A DNA stretch of 64,000 nucleotides from an uncultured Bacteroidota bacterium. GTDB taxonomy: Bacteria > Bacteroidota > Bacteroidia > Flavobacteriales > Flavobacteriaceae. Positions 1 through 64,000 of this stretch are shown in pieces (position 1 is the first letter of the stretch; every line of letters starts with the position of its first letter). The stretch covers positions 62,001 to 126,000 of the forward strand of contig CACIXU010000002.1 in assembly GCA_902590705.1 (NCBI GenBank), given 5' to 3'. Made by a program: the position numbers and the translations under genes. The notes below the pieces were generated by a model. The model ran no database searches. It was given only the letters and a program-made list of their open reading frames with translations, and was not told the origin of the DNA.

Positions 1-2
1 AT

Positions 3-80
3 TTTAATTTTTCTAAAGTAACATTTGGATGCCAATCTTATAGTATACTTGATGAAATAGTAAAAAATTTTTTTCATTAA
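3..80 (+). CDS. possible 3' end of a gene cut by the window edge
   Basis: An open frame enters from the left edge in frame 3 and closes with TAA at 78-80, giving about 25 residues ending in ILDEIVKNFFH. The other two plus frames stop within the first 21 bases. The residues look like an ordinary protein tail, but the stretch is too short to identify and could be a chance frame in AT-rich DNA. Confidence 0.3.
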   Translation, partial: FNFSKVTFGCQSYSILDEIVKNFFH

Positions 81-364
81 AGCTGACTAAGAAGACTTAT
101 TTGACATTATTAACTAACTATTTTCCCTCTTTTGTAAAATTATTATAGAATGTTTTGATTGATAAATAATAACTTATACGATCAAATAAAAACTAATTTT
201 AATTATTAAAATTTTGGAAATTTTGAATTTCTAAACTTAAATAAATAATATTTAATAAATTTAGCTAACTAACTAAAACTTTCCCATGCTTTTTAAAAGC
301 ACTATTGGTAATTTTTAGACCCCATCTCGGAACTCAGATTTAATAATAAAAAAACTAAACATCT
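81..364. other. AT-rich intergenic region
   Basis: This 284-base gap is very AT-rich and holds no convincing reading frame. It must contain the promoter of the acyl-CoA ligase, but I see no clear TAnnTTTG -7 box. Nothing else is recognised. Confidence 0.5.
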
Positions 365-2038
365 ATGAGTAAACCTGAATTTTTTGATTTTAAATTTTAT
401 GAATTGGAGCAAATGTATAGTGATCGCCCATTATTAAGACAGCCATTTGGTGATAATTGGGAAATTTATACTTGGGGTGAAGTTGGGGAAATGGCAAGAA
501 AATTAGCCACAGGTTTAAAATCACTTGGTTTAAGAGAAAATGCTCATATTGGGCTAATTTCTAAAAATTGTCGGGAATGGATTATTGCAGATATGGCAAT
601 AATGATGGCGGGATATGTATCTGTCCCCTTTTTTCCATCTCTTAAAGGTGAGGAATTAAATTTCCTTTTGGATTATGGTGATGTTGACTTAATTTTTGTC
701 GGTAAGATTGAGACTTGGCAGGATATTAAGAATGATATACCGCTTGAATTACCTATAATAAAATTTCCCAATTATAAAGGGTTTTCTATTGTTGATCGTG
801 GAGAGGAGTGGTTAGAGTTTTTAGGGAAACATAATCCAATCAAAAATCCACATATTCCTCAGCTTTCTGATTTGTGGACAATTATTTTTACTTCTGGTAC
901 TACTGGAAATCCAAAAGGGGTTAAGCTCTCTTATTATGCAATTGATGAGACAAAAAATATAACCTTAAAGGAAAACCCCCTTAAAGTTGATTTTTCAGGA
1001 AATAATAGTTTTATTTCTTACCTGCCGTTAAATCATATCGCCGAGCGAGTAGTAGTTGAACACGTATGCTTGCGTTTTGGTGGATCACTTTCATTCGTTG
1101 AATCCATTGACAGCTTTGCAAAAAACTTAAGAGATATCCAGCCTCACATATTTTTTGCTGCACCTAGAATTTGGACCAAGTTTCAATTGGGAATTCTTGG
1201 AAAATTATCACAGAAGAAATTGGATATTTTAATTAGAATTCCAATAATTTCTGGACTAATAAAAAATAAACTAAAAAAGGGACTTGGCTTAAATCGAGCT
1301 AGATCAACTATTTCAGGTTCAGCACCAATTTCAATTTCAACAATTGAATGGTTTAGAAAAGTGGGAATTTATATTACCAATGGATATGGAATGACTGAAA
1401 ACTGCGCAATTTGTTCTCAGGTTGATGGCCGTAATTTTAAAAAGTTAGATTCAGTGGGTAGAGCTCAGTATGGTGCTGAAATTAAAATTGATGAGTCTAG
1501 TGGTGAGGTATTAATGCGGGGCCCTTACGTAATGGATGGTTACTACAAAAATGACGAATTGACAACTAAGACTCTTGTTGATGGTTGGCTTCATACAGGA
1601 GATAAGGGATACCTTGACGAAGATAACTACTTAAATATTACTGGTAGAGTATCTGATAGTTTTAAAACTTCAAAGGGAGAATTTATTGAGCCACTAACTT
1701 TAGAGAGTTATTTTGCGGATATACAGGAAATAGAGGAAATTTGTATAACAGGTTTAGGTCTTACACAACCAATTGGATTGGTTCAACTTTCAGATATTGG
1801 TAAATCAATCGAAAGGGACGAATTATCCGAAATTTTAGATGAAAAGTTAGCAGAGATTAACTCTGATTTAGAAAATTATAAGAAAATATCTACAATCGTT
1901 ATTGTTAAAGACCAATGGACTGAACAAAATAAAATTTTAGGACCAACTCTAAAAATCAAACGAGGAAATATCGAAGAAATGTACTCTTCGAAATACAATT
2001 CATGGGAATCAAATAATTCAAAAATTGTTTGGGAATAG
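365..2038 (+). CDS. AMP-dependent long-chain fatty acid--CoA ligase
   Basis: An ANL-superfamily adenylate-forming enzyme of 557 residues, expected to activate a fatty acid to an acyl-adenylate and then to acyl-CoA in the cytoplasm or at the inner membrane. The phosphate-binding loop TSGTTGNPKG lies near residues 176-185, the motif NGYGMTEN near 338, the hinge motif GRVSDSFKTSKGE near 426, and the C-terminal lysine region LKIKRG near 537. The long form with YLPLNHIAER resembles the FadD15/FAA-type synthetases common in Bacteroidota rather than short acyl-CoA synthetases. The ATG at 365 is the first start. It appears monocistronic. Exact substrate chain length cannot be read from sequence. Confidence 0.88.
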   Translation: MSKPEFFDFKFYELEQMYSDRPLLRQPFGDNWEIYTWGEVGEMARKLATGLKSLGLRENAHIGLISKNCREWIIADMAIMMAGYVSVPFFPSLKGEELNFLLDYGDVDLIFVGKIETWQDIKNDIPLELPIIKFPNYKGFSIVDRGEEWLEFLGKHNPIKNPHIPQLSDLWTIIFTSGTTGNPKGVKLSYYAIDETKNITLKENPLKVDFSGNNSFISYLPLNHIAERVVVEHVCLRFGGSLSFVESIDSFAKNLRDIQPHIFFAAPRIWTKFQLGILGKLSQKKLDILIRIPIISGLIKNKLKKGLGLNRARSTISGSAPISISTIEWFRKVGIYITNGYGMTENCAICSQVDGRNFKKLDSVGRAQYGAEIKIDESSGEVLMRGPYVMDGYYKNDELTTKTLVDGWLHTGDKGYLDEDNYLNITGRVSDSFKTSKGEFIEPLTLESYFADIQEIEEICITGLGLTQPIGLVQLSDIGKSIERDELSEILDEKLAEINSDLENYKKISTIVIVKDQWTEQNKILGPTLKIKRGNIEEMYSSKYNSWESNNSKIVWE

Positions 2039-2133
2039 TCCAATTCCTTAAAATCACGTATATTGTTACATTAATTGTATATTAGGCAAATTTTTGCTTG
2101 GTATATTATATAACAAAAACAAATAAATTAAAC

Positions 2134-5127
2134 ATGAAAAAACTATCTGTATTTAGATTCATTTTGCTTATGAGTCTGGTATTTAACGTTAATTTTTTGC
2201 TTGCCCAAAACTCAATCAATGGAATTGTTGTTGATACTGAGGATGGGTCAGCTGTCCCTGGTGCTAGTGTATTCATTTTGGGAACCACTAATGGTACTGC
2301 TACTGATTTTGATGGGAACTTTACAATCTCAACAACAAAAGATTTACCAATCCAAATTGAAGTTAGTTTTCTTGGCTACATATCCCAGATTATTGATGTT
2401 ACTTCACCCGATCAAGATTTAACTATTCAATTAGAATTAGGCAGTGATTTTTTGGACGAAGTTATTGTATCCGCTTCCAGGAGAGCTGAAAAAATTGTTG
2501 ATGCACCTGCATCCGTATCTGTTATAAGTGCAAGAAAAATTGCCAACTCATCAGAGGCTATTGACCCCATTAGACATTTGATGAATGTTCCTGGAGTTAC
2601 GGTTGCAAATTATACTGCAAATTCAATGAACATTGAAATGAGATCTGGTAATGGACTTCTTGGAACAGCGGTACTTCCTCTTTTAGATTACAGAGTCATC
2701 TCAACTCCTGCTGCTAGATCAAATTTTAGTTACCAGTACGGGCTATCTAATTTAGATCTTGAAAGAATAGAAGTTATCAGAGGAACTAATTCAGCATTAT
2801 ATGGTCCAGGTGTTGAAGGTGGGGTAGTTCATTTTATTACCAAAAAAGCCATTGATCATCCCGGCACTAGTGCAGAATTATATACTGGCGATCTCCGCTC
2901 TAGAGGCTTGGCCGTAAGACATGCACATGCAAATGAAAGTAAAACATTTGGTTATAAGATTAATGTTAAATACAATGAAGGAGCAGATTTTGGATTAGAT
3001 CCCGTTGAGGATGCCGAAAGGATAAACTCATTTTACACCCGAATTGTACAGCCTAAGATTACAAATAATGTTGTAGACGCTACTCAATCAGGTATACCAC
3101 TTATAGGTATGGATTACTTAGATCCAGATAAAGATGGAAACCCGTTAGCAAGTGAGTATCAAAATTTTGCCATGAATGCTCACCTTGAATTTAGACCCAA
3201 TGAAAACACTTCAGCTGTATTATCTGGAGGATATTCTGATGCTGGTGGATTAGCTATACAAGATCAAGGATATTTTTTTAATCAAGGAATTGATTATTGG
3301 GCACATGCGAGAGTTACATCAGGAAATTTATTTGCACAAGTGTCCTATAACACCAATGATGGAGGAAGCGCAGAAGATCCAACTTTTTTATATGAAACTG
3401 GAAATAGAGTTGTAGGTAAAAGAGAGTTTTTAGTTGCTAACGCACAATATGATTTAGATGTCCCTTCTTTTTTAGATTCAAAATTCAATTTTGGAATTGA
3501 CTATCAAGATACTGCATCAGATTCAGAGTATACTCTTTATGGTAGAAATGAAGATGATGATCCTTACAATATAACAGGTGTTTATGCCCAAGGACAATCA
3601 AAATTATCTGATAATTTAACATTGACTTATGCCGCGAGACTAGATAAGTATAATTTTATTGACGAAGCTGCTTTTGCTCCAAAACTTGCTTTGGTATATA
3701 AATTAAATGATTCAAATTCAATTAGAGCATCCTACAGCGTAGGTACTTATGGTGCTTCGTCATTAGAGGCTTATATTGATTTCCCTGTAAGAACTCTAAG
3801 TGCTGGCCAACTAGATATTTGGCTATCGGGACAAATTGAGCCTCATATTTTTGATCCAAATGCTCAAATAGAAGTTGTAGGTGCTGGAGCATATGTTCCT
3901 GGAGGATACTATTTCCCTAGAACAGAAACTTCCTTGAAATACGAACACCTTTACAACATAGCAAAAGGCTTAACTCTGCCAGGTATTTCTGCTCAATTAG
4001 GCGCTAATGCTGCATTAGCTCCATTAGTAGCTCCTATTGAAAACTTTTTTGCTTCATACGCCGGGCCATCTGGAACTACTGGACAAATTAGAGGGTTTAA
4101 TATATTTAATACCTCAGAGACAATGACTCAACTCACTGACGTAGGTGCAGCTCAGATTGCAACGATTGATAATTTTGAAATTGGTTACAAGGGAAAAATT
4201 GGTAAAAAATTATCACTTGGGATAGATTTTTATTATGCTGCAAGAAAAGGATTTACTGAATTTACAGGAGTTGGTCCTACATATATGCTAATGGGTGCAG
4301 ATCTTGTTGGAACATGGCCCGCCACTGTAGGACAAGACCTAGTTTCTAGTGCTGGAATGCAGGCTGCTGCTGCGGGATATGTTCAAGCTGCTTATGCTGG
4401 AGCTGGTCTTCCTGCTACAGGTCTTCCAGCTGCCCAGTCAATTGCTGCTGGACTCCCTAGTTCTGGTCTAGCTGTATTATTAGCTCCCGATGGAGCGCTG
4501 CCGCCAACAAATCTTGCTACACAGGGACTTTTAAATTTAATTAGTGGACAAGTTGCTGGAGGATTTACTCAAGCTGGCCAGTTATTAAATGGAGAGATTA
4601 ACACCAATGCTTTTGGAGCAATTTCCTCAAATCGTGCTCCTAACGATGGAGTAACTCATGTTTCCTCTGGATATAGGCAATACCCTAACGTTACGAGAAG
4701 TCATTGGGGTGCAGATATTTCTGCGGAATATTACTATAATGAAAACTTATCTTTTTGGGCAAATTATTCTCACATAAGTCAAAACGAGTGGATTCCAGGA
4801 GAGGCTAATGATGATGATCTTCCTTTCCCTAGTTATTTAAATACCCCTTTAAATAAATGTAGAGCGGGTATTAGATTTTACTTTGATGATGTTAGAGCAA
4901 GTCTAGCCTATCAATATGATGAGGCCTTTTTCTCAAATTTTGGGGCTGGCCTTGGTGGAAACGCACCTGAAAGACATACATTTGATGGTAATATAGGTTT
5001 TGAAATAATGGATGGGGTGTTTTTTGATATTCAGGCTACTAACATATTGGATCGAGAGTATCGTCAGTATCCAGGACTACCAATAATTGGTAGAAGAGTC
5101 TTATTTAAAACAACTTTTAATTTCTAG
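2134..5127 (+). CDS. TonB-dependent outer-membrane receptor with carboxypeptidase-regulatory-like domain
   Basis: A roughly 997-residue outer-membrane receptor. The ATG at 2134 opens a clean signal peptide (cleavage probably after LLA, near residue 24); an upstream in-frame TTG at 2098 would add twelve polar residues and is less likely. After the signal come a CarboxypepD_reg-like domain (about 25-105), a plug domain (about 110-225) containing a RGTNSALYGPG-type segment, and a beta-barrel ending in a C-terminal aromatic residue. An unusual Ala/Gly/Leu/Pro-rich insertion spans about 735-820. There is no SusD partner beside it, so it is a stand-alone receptor of unknown ligand. A terminator follows at 5142. 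Confidence 0.85.
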   Translation: MKKLSVFRFILLMSLVFNVNFLLAQNSINGIVVDTEDGSAVPGASVFILGTTNGTATDFDGNFTISTTKDLPIQIEVSFLGYISQIIDVTSPDQDLTIQLELGSDFLDEVIVSASRRAEKIVDAPASVSVISARKIANSSEAIDPIRHLMNVPGVTVANYTANSMNIEMRSGNGLLGTAVLPLLDYRVISTPAARSNFSYQYGLSNLDLERIEVIRGTNSALYGPGVEGGVVHFITKKAIDHPGTSAELYTGDLRSRGLAVRHAHANESKTFGYKINVKYNEGADFGLDPVEDAERINSFYTRIVQPKITNNVVDATQSGIPLIGMDYLDPDKDGNPLASEYQNFAMNAHLEFRPNENTSAVLSGGYSDAGGLAIQDQGYFFNQGIDYWAHARVTSGNLFAQVSYNTNDGGSAEDPTFLYETGNRVVGKREFLVANAQYDLDVPSFLDSKFNFGIDYQDTASDSEYTLYGRNEDDDPYNITGVYAQGQSKLSDNLTLTYAARLDKYNFIDEAAFAPKLALVYKLNDSNSIRASYSVGTYGASSLEAYIDFPVRTLSAGQLDIWLSGQIEPHIFDPNAQIEVVGAGAYVPGGYYFPRTETSLKYEHLYNIAKGLTLPGISAQLGANAALAPLVAPIENFFASYAGPSGTTGQIRGFNIFNTSETMTQLTDVGAAQIATIDNFEIGYKGKIGKKLSLGIDFYYAARKGFTEFTGVGPTYMLMGADLVGTWPATVGQDLVSSAGMQAAAAGYVQAAYAGAGLPATGLPAAQSIAAGLPSSGLAVLLAPDGALPPTNLATQGLLNLISGQVAGGFTQAGQLLNGEINTNAFGAISSNRAPNDGVTHVSSGYRQYPNVTRSHWGADISAEYYYNENLSFWANYSHISQNEWIPGEANDDDLPFPSYLNTPLNKCRAGIRFYFDDVRASLAYQYDEAFFSNFGAGLGGNAPERHTFDGNIGFEIMDGVFFDIQATNILDREYRQYPGLPIIGRRVLFKTTFNF

Positions 5128-5141
5128 AGTCAATTGACTGT

Positions 5142-5172
5142 AAAAAAAGCATCCTTTTGGGTGCTTTTTTTT
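5142..5172 (+). terminator. intrinsic terminator after the TonB receptor gene
   Basis: A-run followed by the stem GCATCC/GGGTGC (one G-U pair), loop TTTT, and an eight-base T-run. It lies 14 bases after the stop of the receptor gene and separates it from atpD. Confidence 0.8.
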
Positions 5173-5241
5173 GTTTGTAATTACAAGTTTTAATTGTATT
5201 TCAAATTGTTAAGATTACTTTGATTTATTAAGGCCTAACTG

Positions 5242-5274
5242 TTGCATTTTATTTATTGCTAAATATTATATTTA
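5242..5274 (+). promoter_or_regulatory. weak candidate promoter for atpDC
   Basis: TTG at 5242-5244 and TATATTTA at 5267-5274 (7 of 8 matches to TAnnTTTG) are 22 bases apart, about 45 bases before the atpD start. In DNA this AT-rich the match is only suggestive. Confidence 0.25.
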
Positions 5275-5309
5275 CACTATGGTATTTAAAAATAATATTA
5301 TTGAAATAA

Positions 5310-6829
<1,520 letters not shown>

Positions 6830-6830
<1 letters not shown>

Positions 6831-7108
6831 TGTATTTAGAAATTGTTTCCCCAGAAGCCACACTTTTCGCTGGCGAAGTTGATTCAGTGATAGTCCCTGG
6901 TTCAGCAGGTTACTTTCAGATGCTGAATAATCACGCTTCAATTGTTTCTTCATTAAAAGAAGGTGTAATTAAAATATCAGGTAAAATAGATTTAGATGAC
7001 GCTGTTAAAGATAAATTTCAAATGGAAGATGCCAACACAGCTTTATTTAAAATTAAATCTGGAACCGTCGAGATGTGCGATAATAAATTGATCTTACTCG
7101 CAGATTAA
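6830..7108 (+). CDS. atpC: F1 ATP synthase epsilon subunit, short form
   Basis: Epsilon subunit of 92 residues with the N-terminal beta-sandwich (EIVSPEATLFAGEVDSVIVPGSAGYFQ...NHA). The usual bacterial subunit is about 130-140 residues; here the C-terminal two-helix domain, which inhibits ATP hydrolysis in many species, is absent. This short form is usual in Bacteroidota as far as I recall. It is translationally coupled to atpD through TAATG. No frameshift is evident: the frame ends cleanly before the next gene. Confidence 0.95.
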
Positions 7109-7138
7109 TATTAGTTTTTTATTTTAGTTACACTAATA

Positions 7139-8974
7139 ATGAAACATTTATCGAGTACTTTACTGTGTCTTATATTTGGAGTGGTTTTTGTATTAGCTCA
7201 AAATGAAAAAGTTCAGGATTCGGTTTCAACTGAAAACTTAGTGGAAGTTATTTTGACCTCGAACCGACTTGAGATTTCGTTTAATGAAAAATCAAAAACA
7301 GTTCAGTTGATAACTGCTGATCAAATCCAGCAAAGTGGAATTACTCATCTAGTTGATATTTTACAGCAAGTAGCTGGAGTGGATGTTAAAAGAAGAGGAG
7401 CTGGAGCAGCTCAAGCTGATTTAAATATTCGTGGTGGGACTTTTGATCAAACACTTTTGCTTATTGATGGGATAAAGCTGGATGACGCTCAAACTGGTCA
7501 TCACACTCTTAACTTTCTTCCGCCACCAGAAATGGTAGAACGTATTGAAATCATAAAAGGTCCAGCAGCAAGAGCATATGGCCAAAACGCTTTTACAGGA
7601 GCTGTTAACATAGTAACAAAAAAAGAGACTCCCAAACGACTTTCTCTATATCTACAAAAAGGAAATTATGACCAAACCAACGGATCTATTTTATTTGGAA
7701 GCTCTAATAAAAAAAATAATGTAATTGGTTTTATATCTAAAAATACCTCTGACGGATATCGATACAATTCAGACTACCAACAAAGTAATTTTTTTATTAA
7801 GTCTACTTTTAATAAGAATAAAACTCCAATTGACTTAATTACTAGCTACTCGGGTAGAAAATTTGGAGCCAATGGCTTTTATGCTACTCCCTCAGCTATT
7901 GACCAATACGAAGAAACACAGGCGAGTCTATTTGCACTATCCCAACGTTTTATTAATGGGGATTTGATTTTTAAGCCAAAGGTCTATTGGCGAAGGGGTC
8001 AAGATATGTATGAATACATAAGAAATAAACCTGAAATTTATCGAAATCTACACATAACAAATAAAATGGGGGGAGCATTGGATACTTCTTTTTCATCTAA
8101 TTTAGGCTTTACAGGAATGGGAATAGACATTTCTAAAGTAGATATAAGGAGTAATAATTTAGGGAACCGTAATCGAACTATGATTAATTTTTTTTTAGAA
8201 CACAGGTTTTATTTCTTAAGCAATAAGATAGATGTAACTCCTGGTATAGCATCAAATTATTTTTCTGATTTTGGATGGCACAGTTTTCCAGGAATTGATT
8301 TTGGGGTTCAACTTACCTCTAGGTTTCGTTTTTATGGAAATCTTGGGTCTACTTATCGTATTCCAACCTTCACAGATTTATTCTATTCAGATAGAACAAC
8401 CTTGGGCAATTCAAACCTCAAGCCTGAAGAGGCAAAATCTAGTGAGTTAGGTATTCGTTTTTCGTCCAGTAAAGTTGGGATCTCCTTAGCTTACTTTAAT
8501 AGAAAATCAAAAAATTTAATTGATTATATTAAGGCTAATGAAGATGACCTATGGAAAGCTGAAAATATTCAGCAAATTAGAACAAGCGGGATAGATTTCG
8601 AACTTATTCATATGATAAAACTAAATGAGTTAGTACATAATTTTAAAATAAGTTATTCTTATTTGGAAAATAAATTGGATAATAGCAAAATTAACTTTTC
8701 ACAATATTCAATTAATAATGATTTAAAACATCATTTTATTTGGACTTACAGCTTACCAGTCAATGTAAATTTAAACGCTTTTTTGGCGTTTAAATATATT
8801 GAGAGATCTGCGGGAGAATCTTATAATATACTGGACTTTTCAGCTCGTTGGGTTTTTAAAACCCTAGAATTTAGTGTTTATTTCAATAATATTTTAAATA
8901 TGGAATATTGGGAATCTAATTTTGTAACAATGCCAAAGGGGAATGGCCTAATCGGCTTACGTTATTCTTTTTGA
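7139..8974 (+). CDS. TonB-dependent receptor, BtuB/siderophore type
   Basis: A 611-residue outer-membrane receptor with a signal peptide (cleavage near VLA-Q, residue 20), a plug domain of about residues 45-160 (ADLNIRGGTFDQTLLLIDG, IEIIKGPAARAYGQNAFTGAVNI) and a C-terminal 22-strand-type barrel ending in RYSF. It lacks the CarboxypepD_reg domain of SusC-type proteins, so it is closer to vitamin B12 or siderophore receptors. It starts 30 bases after atpC on the same strand and may be co-transcribed with it. Its 3' end overlaps recX on the other strand by 13 bases. The ligand is unknown. Confidence 0.83.
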   Translation: MKHLSSTLLCLIFGVVFVLAQNEKVQDSVSTENLVEVILTSNRLEISFNEKSKTVQLITADQIQQSGITHLVDILQQVAGVDVKRRGAGAAQADLNIRGGTFDQTLLLIDGIKLDDAQTGHHTLNFLPPPEMVERIEIIKGPAARAYGQNAFTGAVNIVTKKETPKRLSLYLQKGNYDQTNGSILFGSSNKKNNVIGFISKNTSDGYRYNSDYQQSNFFIKSTFNKNKTPIDLITSYSGRKFGANGFYATPSAIDQYEETQASLFALSQRFINGDLIFKPKVYWRRGQDMYEYIRNKPEIYRNLHITNKMGGALDTSFSSNLGFTGMGIDISKVDIRSNNLGNRNRTMINFFLEHRFYFLSNKIDVTPGIASNYFSDFGWHSFPGIDFGVQLTSRFRFYGNLGSTYRIPTFTDLFYSDRTTLGNSNLKPEEAKSSELGIRFSSSKVGISLAYFNRKSKNLIDYIKANEDDLWKAENIQQIRTSGIDFELIHMIKLNELVHNFKISYSYLENKLDNSKINFSQYSINNDLKHHFIWTYSLPVNVNLNAFLAFKYIERSAGESYNILDFSARWVFKTLEFSVYFNNILNMEYWESNFVTMPKGNGLIGLRYSF

Positions 8975-9462
8975 CGTTCGAGACTTAGTATATTTTCATT
9001 AATTAGTTCTGTTTCCCATCCTCGGTATTGAAGTGCAGCCCAAATTTTTTTTCTTCTTATAGCTAATGACTTGTTCTCGTTTGAGACCCAAAACTTTTCA
9101 ACTAGGGCTTTACAACAATCAAAGTATTCGGGATCAGAAATTTCATTTAATGCATTCTTAATATTCCAATCTGAAATATCTCGGATTTTTAGTTCCCTAA
9201 TCAAGCGCTTTTTACCCCATTTTTTAATCCTAAATTTACCACGTACAAAGCTTTCAGCAAAACGAGTTTCGTTAAGGAAATTTGCTTCAATTAATTTTCC
9301 AATGATAATATCTATTAAGGTTCCATAAATCCCAATTTCTCTTAATTTTTGAGCAACTTCTTTATGGCAACGTTCTTGATAAGCACAATAATGCTCAAGC
9401 TTTTTTTGAATTTCATCAAGAAATAATGGATCTTCTTTATTTTCGATATTCAAAAATAACAA
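8962..9462 (-). CDS. recX: RecX family regulatory protein
   Basis: A 166-residue RecX homologue, known to bind and modulate RecA filaments. The family pattern is clear: tandem three-helix repeats, CAYQERCHKEVAQKL near residues 26-40, FLNETRFAESFVRGKFRIKKWGKKR in the middle, and the Trp-rich third repeat at the end. No ATG exists near the N-terminus. The start is probably the TTG at 9460-9462, with another TTG nine bases inside as an alternative. It is convergent with the upstream receptor gene and overlaps it by 13 bases. Confidence 0.88.
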   Translation of the reverse strand: MLFLNIENKEDPLFLDEIQKKLEHYCAYQERCHKEVAQKLREIGIYGTLIDIIIGKLIEANFLNETRFAESFVRGKFRIKKWGKKRLIRELKIRDISDWNIKNALNEISDPEYFDCCKALVEKFWVSNENKSLAIRRKKIWAALQYRGWETELINENILSLERQKE

Positions 9463-9590
9463 GTTTTGGATATTCTAAATCCTATTTTTAGAATTTAAAT
9501 AGTAAGAAGTGAGATAAAATTTCAAAAGGGTTAAATAATAAACAGATACTTTTAAATAACATCAAAGTTATCTTATATAAGCTCAAACTT

Positions 9591-9598
9591 TAACTTTG
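9591..9598 (+). promoter_or_regulatory. -7 box of the acetoacetyl-CoA synthetase promoter
   Basis: TAACTTTG is a perfect TAnnTTTG, the flavobacterial primary-sigma -7 consensus, and lies 31 bases before the start codon. No TTG is found at the expected -33 distance. Confidence 0.45.
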
Positions 9599-9629
9599 TA
9601 TATTAAAATATAGTTGAACAAAATTAAAA

Positions 9630-11486
9630 GTGCAATCGGTTTTAAGTCAATTCGTAGCTTACCTGGAATCTAAAGATTTGAGCTTTAAAGATTATCAAGG
9701 CTTGCATCATTGGAGTATTAACGAGATTGGCCCTTTCTGGGAGTCAATTGCTACTTTTTTTGATATTGCTTTCTCAAAAAAGTATACCTTATCGTATGAG
9801 CCAGGAACAGACTTTAAAGATGCTAAATGGTTTAGAGGTGCAAAAATCAGTTATGCTCACCACGTATTTAGGCAATCAAACGACGATTTTCCAGTAATAA
9901 AATATCAAAATGAATACTCAGAATATCAGGAGATTAGTTGGAATGCCTTGACTCAAAAAACTTTTGAATTTCAAAAGATATTAATTCAAAATAATGTCCA
10001 TTTTGGTGATAGGGTAGTTGCATATTGTTGTAACTCTCCTGAGACTATAGCTGCATTTCTTGCTGTCAATTCGCTTGGTGCGATATGGTCTTCTTGCTCT
10101 CCTGAATTTGGACTTGATGCTGTTTTAGATAGATTTGATTCATTAAAGCCTACTTTTCTTTTTTACAACTCAGCATATTATTATAACGGGAAGTCTATTG
10201 ATGTTAATTCAACAATTGAAAAATTAAAAGATAATTTACGTTCACTTAATGCATATTTAGACTTAAATAATCATCAAAGTTTTCAATATAAAGCAAAATC
10301 GGTTCAAATAAAATTCAGGGCAGTACCATTTGAACACCCTATATGGATATTATTTACATCAGGAACTACTGGTAAACCTAAGGCAATTGCTCACAGAACA
10401 GGAGGTATTATACTGGAACATTTTAAAGCACTTGCCATTCATCAAAATGTTAAGCAAAAAGAAAATTATTTTTGGTATTCTACTACCGGTTGGATGATGT
10501 GGAATTTTGCATTAAGTAGTTTACTTTTGGGAAGTACTCTTTGTATTTATAATGGATCGCCAAAATATCCCGATAATGGGACCCTTTGGCGATTTGCAGA
10601 TAGAGCTAATATCAACCATTTTGGCCATGGAGCAAGTTATTATGAGGGGATACTCGAAAAGCTACCTAAAGAATTAATAACTCATAATCTTAATGCTCTG
10701 AAAACAATTGGCTCAACCGGTTCCCCATTATATCCAAAAACATATCAGGAATTAGATAAAATATTTTATAAACAAAAAATTATCTCAATTAGTGGGGGTA
10801 CTGATATTTGTTCTGCTTTTATTGGTGGAAATCCAGATCTACCAATTATCCCAGGTGAAATACAATGTAAAATGTTAGGTGCAGCAGTTGAGGTTTGGGA
10901 TGATAGAGGGAAAAAGCTCCTTAATAAAATGGGAGAACTTGTATTAACTAAGCCCTTACCTTCAATGCCTGTTTTTTTCTGGGATGATCCTGATTTTAAA
11001 AAGTATAAAGAAAGTTATTTTTCTAAATATGAAACTGTCTGGAACCATGGTGATTGGGCATCAGAAACTTTTAATACTGGGTTCATTATTCATGGGAGAT
11101 CAGATTCTACACTAAATCGATTTGGGGTCCGTATCGGATCATCTGAAATATATAAAGTAGTCAACCGTTTGCCTGAGGTTCAAGATAGTTTAGTGATTCA
11201 TTTGAAAGATGAAAATTCAGATCGTTTAATTCTTTTTGTCAAGACAAAGACTTTTATTGAAAATAATACTATCAAGATCATTATAAGAAATAAATGTTCT
11301 CCTCGCCATGTTCCTGACGAAATTTTTAATATTCCTGAGATCCCCTATACTATAAGTGGTAAAAAAATAGAGACACCTATAAAAAGAATTTTAATGGGTG
11401 CAAAAGTTGACAAAGTAATCAGTAAGGATTCTTTAAGAAACCCAACAGCTATTGATTATTTCAAAAAATTTAAAGCTTTATTTTAA
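9630..11486 (+). CDS. aacS: acetoacetate--CoA ligase (acetoacetyl-CoA synthetase)
   Basis: Converts acetoacetate, ATP and CoA to acetoacetyl-CoA in the cytoplasm. The 618 residues show the ACAS N-terminal segment, TSGTTGKPKA near 239, WYSTTGWMMWN near 290, GSTGSPL, and GRSDSTLNRFGVRIGSSEIY near 487, the hallmark of AacS rather than acetyl-CoA synthetase. The start is GTG at 9630; an in-frame TGA at 9615-9617 rules out a longer N-terminus, so the protein lacks about 10-20 residues found at the start of many homologues. It stands alone, with its own promoter and a strong terminator. Confidence 0.9.
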   Translation: MQSVLSQFVAYLESKDLSFKDYQGLHHWSINEIGPFWESIATFFDIAFSKKYTLSYEPGTDFKDAKWFRGAKISYAHHVFRQSNDDFPVIKYQNEYSEYQEISWNALTQKTFEFQKILIQNNVHFGDRVVAYCCNSPETIAAFLAVNSLGAIWSSCSPEFGLDAVLDRFDSLKPTFLFYNSAYYYNGKSIDVNSTIEKLKDNLRSLNAYLDLNNHQSFQYKAKSVQIKFRAVPFEHPIWILFTSGTTGKPKAIAHRTGGIILEHFKALAIHQNVKQKENYFWYSTTGWMMWNFALSSLLLGSTLCIYNGSPKYPDNGTLWRFADRANINHFGHGASYYEGILEKLPKELITHNLNALKTIGSTGSPLYPKTYQELDKIFYKQKIISISGGTDICSAFIGGNPDLPIIPGEIQCKMLGAAVEVWDDRGKKLLNKMGELVLTKPLPSMPVFFWDDPDFKKYKESYFSKYETVWNHGDWASETFNTGFIIHGRSDSTLNRFGVRIGSSEIYKVVNRLPEVQDSLVIHLKDENSDRLILFVKTKTFIENNTIKIIIRNKCSPRHVPDEIFNIPEIPYTISGKKIETPIKRILMGAKVDKVISKDSLRNPTAIDYFKKFKALF

Positions 11487-11501
11487 GTTGAATAAATAAA
11501 A

Positions 11502-11537
11502 CAAAAAAAACCGCCATGAACCATGGCGGTTTTTTTT
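11502..11537. terminator. bidirectional terminator between aacS and rng
   Basis: The perfect 8-bp GC-rich stem CCGCCATG/CATGGCGG with loop AAC is flanked by an A-run on the left and a T-run on the right, so it can end both the plus-strand aacS and the minus-strand rng transcripts. Its T-run overlaps the rng stop codon at 11536-11538. Confidence 0.9.
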
Positions 11538-13095
11538 ATCTAATTCGAAGTAGTCTTCTATTTTTATCTAGAAACCTGAACTCCAAATAAAGGTAAGCAT
11601 CTCGGGGAACTATACGTACCCACTTTTTGTATTTAATAAGCCAGTTAGCCCGGATGGAAGGGGTTCCGCTGGTTAGATAAGCTGCCAAAAAAGGATGAAT
11701 GTGTAAATACAAATCTTTCTTTTTATGGCTCCTATACTTGACAATCTTGTCAAGTTCTGCGTTGATTTTATCAATTATAACAATCGGCGCCTCTACTTCC
11801 CCATTTTTGTTGGGGTTGGGTTCTCTTGTTTTAATATTCATCTCAGGGCGAACCCTTTGACGTGTGATTTGAATTAATCCAAATCTACTAGGTGGAAGAA
11901 TTTTATGTTTAGTTCTATCACCTTTCATCTCTTCTCGAAGATGTTCAAATAATTTTTTTCGATTTTCGTTTTTATTAAGGTCAATAAAATCTACAACAAT
12001 TATACCTCCTAGATCTCTTAACCTGACTTGTCTAGCAATTTCACTAGCTGCAATTAGATTAACATCCAAGGCAGTTTGCTCTTGAGACCTAGCTTTATTA
12101 GATCTATTACCGCTATTGACATCTATGACATGCAAGGCCTCGGTATGTTCAATTACCAAATAGGCACCTTTTTGCATTGAAACTGTCCTACCAAAAGCGG
12201 TTTTGATTTGTCGTTCGACTCCGAAATAATCGAAAATAGGTCTAGATTTATTTTTAAAATACTTAACGATAGATACTTTATCGGGAGCAATGATCTTCAA
12301 GTAATCCTTAATCTCATTTTGCATTTCAGGATCATCTACATGTATTCCAGTAAAACCATTATCGAAAATATCTCTAAGAATTGATGTAGAACGATTAATT
12401 TCACTCAAAATTTTAGAGGGATAATTATCTACTTTAGTAAATTTCTCACACAAATTCTTCCATCTGCTTAATAGTTGTTGTAAATCCGCATCTAGTTCCT
12501 TGACTTTTTGGTTATTAGCCACAGTTCTTATTATCACTCCAAATCCTTTAGGGCGAATACTTTTTACCAATTTTTTCAAACGGGTTTTTTCAGCATTGCT
12601 CTCAATTTTTTGTGAGATAGAAATGCGATCTGAAAAAGGGATTAAGACCATAAACCTTCCAGCCAAAGACAATTCAGAGCTGACTCTTGGACCTTTAGTT
12701 GAAATAGGTTCTTTGACAATTTGAACAAGTATATTTTGCTGGGGCTTCAAATAGTCTTGAATTGAACCATCTTTAGGAATTTCTTTTTCAAAACGAAAAT
12801 TTTTTAAAGAATAATCTTTCATTTTACCTGAGCTTACCAGTTTAAAAAACTTTAATAAAGAGAGCAAATTAGGACCTAAATCATGATAATGTAAAAAACC
12901 ATCTTTTTCATGACCTACATTAATAAATGCAGCATTTAGTCCTGATACAGGTTTTCTGATTTTGGCTACATAAATGTCACCCACAGAGAACTTGTTACTG
13001 TCTACTTCTTTATTTAGCTCAATTAATTTTCCATCCTTGAGCAGTGCAAAATCAACGGCAGAGGAATTCGATCGTATAATCAATTCTTTATTCAC
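11536..13095 (-). CDS. rng: ribonuclease G / E family endoribonuclease
   Basis: A 519-residue RNase E/G family endoribonuclease, taking part in rRNA maturation and mRNA turnover in the cytoplasm. The N-terminal S1-like domain carries GDIYVAKIRKPVSGLNAAFINVG near residues 42-64. The catalytic DNase I-like domain shows the metal-binding aspartates in VIDVNSGNR (about 324) and VVDFIDL (about 368). No long RNase E C-terminal scaffold is present, so it is RNase G-like. It follows HU and a 29-residue basic protein on the same strand, an arrangement I recall from other flavobacteria. Confidence 0.93.
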   Translation of the reverse strand: MNKELIIRSNSSAVDFALLKDGKLIELNKEVDSNKFSVGDIYVAKIRKPVSGLNAAFINVGHEKDGFLHYHDLGPNLLSLLKFFKLVSSGKMKDYSLKNFRFEKEIPKDGSIQDYLKPQQNILVQIVKEPISTKGPRVSSELSLAGRFMVLIPFSDRISISQKIESNAEKTRLKKLVKSIRPKGFGVIIRTVANNQKVKELDADLQQLLSRWKNLCEKFTKVDNYPSKILSEINRSTSILRDIFDNGFTGIHVDDPEMQNEIKDYLKIIAPDKVSIVKYFKNKSRPIFDYFGVERQIKTAFGRTVSMQKGAYLVIEHTEALHVIDVNSGNRSNKARSQEQTALDVNLIAASEIARQVRLRDLGGIIVVDFIDLNKNENRKKLFEHLREEMKGDRTKHKILPPSRFGLIQITRQRVRPEMNIKTREPNPNKNGEVEAPIVIIDKINAELDKIVKYRSHKKKDLYLHIHPFLAAYLTSGTPSIRANWLIKYKKWVRIVPRDAYLYLEFRFLDKNRRLLRIR

Positions 13096-13236
13096 TCTGA
13101 TTAATTTTAGTAACTACAACCCAATGGTTTGTAGTTGTTAAACAATAAATATTCAGGTTTTTCCTGATGATATTACATATCTGTAATATCAAATTTCAAT
13201 GAACTTTGGATATGTTTTTGAGTGTATTTCCATGCA

Positions 13237-13326
13237 CTATTTTTTCTTGTGGCGGTTTGCTCTTCTACGCTTTTTTCGTTTGTGCGTGGCTACCTTATGC
13301 CGTTTCCTTTTTTTACCACTAGGCAT
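13237..13326 (-). CDS. 29-residue Lys/Arg-rich conserved small protein
   Basis: A complete ATG-to-TAG frame of 29 codons lies between HU and rng on the same strand. It begins MPSGKKRKRHKVATHKRK and continues with KRRRANRHKKK; about 60 percent of residues are Lys or Arg, with no acidic residue. A start without other frames, the operon position and a composition quite unlike chance AT-rich frames support a real gene. I recall nearly the same short protein from other flavobacterial genomes in this place. The composition suggests RNA or ribosome binding; function is otherwise unknown. Confidence 0.85.
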   Translation of the reverse strand: MPSGKKRKRHKVATHKRKKRRRANRHKKK

Positions 13327-13359
13327 AGTTAAATTTAAATTTGTTTTTGTAAATAATTT

Positions 13360-13650
13360 TTATGCAACTTCAACTTTTGATTTGACACCATTAACAAACA
13401 CCTTAGCAGGCTTAAAGGCCGGTATGTTGTGTGCAGGGATTTTAACAGCTACATTTTTTGAAATATTTCTTCCAGTTTTTTCTGCGCGGGTTTTAATAAT
13501 AAAACTTCCAAACCCACGAAGGTATACATTTTCTCCATTTTCCAAAGAATCTTTAATTTCATGCATGAACTTCTCAACAGTAGCCTGGACGTCTATTTTG
13601 TCAATCCCCAACTGATCAGATATATTGCTTACAATATCAGCTTTTGTCAT
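13360..13650 (-). CDS. HU/IHF family DNA-binding protein
   Basis: A 96-residue nucleoid-associated protein that binds and bends DNA as a dimer. It shows the full family layout: N-terminal helices (MTKADIVSNISDQLGI), the core VYLRGFGSFIIKTRAEKTGRN near residues 42-64 and the beta-arm with the conserved Pro in VKIPAHNIPAFKPAK near 70-82. A -7 box lies 41 bases upstream. The 29-residue basic protein and rng follow on the same strand and may be co-transcribed. Confidence 0.95.
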   Translation of the reverse strand: MTKADIVSNISDQLGIDKIDVQATVEKFMHEIKDSLENGENVYLRGFGSFIIKTRAEKTGRNISKNVAVKIPAHNIPAFKPAKVFVNGVKSKVEVA

Positions 13651-13690
13651 ATTTAAATAGTTTCTATTAATGTTAACCTATTAAGGCTTG

Positions 13691-13698
13691 CAAATATA
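13691..13698 (-). promoter_or_regulatory. -7 box of the HU promoter
   Basis: On the minus strand TATATTTG is a perfect TAnnTTTG, 41 bases before the HU start. Together with the box at 13735 it makes the HU-mutY gap a divergent promoter region. No clear -33 TTG. Confidence 0.45.
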
Positions 13699-13734
13699 AA
13701 AATTAAAATGATAATTCATTAAGACTTACCTTTT

Positions 13735-13742
13735 TATATTTG
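13735..13742 (+). promoter_or_regulatory. -7 box of the mutY promoter
   Basis: TATATTTG matches TAnnTTTG exactly and lies 36 bases before the mutY ATG. No clear -33 TTG. Confidence 0.45.
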
Positions 13743-13777
13743 TTTCATGATTATGCATTAAGTATTGATTTTTCTAT

Positions 13778-14821
13778 ATGATTTTTCATAAAAAGTTGTT
13801 GGAATGGTTCCTCGATCACCGTCGCCCATTTCCATGGCGAGAGAATAATAACCCATATAATGTATGGCTATCAGAGATTATTTTGCAGCAGACTAGGGCT
13901 AATCAAGGATTACCTTACTATCAAAGATTTGTAAATACTTATCCCAAAATAGATTATTTGGCTAAGGCTGAACAAGAAGATATTTTAAAACTTTGGGAGG
14001 GGTTGGGATATTATTCAAGAGCTATAAACCTTCATTCTACAGCCAAACAAATTGTGAAAGATTATGAAGGGAGGTTCCCTAGAGATTTTGAAGAAATTAA
14101 AAAACTTAAGGGAATTGGAGATTACACTGCTAGTGCAATTGTATCAATTTGTTTTGGACAAAAACAGGCTGTTGTTGATGGAAACGTGTATAGAGTTCTT
14201 TCAAGGATCTTTGGGATTTATACTCCAATCAATAATTACAATGCTCACAAAATTTTCAAAAAAAAATCGAAAGACTTAATGCAAAATGCACCACCTGGTG
14301 AATATAATCAAGCACTGATGGAATTTGGGGCCTTACAATGTGTCCCCAAACCTAGGTGTGAGGATTGTATTTTCATTAAGAATTGTATTGCATTTCAACA
14401 GGATAAAGTAAGCTTGCTGCCAATCAAGTCAAAAAAAACAAATGTTAAATTAAGGTTCTTTAATTATATAGTTATAATCGATGAGCAGAATAATACTGTT
14501 CTAGAAAAACGAACGTCAAAGGGTATATGGAGAAATCTATATCAATTTCCACTTATTGAACAATTTAATGGACTAGAAAGGTTGAAAGAATCATCATTAA
14601 AAAAAATATTGAATAATTACAATATTGATAAATATTATTTGTTTGAAAAGTGGAATGATAAGCCAATCATTCATAAGTTAACTCATCAACATTTGAAAAT
14701 CGATTTTTGGATTTTAAAGACTTCAAATAGTGAAAAATTAAATATTGAATGGTCAAAAATAGATAGTTATCCCATGCCTAAAGTCCTTCAAAACTTTAAA
14801 GTAAATTTTTTTATTAACTGA
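13778..14821 (+). CDS. mutY: A/G-specific adenine glycosylase MutY
   Basis: DNA repair glycosylase of 347 residues that removes adenine opposite 8-oxoguanine. It has the helix-hairpin-helix core (LKGIGDYTASAI near 109-120), the catalytic Glu in SEIILQQT near residue 32, and the catalytic Asp in VDGNVYRV near 132. The iron-sulfur cysteines follow (GALQCVPKPRCEDC...C, about 185-207), then a C-terminal Nudix-like domain that recognises 8-oxoG (LRFFNYIVIID, WRNLYQFPLIE). The cysteine spacing is C-X5-C-X2-C-X5-C, one residue shorter in the first gap than the usual C-X6-C. It is followed by ssb, gldE and gldD, the common flavobacterial order. Confidence 0.95.
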   Translation: MIFHKKLLEWFLDHRRPFPWRENNNPYNVWLSEIILQQTRANQGLPYYQRFVNTYPKIDYLAKAEQEDILKLWEGLGYYSRAINLHSTAKQIVKDYEGRFPRDFEEIKKLKGIGDYTASAIVSICFGQKQAVVDGNVYRVLSRIFGIYTPINNYNAHKIFKKKSKDLMQNAPPGEYNQALMEFGALQCVPKPRCEDCIFIKNCIAFQQDKVSLLPIKSKKTNVKLRFFNYIVIIDEQNNTVLEKRTSKGIWRNLYQFPLIEQFNGLERLKESSLKKILNNYNIDKYYLFEKWNDKPIIHKLTHQHLKIDFWILKTSNSEKLNIEWSKIDSYPMPKVLQNFKVNFFIN

Positions 14822-14832
14822 TTGTGATTCAT

Positions 14833-14840
14833 TACATTTG
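14833..14840 (+). promoter_or_regulatory. -7 box of the ssb promoter
   Basis: TACATTTG matches TAnnTTTG exactly, in the 43-base mutY-ssb gap and 25 bases before the ssb ATG. It suggests ssb-gldE-gldD can be transcribed separately from mutY. No clear -33 TTG. Confidence 0.4.
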
Positions 14841-14864
14841 AGTAGGTAAATAAAAGTTTTTTTC

Positions 14865-15287
14865 ATGAATGGAACTTTAAATAAAGTTATGTTAATTGGT
14901 CACCTAGGTGATGACGTTAAAATCCACTTTTTCGATGGAGGCGGTTGCGTAGGAAGGTTCCCTATTGCCACTAATGAAGTTTATACAAATAAAACTTCAG
15001 GTGAAAAAGTAACTAACACTGACTGGCACAATGTAGTATTGAGAAATAAAGCTGCTGAAATTTGTGAAAAATACCTTAGTAAAGGAGACAAAATTTATAT
15101 TGAGGGAAGACTGAAAACAAGAAAATGGCAAGATCAGGATAATAAAGATCGATATACCACAGAGATCAACGTTGATGAATTCACCTTCCTTAGTACCAAA
15201 AAAAATCAATTGGATGGAGTCCAGCCGACTAATATTAACCCTCCTGCTGGGGAAGTTAACCCTTCAGAGGACGACCTTCCATTTTAA
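14865..15287 (+). CDS. ssb: single-stranded DNA-binding protein
   Basis: A 140-residue SSB with one OB-fold (about 1-110: NKVMLIGHLGDDVKI, DWHNVVLRNKAAEICEKYLSKGDKIYIEGRLKTRKW) and a short disordered tail ending in the acidic DDLPF tip that recruits partner proteins in replication and repair. Start at the ATG at 14865. It lies 43 bases after mutY and 16 bases before gldE. Confidence 0.96.
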   Translation: MNGTLNKVMLIGHLGDDVKIHFFDGGGCVGRFPIATNEVYTNKTSGEKVTNTDWHNVVLRNKAAEICEKYLSKGDKIYIEGRLKTRKWQDQDNKDRYTTEINVDEFTFLSTKKNQLDGVQPTNINPPAGEVNPSEDDLPF

Positions 15288-15303
15288 TTAAAGCAAAAAT
15301 TAA

Positions 15304-16620
15304 TTGGACCCTGACTCCGCAAGCTTATTTTTTATTTTATTTGAATTGCAAGGGTCATTGTTGATTCAATTAATTTCACTATTTATTTTATTAATTGCAT
15401 CTGGACTAATTTCTGGAGCTGAGGTAGCTTTTTTTTCTTTAACTAAAGAACATCTAGAATCTGAGGAAGAGCAATCTTCAAGACAAATGGAACTAACTAA
15501 AAAATTACTAAATGAACCTAAAAGATTATTAGCAACGATATTAATAACAAACAATTTTATAAATATTGCAATTGTTTTATTATTTGCACTTATAGGGGAG
15601 ATATTGTTTAGTCCAATTGGCAATCCATTAATCGTTTTATTTATAGAGATTGGATTGATCACTTTTCTGATTTTGTTTTTTGGAGAGATTTTACCAAAGG
15701 TTTATGCTAATAGAAATGCTGTAAAATTTTCTAAAACCATGGCTACTCCTATTTACTTAATTGATCATTATATATTGTTTTTTTTGACATTACCAATGAG
15801 TAGAATTACTCGCTTAATGGAGTCTAGATTGGCACAGAAAAATAATGAATTTTCTATAGATAAATTGTCTCAAGCATTTGAACTTACTGCAGATGATGAA
15901 ACTACAAAGGAGGAGCAGAAAATACTTAAAGGGATAGTAAATTTTGGAAATATAGACACAAAACAGGTCATGTGTCCTCGTATAGATTTATTTGCTCTAT
16001 CTCAGGAGATGGATTTGGAAACTATTACAAAACTAATACTTGAAAAGGGATTTTCTAGGGTGCCTGTTTACGAGGAAAGTATCGACAAAGTAATTGGAAT
16101 TTTATATACTAAAGACCTTTTACCATATTTAGATCAACCAAATTTTAAATGGCAAAAACTCGTAAAACCTCCATTTTATGTTCCTGAAAATAAGAAATTG
16201 GATGACCTTTTAAAAGAATTCCAGCATAAGAAAATTCACTTGGCTATCGTTGTAGACGAATATGGAGGAACTTCTGGTATAATTACTCTAGAAGACGTTA
16301 TAGAGGAAATAGTTGGCGATATCAGTGATGAGTTTGATGATGAGGAATTAATTTATTCAAAACTGGATAACAATACTTATGTTTTTGATGCCAAAATTAA
16401 TTTGAAAGACTTTTATAAGGTAATTGAAATAGATGAAGACGAATTTTTTGAAAAAGCTAAAGGAGAATCAGAGTCACTTGCTGGGTTTATTCTTGAATTG
16501 GCTCAAGCTCTACCTAAAATGGGTCAGGTAATATCATTTAATTCATACCAATTTGTTGTAGAATCGGTTGACAGGAAAAGGATCAAAAGAGTTAAGGTAA
16601 TTTTACCCAAAAAAGTATGA
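15304..16620 (+). CDS. gldE: gliding motility-associated protein GldE (CNNM/CBS domain membrane protein)
   Basis: A 438-residue inner-membrane protein of the CNNM/hemolysin C-like family. N-terminal CNNM transmembrane segments cover about residues 1-190 (LISGAEVAFFSL near 37, FFGEILPKVYANRNA near 122). Paired CBS domains lie at about 205-335 (VMCPRIDLF, FSRVPVYEES, VDEYGGTSGIITLEDVIEEIVGDI) and a CorC_HlyC domain at the end. In Flavobacterium, GldE is linked to gliding and type IX secretion and functions with GldD. The start is TTG at 15304, 16 bases after ssb. It overlaps gldD by four bases (ATGA). Confidence 0.92.
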   Translation: MDPDSASLFFILFELQGSLLIQLISLFILLIASGLISGAEVAFFSLTKEHLESEEEQSSRQMELTKKLLNEPKRLLATILITNNFINIAIVLLFALIGEILFSPIGNPLIVLFIEIGLITFLILFFGEILPKVYANRNAVKFSKTMATPIYLIDHYILFFLTLPMSRITRLMESRLAQKNNEFSIDKLSQAFELTADDETTKEEQKILKGIVNFGNIDTKQVMCPRIDLFALSQEMDLETITKLILEKGFSRVPVYEESIDKVIGILYTKDLLPYLDQPNFKWQKLVKPPFYVPENKKLDDLLKEFQHKKIHLAIVVDEYGGTSGIITLEDVIEEIVGDISDEFDDEELIYSKLDNNTYVFDAKINLKDFYKVIEIDEDEFFEKAKGESESLAGFILELAQALPKMGQVISFNSYQFVVESVDRKRIKRVKVILPKKV

Positions 16621-17183
16621 TTAGATATTTTAAGGGTATACGGTTTTTAGGATTTGTGACTCTTTTTTTAGAGGCCTGTAATGGTTATGTTCAGCCCAAG
16701 CCAATTGGTATGTTGAGATTAGAATATCCCCCTCCAACATATAAAAAAATATTAGACATTTATCCTTTTGACTTTGAAATTAATCAGAATGCTCAATTAA
16801 AAAAATCAGCGAAAATTGCACCGGATATTTATTATCCTGATATGAAAGCTACCTTATACTTATCTTATGTGAAAATTGAAAATAATATTGACTCATTGTT
16901 AAATGATGCATATAAATTACCAATAAAGCATATGATTAAAGCAGAAGAAATCCCAGAGAAGGTTTTTATTTCAAAAGAGCATAAGGTATACGGAACTTTA
17001 TTTTCTGTAGTTGGAAACGCTGCATCTCAGCTGCAATTCTTCCTTACTGATTCTACTAGAAGTTTTTTGGTCGGTTCTTTGTATTTCTATTCAAGACCAT
17101 ATTATGATTCGATAATGCCAGCTGCAAAATATATAGAAAGAGACGTAGTTCAGCTAATTGAGACCCTTAGGTGGAAAAATTAA
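16617..17183 (+). CDS. gldD: gliding motility lipoprotein GldD
   Basis: A 188-residue lipoprotein required for gliding motility in Flavobacterium johnsoniae. A hydrophobic N-terminus ends at Cys21 (FLEACNGY; the Glu at -2 is unusual). The family segment QPKPIGMLRLEYPPPTYK follows directly, and LQFFLTDSTRSFLVGSLYF lies in the C-terminal part. It is coupled to gldE by an ATGA overlap and converges on the next gene with a four-base tail overlap. The rest of the gld/type IX genes are elsewhere. Confidence 0.93.
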   Translation: MIRYFKGIRFLGFVTLFLEACNGYVQPKPIGMLRLEYPPPTYKKILDIYPFDFEINQNAQLKKSAKIAPDIYYPDMKATLYLSYVKIENNIDSLLNDAYKLPIKHMIKAEEIPEKVFISKEHKVYGTLFSVVGNAASQLQFFLTDSTRSFLVGSLYFYSRPYYDSIMPAAKYIERDVVQLIETLRWKN

Positions 17184-17548
17184 TCGATTAATTCCAAATC
17201 AGTGACCAAGTAATCACTACCTGTATTTAGCACAACTTGGGTTATATCACTTGTAGTTAATTGGTTGGCATCATAAGTCAAAATGGCTTCCTTACTTTCG
17301 AAATCCACTTTAGCAAGTTTTATCCAATTAGTTTTATTGAGATTTTTTTCAATCAATGCTGCACAACCGACTGCACAGATCATACCCTCAATATTCATTT
17401 TAATTTGTTTGGGGGATTTAAAAGCCACTTTAACATCAGAATCTGAATAATTTACCAAGTTCTTAGTTGAAGACTGATTGTTTCTACATCCAGTATAAGT
17501 TGTAGTCAAAATAGCAATTACAACTATGCTGTATATTATATTTTTCAT
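17180..17548 (-). CDS. lipoprotein with heavy-metal-associated (HMA-like) domain
   Basis: A 122-residue protein starting at the ATG at 17546-17548; a longer frame upstream adds only ten residues and breaks the signal peptide. A lipoprotein signal ends at Cys21 (TYTGC). Residues about 50-120 form a ferredoxin-like HMA fold (IKMNIEGMICAVGCAALIEKNL), where the metal motif is CAVGC (C-X3-C) instead of the canonical C-X2-C. The spacing is seen in other Bacteroidota proteins as I recall. It probably sits in the periplasm and may bind copper or another soft metal. It follows the M16 protease genes by 48 bases. Confidence 0.75.
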   Translation of the reverse strand: MKNIIYSIVVIAILTTTYTGCRNNQSSTKNLVNYSDSDVKVAFKSPKQIKMNIEGMICAVGCAALIEKNLNKTNWIKLAKVDFESKEAILTYDANQLTTSDITQVVLNTGSDYLVTDLELID

Positions 17549-17596
17549 TGTGTAAAGATAAAAAAAGGATCCCTTCAAAATAATTTTACTTTAACA

Positions 17597-19672
17597 TTAT
17601 TCAAATTCATCTTCTGATAATTGTTCATTGAGGCTGATAGAAGTCACTTTGAAATTTATTTTTTGTGAGCCCATATTTTGAGAAATTTTTTTGGGGAAAA
17701 GAATACCTTCTACAGATTGATAATCACTATAAATTTTTGTAATATTAATTAACTTACCTTGCATTTCTGAACTTTGAACCTCCTGAATTTTATGATAATC
17801 AGAGGTGGCGTAATATACTTTTTTATTGTTTGACCATATAATTTCATAGGCATCCTCACCGTTCAAGCTAACAATACCACTAAGTTTAATCTCATCTGGA
17901 TCTACTTTTAATTCAGGAAAAATTATTGCGTCCTTAATAGATTCCTCTAATTCTTTTCCCTTCATTTCTGTTTTTTTACCGCGAGTTTCATTGTAGCCTT
18001 TATTTTGGTTTAAAACTGTTTTTTGCATGATGTTTCCCATCATACTTACCTCAGTTAAAAGTTGATTTTTATTTGTTTGTTTAGTTAAAATTTTAATGTT
18101 CATTCCTTGCATGCTTGCATCAAGTAAAGTGATTTTAGTTTTCACACCTTCAAGCTTTTTTTTACCCCCAACGGCTTTAATATAATTATTTATAACTGAC
18201 TGAGCTGATGTTCCCTCGGGGGCTTTTGGCTTATAAAATACAGGGCGGTCTGAAACGTTCCCATATTTGTCAAAATAACCTACGCTTAATTTTCTTCCTT
18301 CAAATTCAATTTCTTCTAATTTTTTTAAAACATCACTCCCTTTTCCAGTTACGATCACTCTCAAATTATTGGGATTCAAATATTTTTTTGAAACACGGCT
18401 AATGTCCTCTTTATTTACTTTTTCAATATTTTTTAATAAGTCATTATAAAAATTTTCGGAAAGTTTTTCTGTCTTTATATTATAAGCAAAATTAGCTATG
18501 TTAGATGGCTGTTCCATAGATCTGATTAAAGAACCAGCGTATTTTTTTTTAACTAAACTAAGCTCATCATTACTCACAAGCTCATTAGACATCCTACGAA
18601 TTTCATAAAGTAACTCCACAACTGAACTATCAGTAACAGCATTTCTTACACTTGCATAGGCTCTAAATCTTGAATTAGTTTTATGATTAAAGGAATAACG
18701 AGAATAAGAGCCATAAGTATAACCCTTATCCTCCCTTAGGTTTAAAAAAAGGCGAGCCTCGGCTCCTCCACCTAATATTTGATTAGCTATCAAAAGTGGA
18801 TAATAATCTGGATTATTTTTATCAATTTCTGCAACTGATAAAACGGAAATTTCAGATTGAACTGCATTTGGCATTTCAACAAAAGAAATTGCTGTCTTAT
18901 CTAAATTTTTGGGGGTTTCAAATATTGATTTGGTAATTTTTCCTTTTTTCCATTTCCCAAAATACTGTTGAGTTAATTTTTTTGCAATATTAAAATCGAT
19001 ATCCCCTACTATAATGACATAAGCATTTTGAGGATAGAATCGTTTTAAATATAATTCTTCAATATCTGAAATTTTTATTTTATTCACACTTGCCTCTGAA
19101 GCATATTCTCCGTAGGGGTGATTCTTTCCATATGATAGTAGATTTTCTACTCTTCGAGCTACTGTTTTGACATCTTTTTCACTTGCTTTAATACCCTCTA
19201 AAATTTTATTTTTTTCTTTTTCAAATTCCCCTGGTAAAAAGTTTGGATTTAAAAGCGCATCAGCCATCATTTCAAACACACGAGGAAAATAGCGACTCAG
19301 TGATCCAGCACTGGCAGATGATGAACTAAAATTTAAGCTTGCACCCATAAAGTCTATTTCTTCCTCAAAATCGTCTTTTAGGATATTTATGGAGCCTTTC
19401 CCTAACATTATCCCCAATAGTGATTGAACTCCCGTTTTGTCTTTTGCCAGGTAAAGCGGGTTGTCAACTTTTAAACTAACAGAAACTCTTGGAAGCTTGT
19501 GGTTTTCAACAACTATTAAATTAACTCCATTTTCAAATTGATATTCTTTAGGTACCCCAAAGTTAATTTCAGGAGCTGGAGCAGGTTTCGGCTGTAAAGA
19601 TCTGTCTACTTGGCCAAGGATAACTAAATTACTCAAGAGGGTAATGCTTAAAAGCAGTTTAAAAGTGCTCAT
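17597..19672 (-). CDS. M16-family protein, non-catalytic partner with C-terminal extension
   Basis: A 691-residue secreted M16 (insulinase/pitrilysin-like) protein with a signal peptide. At the position of the zinc motif it reads GVQSLLGIMLGKG, so HXXEH is absent and it cannot be a zinc peptidase alone. It keeps the R/Y substrate-binding elements (EARLFLNLREDKGYTYGSYSRY, near residue 316) typical of the partner subunit of a clam-shell heterodimer. Residues about 500-691 add a beta-rich region resembling outer-membrane-lipoprotein-type sorting domains. It begins two bases after the catalytic subunit gene, which is expected to be its partner in the periplasm. Confidence 0.88.
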   Translation of the reverse strand: MSTFKLLLSITLLSNLVILGQVDRSLQPKPAPAPEINFGVPKEYQFENGVNLIVVENHKLPRVSVSLKVDNPLYLAKDKTGVQSLLGIMLGKGSINILKDDFEEEIDFMGASLNFSSSSASAGSLSRYFPRVFEMMADALLNPNFLPGEFEKEKNKILEGIKASEKDVKTVARRVENLLSYGKNHPYGEYASEASVNKIKISDIEELYLKRFYPQNAYVIIVGDIDFNIAKKLTQQYFGKWKKGKITKSIFETPKNLDKTAISFVEMPNAVQSEISVLSVAEIDKNNPDYYPLLIANQILGGGAEARLFLNLREDKGYTYGSYSRYSFNHKTNSRFRAYASVRNAVTDSSVVELLYEIRRMSNELVSNDELSLVKKKYAGSLIRSMEQPSNIANFAYNIKTEKLSENFYNDLLKNIEKVNKEDISRVSKKYLNPNNLRVIVTGKGSDVLKKLEEIEFEGRKLSVGYFDKYGNVSDRPVFYKPKAPEGTSAQSVINNYIKAVGGKKKLEGVKTKITLLDASMQGMNIKILTKQTNKNQLLTEVSMMGNIMQKTVLNQNKGYNETRGKKTEMKGKELEESIKDAIIFPELKVDPDEIKLSGIVSLNGEDAYEIIWSNNKKVYYATSDYHKIQEVQSSEMQGKLINITKIYSDYQSVEGILFPKKISQNMGSQKINFKVTSISLNEQLSEDEFE

Positions 19673-19674
19673 TA

Positions 19675-20997
19675 TTATTCTTTTTGAGATTCAGGTAAAT
19701 AATATAACTCTAGTCTTTGGTTGGGCTTGAGGTAAAGCTGTGCTACTGATTTTATTTCTTCTCTAGTAATGGATTTGTAGAGGTCTAATTCTTTATTAAT
19801 CAAGTCTGTATCTCCGTAAAAAGTGTAATATTCAGCAAGTGAATTTGCAATTCCCTCAATAGTAGAATTAGAATTTACAAAGCTTGATTCAAACTGATTC
19901 TGTAGCTTTTGAAAGTCTTTTTCAGAAATCAATTCGGTTTGAATTTTATTGATCTCTTCACTGATTTCTTCAACTAATGTTTCTAGTTTAGTTACTCCCA
20001 TTGGCAAACTTATAATGACGTTAGTGCTATAATCCTCATTACTAATATTAAATGCCGATACTTCTAATGACATTTTTTTTTCATCAACTAATTTTTTGTA
20101 GAGTTTAGAACTTTTTCCACCACTTAAGTAGGTTGAAATCATATCCAAAACCCTTGCCTCTCTTGAATTCCTTTTAGGAGTTCTATAAGCTAAAAATATA
20201 GCCGGGATTTGAATGTTTGGATCAAAGGCCTTTGCTTTGATTGTTTCATTTATCTCGGGTTCCTTCGGGAATTTTCTTTTAATTTCTTTTCCTTTGGGAA
20301 TTTCTCCAAAGTAATCTAAGATCCATTTTTTAGTTTGAGGGATATCTATATCTCCAGCAATTGTAAGCACTGCATTGTTAGGAATGTAATATTTCTTATT
20401 GAATGCTAAGAATTCATCTAATGTCGCAGAGTCCAGATGTTCCATTTTTCCTATAGTTGTTTGTTTGTAGGGATGAACCTTAAATAAATTAAATTTTACT
20501 TCTTCATTCCACTTTCCGTAAGGACTATTATCATATCTCAAACGCTTTTCTTCCTTGACAACTTCATTTTGAGTGTCTACACCAATTTGATCAATGACAG
20601 GATGAAGCATCCGTTCAGATTCCATCCAAATGGCTAGCTCTAAATTATTTGAGGGGAAATTTTCATAGTAATATGTAAAATCATCTGTTGTATATGCATT
20701 GTTTGAACCACCGTTTCCGGTTACTATGCTAAACCACTTTCCCTTCCCAATATTTTTTGTTCCTTCGAAGAGCAAGTGTTCAAAAAAATGAGCGAATCCA
20801 GTTCTTTCTGGATTTTCGTCTTTTGATCCAACGTGATAAAGAACAGATGTAGTAACAATTGGCACAGATTTGTCTTGGTGTAAAATGACATGAAGGCCAT
20901 TACTAAGATCGTATTCTTCAAAATCTACTTTTTGACTAAATGAAAGAGATACAAACAAAACCATGGGAAAACATGCGCTTAGGTTAAGATTTTTCAT
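19675..20997 (-). CDS. M16-family zinc metallopeptidase, catalytic subunit
   Basis: A 440-residue periplasmic peptidase of the insulinase/pitrilysin family. After a signal peptide (to about residue 21) the inverted zinc motif HFFEH lies at residues 70-74, with the third metal ligand expected in NEVVKEEKR near 145-150. The two M16 halves (about 25-235 and 240-440) form half a clam shell. It is the first gene of a pair with the non-catalytic M16 protein at 17597-19672, two bases apart. Substrates are probably peptides or misfolded exported proteins. Confidence 0.92.
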   Translation of the reverse strand: MKNLNLSACFPMVLFVSLSFSQKVDFEEYDLSNGLHVILHQDKSVPIVTTSVLYHVGSKDENPERTGFAHFFEHLLFEGTKNIGKGKWFSIVTGNGGSNNAYTTDDFTYYYENFPSNNLELAIWMESERMLHPVIDQIGVDTQNEVVKEEKRLRYDNSPYGKWNEEVKFNLFKVHPYKQTTIGKMEHLDSATLDEFLAFNKKYYIPNNAVLTIAGDIDIPQTKKWILDYFGEIPKGKEIKRKFPKEPEINETIKAKAFDPNIQIPAIFLAYRTPKRNSREARVLDMISTYLSGGKSSKLYKKLVDEKKMSLEVSAFNISNEDYSTNVIISLPMGVTKLETLVEEISEEINKIQTELISEKDFQKLQNQFESSFVNSNSTIEGIANSLAEYYTFYGDTDLINKELDLYKSITREEIKSVAQLYLKPNQRLELYYLPESQKE

Positions 20998-21107
20998 TTT
21001 CTAGATCAGGTTATACGTTATTCTCAATTTAATAAAATTACTTTCAAATTATTATTAATTGAGTGTTTTTAACATAAATCAATTAATAAATTAATTTCAA
21101 ATTTTAA

Positions 21108-21115
21108 TACATTTG
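21108..21115 (+). promoter_or_regulatory. -7 box upstream of the 21171 gene
   Basis: TACATTTG is an exact TAnnTTTG, 56 bases before the ATG at 21171. The element at -33 is not evident. Confidence 0.35.
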
Positions 21116-21170
21116 ATTATCAACACTAAATGTTCTTAACAAATTACTAAAAACCATCTAATTACGTAAA

Positions 21171-21824
21171 ATGAAAAACATCTATTTATTCATTCTTTTA
21201 TCAAATCATTTATTATTTGGACAGGCTTTTTCTTTCAGTTCTATCCAAAATGGTAAATCGATTAAACATCGCGTTTTAATGGATGATGAATATATTGTTG
21301 AAACTCAATTTATGTCTAGCTCGAGTCAATTTGTAAAAACTATTGGTGGTTTCTATCAAAAAAGTGGAAACGATATCATTGTTAACCTTGAATTTAATTC
21401 AAATTTTTCAAATGACAGTTTGAAAACTATTTCAATATCTGACCGCAGTGGATGGAAAAAAATTTCTGGTATAACTCTTCCACTTCAGGGTAAATGGCTA
21501 ATGTCAGGTCGTGTTAGAGGAAAAATTGAACGGAGAAGAGATACAAACCAACCCAGAAAAACAATGAAAATACTTGTTGACGGCTACTTTCAATGGATTG
21601 CATTCAATACAAATACTTTTTCCTTCATGGGGACTGGTGGTGGAAGTTATACCGCAGAAAATGGGATATATAAGGAGAATATAGATTATTTTTCAAGAGA
21701 CAATAAAAAAGTGGGTATTTCCTTAAGCTTTAGCTACTTAATAAAAGGTCAAGACTGGCATCACAAAGGATTTAGTAGCAAGGGAGATCCTTTGCATGAA
21801 ATTTGGGCGTTAAGAAATCCATAA
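21171..21824 (+). CDS. secreted protein of unknown function, lipocalin-like appearance
   Basis: A 217-residue protein with a signal peptide (cleavage near LFGQA). The rest alternates short beta-strands (WLMSGRVRGKIERR, MKILVDGYFQWIAFN, FMGTGGGSYTAENGIYKENIDYFSRD), the pattern of an extracytoplasmic lipocalin such as the Bacteroidota DUF4488 group. I do not recognise it with certainty. Only three bases separate its stop from the TTG start of the BASS transporter, so the two are co-transcribed and may share a ligand. Confidence 0.7.
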   Translation: MKNIYLFILLSNHLLFGQAFSFSSIQNGKSIKHRVLMDDEYIVETQFMSSSSQFVKTIGGFYQKSGNDIIVNLEFNSNFSNDSLKTISISDRSGWKKISGITLPLQGKWLMSGRVRGKIERRRDTNQPRKTMKILVDGYFQWIAFNTNTFSFMGTGGGSYTAENGIYKENIDYFSRDNKKVGISLSFSYLIKGQDWHHKGFSSKGDPLHEIWALRNP

Positions 21825-21827
21825 CTA

Positions 21828-22748
21828 TTGAGAATTTTTAACATTATTCCGAGTGCTTTTCCGTGGATTGTTTCATCAGGTTCTTTATTAGCAATAATTT
21901 ACCCACCCATATTCACATGGTTCTCAGGTAATCTTATAACTTTAGGTTTAGGAGGTATTATGTTAGGAATGGGCTTAACACTCCGTCTTTCAGATTTCCA
22001 TCAGGTAAATCAAACCCCATCTTGGCTTTTGATGGGATTTTTTCTTCAGTTTACTGTAATGCCCTTTTTTGGGTGGCTGTTGGGTTATATATTCAATTTA
22101 CCTCCTTTTTTTGCTGTTGGTTTAATTTTGGTTTCAAGCTGTCCAGGGGGGACTGCTTCTAATGTAATTGTATTTTTATCTAAATCCAATCTTGCACTTT
22201 CAGTTACTATGACAACTATTTCTACAATTGCAGCAATAGTAATGACTCCACTTTTAACTAGCAATCTTTCAGGAAATGCAATTGATGTTGATGCTATAGG
22301 ACTTTTTTATAGTACTATAAAGGTGGTTTTAATCCCAGTTATAATAGGTGTATTCATAAATTCTAAATTCCCAAAGTACACTGAGAGTATAAAGTTTTAT
22401 TCTCCTTCATTTGCAGTAATTTTAATTACATTGATTGTTGGAAGTATTATTGGTCAAGGGAAGCAAATTATTCTCAGTTCAGGATTTTCACTATTATTAG
22501 CCATTATGAGCCTTCACCTAATTGGATTTGTTCTCGGTTATTTTTTTAGTAAAATACTACTTAAAAATGAAGCAGTTAGTAGAACGATTTCAATAGAGGT
22601 TGGGATGCAAAATTCAGGTCTAGGAGTTGTTTTGGCTAAAGAGAATTTCTTAAATCCTGCAGTGGCTATTCCCTCTGCAATATCTAGCTTAGTTCATTCT
22701 TTGTATGGAAGTATTTTTGTGGTACTTTTCAGAAAAAAAAACAAATAA
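21828..22748 (+). CDS. bile acid:sodium symporter (BASS) family transporter
   Basis: A 306-residue inner-membrane protein with about ten hydrophobic segments. It has the BASS signatures LGMGLTLRLSDF near residue 44, VGLILVSSCPGGTASNVIVFLSKSNLALSV near 97-126, and SIEVGMQNSGLGVVLA near 250-265. Family members carry out sodium-coupled uptake of organic acids such as pyruvate, pantothenate or bile acids; the substrate here is unknown. The start is TTG at 21828. It is directly downstream of a secreted lipocalin-like protein, which may deliver or sense the same compound. Confidence 0.9.
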   Translation: MRIFNIIPSAFPWIVSSGSLLAIIYPPIFTWFSGNLITLGLGGIMLGMGLTLRLSDFHQVNQTPSWLLMGFFLQFTVMPFFGWLLGYIFNLPPFFAVGLILVSSCPGGTASNVIVFLSKSNLALSVTMTTISTIAAIVMTPLLTSNLSGNAIDVDAIGLFYSTIKVVLIPVIIGVFINSKFPKYTESIKFYSPSFAVILITLIVGSIIGQGKQIILSSGFSLLLAIMSLHLIGFVLGYFFSKILLKNEAVSRTISIEVGMQNSGLGVVLAKENFLNPAVAIPSAISSLVHSLYGSIFVVLFRKKNK

Positions 22749-22799
22749 CCTATTATTTAATGATTTTCGTTTTTTGTTTAAATGTAAAATTTTAACAAG

Positions 22800-22830
22800 T
22801 TGCGATCATAAAATAAATATTGTTAATTTG
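22800..22830 (+). promoter_or_regulatory. candidate promoter of the SET-domain gene
   Basis: TTG at 22800-22802 and TTAATTTG at 22823-22830 (7 of 8 to TAnnTTTG) are 20 bases apart, the spacing expected for flavobacterial promoters. It lies 66 bases before the ATG at 22896. Confidence 0.4.
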
Positions 22831-22895
22831 TTGAAGGAATTAATTATACTGTAAAATCCCAAATCATTAGATTTATTATTTAAAAAACAAGAGAG

Positions 22896-23273
22896 ATGAC
22901 AGCAATGATAAAAAAAACATCTTGGCGCCCCTTACCTGATTTTCTTACCATTAAAGAAAGTAAAATTGAAGGTTTAGGAGTCTTTGCAAAACGTGATTTA
23001 CCTGAAGGGTTTGATTTAGGAATCTCTCATATATTTGACGAGCGTTTTCCAGATGGTTATATTCGCTTACCTCTAGGAGGATTCATTAATCATCACGAAA
23101 TTCCAAACTGCAATGCTATTATATCAGAACAGGACCAGCAAATGGGAAAGTTGAGACATATCCGAATTCAAGTTAAAAAAACCATCACAAAGGGACAAGA
23201 AATTACTATAAGGTATATTATAAATCAATTAGAAGATCCAAACTGGGAGTTTGAGTACGAGATTTCACAATAA
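22896..23273 (+). CDS. small SET domain protein
   Basis: A 125-residue protein that is almost wholly a SET fold, as in lysine methyltransferases. SKIEGLGVFAKRDLPEG (about 20-36) is the N-SET glycine-rich strand, GGFINHHEIPNC (about 65-76) is the SAM-binding NHxxxPN motif, and KKTITKGQEITIRY (about 98-111) is the C-terminal segment, in which the usual Tyr-Asp end is RY-Ile. No pre-SET or post-SET zinc region exists. ATG at 22896 or 22908 could start it. It is monocistronic. The target protein is unknown, and activity is an inference. Confidence 0.85.
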   Translation: MTAMIKKTSWRPLPDFLTIKESKIEGLGVFAKRDLPEGFDLGISHIFDERFPDGYIRLPLGGFINHHEIPNCNAIISEQDQQMGKLRHIRIQVKKTITKGQEITIRYIINQLEDPNWEFEYEISQ

Positions 23274-23301
23274 GATTGCTTATTCTATTTTAAAATGAAT
23301 T

Positions 23302-23336
23302 AAAAAACCCGCTAAGGCTAAATGATTCTTAACGGG
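23302..23336 (-). terminator. intrinsic terminator for the GT9 gene
   Basis: On the minus strand the stem CCCGTTAAG/CTTAGCGGG (one mismatch) is followed by six T. It lies about 115 bases beyond the stop of the glycosyltransferase at 23450. Confidence 0.6.
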
Positions 23337-23449
23337 CTAAACCAAATTAAACAAACAAAAATGTAGTCTATTACAAATGTGCATTACAAAATTAGCATTC
23401 AAACTGTTAAGAAATTCCCAACGAAGGTTAAATACTAGTTAAAAAATCA

Positions 23450-24508
23450 TTATAATTCTTTTAGAAAATTTATCCACTTTTGTTTAAAAAGCTTTGGTTC
23501 TAGTTTTAAATACAATGTTTTTATGCGGGCAGTTTTTTTTATTATGTTTTTGTTTTTAAAATCAATAATCTCTGGAAAGTAATCTGCTAGGTGTACTGCC
23601 ATGGTTTTATTTTTTACTTCTGTATGCCACCCATAGGGATTAATTATCGGTGAGAAAATAGCAAATGTAGGTTTTGATAATCCCTTTGCGATGTTAATTG
23701 CACCTCCCTCATTACCAATAACCGCTTGACATTGTGAAACTGTAACGATGTAATCTCGCAATGAATTAGGGGTTAAACTACTCTGAATTGCTTTTTTTGT
23801 TTTGGGCTTAAGCATTTTAATCAGTCGATTAATTTCCATTTTTTGATTTGGCATATAATTCAAAATCATAGGAGCATTAGTAGTTTCAAAAGCCATTTCA
23901 ATTAGTAGTGCTAGATATTCAATTGGGTAGGTTTTATTTTTTCCACTTCCCATAGCAATTATCATTATTGGATTTTTATTCCCCTTAAGTTCCAAATCAA
24001 ACTTCTTAGCGATTTCTTTTTCTTCATTTTGAGTTAAGTGAATTTGAAAATCAGTTGTATTTATGCTATCTCCCAGAATAGGATCCAACAATTGTAAACG
24101 ATGGAGTATTGAGAGTTGTAATTTTTGATTGGAACTTTTGATTCGTTTTATAGGCATATTATAAATAAAGTCTGTATAGAATTTTGAAAATCCTATTTTA
24201 GTTTTGGCCCGTGCAAAAATTGTTATAAGTATACTTTCTAACTTTCCATAAGCATCAATAACATAGTCATATCTTTTATTTCTAAAGCTCTTAATAAACT
24301 TAATTAGCCCCAATTTATCATTTTTAAAAGTGTCTTGAAAAACTATAATATTATCGATATAGGGGTTATTTTCTAGAACACCAAGGGTGTGATTATTGGC
24401 AACAAAGTCAATTTTAATTTTAGGGTTCCAAATTTTTAAATTTTTACAAATAAGGGTACTCAGAAGTACATCTCCAATCATTTTTTGTTGAATAACAAGT
24501 ACTTCCAT
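23450..24508 (-). CDS. glycosyltransferase family 9 protein (heptosyltransferase-like)
   Basis: A 352-residue GT-B enzyme of the GT9 family, which transfers heptose or similar sugars to lipid A core in the cytoplasm. The start MEVLVIQQKMIGDVLLSTLICKNL matches the family's IGDxxLS opening. The donor-binding half has MIIAMGSGKNKTYPIEYLALLIE near residue 186 and the conserved GNEGGAINIAKGLSKPTFAIFSP near 261-283. It diverges from a GT4 gene 117 bases away; both suggest a small lipopolysaccharide or surface glycan locus. The donor sugar is unknown. Confidence 0.88.
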   Translation of the reverse strand: MEVLVIQQKMIGDVLLSTLICKNLKIWNPKIKIDFVANNHTLGVLENNPYIDNIIVFQDTFKNDKLGLIKFIKSFRNKRYDYVIDAYGKLESILITIFARAKTKIGFSKFYTDFIYNMPIKRIKSSNQKLQLSILHRLQLLDPILGDSINTTDFQIHLTQNEEKEIAKKFDLELKGNKNPIMIIAMGSGKNKTYPIEYLALLIEMAFETTNAPMILNYMPNQKMEINRLIKMLKPKTKKAIQSSLTPNSLRDYIVTVSQCQAVIGNEGGAINIAKGLSKPTFAIFSPIINPYGWHTEVKNKTMAVHLADYFPEIIDFKNKNIIKKTARIKTLYLKLEPKLFKQKWINFLKEL

Positions 24509-24625
24509 AAAGATTTTTAATTATAATTAGATAATTGAAAGCAAATCAATTTTTTAATATTAAAGAACAAAGGTTTTTAAAAAAAGTGATTAATTAAATT
24601 ATTAGGTTATTTTTTTTAATCTTGT

Positions 24626-25726
24626 GTGAAATTCATTTATCAATTGAACTCGTTTTGTTTTTTTAATAGTGTAATGGAATGGGGTGGAGGAGAAAAATGG
24701 CATTTGGAAATGGCAAATCATCTTCATTCTAAAGGGAATTCTGTCTTTATAATTACACAACCAGGGTCTGCTCTAGGCAAACGAGCAATTGGTTTAGGAA
24801 TTTCTGTCCATTATCTTAAATTGAATAACCTTAGTATTTTAAATCCATTTAAAATCATTTCTTTAGTAAGGCTTTTAAAAACACAACAGGTTGAAAGCAT
24901 TATTTTAAATCTTTCAAGAGATTTAAAATGCGGGGGTATTGCCGCCAAAATTGCTGGAGTAAATAAGATAATTTTTAGAAAAGGTAGTGACCGCCCTGTA
25001 AGAAATTACATCATTAATCGCCTTTTGTATCAAAAGGTTGTAACGGGTATTTTGACAAATTCCAATGCTACTAAAAATACAATTTTATCGAACGGAGTAT
25101 CACTTGTTTCACCAGATAAAATAACGGTGATTCCAAATGGAATTGATACTCTATCCTTTATTGATAGACCTTTCAATTGTGTTAGGGAAAAGAATGGTGG
25201 ATTATTTACAATAGCTGCTCTGGGAAGATTGGAGCCCCAAAAGAATTTTGAATTTTTAATTCTTGTTGCAAAAGAATTGAAAAAACGTCATATTTCGTTT
25301 AGAATTTTAATAGGAGGTAAAGGGACTCAGGAAAAGTTTTTAAGATCATTAGTATCAGAAAATAATTTAGAAAAGGAAATTGAATTTTTGGGATTTTTTG
25401 AAAACCCGAAAGACTTATTAATGTCTGCAGATATTTTTTTGTTACCCTCATTATGGGAGGGTTTTGGTTATGTAGTAGCAGAGGCTTCTTTGTCTTGTCT
25501 GCCAGTTATTGCATTTGATATTAGTAGTAATGCTGAGTTGATAGATAAATCTACTGGTTTTCTAACTGAGCCTCACAAAGTAAAACCCTTTAGTGATAAG
25601 ATAGAATACCTGTATTTAAACCCTAAAGAGAGAATTGCTATTGGCAAAGCAGGACAAGCATTTGTTAGGAAAAATTTTGATTCGAAGCTTATTTTTCAAT
25701 GCATTGAGGAATATTTATTATCATAA
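24626..25726 (+). CDS. glycosyltransferase family 4 protein
   Basis: A 366-residue GT-B glycosyltransferase. The N-terminal acceptor domain opens with a MEWGGGEKWHLEMANHL segment, and the GT4 domain has VIPNGIDT, ALGRLEPQKNFEFLI near 195 and the EX7E region LLPSLWEGFGYVVAEASL near 273-290. The start is GTG at 24626, which gives the normal first beta strand; the ATG 48 bases further in would remove it. It probably adds a sugar to a surface glycan or lipopolysaccharide on the cytoplasmic face. It diverges from the GT9 gene and converges on a PHP gene 22 bases away. Confidence 0.87.
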   Translation: MKFIYQLNSFCFFNSVMEWGGGEKWHLEMANHLHSKGNSVFIITQPGSALGKRAIGLGISVHYLKLNNLSILNPFKIISLVRLLKTQQVESIILNLSRDLKCGGIAAKIAGVNKIIFRKGSDRPVRNYIINRLLYQKVVTGILTNSNATKNTILSNGVSLVSPDKITVIPNGIDTLSFIDRPFNCVREKNGGLFTIAALGRLEPQKNFEFLILVAKELKKRHISFRILIGGKGTQEKFLRSLVSENNLEKEIEFLGFFENPKDLLMSADIFLLPSLWEGFGYVVAEASLSCLPVIAFDISSNAELIDKSTGFLTEPHKVKPFSDKIEYLYLNPKERIAIGKAGQAFVRKNFDSKLIFQCIEEYLLS

Positions 25727-25748
25727 TTTTAATTAGCAAAAAATATTT

Positions 25749-26849
25749 TTAATCACTAACAAGTGTTAAATTAAGGTGTTTTTTAGCACCAACTATAGCA
25801 TTTAGAACCTCAAATGGCAATAGTAAAGATTTCTTTCTAGATAAAGTTTTTACTTGTAGTATTTTCTCCTTGTATGGAGGTATTATAAAAACACTTCCAT
25901 CCTCATGAAAAGTATATTTTCCAGTATATTTTAAATTTAAAGGGTTAGCAGATAAATTTTTTAAAATAATTTTTCCAATAATCTCATTTTTCTCGTAAGT
26001 AATACTTGAAACAGAAATATTTGCCTTTAATAATTTTAAAAGATTTTCTTCTTTTCCAATCATTAAATCTTTAAACCACACAATTGTTTTTCCTTCGAAA
26101 AGGGCTTTTTTAATATGTTTAGATTCATTCTTTTCGCTAAGAACAAAAGTAATTGGTCTATGTCCTCCCTCAGGAATTTTGAATTTCCAGTCTGCTATTC
26201 CATGAATATCAGAGGTTCCTAAAATAGTAAGATTATTCTCTAAAGCAATTGTTATTGCTTCATCAGAAAAAATAGTTTCATTAGCAACTTCGATTCCATG
26301 AATAAGCCCTTTCCCAATTAACTCCTCATGTAAGGGATCTAATTTTGCTATTCCATCTGGTCTTTGACGAGCCCAATTTGGATGATTCCAGAAAACAAAA
26401 GCATTTTGCTTATTAGCCTCAATTATTCCAGCAGAGACGTCGTCTGGAAATAAAAGCTTATTCACGTCTTGGACGAAAACCGCATTTATATGTCCCGGAG
26501 GCATTGATCTGGTGATTTCTGCTCCTCTTATTACCGAAAGTGGTTTTTTCGTTGCTGCAGCATTGGCGATGTCAAATGATCTATTCCTATCGGGATGAGG
26601 AATATCTGATTTATGTGGTTGGTACTCCAAATGGTCAGTAATAGATATTAAATCAAGACCTTCTCTAATTGCTTCTGAGACCCTTATATCTGGCCAGACA
26701 GAACCATCTGAAAATACAGTGTGAATGTGTAAATCCGTACTAATTAATTCATAGTTAGGCGGAGAAACAAAAAAGGATTTATTTTGAGCGTTAACTAATA
26801 CACCAAAAAAAAGGGGTACGAGAAATCTTAACTGATGCTTAAAATTCAT
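25749..26849 (-). CDS. secreted PHP-domain phosphoesterase (Sb-PDE-like)
   Basis: A 366-residue exported PHP-fold metal-dependent phosphoesterase. A signal peptide (cleavage near NAQ, residue 22) is followed by the metal motif DLHIHTVFSDG with His41 and His43, ITDHLEYQPH near 71-79, RGAEIT near 108, NHPNWAR and GTSDIHG near 210. This architecture matches Bacteroidota proteins named Sb-PDE family phosphodiesterases. The C-terminal 100 residues form a beta-rich domain. It could release phosphate from diesters or sugar phosphates in the periplasm. It is the first gene of the carbohydrate region as I define it, but its link to that region rests on position only. Confidence 0.82.
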   Translation of the reverse strand: MNFKHQLRFLVPLFFGVLVNAQNKSFFVSPPNYELISTDLHIHTVFSDGSVWPDIRVSEAIREGLDLISITDHLEYQPHKSDIPHPDRNRSFDIANAAATKKPLSVIRGAEITRSMPPGHINAVFVQDVNKLLFPDDVSAGIIEANKQNAFVFWNHPNWARQRPDGIAKLDPLHEELIGKGLIHGIEVANETIFSDEAITIALENNLTILGTSDIHGIADWKFKIPEGGHRPITFVLSEKNESKHIKKALFEGKTIVWFKDLMIGKEENLLKLLKANISVSSITYEKNEIIGKIILKNLSANPLNLKYTGKYTFHEDGSVFIIPPYKEKILQVKTLSRKKSLLLPFEVLNAIVGAKKHLNLTLVSD

Positions 26850-27170
26850 AATATTTTTTACTAGTCATTTAAATCATGAAATAATGTATACACGGAAGTA
26901 TCCAAAACCTCTTTGTAATCATACTCCATTTCGTAAGTATCTTGGTAACTTATTTTTTTTTTACAAAAACTTATAAATTATTTTCTAATAATATACTCAA
27001 TTTTTTTTTGAATATTCGAATTGTTTAATAGACAAATTTTGTAATGGTCAATGTCGATTTTCATTTTTTTATTTAAAAAAAAAAACTGTTGTTAAGCAAA
27101 AATTAAATCATTTTTAAGTAAATGTTTCTCTATCAACAATCTATAAACAAAACTGTAAGAAAAAACCTTT
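26850..27170. other. AT-rich intergenic region without genes
   Basis: The 321 bases between the PHP gene and the cupin gene contain several A or T runs of eight to eleven bases and no credible reading frame. They should hold the promoter of the PHP gene and the end of the cupin transcript, but I find no clear promoter box or GC-rich hairpin. Confidence 0.6.
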
Positions 27171-27653
27171 TTATCGTCCAAAGTCATCCTGTACTCGGAC
27201 AATATCCTCTTCATCTGAGGGGCGATCAGGATCGGTATGTAGCCATATTTCAGCTATAAGCCCCTGTTTTTTTAGACCAATTAGTCGATGCCGTTCACCT
27301 TGTTTAAGGTGAATTTGATCTCCTTCTTTAAAAGTTTCCATGGGATTTTGGTAATCATTATTAGATCTAATAATTCCAACCTCTCCACTATAAATCCTCC
27401 ATATTTCAGCCCTTCTATGGTGATATTGCCATGATAATCTTGAATTAGAATTGACAATTAAAATTTTAGGGCTCAATTTTCCAGAAATTTTTAAATCAAC
27501 TAATGAGATATTATCAAAGAATTGGTCTGCAAATTTTTCAGCTTGGTTTTCATCAATCACTAAGAATCCTCCCCAAGGTCTTTTAAAATCATAATTAGTC
27601 ACGTTGTAACCAAAGGACTCGATATGCTTTTTTATTTTGAGGAAGCTTTCCAT
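27171..27653 (-). CDS. cupin protein, type II phosphomannose isomerase-like
   Basis: A single-domain cupin of about 160 residues resembling the C-terminal half of type II mannose-6-phosphate isomerases. The motifs are RPWGGFLVID near residue 25, the first cupin motif WQYHHRRAEIWRIYSGEVGII near 74-95 and GDQIHLKQGERHRLIG near 112-127, giving metal-binding His residues. The ATG at 27651-27653 is preferred to an in-frame TTG nine bases upstream. It probably isomerises or binds a phosphosugar; homologues are often annotated phosphoheptose isomerase. It lies downstream of a Gfo/Idh/MocA gene on the same strand. Confidence 0.8.
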   Translation of the reverse strand: MESFLKIKKHIESFGYNVTNYDFKRPWGGFLVIDENQAEKFADQFFDNISLVDLKISGKLSPKILIVNSNSRLSWQYHHRRAEIWRIYSGEVGIIRSNNDYQNPMETFKEGDQIHLKQGERHRLIGLKKQGLIAEIWLHTDPDRPSDEEDIVRVQDDFGR

Positions 27654-27719
27654 CTTAATCAAAAAAATAGGAGCGATAATTATTTTACCGCCCCTTTTGG
27701 TTTAATTATTTTAAATTAT

Positions 27720-29186
27720 CTAAATCGGTAGTTCCCAACCCTCGCGGTACTTTTTGGAAACAAATTCATTTGCCTCGTCTAGATTTGTAATTTTCATATT
27801 TTCACCATCCCAAAGCAATTTCTTTCTTCCGAAATAGTCCATTTCATCTCTACCATTTCTTTTTGTACGAATTTTCTTTCTCAAATCTCGACTTCTAAGA
27901 GCCAAATTACCCATGATAACGGTCTCAGTAAATGGTCCAGAATAATCGAATGAGGATGTAAGATTTTTATGCTCCTTAGAGTTAAATCCAGCTTTACAGG
28001 CTTCAGTCCAAGTTGAAGCATGAACAATGTTTACGTTTGGTTGATTGCTAGTACTAAAAACAACTGGTTCTTCGCCTTTTATGTATAAAGTAGGATTGTT
28101 AGCATATATTTCAGCAGTAATGACTCCCTTTGCACCAACCATCATAATACCCGATGAATCTCCCTTGTCATAATTCATTATAAATTCTTCTTTAATCTCC
28201 TCAGGAATTGTAGGAGTAAGACCACCATCCATCCAGATAAGTTTTATTCCATCTTTATTGTGAGGAGAATTTTTGTATTCAATTGTGACCATAGATGATA
28301 TTGGACATCCAGTTGGTGTATATTCTGGCACCCACATTTTTCTAAAAACATTTGTTGCAGTACATTCAACACTACTTGGATATCCAAGTTTAAGAGTTTT
28401 ATATGGAGCATCGAGTGTGTGGCAACCAATGTCCCCTAATGCACCTGTTCCGTATTCCCAAAACCCTCTCCAGTCAAAGGGGTGTAAACCAGGGGAATAA
28501 GGCTTTTTTCTTGCAGTTCCTAACCACAAATCCCAGTCAAGAGTTTTTGGTTTTTCTGATGGATTTGCATTAGGATGCTCAACTCCCTGAGGCCATACGG
28601 GTCGATTGGTCCAGGCATAAATTGTATGTACTTTTCCGATTTTATCTTTATCAATCCATTCTTGTATTTTAGGAACTCCAATACTTGAACCTCCTTGGTT
28701 TCCCATTTGAGTGACGATTCTATTTTTTTGAGCCGTCTGGTTCAAAAGTCTAGCCTCAGCAATAGTATGAGTCAATGGCTTTTGAACATATAAATGAATA
28801 CCTCTATTCATGCAATCATATGCGATTCTAGCATGATTATGGTCGGGTGTTGAAATTGTTATGGCATCAATATTTTTCTCCTTATCAAGCATTTCTCGGT
28901 AGTCTAAGTATTTATTTACTCGAGGGTGAGCTTTATAACTACTTTCTGCTCTTGCTGGGTCTACATCACATAATGCGACAACCCTATTTTTCCCATTCTG
29001 ATATGCATTTTCAATATCAGACCTACCTTTTCCACCTGATCCAACTGCAGCTAAAGCTAACTGATCACTTGGAGCGGTATAAGCTGCTCCACCAAGGACA
29101 TGTCGGGGAACAATGAAAACACCCGTTCCAATTATTCCAGACTTCTTTAAAAAATTTCTTCGAGATTTGGATTTTTTATTATGCAT
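27720..29186 (-). CDS. Tat-exported Gfo/Idh/MocA family oxidoreductase
   Basis: A 488-residue NAD(P)-dependent oxidoreductase with a twin-arginine signal (SRRNFLKKSGIIGTGVF). The Rossmann domain (about 40-165) has AAVGSGGKGRSD and YVQKPLTHTI, where Gln replaces Glu of the usual EKP motif. The substrate domain includes DIGCHTLDAPY near 257. Tat export implies folding with a nucleotide cofactor before transport to the periplasm. Family members oxidise or reduce sugars, inositols or glycosides, some at C3 to give 3-keto-glycosides. The cupin gene follows on the same strand, 67 bases downstream. A second family member is at 52419. Confidence 0.9.
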   Translation of the reverse strand: MHNKKSKSRRNFLKKSGIIGTGVFIVPRHVLGGAAYTAPSDQLALAAVGSGGKGRSDIENAYQNGKNRVVALCDVDPARAESSYKAHPRVNKYLDYREMLDKEKNIDAITISTPDHNHARIAYDCMNRGIHLYVQKPLTHTIAEARLLNQTAQKNRIVTQMGNQGGSSIGVPKIQEWIDKDKIGKVHTIYAWTNRPVWPQGVEHPNANPSEKPKTLDWDLWLGTARKKPYSPGLHPFDWRGFWEYGTGALGDIGCHTLDAPYKTLKLGYPSSVECTATNVFRKMWVPEYTPTGCPISSMVTIEYKNSPHNKDGIKLIWMDGGLTPTIPEEIKEEFIMNYDKGDSSGIMMVGAKGVITAEIYANNPTLYIKGEEPVVFSTSNQPNVNIVHASTWTEACKAGFNSKEHKNLTSSFDYSGPFTETVIMGNLALRSRDLRKKIRTKRNGRDEMDYFGRKKLLWDGENMKITNLDEANEFVSKKYREGWELPI

Positions 29187-29396
29187 AATTAAAACGTTTT
29201 TGATAGTGAAATATAGCTAAAAAATTTATTAACGAAAAACCTATGAATTGACTTTAAAATTTAAATTAATAAGTACTCTCTCACGTCTATATTATAAAAT
29301 ACATTCATTAATTTTAATTAGATTTAAAATTATACCAGTATTATAATTTGGTAGACTATAGTATAATTCAAATAATTGTTCTTTAGACCAAATAAT

Positions 29397-31001
29397 TTAA
29401 AGAGAGATATCTCTTTTCCAAGGAAGGAAATCATACTGCCTATTCTCCATAGATTTAGTTTTAATTTCTCCACTTGCTACTTGGATAATGTAATCTAATA
29501 ATCGAGTTGATAATGATTCCAGAGTTTCATTTCCTTCCACTATTGATCCACAATTAAAATCGATTATATCACTCATCTTTTCAAAAACCGATGTATTAGA
29601 TGATATTTTTACAACAGGTGTAATTGGGTTACCGGTTGGTGTTCCCAGGCCAGTAGTAAAAATAATCAGATTGGCACCCGAACCTGCCATGGCTGTTGTG
29701 CTTTCCACATCATTTCCAGGCGTACACAATAAATTTAATCCACTATTTTGAAGGTATTCACCATAATCCAGTACATCAACCACTGGAGATGTACCTCCTT
29801 TTTTCGCGGCCCCAGCAGATTTCATTGCATCGGTTATCAATCCATCTTTTATATTTCCTGGGGAGGGATTGGTACTGAAGTCTGTACCCGATTCAATTAC
29901 CTTTTGCTCATAACGTTGCATTAAGTCAATGAATTTTTTTGCTTTTTTGATATCTACGCATCGGTCGACTAGCTCTTGCTCAACACCTCTTAATTCTGGG
30001 AACTCAGAAAGGATAGCACTACCTCCAGCTGCAACTAATTTATCTATAGTAGCTCCCAAAGTGGGGTTAGCCGAAATCCCTGAAAAACCATCTGAACCTC
30101 CACATTCTAGTCCAATTGTAAGCTTTGACAAGGGAGTTTTCTCTCTTTTTATTTCATTTGCTTTTTTAATTCCCTTTAAGGAGTCTTTTATAATTTTTTT
30201 AATTAAATCATCTCTATTTCCAATTTTTTGTTGGTCGAATACTAATAGAGGTTTATCAAAACCTGGATTCATTGATTTGAGTTCCTCTAAGAATAATTCT
30301 ACTTGAAGATTTTGACAACCTAGGCTTAAAACTGTAGCACCAACAACATTGGGATTACTGACATATCCGGAAAGGAGTTTACCAAGTATTTTTGAATCTG
30401 ATCTGGTACCACCACAACCGGAGTGATGTGTAATAAATCTAACGTCCACATTTGGGAAAGGATTTTGATTTTTAGTCTTAGTAGCTTTTTCCTTTGTGTT
30501 TTGAACGAGACTTCTAAGGAATTGCTGATGCTCATGAAGTTTATCTGGATAGAATTCTCTTTCAAAGACAGTTTTTAGTAATTCAATATTCCTGTTTTCA
30601 CAGAAAACCAATGGAAAAAAAAGCCATACATTTTGTGTCCCAACGCTTCCATCTTTTCTAGGGTAACCCATAAAAAATCGTTCAGAATTCTTACTTTTTA
30701 TAGGATTAAGTTTTCCTACATTTTCAAAGTGAATGTTTTCGTTAAATGCATTGTCAATATTTTCAGGGGTCAATGGGGTTCCTTTTAAAATTATTTGATT
30801 GGCAATACCTACTTTTACTCCATACATCAAAAGCGGCTCACCTTTTTCAATATCAAATTGAGCGAATTTATGTTTTTGTTTTACTCTTTCCTGAATTGTG
30901 ACAGTTTGATTATCTACCGTGACATTCTCCCCTTTTTTTAGGTCATTAATTGCTACGATCAAATTATCGTTTGGGTGAATTTTTATGGCTTTACTAATCA
31001 T
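29397..31001 (-). CDS. uxaA: altronate dehydratase
   Basis: A UxaA-type dehydratase of about 534 residues converting D-altronate to 2-keto-3-deoxy-D-gluconate in galacturonate catabolism. The N-terminal SAF-type domain covers about 1-95 (ENVTVDNQTVTIQERVKQKHKFA) and the GD-AH core follows (RKDGSVGTQNVW, ITHHSGCGG, GLECGGSDGFSGISANPTLG). The start is the ATG at 30999-31001; an upstream frame adds ten spurious residues. It overlaps uxaB by eight bases, so the two are coupled. Confidence 0.93.
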   Translation of the reverse strand: MISKAIKIHPNDNLIVAINDLKKGENVTVDNQTVTIQERVKQKHKFAQFDIEKGEPLLMYGVKVGIANQIILKGTPLTPENIDNAFNENIHFENVGKLNPIKSKNSERFFMGYPRKDGSVGTQNVWLFFPLVFCENRNIELLKTVFEREFYPDKLHEHQQFLRSLVQNTKEKATKTKNQNPFPNVDVRFITHHSGCGGTRSDSKILGKLLSGYVSNPNVVGATVLSLGCQNLQVELFLEELKSMNPGFDKPLLVFDQQKIGNRDDLIKKIIKDSLKGIKKANEIKREKTPLSKLTIGLECGGSDGFSGISANPTLGATIDKLVAAGGSAILSEFPELRGVEQELVDRCVDIKKAKKFIDLMQRYEQKVIESGTDFSTNPSPGNIKDGLITDAMKSAGAAKKGGTSPVVDVLDYGEYLQNSGLNLLCTPGNDVESTTAMAGSGANLIIFTTGLGTPTGNPITPVVKISSNTSVFEKMSDIIDFNCGSIVEGNETLESLSTRLLDYIIQVASGEIKTKSMENRQYDFLPWKRDISL

Positions 31002-32412
31002 ATTTTTTTTTAAAAATATTATAAGCAACATCTATTTTTCCACAAGAATGAATGGCTTCAAGAGCAATATTTACCTTATCTTTTAACGGCTTTATTTCTG
31101 CTAGGTTTTGACCCCAAAGCGATGATTTACTAAGAGTTTCTTCTGTAACTCTTTTAATATATTCTGTTTCCCAGACTTTTTTAAAAAATTCAATATTGGA
31201 AGTTTCGTCGTTTAACTCATATGAATGTTGCGAAATCTCTTTACCATAATAATAAATTAGCGAAGCCATGGCGAAAGATAAGTTTTTTGGGGCTTTACCT
31301 TCTATTTTTAGATAGGAAAGTATGCTTGGCAAGACTCTAACCTTAAATTTAGAAATGCTGTTTAGGGCAATGGATTCCAATTTGTGAATAATGAATGGAT
31401 TTGAAAACCGCTCTAAAACTGATGCAGCATAATTTTTAAGTTCGTCCTTATCAAAATCTATACTGGGGATAATCTCTTCAAAAAGTGCTTCTGTAATAAA
31501 ACTTTTTAGAAAGTCATTATTAAGAACATCAGAAACTGTTGAGGTTTTGTTCAAAAGGCCAACCGGAACCATTGTGGTGTGGCAGCCATTAAGAATTCTT
31601 ACTTTTCTAGTTCTGTAAACTTTCAAATCATCAACTACAATTAAATTAATTTTTTTTAATTGATCTGCTGGGAAAATTTCAAGTAATGCCTTACTTCCCT
31701 CAATAACCCAGAGAAAGAAGGGTTCACATGTTACCATTAGTTTGTCTTTAAATGGTAGGCCCCTTTCATAGAAATCAATATCGTTTTTAGGAAATCCAGG
31801 AACTATTCTATCTACTAGTGTATTATAAAACACATTAAGATTTAACCAACACTTGAACTTCTCACCAAGTCCCCATTTATTACTTATTTCAATTAAAATT
31901 TCTTTTAATTTTGATCCATTTTTCTCAATTAATTCACAAGGAATTATGTGAAGAATCATTGAAGGATCCCCATTAAATTTTTGAAATCTTTGATAAAGTA
32001 GTATTAAAAGTTTTGCAGGGAATGAGTTTGGAGGTTTATCATTTATTTTGTCGTTTATATCATACGCTATTCCTGCTTCAGTTGTATTTGAAAAAATAAA
32101 GGTTAAGCTCTCATTTTCTGCAAGTTTTAAATATGACTGAAATTCCAAATAAGGATTTATTAGTTTATCAATACAATCAATTAAATGTCTGGACCTTACT
32201 TGCTCACCATTAATAACTCCTTCCTGAAAAACATGGTATTTTCCATTTTGATTTTTTAAATCAGCTATGATTCCTTTTTCAATGGGCTGAACAATATTCA
32301 CTTTACCCACAAAGTCAGTTTCTTCGTTTAAAAGCTGTATACAATAATCAACAAATGCTCTCATGAAATTACCCTCACCAAACTGAATACTGTCGGTATC
32401 TTTTTTTTTCAT
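30994..32412 (-). CDS. uxaB: tagaturonate reductase (altronate oxidoreductase)
   Basis: A 472-residue member of the polyol/mannitol dehydrogenase family that reduces tagaturonate to altronate with NADH. The opening IQFGEGNFMRAFVDY near residues 9-23 and the middle NGCHTTMVPVGLL near 273 fit UxaB. It is the first gene of the uxaB-uxaA pair, overlapping uxaA by eight bases. Uronate isomerase (uxaC), KDG kinase and KDPG aldolase are not in the window, so the pathway needs genes elsewhere. The pair fits a uronic acid-containing substrate. Confidence 0.92.
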   Translation of the reverse strand: MKKKDTDSIQFGEGNFMRAFVDYCIQLLNEETDFVGKVNIVQPIEKGIIADLKNQNGKYHVFQEGVINGEQVRSRHLIDCIDKLINPYLEFQSYLKLAENESLTFIFSNTTEAGIAYDINDKINDKPPNSFPAKLLILLYQRFQKFNGDPSMILHIIPCELIEKNGSKLKEILIEISNKWGLGEKFKCWLNLNVFYNTLVDRIVPGFPKNDIDFYERGLPFKDKLMVTCEPFFLWVIEGSKALLEIFPADQLKKINLIVVDDLKVYRTRKVRILNGCHTTMVPVGLLNKTSTVSDVLNNDFLKSFITEALFEEIIPSIDFDKDELKNYAASVLERFSNPFIIHKLESIALNSISKFKVRVLPSILSYLKIEGKAPKNLSFAMASLIYYYGKEISQHSYELNDETSNIEFFKKVWETEYIKRVTEETLSKSSLWGQNLAEIKPLKDKVNIALEAIHSCGKIDVAYNIFKKKYD

Positions 32413-32500
32413 GATAAAAGATTATTGATTACTTCTTATTTTTGTAAAAATACAGACTTTTATTTATTGATTAATTATTTTGAAAATAGCTGGTTGTCTA

Positions 32501-32746
32501 ATGAAATATAACCTTTTTTTATTGATTTTCCTTATTTACTTTTCTTGCAGTGAAGATGAGGAATGTGTAATTATAATGGATAAAGTTCAAGAATCGGACA
32601 GCTATTATTTTTATTTTTCGACAAATTATTTATCTACTTCACAGTCAAATAATATGTTAGGCGGAATTGATAGCCGATATGGATCTGGAAAGGTATCTAA
32701 AGCAACCTATGACAAATATAATATTGGTGATGAATATTGTTATTAA
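32501..32746 (+). CDS. small putative lipoprotein of unknown function
   Basis: An 81-residue protein starting at the ATG at 32501; an upstream TTG would add seven residues. A hydrophobic signal ends at Cys16 (IYFSCSEDE). The mature part has two Cys (EECV and EYCY) and a Tyr/Ser-rich middle. I do not recognise it. It lies alone between uxaB and the SulP gene, with no clear promoter. Confidence 0.55.
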   Translation: MKYNLFLLIFLIYFSCSEDEECVIIMDKVQESDSYYFYFSTNYLSTSQSNNMLGGIDSRYGSGKVSKATYDKYNIGDEYCY

Positions 32747-33137
32747 CTTTTAACTTATTAATTGTAAGGCTTAATTTCATCATATTTATTAAATGACATT
32801 AATGATATTATGTCATAAAAATGATATTAAATTTTCAACTTTTCAATCAGTTATTTTGGCTTTATTATTAACCTCTGTTAATTCACTCAATTATAACTGA
32901 TAGACCTGTCTTATGAGTATGGATTGAATAATAGTATAAATTATCAATCAATTGGGATTAGTTGGAAACAAAAATTAATAAATAATATTCAGGATTCTCA
33001 GTAATTAGAAAAAATAAATGTATTCTGGTATCGAAAGCTGGATTATAAATAATTTATTTAATATAATTTTATAAATGTTTGTTTTTATTAGAGAGGAGTT
33101 TATTTTTGTTTTTTAAATTTTTAAAAAAATTATATAA
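32747..33137. other. AT-rich gap, possibly with remnants of an outer-membrane protein gene
   Basis: This 391-base gap has no intact gene. Two short frames are notable. 32802-32900 encodes 32 residues with a signal-like hydrophobic core (SVILALLLTSVNS). The overlapping frame 32897-33004 reads 35 residues with barrel-like alternation (YEYGLNNSINYQSIGISW). Together they could be the ends of a collapsed, frameshifted outer-membrane protein gene, but chance frames are common in such AT-rich DNA. Confidence 0.25.
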
Positions 33138-34979
33138 ATGTTTAAACATATAAAAGGTGATTTTTTTGGGGGTCTTACTGCTGGTATTGTGGCACTTCCC
33201 CTTGCCCTTGCATTTGGAGTTTCTTCAGGATTAGGTGCTTCTGCGGGACTATATGGAGCTATGTTTTTGAGTTTTTTTGCAGCTCTTTTAGGAGGTACTA
33301 ATACTCAAATTTCAGGACCGACAGCTCCAATGACTGCCCTTAGTATGGTTGTTATTTCATCAATTGTCATAATGAATGATGGAGATGTATCAAAAGCCTT
33401 ACCATTAATTTTAGGAGTATTTTTGCTGTCAGGATTAATTCAGATAGTCCTTGGTTTGGTTGGATTAGGGGTATATATAAAGTATATACCGTACCCTGTA
33501 GTTTCAGGTTTTATGACAGCTATAGGGCTTATTATTTTAACAACACAAACCCTTCCTGTTTTAGGATATTACCCCAAAGAGGATACTGAGCTAGTCAATT
33601 CTTTTGAGGCTGAGGCTGAACATACTTTATTGATGAAGGTTATAGATGAAAATCTCGAGAATGATTTACTTGAGGTTGAAAAATTCACCCAGGCGGCTCA
33701 GGAGGGACAGCAAATAAGTAACATTGACATTGAAAATGAATCCAAGGTACAGGCTTCAAAATATGCCTCAGGGGTCATTGGAGCTTTACGAGTTTTGCCA
33801 AGAGCTCTTGGAAATATAGATTTTGTCGAGCTACTTTTAGCTTTAGGGACGATCATTATTATATATGGCTTTAAGAGGATTACAACTGTTATCCCTAGTA
33901 CACTTGTAGGTCTTATTCTGATGACTATAATAGCAAATTTCTTTACACCAGGATATAGACCGATAACAGAAATACCAAGTGGCTTCCCTATGCCTCAATG
34001 GGGAATCTTTTATGAAATAAGTTTTATTGATTTATTACCTTACTTTTTTACCGCTCTTACATTAGCACTTTTAGGAACAATAGATTCCCTCTTAACTAGT
34101 GTTGTTGCTGATAATTTGACTAAAACGAGACATAAGCCAAATAAGGAATTAATTGGTCAGGGGATCGGGAACACCATATCTTCTATTTTTGGAGGCCTCC
34201 CTGGAGCTGGAGCCACAATTAGAACTGTGGTAAATATTAATTCTGGAGGAGTAACTCGAATTTCTGGAATGATTTCGAGCATGGTGCTTTTATTTATTCT
34301 TTTAATTTTTAGTTCAATTGCATCTAAGATACCCGCTGCTGTTCTAGCTGGAATTCTTGTGACGGTTGGGATTAGCGTAATGGACTATAAAGGACTGAGA
34401 GCCTCAAGGATTTTACCAAAGGATATCAAATTTAAAAGATTAGGTGTTAGCTCTGAGGTTATAATTATGTTTACCGTTATGATCCTAGCCACATTTTGGA
34501 ATTTAGTTTACGCCGTTGGAATTGGACTTTTGATTGCCTGTATTTTCTTTATGAAAAAAACAGGTGATTCGATGTCAAAACTTTCTAATTTACTCCTATC
34601 ATCTAAAGAAAAATTAAAAGAAAAAATTGAACTTATAGATAGTGATGGGGATGGCAGTCCAAATGTTGCAATTAAGCAAATTATTGGACCTTTGTTTTTT
34701 GGGTCTTCTGATTCATTTCAAAAACTAGGTTCAAATATTCCTGACTCAGCATCTACAGTTTTATTTAAACTAGATAGAATGAATTATCTTGATCAATCAG
34801 GGGTTTATGCGATGGATGAAATGATCTTGAGTCTTGAAAAACAAAATAAAAAAGTCTATTTTAGTGGAATTGATAGTCAACCTAAATTAATGTTTGAAAA
34901 GATGGGCTTTTTCGATAAAGTTAACAGTAACCAGATTTTTGAGAATTACGAAGATTGCATAAAATCACTCAAAAAATAA
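33138..34979 (+). CDS. SulP family inorganic anion transporter with STAS domain
   Basis: A 613-residue inner-membrane transporter. The transport core starts at once (GDFFGGLTAGIVALPLALAFGV) with GGTNTQISGPTAPMT near 54-68 and GGLPGAGATIRTVVNINSGG near 353-372. A hydrophilic loop of about 60 residues is inserted at about 152-215. The cytoplasmic STAS domain fills about 515-610 (VLFKLDRMNYLDQSGVYAMDEM). The linker holds an acidic DSDGDGS loop near residue 500. The family moves sulfate, bicarbonate or other anions; sulfate is attractive beside four sulfatases but not proven. A small lipoprotein gene follows after 20 bases. Confidence 0.93.
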   Translation: MFKHIKGDFFGGLTAGIVALPLALAFGVSSGLGASAGLYGAMFLSFFAALLGGTNTQISGPTAPMTALSMVVISSIVIMNDGDVSKALPLILGVFLLSGLIQIVLGLVGLGVYIKYIPYPVVSGFMTAIGLIILTTQTLPVLGYYPKEDTELVNSFEAEAEHTLLMKVIDENLENDLLEVEKFTQAAQEGQQISNIDIENESKVQASKYASGVIGALRVLPRALGNIDFVELLLALGTIIIIYGFKRITTVIPSTLVGLILMTIIANFFTPGYRPITEIPSGFPMPQWGIFYEISFIDLLPYFFTALTLALLGTIDSLLTSVVADNLTKTRHKPNKELIGQGIGNTISSIFGGLPGAGATIRTVVNINSGGVTRISGMISSMVLLFILLIFSSIASKIPAAVLAGILVTVGISVMDYKGLRASRILPKDIKFKRLGVSSEVIIMFTVMILATFWNLVYAVGIGLLIACIFFMKKTGDSMSKLSNLLLSSKEKLKEKIELIDSDGDGSPNVAIKQIIGPLFFGSSDSFQKLGSNIPDSASTVLFKLDRMNYLDQSGVYAMDEMILSLEKQNKKVYFSGIDSQPKLMFEKMGFFDKVNSNQIFENYEDCIKSLKK

Positions 34980-34999
34980 ATTTAATTATTAATTAAGCT

Positions 35000-35716
35000 A
35001 TGAGATATTTTATCGTTTGTTTTTTTTTATCGCTTTTTATTTTTTCATGTGATAATACCTCCAAAATCACATTAACAAAACTTGAGGGATCCCCGGCATA
35101 TGAAGATGCTAAGCTTGAAATTGATACTATAACCTTCAAGGAAAAAGAATACTCTTTTAAATTCAATGTGCTTGACTACAATCTTGGCGAACAAACTGAA
35201 AAAGAATTTAGTTTTGATTTAGCAAATTCAGGCAAAGGACAGCACATTCATTTCATAGCCAATAACGGACCCTATTCTGCTTATTATTCAAACGAATTTA
35301 ATAAAAAGTTAGAAGAGGGAAATAATGTAATTCTTGCCTTTTTGTCAAGATCATATCATGAGTCAGTAAAAAATTCAAATGCTTTTTTTCTTACACAAAT
35401 TGGTGAGGGTGAGAAAATTGACCTAACAAAAGAATTTCTTTTTTACAGCAGGCCTAAAGGAGTATATAAAGGAAAGGATACTGAAAAATTATTACTGGAT
35501 TTTTATTTAGTTAATACAAATATATCCTCTTCGGGTAATAAAGTAAAAGCAACAATCCAAGATGCTGAATTTGTAATAGACGAATGGGCTCCATATTATG
35601 TAGAAGGTTTGCCCAAGGGTGAAATCTCGATTAAACTTGAGCTTATTGACGAAATGGGTGAGCCAATTGAAACCCCATTTAATCCCTCTCAAAGAACTAT
35701 TTTGCTTGAAGATTAA
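35000..35716 (+). CDS. conserved lipoprotein of unknown function
   Basis: A 238-residue protein with a lipoprotein signal ending at Cys17 (FIFSCDNT). The mature part is beta-rich; GKGQHIHFIANNGPYSAYY near residue 75-95 is a distinctive segment and NAFFLTQIGEG follows near 130. It starts 20 bases after the SulP gene and is probably co-transcribed with it. I do not know its function. A long palindrome overlaps its stop codon. Confidence 0.7.
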   Translation: MRYFIVCFFLSLFIFSCDNTSKITLTKLEGSPAYEDAKLEIDTITFKEKEYSFKFNVLDYNLGEQTEKEFSFDLANSGKGQHIHFIANNGPYSAYYSNEFNKKLEEGNNVILAFLSRSYHESVKNSNAFFLTQIGEGEKIDLTKEFLFYSRPKGVYKGKDTEKLLLDFYLVNTNISSSGNKVKATIQDAEFVIDEWAPYYVEGLPKGEISIKLELIDEMGEPIETPFNPSQRTILLED

Positions 35717-35736
35717 TTATAAAATTAATCTTCAAG
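35705..35736. terminator. 14-bp perfect palindrome at the end of the SulP operon
   Basis: CTTGAAGATTAATT and its exact reverse complement flank a four-base loop, ATAA. The left arm includes the stop codon at 35714-35716. No T-run follows, so it may be a 3'-end stabilising hairpin or a weak terminator between two convergent genes. Confidence 0.5.
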
Positions 35737-35758
35737 GTGGTATTATTTAATTCAGTTA

Positions 35759-36220
35759 TTAATGGCTGTAAGGGAAAGATGAATGGTGTAAATCAATTTT
35801 TAACTTTCCATCAATAAGTTTATATCCAAAAGTATATTCTACTTTGGCTTCACTCCCACTAAGGTCAGTAAAATAATAGTTCCCCATTGCTATTGCCCGG
35901 TCCCCATCAATAATGATTCCGCTATTTTCAAATCGAACTTTTGTCCAAGGATTTATAGCAAAACCTTTGTCTTCATTACATGCTCTATCATCACCAGCAA
36001 TAAAGTATGATAAAGCCTCAGATTTAGTGGGTCTAAATTGTTCGATCTCACATTTAGTTGGCTTAAATAGGACTTCTCCGCTGTCAAAAGCATAAAGACT
36101 ATCTAAAAATTCACTAGTATATTTTTCACATTCTGCTCTATTATCTTTTAAAGATCCTATTTTCACTACCCCGTTTCCCCAGGATTCTTGGTAGCCTATT
36201 ATTTCTTCTTTAGTTATCAT
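35759..36220 (-). CDS. NTF2/SnoaL-like fold protein
   Basis: A 153-residue soluble protein starting at the ATG at 36218-36220 (MITKEEIIGYQESWGNGVVKIG); a longer frame adds 28 residues that look like untranslated AT-rich DNA. The chain carries VLFKPTKCEIEQFRPT near residues 52-66, GDDRACNEDKGFAINPWTKVRFENSGIII, AIAMGNYYFTDL and ends LKIDLHHSSFPY. This is a widespread bacterial family with an NTF2-like fold, sometimes misnamed phosphoribosyl-AMP cyclohydrolase. Function is unknown. Confidence 0.75.
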   Translation of the reverse strand: MITKEEIIGYQESWGNGVVKIGSLKDNRAECEKYTSEFLDSLYAFDSGEVLFKPTKCEIEQFRPTKSEALSYFIAGDDRACNEDKGFAINPWTKVRFENSGIIIDGDRAIAMGNYYFTDLSGSEAKVEYTFGYKLIDGKLKIDLHHSSFPYSH

Positions 36221-36314
36221 AATTTTATTTTTAACCTGTAAAAATATAATACAATTAATAATTAAAAAAATTTTTTTTAAATCTTGCTTATTAAATTTAT
36301 TCAAATAAAGGCAG

Positions 36315-36386
36315 TAGCTCCGACAGGAATCGAACCTGTATCTAAAGTTTAGGAAACTCTTGTTCTATCCGTTGAACTACGGAGCC
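36315..36386 (-). tRNA. tRNA-Arg (anticodon CCT)
   Basis: The minus strand folds into a complete cloverleaf: acceptor GGCTCCG/CGGAGCT (closing G-U pair), D-arm GTTCAACGGATAGAAC, anticodon stem AGAGT/ACTTT with loop TTCCTAA (anticodon CCT), and T-arm ACAGG-TTCGATT-CCTGT. Discriminator base is A; CCA is not encoded. Confidence 0.96.
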
Positions 36387-36560
36387 AAAAACTTTTCAAA
36401 AGTAGCTTATAATTTTAAATTTTTTGGGGGGGGAGAAAATATCGATCTCAAAAGATTAAATCATTTTTATTTTAAAAATTTATTAGATGAAAGATCTAAA
36501 TGCCTTTTACTATGAATACATGTAAATAAATTTTGTAAATTTTGCAACAAAAATCAAACG

Positions 36561-37379
36561 ATGAATAATGTACTCCAACTATTTATAGTTCTATTTTTCG
36601 GCATACATATTAGTGGATTAAATGCCCAAAAACAGGAATATATTCTAGAGGAAAATCTTTCTTATTATGATGGCATTATAGATACTTACCAAAAAGAGCG
36701 ATGTAAAATAGATATTTATTATCCTAAAAATTCAGAAAAATTTCCAACAGTTGTCTGGCTGCATGGAGGAGGCTTAAAGGGAGGCAATAAATCTATTCCA
36801 GTACAACTACAAGAAAAAGGTATTGCTGTTATTGCTGTCAATTATAGACTTTACCCAAAAGTAAAAACCCCTGTTTTTATTGAAGATGCAGCTGCTGCAG
36901 TAGCATGGACTTTTAAAAATATTGAAAGCTATGGGGGAGATCCTTCAAAAATTATTGTTAGTGGGAGTTCTGCAGGGGGTTATTTAACAATGATGGTGGG
37001 CTTAGACAAAAGCTACTTGAGAAAACACCAAATAGATGCAAATGATATTTTTGCATTACTACCACTTACAGGACACGCGATTACACATTTTACAGTTAGG
37101 TCAGAAAATGGGATTTCCAAGAAACAACCAATTATTGATCGTTACGCCCCCCTATATCACGTTAGAGCAGATGCTCCTCCTATAGTTCTTTATACGGGTG
37201 ACCCAGAGTTGGAGATGCTGGGAAGGGCTGAAGAAAATGCTTACATGATGCGAATGCTTAAAGTAGCAGGACATCAAAATGTAAAGCATATTATTTTCAA
37301 TGGTTATGGTCACAGTATTTCAACTCCTGCTTTACCTTTATTGGTAAATGAAATTAAAAAAATGATAAAAAATTTATGA
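36561..37379 (+). CDS. secreted alpha/beta hydrolase (esterase/lipase family)
   Basis: A 272-residue exported alpha/beta hydrolase with a signal peptide (cleavage near LNAQ, residue 22). The oxyanion motif HGGG lies near 68-71, the nucleophile elbow GSSAGGY near 135-140, the acid in YTGDPELE near 211-217 and the catalytic His in GYGHSIS near 249-254. It resembles BD-FAE/acetyl-esterase type enzymes. First gene of the operon with two ThuA-like proteins, xylB, xylA, an MFS transporter and a DUF1080 protein; it overlaps the next gene by ATGA. Removing acyl groups from xylose-containing glycans is a reasonable inference. Confidence 0.87.
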   Translation: MNNVLQLFIVLFFGIHISGLNAQKQEYILEENLSYYDGIIDTYQKERCKIDIYYPKNSEKFPTVVWLHGGGLKGGNKSIPVQLQEKGIAVIAVNYRLYPKVKTPVFIEDAAAAVAWTFKNIESYGGDPSKIIVSGSSAGGYLTMMVGLDKSYLRKHQIDANDIFALLPLTGHAITHFTVRSENGISKKQPIIDRYAPLYHVRADAPPIVLYTGDPELEMLGRAEENAYMMRMLKVAGHQNVKHIIFNGYGHSISTPALPLLVNEIKKMIKNL

Positions 37380-38191
37380 GAAATTTAAAACACTATTCAA
37401 TTTTAATAATTGCAATATTATTTTATTCAGTTTCAATTCAGAGCCAAAGTAAAAAAGAACCGACATTGAAAGGGAAAAAAATTATATATGTTTATGGCGG
37501 CTGGGAGGGTCATTTCCCAAAACAAAGTGTAGATGTTATTGTCCCAAAGTTAAGAGCTGCTGGCGCAGATGTTAAAGTTTTTGATAACCTTAGGGTTTAT
37601 AGAAATAAAAAAATAATGGATGAAACGGATTTAATAATTCAGATTTGGACCATGGGTAAAATAACGAAAAAACAATTTGAAGGGTTACAATCAGCGATAA
37701 TGTCTGGTACTGGATTTTCCGGATGGCATGGGGGATTAGGCGATGCATTCAGGGATAACCTTAAATATCAATTTATGGTCGGTGGACAGTTTATCTTTCA
37801 CCCTGGAGGGAAAATTGATTATGGAATAAATATAATTGACAAAAAGGACCCCATAACAAAAGATATAGGCGATTTTAGTTTAAAAAATACAGAACAATAT
37901 TATATGCTCGTTGATCCTAATACTAAGGTCCTTGCAGTTTCAAAGTTTGTTAAAGATAGATATGAGAAACCAGGAAAAAAAGAAATTAAAGTTACAGGGA
38001 GTGTTATGCCAGTAGTATGGAAAAAGAATTATGGAAAAGGAAGAGTGTTTTATTCTTCAATTGGTCATTTTATGACTGACTTTGATGTACCTGAGGTTTT
38101 AAAAATTCAGATGAGGGGTTTTGCTTGGGCATCTGAGGGAAAATACCATGAAAAAGAGGATTTAATCAATCCATTTATAAAAATTCAGTAA
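37376..38191 (+). CDS. secreted ThuA-like domain protein, copy 1
   Basis: A 271-residue exported ThuA-like (class I glutamine amidotransferase-like fold) protein with a signal peptide (cleavage near IQSQS). Core segments are KIIYVYGGWEGHFPKQSVD near 34, DLIIQIWTMGKIT near 85, GTGFSGWHGGLGDAF near 113-127 and PVVWKKNYGKGRVFYSSIGH near 216-235. ThuA-like proteins accompany keto-sugar metabolism in rhizobial trehalose use and are frequent in Bacteroidota glycan loci, but their reaction is not well defined. It is coupled to the esterase gene by a four-base overlap and is paralogous to the next gene. Confidence 0.85.
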   Translation: MRNLKHYSILIIAILFYSVSIQSQSKKEPTLKGKKIIYVYGGWEGHFPKQSVDVIVPKLRAAGADVKVFDNLRVYRNKKIMDETDLIIQIWTMGKITKKQFEGLQSAIMSGTGFSGWHGGLGDAFRDNLKYQFMVGGQFIFHPGGKIDYGINIIDKKDPITKDIGDFSLKNTEQYYMLVDPNTKVLAVSKFVKDRYEKPGKKEIKVTGSVMPVVWKKNYGKGRVFYSSIGHFMTDFDVPEVLKIQMRGFAWASEGKYHEKEDLINPFIKIQ

Positions 38192-38326
38192 TTTTTTGTC
38201 GGTTATTAGTAACTTTTTTCTACAAATAGAGGCAATTTGTGATCTATATCTTTTAACAAAGGTTTTTTTTATTCTATTCTTTAATATATTGATTTTTGTA
38301 ATTTTAAAATTGCCTTTCTGATAAGG

Positions 38327-39169
38327 ATGTCAAATATGAAATTTTTTAAAAACATTAGACTTATTTTATTAATCCTTGTTTTATTTCCCTTTTCTATTTC
38401 ATCTCAGAATAATCTAAATGATCCATCACTTAATGGGAAAAATATAATTTATGTTTATGGAGGCATGAAAGGTCACAGTCCAAAGGAGAGCGTTAATCTT
38501 TTTGTTCCAATTCTAGAAAAAGAAGGTGCAAGTGTAAAGGTTTTTGACAACTTTAGTGTTTATGAGGATGAAAAATTAATGAATGAGGCTGATCTTATAA
38601 TTCAAATTTTTACAGATGCTTTCACCTCTGATCCTAGAATGAATAATGATCAATTTAAAGGGTTGCGAAATGCTCTAATAAATGGAACGGGTTTTGCTGG
38701 TTGGCATGGAGGTCTTGGAGACTCGAGCCCTAACCCATTATATCATTTTATAGTTGGCGGTGATTTTGTTGCACATCCAGGGGAATTGAAGGAAATGAAG
38801 ACTGCTGAGTATGAAGTAAAAATATATGATTCAGAGGATTATATTACTAATGGGATATCGGACTTTAAAATTAATGGCTCTGAACAATATTATATGATGA
38901 TCGATCCAAATGTTAAAGTATTAGCAGTATCAGAATTTAAGTTGGATAATTGGCCTACCAATGAAAATAAAATAAAAGGAAGTTTTATGCCAGTGATTTG
39001 GAAAAAGAATTATGGAAAAGGAAGAGTTTTTTACAGTTCTATAGGGCATTATCTTAGAGAATTTGAAATTCCTGAGGTGCTTACCATGCAGATGAGAGGA
39101 TTTCGTTGGGCATCAGAAGGTAAATATCATCTGAAAGAAAATTTAATTTCACCAGTATATAAAAAATGA
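38327..39169 (+). CDS. secreted ThuA-like domain protein, copy 2
   Basis: A 280-residue paralogue of the preceding protein, with a signal peptide (the second ATG at 38336 is also a possible start). It shares NIIYVYGGMKGHSPKESV, GTGFAGWHGGLGDSS, FIVGGDFVAHPGE, EQYYMMIDPNVKVLAVSEF and PVIWKKNYGKGRVFYSSIGH with copy 1, so the pair arose by tandem duplication. It lies 135 bases after copy 1 and overlaps xylB by ATGA. The function within the operon is unknown. Confidence 0.85.
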   Translation: MSNMKFFKNIRLILLILVLFPFSISSQNNLNDPSLNGKNIIYVYGGMKGHSPKESVNLFVPILEKEGASVKVFDNFSVYEDEKLMNEADLIIQIFTDAFTSDPRMNNDQFKGLRNALINGTGFAGWHGGLGDSSPNPLYHFIVGGDFVAHPGELKEMKTAEYEVKIYDSEDYITNGISDFKINGSEQYYMMIDPNVKVLAVSEFKLDNWPTNENKIKGSFMPVIWKKNYGKGRVFYSSIGHYLREFEIPEVLTMQMRGFRWASEGKYHLKENLISPVYKK

Positions 39170-40635
39170 TAGCAATAGGATACGACATAGGGAGCTCTTT
39201 TGTAAAGGCAGCATTAGTAGATGCTGAAACAGGGAAACCTATTGAGCGAGTTAGAGTGCCAGATGTTGAAATACCAATAATAGCCAATGAAATTGGATGG
39301 GCAGAACAAGATCCTAAGCTTTGGTGGGAATACCTGTGTGATGCGACAAAATCATTAATTGAAAAGGCAAACATCAAGGCAGATCTAATTTCTAGTATTG
39401 GTATATCTTATCAAATGCATGGATTAGTTTTGGTTGACGAAAATCTCAATCCATTAAGGAAATCCATCATCTGGTGTGATAGTCGAGCAACACCTTATGG
39501 AGAGAAGGCATTTCAAAAACTAGGAGAATCATACTGTAAAGAAAATTTACTTAACTCACCAGGTAACTTTACTGCCTCAAAGCTGGGGTGGGTTATTGAA
39601 AATGAACCAGAAATTTATGATAAGACGTATAAATTTATGCTACCTGGAGACTTTCTCGTAGCCAAACTTACTGGGGAATTCCAGACTACCATTAATGGAT
39701 TATCCGAAGGGATTTTTTGGGATTTTAAAAATGATATTCCTTCAGATCGTCTTTTTGATTATTATCAGATTGATAAAAGTCTTATTCCAGAGGTAGTACC
39801 AAATTTTATTGAGCAAGCTCGGGTTTCCAAAAAAGGGAGTAAGGATACAGGATTACTTGAAGGTGTTCCCGTAACCTATAGAGCTGGAGACCAGCCCAAT
39901 AATGCTTATGCATTGGGGGCAAGAAATGCAGGTGATGTGGTTGCAACTGCTGGAACTTCTGGAGTAGTATATGCTTTAACAGATCAACTTTCTGGTAATG
40001 AGCTGACCAAAGTCAATACTTTTGCTCACGCTAACTATAATCCTGATAAAAAAACTTTTGGTAAATTACTTAACCTTAATGGTGCAGGGATACAATATCG
40101 GTGGCTTCACCAATTAACTGGCTCGATGGGATATGAAAAATTAAATAAAATGGCGAATTTAGCTCCCATTGGAAGTAATGGATTGGCAGTATTCCCCTTT
40201 GGCAATGGTGCAGAGAGAATGCTCGACAATAAAATTGTTGATGGCCACATTAGAAATATTAATTTCAATATTCATGATAATAACCATATGGTAAGAGCTA
40301 CTTTGGAGGGGATTGCCTTTGCCCTTATTTATGGGATTGAAATATTGAAGGGTGACGGTGCAATTATTGAAAGTCTCAAAGTAGGGAATGATAACCTATT
40401 TTTATCTAATGAATTTTCAAAAACTATTGCAGACACACTTTGTATAACTATCGAAATGCTTGAAGCTACTGGAGCAGAAGGTGCCGCGAAAGCAAGCATA
40501 GTAGGTCTAAATAGCGGAGCCGTTGAGGAGAAAATTAAAATTACTAGAACGATTAGTCCTGATGCTGACAACCATGAAATTAGCATTCAGGCTTTTGAAA
40601 ACTGGAAAAATCAATTAATAAATAACATTATCTAA
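39166..40635 (+). CDS. xylB: xylulokinase
   Basis: A 489-residue FGGY-family sugar kinase that phosphorylates D-xylulose in the cytoplasm. The phosphate-1 motif GYDIGSSFVKAALVD is at residues 4-18, ISYQMHGLVLVD near 78, SIIWCDSRA near 100, DQPNNAYALGA near 243, and the phosphate-2 motif VATAGTSGVVYAL near 262. The C-terminal adenosine motif is GATGAEGAAKAS-like near 440. It overlaps the second ThuA gene by four bases and lies two bases before xylA, so xylose metabolism is tied to this operon. Confidence 0.95.
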   Translation: MIAIGYDIGSSFVKAALVDAETGKPIERVRVPDVEIPIIANEIGWAEQDPKLWWEYLCDATKSLIEKANIKADLISSIGISYQMHGLVLVDENLNPLRKSIIWCDSRATPYGEKAFQKLGESYCKENLLNSPGNFTASKLGWVIENEPEIYDKTYKFMLPGDFLVAKLTGEFQTTINGLSEGIFWDFKNDIPSDRLFDYYQIDKSLIPEVVPNFIEQARVSKKGSKDTGLLEGVPVTYRAGDQPNNAYALGARNAGDVVATAGTSGVVYALTDQLSGNELTKVNTFAHANYNPDKKTFGKLLNLNGAGIQYRWLHQLTGSMGYEKLNKMANLAPIGSNGLAVFPFGNGAERMLDNKIVDGHIRNINFNIHDNNHMVRATLEGIAFALIYGIEILKGDGAIIESLKVGNDNLFLSNEFSKTIADTLCITIEMLEATGAEGAAKASIVGLNSGAVEEKIKITRTISPDADNHEISIQAFENWKNQLINNII

Positions 40636-40637
40636 AA

Positions 40638-41951
40638 ATGAATCGAGATTACTTTAAAAACATTGACAAAATTAAATTTGAAGGAAAAGATTCCGACAAT
40701 CCACTTGCTTATAAATATTACGACGCCACTAAAATGGTAATGGGAAAAACCCTTAAGGACCATTTCAAATTTGCCATGGCATATTGGCATAGTATGAATG
40801 ATAATGGCGCTGACCCTTTTGGAAGATTGACAAATCTATACCCCTGGAATAAGGAGAAAGACGTCATGCAGCAGGCTAAAAACAGGGCTGATGCTGCTTT
40901 TGAGTTCCTTCAAAAAATGGGCTTCGATTATTTCTGTTTTCATGATATTGATTTAATACAAGAAGGTGCTTCTCTTTTGGAAACAGAAAAAAGAGTAGGT
41001 CAAATTGCAGAATATATTAAAGGCAAGCAAAAAGAAACAGGAATGAAAGTACTTTGGGGGACTGCTAATTGTTTTTCAAACCCTGTTTATATGAATGGTG
41101 CAATAACCAACCCTGACTTTAGAGTAGCCTCTAGAGCAGCGGCGCAAATCAAAATTGCTTTTGATACGTCAATGGAATTGGGTGCCGAAAATTATGTTTT
41201 TTGGGGAGGTAGAGAAGGGTATTTATCCTTATTAAACACTGATATGAAACGCGAGTTAGGTCACTTAGCCACTTTTTTTAATAAGATGGTTGAGTATGGC
41301 CAAAAACAAGGATTTAAAGGAAACTTTTTTATTGAACCTAAACCAGCTGAACCAACGAAGCATCAGTATGATTTTGATGCAGCAACTGTTGTTGGGTTTT
41401 TAAATCAAAATGGATTACAAGATCATTTTAAGCTTAATATTGAGGTTAATCACGCCACTTTAGCAAGTCACACCTTTGAACATGAACTTCAAGTTTCTGC
41501 CAATGCAGGAATGCTAGGAAGTATTGATGCCAATCGAGGAGACAATCAAAATGGCTGGGATACGGATCAATTTTCAATTAATCTTTATGAAACTATAGAG
41601 GCAATGATGGTATTCCTTAAATCCGGGGGATTACAAGGAGGAGGAATTAACTTTGACGCTAAAGTGAGAAGAAACTCTACTGACCTTGAGGATCTTTTTA
41701 TTGCACATATCCAAGGTGCAGACACCTTTGCAAGAGGCTTGCTTTCAGCGGAATATATTCTAACTAAAACCCCTTATGCTAAAATGTTGAAGGAACGTTA
41801 TGCGTCTTATGATAGCGGACAAGGCAATGCATTTGAAAACGCTAAGTTATCTATTGAGGATTTATATGAAATAGGGATAAATCAGTCTGAGATTTCACAT
41901 ACAAGTGGAAAGCAGGAGCTTTATGAAAGTATCTTAGCGAACAGTTTTTAG
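40638..41951 (+). CDS. xylA: xylose isomerase
   Basis: A 437-residue TIM-barrel enzyme converting D-xylose to D-xylulose. The catalytic and metal residues are all visible: FCFHDIDL with catalytic His near 101, FIEPKPAEPTKHQYDFD with Glu232 and Lys, NIEVNHATLASHTFEHEL near 267-284, GSIDANRGD near 294, GWDTDQF near 307 and GGINFDAKVRRNS near 337. Length matches group II xylose isomerases. It sits two bases after xylB and 57 bases before an MFS transporter. Confidence 0.97.
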   Translation: MNRDYFKNIDKIKFEGKDSDNPLAYKYYDATKMVMGKTLKDHFKFAMAYWHSMNDNGADPFGRLTNLYPWNKEKDVMQQAKNRADAAFEFLQKMGFDYFCFHDIDLIQEGASLLETEKRVGQIAEYIKGKQKETGMKVLWGTANCFSNPVYMNGAITNPDFRVASRAAAQIKIAFDTSMELGAENYVFWGGREGYLSLLNTDMKRELGHLATFFNKMVEYGQKQGFKGNFFIEPKPAEPTKHQYDFDAATVVGFLNQNGLQDHFKLNIEVNHATLASHTFEHELQVSANAGMLGSIDANRGDNQNGWDTDQFSINLYETIEAMMVFLKSGGLQGGGINFDAKVRRNSTDLEDLFIAHIQGADTFARGLLSAEYILTKTPYAKMLKERYASYDSGQGNAFENAKLSIEDLYEIGINQSEISHTSGKQELYESILANSF

Positions 41952-42008
41952 TTATTATATCAAGATTATTTTTAAATTGAAGTCTGAATAAACCAAATAT
42001 TTTTAATT

Positions 42009-43166
42009 ATGAATTCAAAACTATTTAATGCAAGTTGTTTTGCTCTTGTAACAACAGCCATGACCTTTGCAGTTAGAGCAAAGATTGAGCTAGTATTCAA
42101 TAATGACTATGGCCTAACACTTGAACAAATTGGAATTGCCTTTGGCCCTGCTTTCTACGGATTTACTTTGGCAATGATAATAGGAGGTTTTATGGTAGAC
42201 CTTTTTGGAATGAAAAAAATAATGAACCTAGCTTTTGCAGGTCACTTATTGGGAATTGTTCTGACTCTTTTGGCAAGAGATTTTTGGATGTTATTCTCGG
42301 GGACTTTATTAATCGGAATTGGAAATGGTATGGTTGAAGCTGCATGTAACCCATTAATTGCAACCCTATACCCCAAAGAAAAAACAAAAATGTTAAACCG
42401 ATTTCACGTATGGTTTCCCGGTGGAATTGTGATTGGAAGTATTTTAGCCTACTTGATTGTTGATTTGATGGGATTAAGCTGGATGGTATTGGTAGGTACA
42501 TTGTTTATTCCATTAATAATTTATATAATCCAATTTAGAGGTCAAGAATTTCCACCTACCGAGAGAGTATCTAGTGGAGTAACATATGAAGATATGTTGA
42601 AAGCCTGTTTTGCTAATCCATTATTTTGGTTCATTGGGTTTTGCATGTTATTGACTGCGTCTACTGAGCTGGCAACTACTCAAAGGATTTCTTCTCTTCT
42701 AGAGCAAACCGTATCAAATCCAATTTTAGTGTTAGCTTTCATTAATGGAATTATGATGGTAGGAAGACTTTTTGCTGGAGATATTGTTCACAGATTGAGC
42801 ATTACTAAAATGTTATTGTTTTCAGCAGTTTTCTCTTTTCTGGGATTACTTTGGTTATCAACTGCATCAGGAATGACTTCTTTTTTAGCAGCAGCAGTAT
42901 TTGCTATTGGGGTCTGCTATTTTTGGCCAACTATGCTATCTTTTGTTGCTGAAAAAATTCCAAGCAGCGGAGCCCTAGGTTTATCACTAATGGGTGGACT
43001 GGGTATGTTCTCTGTTTCGATTGTTCTATGGGCAATGGGACTAGTCATGGATATGGAAGCTTCGGGTTCTGACACATTATACATTATGGCTTTATTACCT
43101 GCAATACTTATAGTGCTTTTTGGAGCTCGTCTGTTTGTTGAAATTAAATCAGCGAAATCAGCTTAG
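42009..43166 (+). CDS. MFS transporter, probable sugar permease
   Basis: A 385-residue inner-membrane protein with about twelve hydrophobic segments and the MFS loop GGFMVDLFGMKKIM between helices 2 and 3. IGIGNGMVEAACNPLIATLYP near 101-121 resembles the fucose permease/FucP-like branch. Its place directly after xylB-xylA suggests proton-coupled uptake of xylose or a small xyloside, which is inference. A 57-base gap leads to the DUF1080 gene. Confidence 0.88.
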   Translation: MNSKLFNASCFALVTTAMTFAVRAKIELVFNNDYGLTLEQIGIAFGPAFYGFTLAMIIGGFMVDLFGMKKIMNLAFAGHLLGIVLTLLARDFWMLFSGTLLIGIGNGMVEAACNPLIATLYPKEKTKMLNRFHVWFPGGIVIGSILAYLIVDLMGLSWMVLVGTLFIPLIIYIIQFRGQEFPPTERVSSGVTYEDMLKACFANPLFWFIGFCMLLTASTELATTQRISSLLEQTVSNPILVLAFINGIMMVGRLFAGDIVHRLSITKMLLFSAVFSFLGLLWLSTASGMTSFLAAAVFAIGVCYFWPTMLSFVAEKIPSSGALGLSLMGGLGMFSVSIVLWAMGLVMDMEASGSDTLYIMALLPAILIVLFGARLFVEIKSAKSA

Positions 43167-43223
43167 ATTAAAAATTATGTTTAAATGAGAAAGTCAGTTA
43201 CTTTCCCATTTTTTTGTTGAACA

Positions 43224-43979
43224 ATGTTTAAATACTTTCTTTTATTATTTAGTCCTGTTCTGCTATTAGCTCAAAAAAAAATGGATCCAAAATTAACTGA
43301 AGTTTGGGAGCCAATACCAGAAGTTGTTGTTTCTGGATCAAAGGGAATACCTCCAAGTGATGCTATAATATTGTTTGACGGAACGAGTTTATCTAAATGG
43401 ACAAACGCTTCGACTGGGGGCCCTGCTGGGTGGACAATAAATTCAGATGGTTCAATGACTGTAAAACCAGATGGTGGCATTCAAACCAAGGATGAATTCG
43501 GATCAGTTCAGTTTCATATTGAATGGAAAACTCCTAAAGAAATAAAAGGGCATGGTCAGGGAAGAGGCAATAGTGGTGTGACTTTTCAAAGACGATTTGA
43601 AATTCAGATTCTCGATAGCTTTGAAAATCCAACTTATTCTAATGGTCAAGCAGCTTCATTGTATAAGCAATACATTCCATTAGTAAATGCCAGTAGACCC
43701 CCTGGGACATGGCAAGAATATGATATAATTTTTATGGAGCCAAAGTATGATTTAGATGGCAATCAAATAAAGTCAGGGACTTTTACTGTTTTTCATAATG
43801 GTATTCTGGTATTAAATAATGTACAAATTTTAGGGACTACTGAATTCAGGGGTTATCCAAAATTAGGAAGGGATGAGATTTCAGGTTATATGCCTGGAAA
43901 GAGTATTAAGAAAAATATTTATATCCAAGACCATGGTAACCCAGTCTCTTTCAGGAATATTTGGTTAAGAAATTTATAA
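43224..43979 (+). CDS. secreted DUF1080 protein (3-keto-glycoside hydrolase/lyase-like)
   Basis: A 251-residue exported concanavalin-like protein of the DUF1080 family. After a signal peptide (LLLAQ, residue 17) come AIILFDGTSLSKW near 48, FGSVQFHIEWKTPKEIKGHGQGRGNSGVTFQRRFEIQILDSF near 93-134, and SRPPGTWQEYDIIF near 159. Members of this family cleave 3-keto-glycosides made by Gfo/Idh/MocA oxidoreductases. It is the last enzyme of the esterase-ThuA-xylBA-MFS operon. No ordinary glycoside hydrolase is found nearby, which makes keto-glycoside cleavage the leading candidate for glycosidic bond breakage here. Confidence 0.88.
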   Translation: MFKYFLLLFSPVLLLAQKKMDPKLTEVWEPIPEVVVSGSKGIPPSDAIILFDGTSLSKWTNASTGGPAGWTINSDGSMTVKPDGGIQTKDEFGSVQFHIEWKTPKEIKGHGQGRGNSGVTFQRRFEIQILDSFENPTYSNGQAASLYKQYIPLVNASRPPGTWQEYDIIFMEPKYDLDGNQIKSGTFTVFHNGILVLNNVQILGTTEFRGYPKLGRDEISGYMPGKSIKKNIYIQDHGNPVSFRNIWLRNL

Positions 43980-43993
43980 TGCTTTATGTAAAG

Positions 43994-44431
43994 ATGGATT
44001 TTAAGATCAAAGTTTTCATTTATTGCCTAGTTTTTATGTGTATTAATTCATGTGCTCAAGAAAATCAAATTATGAACATTAATTCTTTAAGTGCAATTGA
44101 AGAGGATGTAAACTTTTATGATGCTTTAAGGCAAAGGTCAGATTTAAACTTTGGTAGAAACATAAGAATCCTCTACACCACAATAAAAAACATTCAAGAA
44201 TTTCAAAAAAATTATCAAGATTCTGATATGCATCTGGATTATGTGATTAGAAATCGCTTACATACTGCAATATATCTAAACCAAGAAAAAAACTATTTAG
44301 AATCTATGGATGGTTCTATATTCAATTTACCTCAAAATATTAACGCTTTAAAATTAACCGATGAGGTAGTGAAATTAATTGGTGGAATGTATTATGGATC
44401 GTCCGAGGTCAGAGAGCTTATAAATAATTAA
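43994..44431 (+). CDS. putative lipoprotein of unknown function
   Basis: A 145-residue protein from the ATG at 43994; a longer frame overlapping the DUF1080 gene is less likely because it puts charged residues before the signal. A lipoprotein signal ends at Cys20 (INSCAQ). The mature part is mostly helical (DALRQRSDLNFGRNIRILYTTIKNIQEF), unlike the beta-rich neighbours. Last gene of the operon, 14 bases after DUF1080. Not recognised. Confidence 0.6.
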   Translation: MDFKIKVFIYCLVFMCINSCAQENQIMNINSLSAIEEDVNFYDALRQRSDLNFGRNIRILYTTIKNIQEFQKNYQDSDMHLDYVIRNRLHTAIYLNQEKNYLESMDGSIFNLPQNINALKLTDEVVKLIGGMYYGSSEVRELINN

Positions 44432-45033
44432 CGAAATCTAACATTAAAAACATATTTCATTTCCGTAGCAATTTGTATGGATCTTTCATCATATTTTTCT
44501 GATTCCTGATCAGAATTGTCGTAAATCATAGGGTCTTCAAATGGAAGTGAAATTCTTTTTTCAGCCCCCGAAATAATTGGGCAATTTTCGTCCGCATTTG
44601 TACAGGTCATTACTGCTGCAAAATTATTTTTTGGATTTAACGCATCATCAAAAGTTTTTGAGTAAACTATTATGGGTCTTCTTTTCTCATGGTAGGTTAA
44701 TTCGTAATGTGGATTTTCCCCCCCAGGATTTTCAACCTTAAATCCCATTCTTTCAAAAGATGCAATTGTTCTTGGATTACAATTAGTTACTTTAGTTCCA
44801 CCTGAAAAGGTATTAATATTAAAACCATAGAAATCAGATATTATCTTAGCCCATACCTGAGCGAGTTGACTTCTACGTGAATTATGTGTACATATGAAGT
44901 TGAGATTGGCGTCAACCTTTTGTTTTACTTTGAATATAAAATAATCTTTAAGGGGTTTTAATAAATCTTTTCTATGATCAAGAATTGAACCATGATCAAG
45001 CTTGTCGATTATATCAATAACGTTAATATCCAT
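44428..45033 (-). CDS. low-molecular-weight protein tyrosine phosphatase / arsenate reductase-like protein
   Basis: A 201-residue cytoplasmic protein with the LMW-PTP phosphate loop FICTHNSRRSQLAQ, where Cys48 and Arg54 form the C-X5-R motif followed by Ser. A further Cys in MTCTNADENCP near residue 138 fits arsenate reductases that use several cysteines. The N-terminal 40 residues are extra compared with the roughly 140-residue core. Adenylate-type phosphatase or arsenate reduction cannot be separated from sequence. Its tail overlaps the preceding gene by four bases. Confidence 0.78.
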   Translation of the reverse strand: MDINVIDIIDKLDHGSILDHRKDLLKPLKDYFIFKVKQKVDANLNFICTHNSRRSQLAQVWAKIISDFYGFNINTFSGGTKVTNCNPRTIASFERMGFKVENPGGENPHYELTYHEKRRPIIVYSKTFDDALNPKNNFAAVMTCTNADENCPIISGAEKRISLPFEDPMIYDNSDQESEKYDERSIQIATEMKYVFNVRFR

Positions 45034-45124
45034 TGTGGTTCCTTTAACGGGAAAAAGATTTAATTTAAATGTTTCAACTATTTCGTAATCAAATTTATTA
45101 AAAAATTCTAAAGTAAGCTTTAAT

Positions 45125-46555
45125 CTATTTTTGAGGCTTTTGATTTAGCCTTTTTCGCCAACTCTCTGTATGAATTAAACCTAGGAAAATGGGATCAATC
45201 AATTGAGAATCCCAAGCTTGAAGTAATGAGTCTAGACGTTGAACCTCCTTTGGAAAGAAATCAGCTAGGTTATTTTCCTCTCCAATGTCTTGATCCAAAT
45301 TATATAGCTCTTTTATGGTACTTTTTTCCTTGGTCACTAATTTCATATCACCATCTCTAATGGAATAAAGGTCATTGTCAAATTTTCTTACATATAGAGT
45401 TTTATGAGGCCGTCCCCGTTTTAATCCTTTGAGAAAGGGAATTATATTCACACCATCTAACGGATTCTCTGCTTCTTTAGGGGCATTTGTCAATTCAGCA
45501 ATGGTGGGTAATATGTCTAAACTCGAAATGGGATAATCATAAACCATTTGTGAAATTTCGCCTGTCCATTGCATTGCAAATGGGACACGGTTACCTCCCT
45601 CATAAATAGACGACTTACCTTCTCTTAGTGGTCCATTATTAGACCCATTTTTTGATTCAGGCCCACCATTATCTGAAAAAAAGAAAATAATAGTGTTATC
45701 AACTATCTCTAAAGATTCCAGCTTATCAAGAATTCTTCCGACTCCGTCGTCAACTGCACTCACCATCGCGGCATATGTTTTTCTCCTTTTATCTTTTATA
45801 TGGTCAAATCGGGTTAGATATTTTTGAGTCGCTTGAAGGGGTCCATGAGGAGCGTTATATGCCAGATACAAAAAGAAAGGGCGTTGTTTGTTTTTTATTA
45901 CAAAATTTACCGCCTCATCGGAAAACTCATCTGTTAAATATTGGTCTGTTTTTTCTGGATTATGGTTCCTCATGATCCAGGTTTTGTAACTAAGAGGTTC
46001 GTCACTTATGGAATAACTGTCCTTTATGGTTAGCTCTTCGGGAAAATAACGGTGTCCTCCACCCAAGTGTCCATAAAAAAAATTGAATCCCCTGTTAAGT
46101 GGATGATTTGAAATATGTGCTCCCAAATGCCATTTACCAATTACTCCCGAGGTATAACCCACTTGGCCTATTACTTCAGGAATAGTTTTTTCCGTTTGTG
46201 GTAAACCCATATTTGGGTCATTGGGGCGGTATTGGGCGTTTCTTTCATAGCCAAAACGTTGTTGATATCTGCCAGTTATGAAACCTGCACGGCTTGGACT
46301 ACAGACGGGATAAGGCGTGTAGCCATTAGTAAACTTAACACCCTTTTGGGCAATACGGTCAATGTTGGGGGTGGGTATATCCTTACTGCCATTGAAACCT
46401 ACATCGTTATAACCCAAATCATCAGTCATGATTACAATTATGTTAGGTAATTTTTTATCAGATACTTTTTGGGGTTGATTTTCACAGCTCAATAGCATGA
46501 CAAAAAAGAGTATAGATTTTAAGATAAATTTAATTTTTAGACTATTTTTTTTCAT
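45125..46555 (-). CDS. lipoprotein sulfatase 1 (type I, formylglycine-dependent)
   Basis: A 476-residue S1-family sulfatase. A lipoprotein signal ends at Cys24 (LLSCENQ), so it is anchored to a membrane. The metal aspartates are in VIMTDDLGYND (residues 45-46), and the catalytic cysteine to be turned into formylglycine is Cys85 in CSPSR. IGKWHLGAH near 147 and FFFSDNGGPE near 293 complete the site. A formylglycine-generating enzyme is not in the window. It diverges from sulfatase 2 across a 74-base gap. The sugar target is unknown. Confidence 0.94.
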   Translation of the reverse strand: MKKNSLKIKFILKSILFFVMLLSCENQPQKVSDKKLPNIIVIMTDDLGYNDVGFNGSKDIPTPNIDRIAQKGVKFTNGYTPYPVCSPSRAGFITGRYQQRFGYERNAQYRPNDPNMGLPQTEKTIPEVIGQVGYTSGVIGKWHLGAHISNHPLNRGFNFFYGHLGGGHRYFPEELTIKDSYSISDEPLSYKTWIMRNHNPEKTDQYLTDEFSDEAVNFVIKNKQRPFFLYLAYNAPHGPLQATQKYLTRFDHIKDKRRKTYAAMVSAVDDGVGRILDKLESLEIVDNTIIFFFSDNGGPESKNGSNNGPLREGKSSIYEGGNRVPFAMQWTGEISQMVYDYPISSLDILPTIAELTNAPKEAENPLDGVNIIPFLKGLKRGRPHKTLYVRKFDNDLYSIRDGDMKLVTKEKSTIKELYNLDQDIGEENNLADFFPKEVQRLDSLLQAWDSQLIDPIFLGLIHTESWRKRLNQKPQK

Positions 46556-46629
46556 GTTTTGAATAATAAACTTCCCTAAAATAGTTATAAATCATTAATT
46601 TGGAGTCACAACTAAATAATTGAACCAAT

Positions 46630-48168
46630 ATGATATTAAAGTTTGAATTTACTGGCTTATTTTTATCTTTTGCATTATGTTTTATATCCTGTAACAAAAA
46701 GGAAACGCCAATAAAACCAAATATCATAATTGTCTATATGGACGATTTGGGATATGGGGATGTGAGTTACAACGGAGCTTCAAAGCTAAAAACGCCCAAT
46801 ATGGACGCGATGGCCATGGCTGGAATGCGATTTAATAACGGGTATGCTACCTCTGCGACCTGTACTCCAAGTAGATACGCCTTGTTAACAGGAGTTTATC
46901 CTTGGCGGGAAAAGAGAGCTAAAATTCTTGCAGGTACTGCCCCATTGATTATTGGTACTGACCAGATGACTCTACCTAAAATGCTTAAACAAGAAGGCTA
47001 TCAAACCGCCATAATAGGTAAATGGCATTTAGGGTTGGGCAATGGAAATGTCAATTGGAATAAGTTGGTGAGCCCTGGACCAAATCAGGTTGGCTTTGAC
47101 TATTCTTATATTTTAGCGGCAACACAAGACAGGGTGCCCACTGTATATATCGAAGATGGAAAAGTAGTGGGATTAGACCCTAACGATCCTATCGAAGTAA
47201 ATTATCAAAAGAATTTCAAAGGAGAGCCGACAGGACTTGAAAACCCTGAACTATTGACCATGAATTGGCATCATGGTCATAATAGTAGTATTGTAAATGG
47301 AATTCCCAGAATTGGTTTTATGAGAGGAGGAGAAGCAGCCAAGTGGAGTGACATTGATATGGCAGATCATTTTTTGAATGGGATCCAAAAATACATTAAA
47401 TCCCATAAGGGAAAGCCATTCTTTTTATATTATCCTATGCAACAACCTCATGTACCTAGAACCCCTCACCCAAGATTTGAGGGGCTTTCAGAGTTGGGCC
47501 CCAGGGGAGACGCTATTGTTGAGGCTGATTGGTGTTTGGGGGAATTGAAAAAGACTTTGGAGGCTGAGGGAATTATAGACAATACCCTTATTATTTTTTC
47601 TAGTGATAATGGACCAGTTTTAAATGATGGTTATTATGATGATTCAGATGTAAAAAATGGTGATCACCTGCCCTCGGGACCCTTTCGAGGGGGCAAATAT
47701 AGTCTTTTTGAAGCAGGTACACGGGTACCATTTTTCACTTATTGGAAAGGAAAAATAAAACCTGGAGTTTCAGATTCTATGGTTAGTCAATTGGATCTTT
47801 TGTCATCCCTGGCTCAATTAGTGGGTAGTAAAGTTAGGACTGCTGATAGCCTTCCTTTACTTGAATTATTAATGGGTCAATCAGATGAGGGGAGAGATGA
47901 AATGGTAATTGAAGCTACCTCCAGAACTGCCTTTAAAAGAGGAGATTGGGTAATGATTCCTCCTTATGAAGGCCCTGCAGTGAATGATAATGTTCAAATT
48001 GAATTGGGTAATGATTCCGATTTTCAACTTTATAACCTAAACGAGGATATTGAACAGCAAAATAATCTAGCACCCCTTATGCCAGGTAAACTTCAAGAGA
48101 TGTTAACGGCTTTTGAGGCTATTAGAGGAGATGATTATGGGGAAATCGAGAAACTAGAGCTAAAATAG
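46630..48168 (+). CDS. lipoprotein sulfatase 2 (type I, formylglycine-dependent)
   Basis: A 512-residue S1-family sulfatase with a lipoprotein signal ending at Cys21 (CFISCNKK). Metal site VYMDDLGYGDV near residue 36-46, catalytic Cys78 in CTPSR, IGKWHLGLG near 135, YYPMQQPHVPRTPH near 273, and IFSSDNGP near 322. GLENPELLTMNWHHGHNSSIVNG near 200 is a long insert with several His. This pattern resembles arylsulfatase A-like enzymes of marine bacteria. It ends at a terminator at 48233. Confidence 0.94.
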   Translation: MILKFEFTGLFLSFALCFISCNKKETPIKPNIIIVYMDDLGYGDVSYNGASKLKTPNMDAMAMAGMRFNNGYATSATCTPSRYALLTGVYPWREKRAKILAGTAPLIIGTDQMTLPKMLKQEGYQTAIIGKWHLGLGNGNVNWNKLVSPGPNQVGFDYSYILAATQDRVPTVYIEDGKVVGLDPNDPIEVNYQKNFKGEPTGLENPELLTMNWHHGHNSSIVNGIPRIGFMRGGEAAKWSDIDMADHFLNGIQKYIKSHKGKPFFLYYPMQQPHVPRTPHPRFEGLSELGPRGDAIVEADWCLGELKKTLEAEGIIDNTLIIFSSDNGPVLNDGYYDDSDVKNGDHLPSGPFRGGKYSLFEAGTRVPFFTYWKGKIKPGVSDSMVSQLDLLSSLAQLVGSKVRTADSLPLLELLMGQSDEGRDEMVIEATSRTAFKRGDWVMIPPYEGPAVNDNVQIELGNDSDFQLYNLNEDIEQQNNLAPLMPGKLQEMLTAFEAIRGDDYGEIEKLELK

Positions 48169-48232
48169 AGTGGAAAACCATCTCCCATTTTCCCGATTGA
48201 ATACTAAAAAAAGAATCTAGTGACATCTTTTT

Positions 48233-48262
48233 ACCGTTTATTTTTAACGGTTTTATTTTAAA
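48233..48262 (+). terminator. terminator after sulfatase 2
   Basis: Stem ACCGTT/AACGGT with a seven-base loop, followed by TTTTATTTTA. It lies 65 bases after the sulfatase 2 stop. A convergent sulfatase gene ends at 48368. Confidence 0.6.
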
Positions 48263-48367
48263 TTTATTTAACAATTTAGTCTCGTGATAATTTTAGTTTC
48301 AATAACGAAAATTTGACTCTTTCCCAGAATTAAATGATTTAAATATAAAAATCAATTTTTGGATGTG

Positions 48368-50140
48368 TTATATACGTTTAAATAACATCAGTCGGAAATC
48401 CATAAGTGACACCCCATTTTTTTTAATGGCCTTTAAGCTCAAAGTTCCTGGTCCTTTTTCTAGATTAATTACACCAATATTTAATGGTTTAAAATCTTTC
48501 ACATATGATTCTGTTCTAAGACTACGATCTTCTGTAGCACCATATTCTTTAGGGTTGTGCTCTTCTAATATTTTACCGAAAATACTATCACCTCCAAGGC
48601 TGATTTCAAATTCAGAGCCAATTGCATCTTTCATACAGGTGTAGTAAATTATTACTTCAAAGTTTCCCGCCTCAGCTACCTCTACTTCCCAAGTTATTTT
48701 ATCCTCTATATTAATCCAATTGGTGAAGTATGTACAGTTGGGGTGTCTATTTGAACGTATAATAGCGCCGTGGGCTTTCCCATCTCTAGCTGGAATTTGT
48801 GTAGTTTGAACACTTTGATGACCAATAAAAAAAGGCCTTACATCTTTTTTTGGCAGTTCAACTAAAACCTCTTTTTTCCATTGTTTTTTTGCTTGAAGAA
48901 GCTTTTCCAAAACTTCTGTTTTTTTTTCACTGATATCTGTAGTTTGATTTGGATCATTCAACATGTCGAATAATTTATTATCCTTGTCCAATCGATAATT
49001 TTGACTTCTCACACTAAACAGACCTTTCCAATAGTTATATATTATACGATCTTCCCAGTTTACAGTTTTATTGAATATCAGTGGCTTTAGACTAATTCCA
49101 TCAAGAGGTTTTTTGGATTTTACTTTAACCCCGGCTAAATCTTTTAGGGTAGGTAATAGATCAATCACGCTAGTAATTTTTTTGATGATCTTACCTTGTG
49201 GAATTTTCCCTTTCCAATTCATAATTAAAGGGGATCTAACACCACCCTCATCAGTGGTTCCTTTTATACCTTTCATCTCATCATTCCAACGTTTACCATT
49301 AGGGCCATTGTCAGATAGGTAAATCACAATTGTATTTTTAGATAAACCTTCTCTTTCGACTTGTTCTAAAATCCGGCCAACATTCCAGTCAATATTTTCA
49401 CACATAGCAAGCGCAGCCCTAGTGTGGTCAATTTGATGTTGTGTTTTAAAGGGTCCATTACTTCCCATTTGACTTAATGTTTTATTTTTAAACTTTTCCC
49501 AAAAAATATCAGGGACTTGCATTGGGCTGTGCGGAGTATTAAATGGTAAGTATAAAAAAAACGGATTGGCTTTATTTTTTTTAATGAAATCAATTCCATG
49601 GTTTGTGAGGTCATCAATTATAAAACCTTCTCCTTTAACTAAATTACCATTGTGTTCTAATACAGGATTATAATAATTCCCCCAATGTCCTGAACAAAAG
49701 CCATAGTAGTCGTCAAACCCCCTGCTGTTTGGATGGTAAGGGGCTTGCATACCGTTGTGCCATTTGCCGTAGGCTGCAGTGCTATAGCCAGCCTTTTTAA
49801 ATACTTGAGCAATAGTTTGTTCGTCAATATCAAGTCTTTCACCTCCTGTGCTTGTGCTATATACTCCTCCTCTAACATGATAACGACCAGTTAATAATTC
49901 TGCCCTCGTCGGAGAGCAAACAGGACTAACAAAAAAACGATCAAATTGAACTCCAGTTCTTCCTAATTTGTCAATATTTGGTGTTGAGAGATCAAGATTT
50001 CCTTTAATACTTAAATCTCCCCATCCTTGATCATCAGTAAGTATAATAATAACATTAGGAGGGTTCTCTTTTTGATATTTGCATCCAAGGCAAATTAAAA
50101 ATAGCAGGGCTCCAAAAGTACTAATTAGATTAAATTTCAT
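48368..50140 (-). CDS. lipoprotein sulfatase 3 with C-terminal beta-sandwich-like domain
   Basis: A 590-residue S1-family sulfatase. The lipoprotein signal ends at Cys20 (LICLGCKY). The metal aspartates are in ILTDDQGWGD (36-37), the catalytic Cys75 in CSPTR, YGKWHNG near 118 and IYLSDNGPNGKR near 280. The first 430 residues cover the enzyme. About 440-590 is an extra beta-rich region (GKAHGAIIRSNRHPNCTYFTNW, ITWEVEVAEAGNFEVIIYY) that looks like a CBM-type domain binding the polysaccharide. It converges on sulfatase 2. Confidence 0.93.
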   Translation of the reverse strand: MKFNLISTFGALLFLICLGCKYQKENPPNVIIILTDDQGWGDLSIKGNLDLSTPNIDKLGRTGVQFDRFFVSPVCSPTRAELLTGRYHVRGGVYSTSTGGERLDIDEQTIAQVFKKAGYSTAAYGKWHNGMQAPYHPNSRGFDDYYGFCSGHWGNYYNPVLEHNGNLVKGEGFIIDDLTNHGIDFIKKNKANPFFLYLPFNTPHSPMQVPDIFWEKFKNKTLSQMGSNGPFKTQHQIDHTRAALAMCENIDWNVGRILEQVEREGLSKNTIVIYLSDNGPNGKRWNDEMKGIKGTTDEGGVRSPLIMNWKGKIPQGKIIKKITSVIDLLPTLKDLAGVKVKSKKPLDGISLKPLIFNKTVNWEDRIIYNYWKGLFSVRSQNYRLDKDNKLFDMLNDPNQTTDISEKKTEVLEKLLQAKKQWKKEVLVELPKKDVRPFFIGHQSVQTTQIPARDGKAHGAIIRSNRHPNCTYFTNWINIEDKITWEVEVAEAGNFEVIIYYTCMKDAIGSEFEISLGGDSIFGKILEEHNPKEYGATEDRSLRTESYVKDFKPLNIGVINLEKGPGTLSLKAIKKNGVSLMDFRLMLFKRI

Positions 50141-50523
50141 TGATTTCTCATTTTATAAAAGTTCATGTAAAGTATGAATAAAAATTTTTGTCATTTTGTA
50201 AGAGGATTTCATTAAAAAATTAAATAGCTATTTAGTAGTAGATGTCATTTTAAATTATGTTATGAATTCAATATTCAAAAAAAACAGAAAATCTTTGACA
50301 CTTAAAATCAAAATGATTTTTTTCATTTTCTTTAAAGCTAATCATAATTGAATTTATAGTAAAAGTGTTAAACTAATTTTAATGAAGTTTTTATAATTTT
50401 AAGGAAAATTTATTTCAAATTTATTTTTTGAGTCTTAAATTTTTTGTTGCTTATAACTTTAGTTTTTAGAGGGTTCAGAAAACAATTCAAATATTCCCTA
50501 TTTTTTAATAAAAATTAATTATT
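50141..50523. other. AT-rich intergenic region without genes
   Basis: This 383-base gap separates divergent genes, sulfatase 3 (minus) and a small secreted protein (plus). It should contain both promoters. A TAACTTTA (7 of 8 to TAnnTTTG) at about 50453-50460 may serve the plus-strand gene. No hairpin, repeat or convincing frame is seen. Confidence 0.5.
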
Positions 50524-50871
50524 ATGAAAAATATATTGCTATTATTAATAACGTTTAATTCATTATTTTCTTACTCACAAGAATGGATAATAATTGATGT
50601 TTTAGAACAATCCAAAAAACAACTTATTTATAAGATTGATGATGGTCAGGAGGTCATAAAAAAAACTATTAAAAATCCTTCAATTGTAAAATTGATCAAA
50701 GAATATCAGAATCAAGGATTTAAGCTTGAGGCTGTTACCCAAGGAATAGAGTTAGACCTTAATGGAAACCTTCCTTTAATGAATAGTCCCAATAATAATT
50801 TTGGTATAACTAATTTGACACTTTTTAATAATAACAGAGTTATGTTGTGGTTTGAAAAAGAAGAAAATTAG
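50524..50871 (+). CDS. small secreted protein of unknown function
   Basis: A 115-residue protein with a signal peptide (MKNILLLLITFNSLFSYSQ). The mature 96 residues include DGQEVIKKTIKNPSIVKLIKEYQNQGFKLE and LFNNNRVMLWFEKEE. I do not recognise it. It is monocistronic and 199 bases upstream of the YpdA-like reductase, near the sulfatases but without a proven link. Confidence 0.6.
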   Translation: MKNILLLLITFNSLFSYSQEWIIIDVLEQSKKQLIYKIDDGQEVIKKTIKNPSIVKLIKEYQNQGFKLEAVTQGIELDLNGNLPLMNSPNNNFGITNLTLFNNNRVMLWFEKEEN

Positions 50872-51072
50872 GATTATTAATAATTTCAAATATTTAGTTT
50901 CTATTCAATAAAAAACTATTTTGTTATTGAGCTGAAAGCTAAAAAATTCAATTTTCAATGTTTAGTTACACTAAATTTTTCTGATCAAAACTTGTAAACT
51001 TTTACTAATTTTATTTTTAATTATAATGATTTTAATTTAGTTGTGCCATCTTAATTATTTAAAGCAGTATTG

Positions 51073-52047
51073 ATGAAGGATGTAATAATTATTGGCGCCG
51101 GGCCAATTGGACTTGCTTGTGGAATTGAGGCCAAAAAAAATTCCTTGGATTATTTAATTTTTGATAAAGGGTGCTTGGTAAACTCTCTTTATAATTATCC
51201 AATGAATATGACATTTTTCTCAACTTCGGACAAGTTGGAAATTGGAGAGGTTCCTTTTATCTCTCACAATTCAAAACCCACCCGAGCTGAAGCTCTTGAA
51301 TATTACAGAAGGGTATCAAGTCACTGGGAATTGTCACTTAAATTATATGAGGAAATAAAGCTAATTGAGAAAATTGATAATGGTTATGAGTTGAAAACAT
51401 CGAAAGGGATCTATAAGACAAAAAAAATTGTATTGTCTACAGGCTTTTATGATATTCCCTATTTATTAGAAGTTCCAGGTGAGAATCTGGATAAGGTATT
51501 GCATTACTATAAAGAACCTCATACTTTTTTTGGGATGAACGTCGCAGTTGTTGGGTCAGCAAATTCTGCAGTTGATGTAGCATTGGAACTATACCGAAAA
51601 GGAGCTAAAACCGTTACGATGATTATCAGAGAGGAGGAAATAGGGCAAAATGTAAAATATTGGGCACGCCCCGATATTAATAATAGAATTAAGGAGGGAA
51701 GTATTAAAGCATTTTTTAATGCTGATGTAAAGGAAATTACAGAGGATAAAATAAGATTCAAAACTCCCGATAAGGAGATCATTATTGAAAATGATTTTGT
51801 ACTAGCCATGACAGGATACAAACCTAATTTTGAACTATTAGAATCTCTAGAGATCGAATTTCAAGAAGATGAATATAAAACTCCAGTTTATAATTCAACT
51901 ACGATGCAATCTAATCAAGTGGGGGTATATCTTGCAGGGGTTGTTTGTGGTGGGCTTAAAACTAATAAATGGTTTATTGAAAACTCTCGTGTACACGCGA
52001 ATATCATAATGGATCATGTAAAAGAACAAACCAGAAAAACCTCTTGA
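51073..52047 (+). CDS. YpdA-like FAD/NAD(P)-dependent disulfide reductase
   Basis: A 325-residue flavoprotein of the YpdA family (putative bacillithiol disulfide reductase). The FAD Rossmann motif IIGAGPIGLACGIEA lies at residues 7-20, the NADPH motif VAVVGSANSAVDVALELYRKGA near 158-179, and AMTGYKPNFELL near 248. The thioredoxin reductase CxxC site is absent, as in YpdA. The ATG at 51073 is preferred to the TTG three bases earlier. Its role in a sulfatase-rich region is unclear; redox defence is possible. Confidence 0.87.
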   Translation: MKDVIIIGAGPIGLACGIEAKKNSLDYLIFDKGCLVNSLYNYPMNMTFFSTSDKLEIGEVPFISHNSKPTRAEALEYYRRVSSHWELSLKLYEEIKLIEKIDNGYELKTSKGIYKTKKIVLSTGFYDIPYLLEVPGENLDKVLHYYKEPHTFFGMNVAVVGSANSAVDVALELYRKGAKTVTMIIREEEIGQNVKYWARPDINNRIKEGSIKAFFNADVKEITEDKIRFKTPDKEIIIENDFVLAMTGYKPNFELLESLEIEFQEDEYKTPVYNSTTMQSNQVGVYLAGVVCGGLKTNKWFIENSRVHANIIMDHVKEQTRKTS

Positions 52048-52078
52048 TAAAATTATAAAGAGATATTATAAAAATAAT

Positions 52079-52348
52079 TTAGTTCTGTAAAGGCTCAAAG
52101 GAGTGCATTTCATCATTTTTAATATTCATTTTTTTGGACAATTCAACCAAAAAATCGGAAGTCATTAAATTTTGCATACCAGCCATATCAACGTTATACA
52201 ACATTACAATACAATTTTGATCATCTATTTTTCCAACTGTGGTTCTTGACTCGTCACAAACACTAGCCCTTTCAGCATGATTATCAAATGAAGCCCTCCA
52301 CTCATCGTAATTATTAAAAGATACTTTTATAACTAAATTCATATTCAT
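52079..52348 (-). CDS. small conserved protein, ferredoxin-like dimeric barrel type
   Basis: An 89-residue soluble protein (ATG at 52348 or 52342) without signal peptide. The opening LVIKVSFNNYDEWRASFDNHAERASVC and the middle CIVMLYNVDMAGMQNLMTSDFLVELSKK resemble dimeric alpha/beta-barrel proteins such as the antibiotic biosynthesis monooxygenase-like group. Two Cys are present. Identity and function are uncertain. It diverges from the second Gfo/Idh/MocA gene across a 70-base gap. Confidence 0.6.
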   Translation of the reverse strand: MNMNLVIKVSFNNYDEWRASFDNHAERASVCDESRTTVGKIDDQNCIVMLYNVDMAGMQNLMTSDFLVELSKKMNIKNDEMHSFEPLQN

Positions 52349-52418
52349 ATTTTTTTAAAATCAATATATTGTTGTTAAATAATTTTCAATATATAAACTT
52401 AAAAATCAAAATAAAAAA

Positions 52419-53771
52419 ATGAGTAAATGTAATAGAAGGAATTTTATAAAAAAATCAGCACTTGGTGGTCTAGGTTTAGCCGGTGTTTCTTCAATGGGAA
52501 TGAGTGCCCAAAGTTATAACAATATTATTGGCTCAAATGATAGATTACATATAGCTATTGCTGGTTTGGGTCGAAGATTAGGAGCATATTATTCTCCTGT
52601 TGCCCGCAAAGAAAGTAATGTAAAACTAGCATACCTATGCGATGCGAAACAAAGTCAAATAAATAGGGCGGCCAAAAGTTTTCAAAAACATATAAGCTAT
52701 AATCCTAAACTAGAGCAGGATATTTTAAAGGTTTTAGATGATGATAAGGTAGATATTATGATTAATGCAATGCCCGACCATTGGCACACCCCAGGAGCAA
52801 TTATGGCTATGAAATCCGGCATGCATGTCTATGTTGAAAAGCCAAGTAGCTGTTCAATGGAGGAGAATGAACTACTTGTGAAAGCAGCTAATAAGTATGG
52901 TAAAGTGGTTCAAATGGGAAATCAACAACGCTCATCTATTCATACCCAGAAAGTTATAAAAAAAATACATGATGGTGCAATAGGTAAGGCCTATAAGGCT
53001 GTTGCATTTTACAGTAATGGAAGAGGAGAGGTTCCGACACAAAAAAAATCTAACATTCCGGAGGGATTAGATTGGAATTTATGGCAAGGTCCGGCTGTTC
53101 ATAGAGAATATACTTCTGAGACTTGGGATTACAATTGGCATTGGTACGGCTGGAACTATGGAACAGCTGAAATGGGTAATAATGCTACTCATGAATTAGA
53201 TATAGCTCGTTGGGCACTGAATGTAAACTTACCTCAAATGGTAGAGGTTGAATCTGCTAAAAGGCATTTTATTAATGATGGATGGGAAATGTATGATACT
53301 ATGCTTGCTAGATTTTCCTTTGAAGATGATAAAGTTATTGAATGGGATGGTAAAAGCAGAAATGCCTACAACACATATGGAAAAGCTAGGGGAACTGTTA
53401 TTTTTGGAGCTGAGGGAACTGTATTTGTTGATCGATCACATTATAAGCTTTTTGATAGAAATGGAAAGCTGGTAGAAGAAGTTAGTAGTGGAGGTAAGGA
53501 AGCTGGGGTTGCTTTGGGTGGAGGAGGCGATATGTCTACCCTTCATGTTATGAATTTTTTTGATACTATTAGAGGTAAGTCACCCTCAAACGCACCTATA
53601 GGAGATGCTAATATTTCTATGGCAATGGTTCATTATGCGAATGTTTCTTCAAGGATAAAACAGAATTTTGAGGTGGACCATATCAATGGTACTATGTTTA
53701 ATCGTGAAGCAATGAAATATTGGGGAAAACCATATGAAGAGTCTTGGAAAAAAATGTTTTTGTACCTGTAA
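52419..53771 (+). CDS. Tat-exported Gfo/Idh/MocA family oxidoreductase, second copy
   Basis: A 450-residue oxidoreductase with a twin-arginine signal (CNRRNFIKKSALGGLGLAG). The Rossmann domain has IAIAGLGRRLGAYY near residue 46, AMPDHWHTPGAIMAMKSGMHVYVEKPSSC near 117-145 with a canonical EKP, and MGNQQRSS near 165. The substrate domain contains WHWYGWNYGTAEMGNNATHELDIARW near 245-270 with the conserved catalytic His. Only distantly similar to the copy at 27720. Exported with cofactor, it may oxidise a glycoside C3 hydroxyl in the periplasm. Sulfatase 4 follows 148 bases later on the same strand. Confidence 0.9.
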   Translation: MSKCNRRNFIKKSALGGLGLAGVSSMGMSAQSYNNIIGSNDRLHIAIAGLGRRLGAYYSPVARKESNVKLAYLCDAKQSQINRAAKSFQKHISYNPKLEQDILKVLDDDKVDIMINAMPDHWHTPGAIMAMKSGMHVYVEKPSSCSMEENELLVKAANKYGKVVQMGNQQRSSIHTQKVIKKIHDGAIGKAYKAVAFYSNGRGEVPTQKKSNIPEGLDWNLWQGPAVHREYTSETWDYNWHWYGWNYGTAEMGNNATHELDIARWALNVNLPQMVEVESAKRHFINDGWEMYDTMLARFSFEDDKVIEWDGKSRNAYNTYGKARGTVIFGAEGTVFVDRSHYKLFDRNGKLVEEVSSGGKEAGVALGGGGDMSTLHVMNFFDTIRGKSPSNAPIGDANISMAMVHYANVSSRIKQNFEVDHINGTMFNREAMKYWGKPYEESWKKMFLYL

Positions 53772-53919
53772 TAATAGACTTAAACCAATTTAAATGTATT
53801 TTACAATTAAAATAATTTATTCTAAAAGTCGCTTCATTCCATCGTTAGATAAATCTGTTAAGTAGGTGAGGAATTTATAGACTTAATTCATAGAGGATAA
53901 TCTTATTAAACATTTATAA

Positions 53920-55395
53920 ATGATTAAAAGACTGATCTTAATATTGTTATTTTTTTCGTGTAATGAGAAGGAAAAATTTTTTGATCAAAGACCAAATATT
54001 CTTTTAATAATGCTTGATGATTTGGGCAAAGAGTGGATTAGTGGTTTTGGGGCTTCTGAAATAAAAACTCCTGCAATAGATAAACTAATTTCAACTGGAA
54101 TTTCATTTAAAAATGCCTATTCAATGCCTCAGTGCACCCCCACTCGGGTTACTTTATTAACTGGCCAATATCCTTGGAGACACGGTTGGGTAAATCATTT
54201 CGATGTTCCAAGATGGGGACATGGAGTTAGGTTTGATCCAAATTTAAACCCAAGCTTTCCTAAAATGCTTCGGAATGCAGGTTACTCAACTTGTGCAGCT
54301 GGTAAATGGCAAATAAATGACTTTAGACTTGAACCTGATGCGATGGTGAAAGCTGGGTTCGATGAATATTGTATGTGGACCGGGGGTGAAGGAGGTAATA
54401 TAAAATTGAGTGAGAATAGATACTGGAATCCATACATTCACACAAAATCTGGCAGTAAGGTTTATAAAAATAAATTTGGAGAGGATGTTTTTACGGATTT
54501 TATAATTGATTTTATGAAAAAAAATAAGGATAAGCCTATGATGATTTATTACCCAATGTGTTTACCCCATGGTCCTCTTACTTCAACTCCATTGGAACCC
54601 AATGCTCCTGAGTCAGAACAACACAAGTCCATGGTTAGGTATGCAGACCATATTTTAAATGTTTTAGTCAAAGCACTAGATCAAATAGGAATAAGAGAAA
54701 ATACCATAATAATTTGGACAACTGACAATGGGACCTCTGGAAACATAATTGGAGATTTAAATGGAAAAAGGGTAAGGGGAGGAAAGTCTATGCTTAGTGA
54801 AAATGGGGTAAATGCTCCTTTCATAATAAATGCACCAGGAATTGTTCCTGAAGGTATAACAAGTGATGCTTTGATAGATTTTAGTGATTTATTGCCAACC
54901 CTTTGCGATTTAGCTCAAACATCACCTGATAAAGAATATGAATATGATGGAATTTCTTTTGCGCCAGAAATTTATGGATTAGAAAACAAATCCAAAAGAG
55001 ATTGGATTATGGCATTAGGGTCAAATCCCGCTAAAATAAAAAATGGTAGAATAAAAAATGCTTTTGATTTTCGCGATCGTGTAGTTCGAGATAAAAATTT
55101 TAAAGCTTACATAGATACACTGAATAAAATTTATGAAATCATAGAATTAAAATCAGATTTTTATGAGGAAAATAACCTCTTGAACAGCAAAAGGGAGGAT
55201 GTCATTTCAGGAATAAAAAAATTTGACTCTGTAATAAAAAAATATCCATCATTTGATGCAAGCCCAATATACACTAAGTCTAAAAACTCTTTTTTTGATA
55301 TTGATAGTATCGAATTATTAAAGATGAGCAACAAGGGTAAGTCAAAACCCAATAAAACTAGGGCTCCTAGTCAAATGAAAAGTAAAAATTCATAA
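53920..55395 (+). CDS. lipoprotein sulfatase 4 (type I, formylglycine-dependent)
   Basis: A 491-residue S1-family sulfatase with a short lipoprotein signal ending at Cys14 (LFFSCNEK). Metal aspartates in IMLDDLGKEW (33-34), catalytic Cys72 in CTPTR, AGKWQIND near 127 where Gln replaces the His usual in GKWH, LPHGPLTSTP near 213, and IWTTDNGTSG near 266. The last 20 residues form a Lys/Ser-rich tail (NKGKSKPNKTRAPS). The loss of the GKWH histidine, a common active-site residue, could alter activity or specificity. The gene ends before a region of nested hairpins. Confidence 0.92.
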   Translation: MIKRLILILLFFSCNEKEKFFDQRPNILLIMLDDLGKEWISGFGASEIKTPAIDKLISTGISFKNAYSMPQCTPTRVTLLTGQYPWRHGWVNHFDVPRWGHGVRFDPNLNPSFPKMLRNAGYSTCAAGKWQINDFRLEPDAMVKAGFDEYCMWTGGEGGNIKLSENRYWNPYIHTKSGSKVYKNKFGEDVFTDFIIDFMKKNKDKPMMIYYPMCLPHGPLTSTPLEPNAPESEQHKSMVRYADHILNVLVKALDQIGIRENTIIIWTTDNGTSGNIIGDLNGKRVRGGKSMLSENGVNAPFIINAPGIVPEGITSDALIDFSDLLPTLCDLAQTSPDKEYEYDGISFAPEIYGLENKSKRDWIMALGSNPAKIKNGRIKNAFDFRDRVVRDKNFKAYIDTLNKIYEIIELKSDFYEENNLLNSKREDVISGIKKFDSVIKKYPSFDASPIYTKSKNSFFDIDSIELLKMSNKGKSKPNKTRAPSQMKSKNS

Positions 55396-55464
55396 ATGAT
55401 ATTGTTTTATATTTTAACATAGGGAATCAATATTAATTGGACTTTTTAAAATAAAAATAGATTT

Positions 55465-55544
55465 TTAACGCATTAATTTTGTTAGAAATGACAAGTCATC
55501 GCATCGGGGTCTTTTTTGAATCTAACTTAAAGACCATGCGTTAA
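55465..55544. repeat. nested inverted repeats between convergent genes
   Basis: An outer pair, TTAACGCAT (55465-55473) and ATGCGTTAA (55536-55544), encloses GTTAGA (55481-55486) with TCTAAC (55521-55526). Inside are the small palindrome ATGAC-AA-GTCAT (55488-55499) and a competing pair GGTCTTT (55508-55514) with AAAGACC (55529-55535). It could form a branched RNA structure at the 3' end of the sulfatase 4 transcript. Confidence 0.6.
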
Positions 55545-55577
55545 AAAAAGGGTTTAGAAAATATCTAAACCCTTTTT
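55543..55577. terminator. bidirectional terminator between sulfatase 4 and susD
   Basis: The 14-bp stem AAAAAGGGTTTAGA/TCTAAACCCTTTTT with a five-base loop carries an A-run on the left and a T-run on the right, ending transcripts from both sides. Confidence 0.85.
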
Positions 55578-55597
55578 AAACAGATTGGCATTAAGTT

Positions 55598-57046
55598 TTA
55601 ATATCCTGGATTCTGAGAAAGAATTGAAGGATCATTTACTTTCAAAATTTCAGCCTCTGGAATGCCAAAAAGTCTTTTTACAGAACTATAGGGGTATGCA
55701 GGTGATGCAAAAGCTGATAGAACTACTTCATCTTTTCCTGTTCTTAGTAGATCCCACCAACGATTACTCTCTCCAGCAAACTCAAATCTCCTTTCATTAA
55801 TTATAGCATCAAAAAAAGAAGACTGACTTGAAAGCTCAGTGGAAGTTAAATTAGCTAATCCAGCTCTAGTTCTAACTTCATTTAATATACTAAATGCTTC
55901 AGCACTTGGGTAGCTTTCACTATTTAATATTTCGGCGTAAAGCATTTTAACATCAGTGTACCTTACAATTGGAATATCAACCCCCCACTCTTGGAATGTA
56001 GCTGGGCTATTATTTTTAGCATATTTAATCCAGAAACGATCATCAGGAACAAACTCACCATCTTCAGTTGAAGTCCATCCATTTTGAATTGTTAAATCTC
56101 TTCTTAGATCTCCTGCTTCATATGAAAACCATAAATCATCACTAACCATTTGTTTTCTAGTAACTCCATTTAGTGGAATTTCAGCAGCCATTTTAGGAAC
56201 TTGCTGAGGTTGGGCATTTCCCATACCCGCAATCGTCTTGTCATATTGTATAGAAAAAACAACGTGAGGCCCATTATCATTTGATTCTTTAAAAATTTCC
56301 GCGTAATCTGATTGCATAGAAAATTTCCCACTATCAATTATAGATTTGAGATGAGACTTCGCCGAGGCATAATTTCCTTGTTGCATATATGCCTTTGCAG
56401 CCATACCAAGAGCAGAGTAAATTGTTGGACGTCCCTTGTCGTTTTGATTACTACTAAGACCAGATGATGGATTTGAAACTGCCTCAAATTCAGAAGTAAC
56501 AAATGCATAAACTTCAGCTAACGCAGTTCTTCCAATTGTAAAACTTTCCTCTAGCCCAACTGGATTTAAAACCAAGGGCACATCCCCAAAATGTCTTACT
56601 AACTCATAATACATTAGAGCCCTTAAAAATCTAGCTTGTGCAATATGACCAGCTTTTTGAGCATAATCTTCAACACCTTCTGACTTTTGTATAACTAAAT
56701 TCACTCTATTTATTATGGAATAGCATGTGTTCCAAATGTCTGTCGACACCTGAGAACCCGCATTTTCATTGTATTGGGATATATTTAACTCCAAGTTATT
56801 TGCATATCCTTGAGTCTGAGAAGAATTATCTCCCCTCCATATCGCAGCTCTGATCATCATGTTATCATAGAGCGGATTTAGGTCTGAATAGGCACCAGTT
56901 AATGCCTGATCTATTTGAATTGATGATTGATAGAAATTTCCAGTTGTCATTTGTGAAATGGGAGCTAAATCCAAAAAATCATCATCACAACTTATAATTG
57001 CAATTGAAGTAATTAAGCTATAAAATAAAATTCTAATTTTTTTCAT
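55598..57046 (-). CDS. SusD/RagB family nutrient-binding outer-membrane lipoprotein
   Basis: A 482-residue SusD-like surface lipoprotein. The signal ends at Cys20 (IAIISCDDD), followed by the family start FLDLAPISQMTTGNFYQS. Tetratricopeptide-like helices and the C-terminal SusD region follow (FWIKYAKNN, IPIVRYTDVKMLYAEILN, LNEVRTRAGL, INERRFEFAGESNRWWDLLR). It forms the lid over the SusC channel and binds oligosaccharides on the cell surface. It lies 11 bases downstream of susC in one operon. The ligand is not readable from sequence. Confidence 0.96.
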   Translation of the reverse strand: MKKIRILFYSLITSIAIISCDDDFLDLAPISQMTTGNFYQSSIQIDQALTGAYSDLNPLYDNMMIRAAIWRGDNSSQTQGYANNLELNISQYNENAGSQVSTDIWNTCYSIINRVNLVIQKSEGVEDYAQKAGHIAQARFLRALMYYELVRHFGDVPLVLNPVGLEESFTIGRTALAEVYAFVTSEFEAVSNPSSGLSSNQNDKGRPTIYSALGMAAKAYMQQGNYASAKSHLKSIIDSGKFSMQSDYAEIFKESNDNGPHVVFSIQYDKTIAGMGNAQPQQVPKMAAEIPLNGVTRKQMVSDDLWFSYEAGDLRRDLTIQNGWTSTEDGEFVPDDRFWIKYAKNNSPATFQEWGVDIPIVRYTDVKMLYAEILNSESYPSAEAFSILNEVRTRAGLANLTSTELSSQSSFFDAIINERRFEFAGESNRWWDLLRTGKDEVVLSAFASPAYPYSSVKRLFGIPEAEILKVNDPSILSQNPGY

Positions 57047-57057
57047 TGTTATATTTT

Positions 57058-60000
57058 TTAAAAAGTTGCTCTTAATCCGAATGTAACCACTCTGGATAAT
57101 GGATACCCAGCATAATCAACTCCAGTGGTTAAAGTGTTTTCAACTTCAGAGTTATTCGCCTCTGGGTTACCTCCAGGATATTTAGTTGAATTTAAGACAT
57201 TATCAGCCGACATGTATAGTCTGAGATTCTTCATACCAATTTGATCAATTATTTCTTTATCAAAGGTATAACCTATAGTGATGTTTTTTAATCTAATATA
57301 ATCTCCGTCATAGAGCCATCTATCAGTGAAGTCAGGCAGTCTACCTCCCTCTTCTTTAAAGAACGTTCCATTACCGGCGGTATATGCCTCACCAGTTGGA
57401 ACTCCATTTGTAGAAGGAAGTCGACGAGCACCATTTGCCCATATTGACAATTGATTTCTGCCTTGTTGACCTGCATCAGCATATCTACCAAAAAACCAAT
57501 AAGCCTTAAAGTCTAAAATAGCGGTTGTCAAAATTCGGGCATCAAAATTTTTATATCTAAATGTGTTTGTAAAGCCAATAATATAGTCAGGAGTATTATT
57601 TCCAAGCTCGGTTCTATCTCCTATACCTATTACTCCGTCACCATCTGTATCAGCAATTGCTGGGTTTCCAGGAACTGCATTTTTTATCAAGGGTCTATCT
57701 TCCGAGGGATTTGAAATATCAGATTCAGAATAAATACCATCAGTTTTGTACATGTAGTAACTATGAAGAGGCCTTCCCACCTTAGTTCTGTGAGTTGGCT
57801 GATTTCTAGAGGTTCCTATAATTTGATCAATTCCATAGCCTAACTTGGTAACCTTATTCTCATTATTGGTAAAATTTAGTGAACTTGACCAAAAGAAATC
57901 TTCTTTGTCAATATTATTAGTATTAAGCTCAAGCTCCCAACCCCAATTTTCAACTTCACCTGAATTCAAAACACTTGCTTGAGTTAACCCAGTAACAGCT
58001 GGAAGTTCTACCTCTAATAGAACATCTGATGTAACATTTTTATAATAATCGAGTGATCCATAAATTTTGTTCCCAAAAAAACCAAAATCAATACCTAAGC
58101 CCTGAGTTGTTGTTGTCTCCCAACTTAGATCAGGATTACTTGCTGTCGAGGGAGCAAAACCATAAGAAAGGGAATTGCCAAATGAATAATTAGATCCAGA
58201 TAATTGGCCAAAAGAGGAATAAGCACCAATTCTGTCATTTCCTGCTTGACCCCAGCTTGCTCTAATCTTTAATTGATTAATATTTGGATTGTCAATTATA
58301 TCATTACTTAACCTCCATGCAACAGATGCCGCTGGAAAGACACCCCATTTATTATTTTCACCAAACTTTGAACTACCATCCCTTCGGATAGTGAAATTAA
58401 CCAAATACTTATCATCGAAATTATAAACAGCTCTTCCAAAATATGATTGTAATGAAGCCTCCATTTCATAATCGTCCCAATTTCTGAAAGCAGTAGCTGC
58501 ATTAAATGTTTGAATATCGTCGCTTCCAAAATCCCAGGAATCAAGAAAAGTGTATTCCCAGTCTTGTTCTTCAGCAGATGCACCAACTAAAAAATCTAGA
58601 TTGTGAGATCCAATAGACAAATTATAAGTAGCTGTTAACTGATAAAGGAATTTATTATCATTTCTATGTTCATTTCTTGCCTCTCTTCTGGCCTTTTTAT
58701 TAACCCACATTGGTTTAAACCAATCATAAGTAAAATCCTCAATGTCAAAACCAAACTGACCTTTTATGTCAAGACCTTCTATTGGTTGAATTGAAATGTA
58801 GGATGTTACAAGTGATCTTTTTCTTTTTCCAAAATCCTTTATGTTTAACATTTGAAGAACAGGATTTGGATTATCAATTAATCCTAAAGGATGATTTCTA
58901 TGATTAAAATCTACTGGGATAGTTGGATCAGCAACAATAGCTCGCATGTAAGCACCCTCTTTCCTCTCAGCCTCTCTCCTGCCATTCTCTCTAGAAACAG
59001 TGGTAGAAAGACTAAGTCCAGCAGACACAATATCATTGATATTGTAATTTCCATTTGCTCTGAAAGAGAACCTTTCATATTTAGTGTTCACTACAAGCCC
59101 ATCGGTCGCATTATAATTACTAGATATCATAAAATTTCCACCTTCAACTCCTTTAAAAATTGATACTTGGTAATTTCTTCTGACAGCTTGTTGAGTTATT
59201 GCCTCTTGCCAATTTGTGTCTGTAATATCGTCTGGATTAGTATACCACCACCTTCTAGGGTGATATTTATTTGATCTCTCCCCTATAGTTGTACCATCAT
59301 AAACCCCTCCATTATCATTAATGTATCGAAGAGTTTGTCCCCATTCACGATATTCTATATACTCAGGACCGCTAAGCATATCTAGGGTATTTCCTGGAGC
59401 AATTGCTTCCATACCAGTGTAAACATCTAAATCAATTTTAGTCTCCCCTATTTTAGCTTGTTTTGTTTTAATTATAACTACACCACCAGCAGCTCTTGCG
59501 CCATAAATTGCTCCAGCAGATGCATCTTTTAATACATCAATTGATTCAACATCTCCAATGTTGATGTCTCTCATACTTTCAACAGGCATTCCGTCGATAA
59601 TGTATAACGGATTTGAACCACTTGTTATACTATTTGTACCGCGAACTTTGATGTTAAATTCGGCTCCAGGTAAACCCGAGGATTGCTGAGCATAAACTCC
59701 CGCTAACTGACCTGAAAAAGCCTCTCCTAAAGTCATTATAGGCCTATCTACAAGACTCTCAGTATTTAATTTAGAAACAGAGTTTGTTAGGTTAGCTCTT
59801 TTAGTTGTTCCATATCCAGTTAAAACTACTTCGTCAAGCTCATCAGATCCCATTTGTAGAGAAAGATTAAATGAGTCAGCATTACCGACTTCAATTTCCT
59901 GATCAATGAAACCTACAAAAGAAAAAGTAAGAATATCTGTATCAGATGCGTTAATAGAATAATTTCCATTAAAATCTGTGGTAGTTCCTGTATTTGTACC

Positions 60001-60141
60001 TTTAATTACAACATTAACTCCAGGTAAAGGGACCCCGGATTCATCAGATATTACCCCTGTAATATTCTTTTGAGCATATGTGAAATATGGTAAAAATAAA
60101 AGAAATATAACCATCACAAGATGATTTAAAGTTATCTTCAT
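57058..60141 (-). CDS. SusC/RagA family TonB-linked outer-membrane transporter
   Basis: A 1027-residue SusC-type channel. Signal peptide to about residue 23 (YFTYAQ), CarboxypepD_reg domain about 25-100 (GVISDESGVPLPGVNVVIKGTNTGTTTDFNGNYSI), TonB-box-like DEVVLTGYGTTKR near 102, plug about 115-225 (VRGTNSITSGSNPLYIIDGMPV, VLKDASAGAIYGARAAGGVVIIKT), then the barrel with the acidic DTDGDGVIGIGDR loop near 845. It imports oligosaccharides into the periplasm with its SusD partner, downstream by 11 bases. Only one SusCD pair serves the whole region. Confidence 0.96.
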   Translation of the reverse strand: MKITLNHLVMVIFLLFLPYFTYAQKNITGVISDESGVPLPGVNVVIKGTNTGTTTDFNGNYSINASDTDILTFSFVGFIDQEIEVGNADSFNLSLQMGSDELDEVVLTGYGTTKRANLTNSVSKLNTESLVDRPIMTLGEAFSGQLAGVYAQQSSGLPGAEFNIKVRGTNSITSGSNPLYIIDGMPVESMRDINIGDVESIDVLKDASAGAIYGARAAGGVVIIKTKQAKIGETKIDLDVYTGMEAIAPGNTLDMLSGPEYIEYREWGQTLRYINDNGGVYDGTTIGERSNKYHPRRWWYTNPDDITDTNWQEAITQQAVRRNYQVSIFKGVEGGNFMISSNYNATDGLVVNTKYERFSFRANGNYNINDIVSAGLSLSTTVSRENGRREAERKEGAYMRAIVADPTIPVDFNHRNHPLGLIDNPNPVLQMLNIKDFGKRKRSLVTSYISIQPIEGLDIKGQFGFDIEDFTYDWFKPMWVNKKARREARNEHRNDNKFLYQLTATYNLSIGSHNLDFLVGASAEEQDWEYTFLDSWDFGSDDIQTFNAATAFRNWDDYEMEASLQSYFGRAVYNFDDKYLVNFTIRRDGSSKFGENNKWGVFPAASVAWRLSNDIIDNPNINQLKIRASWGQAGNDRIGAYSSFGQLSGSNYSFGNSLSYGFAPSTASNPDLSWETTTTQGLGIDFGFFGNKIYGSLDYYKNVTSDVLLEVELPAVTGLTQASVLNSGEVENWGWELELNTNNIDKEDFFWSSSLNFTNNENKVTKLGYGIDQIIGTSRNQPTHRTKVGRPLHSYYMYKTDGIYSESDISNPSEDRPLIKNAVPGNPAIADTDGDGVIGIGDRTELGNNTPDYIIGFTNTFRYKNFDARILTTAILDFKAYWFFGRYADAGQQGRNQLSIWANGARRLPSTNGVPTGEAYTAGNGTFFKEEGGRLPDFTDRWLYDGDYIRLKNITIGYTFDKEIIDQIGMKNLRLYMSADNVLNSTKYPGGNPEANNSEVENTLTTGVDYAGYPLSRVVTFGLRATF

Positions 60142-60173
60142 AATTTGAAATTTTTAGTTAATTGTTTGTTTTT

Positions 60174-60187
60174 CGTGAGGTGTCACG
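60174..60187. promoter_or_regulatory. palindrome upstream of susC
   Basis: CGTGA-GGTG-TCACG is a perfect 5-bp inverted repeat 33 bases before the susC start. It is GC-richer than its surroundings and directly downstream of a possible -7 box, so it may be an operator or a hairpin at the 5' end of the susCD mRNA. Confidence 0.35.
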
Positions 60188-60192
60188 AGCAG

Positions 60193-60200
60193 TAAATATA
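60193..60200 (-). promoter_or_regulatory. candidate -7 box for susCD
   Basis: On the minus strand TATATTTA matches TAnnTTTG at 7 of 8 positions, about 52 bases before the susC ATG. No TTG occurs at -33, which could mean regulated promotion. Confidence 0.3.
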
Positions 60201-60320
60201 ATATTTTTACATAAAAAACATAATATTTTATTTTTATAGTTATTTTAATATAGTTTGTGGATAGATTGCTTTTAAATTAAAATTTTCAGAAACTGTATTA
60301 AAATTTGATAAAAAAATCAT

Positions 60321-61445
60321 TTGGACCAATGTAACCTTTTAGGAATATTCATTGCACTCTCCGTATCAATTTTTGTAATTTGGATAGCGGAATTCAAGAA
60401 TGAAATCGTTCGAACCATACTCCATTGGTTGCCTGCAATTCTACTAACCTTTCTTATTCCTGGCTTAGTCTCTTTTATTTTTAATCTATCGCTAGAAAAT
60501 ATCGTTTTGCATGATTGGAGTAAGGCCTATATATATCCCATTACCGTTTTTTGTATTATGAGTTCTATGTCTCTAGCTCAATTAAAAATTGTAGGACTAA
60601 AGCCCCTACTACTATTTTTAATTGGGTCTTTTACAATTGCTGTTATCCCTGTACTATTATTTATGCTTTACTATATTGGAACTGAGGAGATGGTCGATTT
60701 ATGGAAAGGTATCATCCCTATTGTAGGGAGTTGGATTGGTGGAAGCTCAAGTATGCTAGTTCTCAAAGAATATGTAGCTATTCGAGAAGATCTTTTTTTA
60801 TCAGTTTTACTATTAGATAATATGATACAAAATATAGTAATGATTTTTTTATTTCAAATCATTCGAAGAACAGGGGACTTAAACCGAAAATTTAGTATAT
60901 CTCAATCCATTGATTTTATGGAACATCAGTTGGAGGAAAAGCCTAAATCCAAAAAACCCTTTTTATCTGTTTTTATTGCAATTTTTTTAACGGCTGGGGT
61001 AGTAGCCATGAAATTCAGTTTTATTACTAATGTTATAATCCTTTCAATTTTGGGATTGATCATTGGGAATATTGTAAAGTTTTGGTCTTTTAATATCAAT
61101 TTGAAAATAGGTTCAGTTGGTATCATTCTGATAATGTCTATTTTGGGGCTAAAGCTCAAGTTTAATGACTTTGAATTACCATGGATCTTGATACTCTTTA
61201 TGATCAACTGGATGATAATTAATATTGTAGTGATTGCCTATTTCAATTATAAGCTTAAAATTTCCATGGCTTGGGGCCCTATTGCCATGATGGCGAATAT
61301 AGGAGGTATATCCACTTCTCCTGCATTAGCTTCCGTCTATAATGAAAAACTTATGCCCCATGCAGTGGTTTTAGCAATAGTGAGTATGGCTACTGGGACT
61401 TTTTGGGGGTTTCTTACTACCTTTTTGATCGAATTGCAACTTTAG
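60321..61445 (+). CDS. DUF819 family membrane protein
   Basis: A 374-residue protein with about ten transmembrane segments, of the DUF819 (YjcL-like) family. Family features are the GSWIGGSSSMLVLKEYVAI near 138-156, DNMIQNIVMIFLFQI near 170, and MMANIGGISTSPALASVYN near 330. Its start is TTG at 60321. It diverges from susC across a 179-base gap and converges on a small orphan gene. The substrate is unknown; the family is related to sodium-coupled anion transporters. Confidence 0.8.
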   Translation: MDQCNLLGIFIALSVSIFVIWIAEFKNEIVRTILHWLPAILLTFLIPGLVSFIFNLSLENIVLHDWSKAYIYPITVFCIMSSMSLAQLKIVGLKPLLLFLIGSFTIAVIPVLLFMLYYIGTEEMVDLWKGIIPIVGSWIGGSSSMLVLKEYVAIREDLFLSVLLLDNMIQNIVMIFLFQIIRRTGDLNRKFSISQSIDFMEHQLEEKPKSKKPFLSVFIAIFLTAGVVAMKFSFITNVIILSILGLIIGNIVKFWSFNINLKIGSVGIILIMSILGLKLKFNDFELPWILILFMINWMIINIVVIAYFNYKLKISMAWGPIAMMANIGGISTSPALASVYNEKLMPHAVVLAIVSMATGTFWGFLTTFLIELQL

Positions 61446-61471
61446 ACTTCTATTTTGCGACTATTTGACTT

Positions 61472-61933
61472 TTACCAATCATTTTCTTTGAAATACAGAA
61501 TACTATTGATTTCATTTTGAATTATTTTATCAATAATTCTTGCATCTTTATTGATGAATTTCTTTCTTAAATTTTGTTTGAACAAATATTTTTCCTCTAT
61601 ATACTTAGGAGTGACGCTTTTTTCAATGCCAAAAAACCACGTCAATGTAAAATAGAATTTCGGAATCGAATAAATATCAAAAACCGATATACGAGTTTGA
61701 TTTGTTTTTTTTTCGACAATTAATTTAGCCCCTCTTATTGATTTTATCCAAAAATTTGAGGATTTCGTAGATAAATCTAATGCCCTTAGGGTAATTATCT
61801 GACTATTAATATCTAATGATTTTTTGTATGTTTTTTGCCAGATTATTTTGTTATTGGATACTCGAAAGTTACTAACTATATTTTGAGCGTTTATACTAAA
61901 ACCAAAAAATAAAAGAAGTATTAACTTTTTCAT
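61472..61933 (-). CDS. secreted protein of unknown function
   Basis: A 153-residue protein with a signal peptide (MKKLILLLFFGFSINAQ). The mature part is basic and aromatic (SSNFWIKSIRGAKLIVEKK, FYFTLTWFFGIEKSVTPKY). No family recognised. It is preceded on its strand by an intergenic repeat at 61940-62000 that is shared with a sister gene at 63337, pointing to a common promoter element or mobile origin. Confidence 0.6.
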   Translation of the reverse strand: MKKLILLLFFGFSINAQNIVSNFRVSNNKIIWQKTYKKSLDINSQIITLRALDLSTKSSNFWIKSIRGAKLIVEKKTNQTRISVFDIYSIPKFYFTLTWFFGIEKSVTPKYIEEKYLFKQNLRKKFINKDARIIDKIIQNEINSILYFKENDW

Positions 61934-61939
61934 ATCATT

Positions 61940-62000
61940 AAAATAACAAAACCTATAAAAAGGGTTAGAAGTATCAGAACTTAAGAAGGAGGATATGCCC
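61940..62000. repeat. intergenic repeat, copy 1
   Basis: Two conserved blocks: AAAATAACAAAACCT at 61940-61954 and a 22-base block at 61979-62000 identical to 63397-63418. It lies immediately upstream of the minus-strand gene that starts at 61933. Read on the minus strand, the first block contains TAGGTTTT, a 7 of 8 match to TAnnTTTG. Confidence 0.75.
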
Positions 62001-62037
62001 GTTATTAAGTTAATAACTAAATTTATAAATTATAAAA

Positions 62038-62562
62038 CTATTTGTTTGCCTCCATGAACATAACAAGTTCTTTATTGAAAGCCTCATCTGGAAAAATAGC
62101 ACTTACTTCTATAATTTTGTCATTTTTCCATTTGTAACCAAAATAGCAATGATTCGATATTGTGTCGCCGGAAATTTTCGATATAGCAGTCCAGTCACTC
62201 CAATGACTTGTCCAAGTGCTCCCATAATCATCAGAATATTTACCTCCAGCATTCTTTACGTCATTACCTACATAATTCACAGTCTCCATCCATCCTTCTG
62301 GAAAACTGATTTCACTAAACATAGCGTGATGAGTGTTTACCAAATCCTCAAAACCAGTTTTAGTCATTTCTATTTTATTAAATTTTATAATAGCATCATC
62401 AGATATAATACTTGAATCAAAGTTATTATCTACATAACCCTCCATCATTTCAGAAATTTTCTGAGCTTTTTCGTCTTTTATCTTAATTGTTGAAACTTGT
62501 TCTTTATTATTTGCGCAGCCAAGAATTACAATAGATAATATTAAGATTAATTTTTTTCTCAT
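62038..62562 (-). CDS. lipoprotein with SnoaL/NTF2-like features, unknown function
   Basis: A 174-residue protein with a lipoprotein signal ending at Cys16 (IVILGCANN). The mature region includes KISEMMEGYVDNNFD, HHAMFSEISFPEGWMETVNYVG, TWTSHWSDWTAIS and YKWKNDKIIEVSAIF, a pattern typical of NTF2-like proteins. No catalytic site can be named. It is one of three minus-strand orphan genes separated by related intergenic repeats. Confidence 0.6.
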   Translation of the reverse strand: MRKKLILILSIVILGCANNKEQVSTIKIKDEKAQKISEMMEGYVDNNFDSSIISDDAIIKFNKIEMTKTGFEDLVNTHHAMFSEISFPEGWMETVNYVGNDVKNAGGKYSDDYGSTWTSHWSDWTAISKISGDTISNHCYFGYKWKNDKIIEVSAIFPDEAFNKELVMFMEANK

Positions 62563-62591
62563 TTTAAATAATTTATAGTTAATAATTACTA

Positions 62592-62640
62592 ATATAACAA
62601 AAACTACAAAAGAAGATTAGAATTACCAGAAATATAGAAT
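62592..62640. repeat. intergenic repeat, degenerate copy 2
   Basis: ATATAACAAAAACTACAAAAG at 62592-62612 is related to the first block of copies 1 and 3. The second half differs and instead contains an inverted pair ATTAGA/TCTAAT. It lies 30 bases upstream of the minus-strand gene starting at 62562. Confidence 0.5.
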
Positions 62641-62647
62641 CTAATGT

Positions 62648-63337
62648 CTATTTTTCAATTTCAGTGTTAATTTTAGAAATAATTTCTGAATCCATTTTTA
62701 ACTGTCTATTTACATACATAACATAAGTTTTGTGATATTGAGCTTTATTCATGAACTTTTCTAAAATGTATTGTGGAATCTTGGTTTTAGACAAATATTT
62801 TTTAGGTTCCATTATGCCAAAATATTTTTCTCCTTCCAAATTATATTTTGTGTTTCTTGAGACAAAATCTCTTAGTTCAGGAGTAAAATCTCTTAATATT
62901 ATATTTTCAATTTCTTTGATAAATTTATGATTTGAATACTTATTTTGAAGTAGGGTAACTATCTCTTGATTTTCAATAAGTTCTATTAATCCAGAATTTT
63001 TTAATGAGGTATACTCTTCAGTATTCTCAACTAATATCGTATTAAATTCGAGAGATTTAAACAAATAGTCAGAGAGTGAATCTTTATACTTTACATCATT
63101 ATACTTATCAAATTCGTAAAGATTGTAAATTGCTTTAACAGCATCATTATGAACACCAAGATTAAGTTCAAAGTCATCTTTTTCATATAAAATATTTTGT
63201 TTGATTTTAGTAAGAGATGCATTTTTTAATTCCTCTTTATATGATAATGCATTTTGCTTTTCCCAGTAAAATGAAATAGTTATTCCAAAAAAGATAACTA
63301 AAAATTCAATAAGATATTTTAATATAATAGTTTTCAT
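62648..63337 (-). CDS. DUF6090-like membrane-anchored protein
   Basis: A 229-residue protein with one N-terminal membrane helix (LIEFLVIFFGITISFYWEKQNA) and a long, mostly helical periplasmic domain rich in Leu, Glu and Asn (YTSLKNSGLIELIENQEIVTLLQNKY). The layout resembles the Bacteroidota DUF6090 group of small, often clustered proteins. Function unknown. A copy of the intergenic repeat lies about 20 bases upstream of its start. Confidence 0.65.
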   Translation of the reverse strand: MKTIILKYLIEFLVIFFGITISFYWEKQNALSYKEELKNASLTKIKQNILYEKDDFELNLGVHNDAVKAIYNLYEFDKYNDVKYKDSLSDYLFKSLEFNTILVENTEEYTSLKNSGLIELIENQEIVTLLQNKYSNHKFIKEIENIILRDFTPELRDFVSRNTKYNLEGEKYFGIMEPKKYLSKTKIPQYILEKFMNKAQYHKTYVMYVNRQLKMDSEIISKINTEIEK

Positions 63338-63357
63338 TTGAAATAATTTATGATACT

Positions 63358-63418
63358 AAAATAACAAAACCTACAAAAGGGGTAAGATTCTACAGCACTT
63401 AAGAAGGAGGATATGCCC
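63358..63418. repeat. intergenic repeat, copy 3
   Basis: AAAATAACAAAACCT at 63358-63372 is identical to 61940-61954. The 22-base block at 63397-63418 is identical to 61979-62000. It lies 20 bases upstream of the minus-strand gene that starts at 63337 and 50 bases before the plus-strand GNAT gene. Confidence 0.75.
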
Positions 63419-63467
63419 ATGGTTTAATTTATTAATTTGGTAATCTTGTAAATGATTGAAATTATTC

Positions 63468-63938
63468 ATGACAAAGTATGAGATAATAAATTTCAAAAAT
63501 GAATACAGCAAGCTTTTCTATGATTTAAACATAGAGTGGTTAAATGAGTTTTTTTTGGTAGAAGATTATGACAAAAAGATTTTATCAAACCCTCAAAAAT
63601 ATATCATCAATAAAGGCGGCAGCATCTTTTTTGCAAAGAAAGGCGGAAGAATTATAGGAGTTGTTGCGCTAATGCCAACTCCTGAACTTGGTGTATACGA
63701 ATTAACCAAAATGGGAGTAAAAAAAGCTTTACGTAATAAAGGGGTAGGAAAACTACTCTTAAAGAAATGCATTGAGCAAGTAATAGAAAATAAACTAAAA
63801 AAAGTAATTATTTACTCAAACAGAAAACTTGAAAATGCAATATACTTATACAAATCTTTTGGTTTTACTGAAGTTGAATTAGAAAAAAAATCTAACTACA
63901 AAAGAGCGGATATAAAACTTGAGCTTGACTTACAATAA
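63468..63938 (+). CDS. GNAT family N-acetyltransferase
   Basis: A 156-residue acetyl-CoA-dependent N-acetyltransferase, from the ATG at 63468; a TTG twelve bases upstream is an alternative. GNAT motifs are visible: GGSIFFAKKGGRIIGVVALMP (strands 2-4), VYELTKMGVKKALRNKGVGKLLLKKCIE with the acetyl-CoA loop RNKGVG near 94-99, and ENAIYLYKSFGFTEVE near 125-140. The acceptor is unknown. It is transcribed away from the repeat-associated orphan genes. Confidence 0.88.
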   Translation: MTKYEIINFKNEYSKLFYDLNIEWLNEFFLVEDYDKKILSNPQKYIINKGGSIFFAKKGGRIIGVVALMPTPELGVYELTKMGVKKALRNKGVGKLLLKKCIEQVIENKLKKVIIYSNRKLENAIYLYKSFGFTEVELEKKSNYKRADIKLELDLQ

Positions 63939-64000
63939 ATACCTAAATTAGTTCCTTTTTGGGGCTGTCATTCCCTTTTGTTCTCTACCAACTTTTTCTT

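Follow-up and report, generated by a model that had tools for sequence, protein, structure and literature searches.

A 29-codon flavobacterial gene identified as that of ribosomal protein bS22, and its apparent losses within the Bacteroidota

Introduction

Ribosomal protein bS22 is a kind of protein that is already known. In Cutibacterium acnes, it is described as a basic helix of 33 residues that lies in a cavity of h27, h44, and h45 and forms a bridge to helix H67 of the 23S rRNA; the same report equates bS22 with eL41 and mS38 and gives an identity of 37% between the bS22 proteins of C. acnes and Flavobacterium johnsoniae (PMC10085706). The bS22 of Borrelia burgdorferi is reported to occupy a pocket of the 16S rRNA that is made of h2, h27, h44, and h45 and to touch H68 of the 23S rRNA. 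The report adds that the Borrelia gene starts with GUG and had no annotation in its genome, and that its product is nearer to bS22 of F. johnsoniae than to bS22 of Mycobacterium (PMC10618245). The mycobacterial protein is described as lying near the decoding center, in a paper that calls bS22 specific to Mycobacteria (PMC6133939); this is contradicted by both of the other reports (PMC10618245 and PMC10085706).

The mitochondrial counterpart, mS38 (AURKAIP1/Cox24), is reported to stabilize h44 and to be needed for efficient mitochondrial translation, and the same source raises the suggestion that bS22 might aid the initiation of leaderless mRNAs (PMC6582356). Like bS22, mS38 has a basic helix, which is C terminal, runs along h44, and contributes to an intersubunit bridge. 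Unlike the peptide described here, mS38 is a longer protein, of which residues 80 to 111 are the resolved part in yeast (PMC6582356).

Here, we examine a very short frame between the genes for HU and for a ribonuclease E/G family protein in a flavobacterial genome. Its product is almost certainly bS22, and in that sense the gene is an ordinary one. It is also a ribosomal gene of just 29 codons, of the kind that annotation can overlook, that could be confirmed from sequence alone.

Results and Discussion

The gene and its neighbors

We refer to the whole stretch of DNA that was analyzed, 64,000 nucleotides, as the window. Translation confirmed what an earlier note had read from this DNA: a complete minus-strand frame of 29 codons (Table 1), whose product is extremely basic and lacks acidic residues. 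The peptide, MPSGKKRKRHKVATHKRKKRRRANRHKKK, contains 17 Lys or Arg, 3 His, and no Asp or Glu, and its calculated pI is 12, which is the program's ceiling. These are the size and composition of a bS22 protein (about 28 to 33 residues, more than half of them Lys or Arg).

Table 1. Coordinates within the window of the bS22 gene and of the features around it
Feature	Position	Strand	Basis and remarks
bS22 (mS38/AURKAIP1-like) small-subunit ribosomal protein gene, 29 residues	13237..13326	minus	ATG to TAG, by translation
HU-family DNA-binding protein, 96 aa	13360..13650	minus	PF00216, E 2.3e-26; upstream gene
rng, ribonuclease E/G family protein, 519 aa	11536..13095	minus	GTG start; PF10150, E 2.5e-96; downstream gene
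Terminator-like hairpin and T tract	11499..11541	minus	Stem of 20 pairs, 6 GC; pattern match only; would close the HU-bS22-rng unit
TAnnTTTG motif upstream of HU	13691..13698	minus	Motif match; 90 occurrences in the window

The start codon lies 33 bases from the HU gene, which has the same orientation, and a MutY-like gene (with HhH-GPD and NUDIX_4 domains) starts at 13778 and is divergent from HU, bS22, and rng. bS22 is probably made from the HU-bS22-rng unit, whose genes would be transcribed together. The putative terminator of this unit is in a region with 3 terminator-like sites, where 1.2 are expected. The TAnnTTTG motif, which we take to be the -7 box of Bacteroidota, is a possible promoter for the unit, weakly so because the motif is frequent in the window. 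Matches to sigma-70-type promoters showed no excess (7 were found and 10.0 were expected from shuffled sequences), and no Rfam family matched between 11480 and 13800.

We also compared the 25 bases upstream of the start codon (13327 to 13351 in the window) with those of its relatives. Across 159 distinct upstream sequences, positions -11 to -14 are A-rich (69 to 80% A) and position -1 is T in 91%. Words that resemble a Shine-Dalgarno sequence were present in only 7 of the 159.

Matches to ribosomal chains

The earlier note had proposed a search of flavobacterial ribosome structures, and a nearly identical chain was indeed there. In a phmmer search of PDB sequences, the peptide matched 7jil_5 (E 4.2e-11), 9i5v_10 (named as an AURKAIP1/COX24 domain-containing protein; E 2.7e-8), and 8fmw_V (bS22 of Borrelia; E 2.1e-6). 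A profile search returned the same three chains, with E values of 1.2e-15 for 7jil_5 and 1.5e-10 for 8fmw_V; neither search brought up an actinobacterial bS22 among its PDB matches. The structure 7JIL is the ribosome of F. johnsoniae (PMC9976891); the main text of that paper mentions neither bS22 nor bL38. The F. johnsoniae chain has the same start as the window's peptide and is identical to it at 28 of the 29 aligned residues. The differences are Arg21 to Ala and one extra residue at the C terminus, for a chain of 30 residues. For B. burgdorferi bS22 (8FMW), residues 1 to 28 align, and 8 of these 28 residues differ from the window's peptide. Thus, the peptide is homologous over its whole length to bS22 chains from solved ribosomes (7jil_5 and 8fmw_V).

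Curated models failed to recognize the peptide. In contrast to mS38, the window's peptide has no match to Pfam COX24_C (PF08213): no hit reached the curated cutoff of 23 bits for the peptide or anywhere in its own genome, and across a 19-row alignment of the family, 4 of the 19 members gave subthreshold hits (best E 0.084). NCBIfam had no hit for the peptide or for the 19-row alignment. The genuine bS22 of two other genomes (G139 and G208) escapes PF08213 too, so we attribute the failure to the model's own limits and file the peptide as bS22, not under PF08213.

Conservation among relatives

We found the peptide in 58 of 60 genomes searched, counting its own, and in all 36 of those that are at least 90% complete. 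Exactly the same peptide is present at 26 loci, including the window's, where it is encoded by 25 distinct DNA sequences that have 0 to 22 differences per 90 bases from the window. These 26 loci have drifted at synonymous sites only, and the peptide is under selection. The cultured flavobacteria Aquimarina macrocephali and Winogradskyella eckloniae also encode the identical peptide.

A composition this simple inflates sequence scores, and this objection is answered by shuffled controls and by synteny. The real peptide had a median score of 63.9 bits over the 58 loci. When 300 composition-preserving shuffles were compared to the same loci, the best score anywhere was at most 32.3 bits, and just 10 of the 300 reached 30 bits. 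Certain shuffles exceeded 25 bits in as many as 57 loci, as expected if they partially match the true gene. The lowest real score, 32.7 bits, comes from a locus that is truncated after 14 codons by the end of its contig, and the second lowest is 41.6 bits.

The earlier note had also described the position between HU and rng as conserved, and had named the absence of the gene from genomes with the same HU-rng order as a reason to abandon its reading. No such absence emerged. In 56 of the 58 loci, bS22 is preceded by HU and followed by rng, all on one strand. The two exceptions are the locus that is cut at its contig end and one with no HU within the 8 kb that were read. This last locus is from a genome of about 0.34 Mb (G051; a single contig, 344,793 bases long, with a listed completeness of 100%), which nevertheless retains bS22. 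A search of plasmids gave no match to the peptide.

Spread across the Bacteroidota

The part of the earlier note that did not hold up is its suggestion that the protein is specific to a lineage. In a sample of 392 genomes (its own and others, at least 90% complete, that were drawn from across the phylum), 377 had a match to the 19-row profile (E ≤ 0.01), and counterparts are reported from Borrelia, Mycobacterium, Cutibacterium, and mitochondria by the sources cited above. The other part of that suggestion, a ribosomal or RNA-binding protein, stands, given the 28 of 29 residues shared with the 7JIL chain.

The genomic address of bS22, between HU and rng, is fixed in most of the flavobacterial loci that we sampled. 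All 15 loci from genomes named as Flavobacterium have the order HU-bS22-rng (F. johnsoniae itself is absent from this set). Among named genomes, the best 80 of at least 251 confirmed places include 79 with both neighbors, and the remaining one reaches the end of its contig. Of the 30 best loci from the phylum sample, with 1.5 kb read on each side, 25 have both HU and rng and 5 have neither. Both sets were chosen by score and are biased towards close relatives.

In family f38, all six loci have HU but lack rng within the 1.5 kb that were read, so the link to HU reaches further than the link to rng. For two f38 genomes, G208 and G139, we located rng elsewhere, at distances of about 95 kb and 135 kb, respectively.

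The distance to HU varies. In 17 of the 30 best phylum loci, HU is 843 to 1,213 bases away, instead of the usual 40 or so. More broadly, HU is about 500 to 1,200 bases upstream of bS22 in 23 of the loci (between L042 and L083), and the enlarged gap leaves room for another element or gene. Separately, a contig titled as Candidatus Rokubacteria (OMJU01000021.1; L137) encodes a peptide identical to the window's. Because HU and rng flank it as well, this is probably a mislabeled or contaminated flavobacterial contig.

Other explanations for the peptide

Could the frame be a chance, untranslated one in an A-rich and Lys-rich spacer? It is very short and its composition is extreme, as such a frame might be, but its start, stop, and residues are conserved while synonymous sites drift, all of the untruncated true loci score far above the shuffles, and the frame recurs across the phylum. 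The pattern of conservation already refutes this idea, to which we assign a negligible probability. A peptide that is translated might instead work with HU or RNase G, as a separate nucleoid or RNA-binding protein outside of the ribosomal subunit. The strongly basic composition would suit this role, as would the neighbors, which are HU and RNase E/G in the 56 loci described above. However, 28 of its 29 residues are those of a chain that was modeled in a solved ribosome, and rng is not an obligatory neighbor, as the six f38 loci and the distances in G208 and G139 illustrate. We consider a nonribosomal role to be very improbable.

That the peptide is a different ribosomal protein is about equally improbable. 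The 30-residue sequence of 7jil chain 5, with its identical entries, is named both as 30S ribosomal protein S22 and as 50S ribosomal protein L38, and one of the two names is likely an error. If the second name were correct, the peptide would be the large-subunit protein bL38. Yet it also matches the Borrelia chain that is named bS22 (8fmw_V), and PMC10618245 distinguishes the bS22 of Flavobacterium, which it relates to Borrelia bS22, from Flavobacterium bL38, which it describes as another protein, close to uL6, uL14, and H95 of the 23S rRNA. Taken as a whole, the evidence is best explained by a gene for bS22, the peptide of the 30S pocket, and we have little doubt of this.

Proposed role

What we observed is the gene, how widely it is conserved, and how closely its product matches a ribosomal chain; the binding site in the 30S pocket and the contact with the 23S rRNA are known from relatives, and by analogy the flavobacterial peptide would bind in the same way. 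It would form a bent helix in the RNA pocket of the 30S subunit (h2, h27, h44, and h45 of the 16S rRNA), where its Lys and Arg side chains would neutralize rRNA phosphates. When the 50S subunit joins, bS22 would touch the 23S rRNA and so provide an extra intersubunit contact. It may thus stabilize or stiffen the upper part of h44, near the decoding center, and steady the 70S ribosome, perhaps including 70S ribosomes that are initiating translation. In this phylum, bS22 might also have a particular part in starting translation where Shine-Dalgarno sequences are lacking, which is plausible but hypothetical.

Apparent losses

Fifteen of the 392 genomes had no match: all seven members of family f50, five of the nine members of genus g122 (which belongs to f38), and three others. 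Those three (G436, G304, and G351) are more fragmented, with 210 to 450 contigs, and G436 has siblings with bS22. Relaxing profile A1 to E = 10 recovered bS22 in none of the 15. As a positive comparison, all six of the other f38 genomes were hit by this profile at E ≤ 2.8e-11; this control comes from f38, outside of f50. One candidate from f50 (G365, partial hit to A1 at E = 0.18) was a stretch of 13 residues within a frame of 305 codons and is not bS22. We also sought a diverged copy with a second profile (A2, from 7 rows) at E up to 10, in the 12 genomes from f50 and g122, which include no positive genome, and found none. With PF08213, the only hits were partial ones of 10 to 13 bits, to short frames of G139 and G204 that overlap with longer frames and are not like bS22. 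As it also missed the genuine bS22 of G139 and G208, it is a weak probe.

The neighboring genes are largely still there. All 15 genomes contain rng, and HU was detectable in 13 of them (not in G365 or G424). bS22 is missing beside HU at five loci from g122 and at five from f50. In the five g122 genomes without bS22, HU is still adjacent to the same convergent gene, with a gap of 84 to 181 bases; the gap between these genes is 291 to 395 bases in five of the six f38 loci with bS22, and the sixth has no such neighbor. In f50, HU is followed by a different gene, so the site of the loss cannot be compared by its gap.

We think it likely that bS22, a protein that even a genome of about 0.34 Mb retains, was lost at least twice in the Bacteroidota: in family f50 and in g122, where the gene would have been removed from between HU and its convergent neighbor while the pocket helices stayed nearly unchanged (see below). 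Judging from the sequences, the missing genes in both groups look like natural losses, although the query is short and a very diverged copy elsewhere in the genome is conceivable, above all in f50. Because certain lineages lack bS22, the protein is not essential in every organism.

We considered whether the losses are tied to salt-adapted, acidic proteomes, which was not supported in g122. There, the ratio of acidic to basic residues in the rng frame is 0.87 to 0.88 in two genomes with bS22 versus 0.75 to 0.94 in the five without it. The ratio is higher in f50 (1.04 to 1.22 in five of the seven genomes; the other two were left out because their longest frame, of 861 codons, is not the 619-codon rng frame). 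However, two genomes of f32 have ratios of 1.06 and 1.07, and bS22 is common in that family. A tentative candidate for a genus of f50 is Salinibacter. A narrow literature search that paired bS22 with Salinibacter found no paper.

Lineages that have apparently lost bS22 might offer a useful contrast for learning what bS22 and mS38 do, for example whether bS22 helps to initiate translation of leaderless mRNAs. If the losses are genuine, such natural nulls would show that the pocket can function without its peptide, and comparing them would be a test of the part that bS22 has in initiation when Shine-Dalgarno sequences are absent.

The 16S rRNA pocket

The 16S rRNA gene was complete in 7 of 18 genomes. 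When another 11 genomes and the window's own genome were searched at the DNA level, a nearly complete gene turned up in its own genome only, with fragments in three others. The comparison of the pocket therefore covers four genomes of g122 (two with bS22 and two without), three of f50, and the window's own genome. Helix names (h27, h44, and h45) were assigned to positions provisionally.

The g122 genomes with and without bS22 show no difference in h27 or h45 and very little in upper h44. Nine columns of the 16S alignment separate the two groups, and one of these is at the alignment's 5' edge. A few positions of h27 differ among the window's own genome, f50, and g122. In h45, the 16-base stretch of its own genome (GTACCGGAAGGTGCGG) is shared with all but one of the seven other sequences; the exception is a member of f50 (G255). 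At the 3' end, the 16S rRNA gene of the window's own genome reads GGAACACCTCC, versus GGATCACCTCC in the other seven sequences compared.
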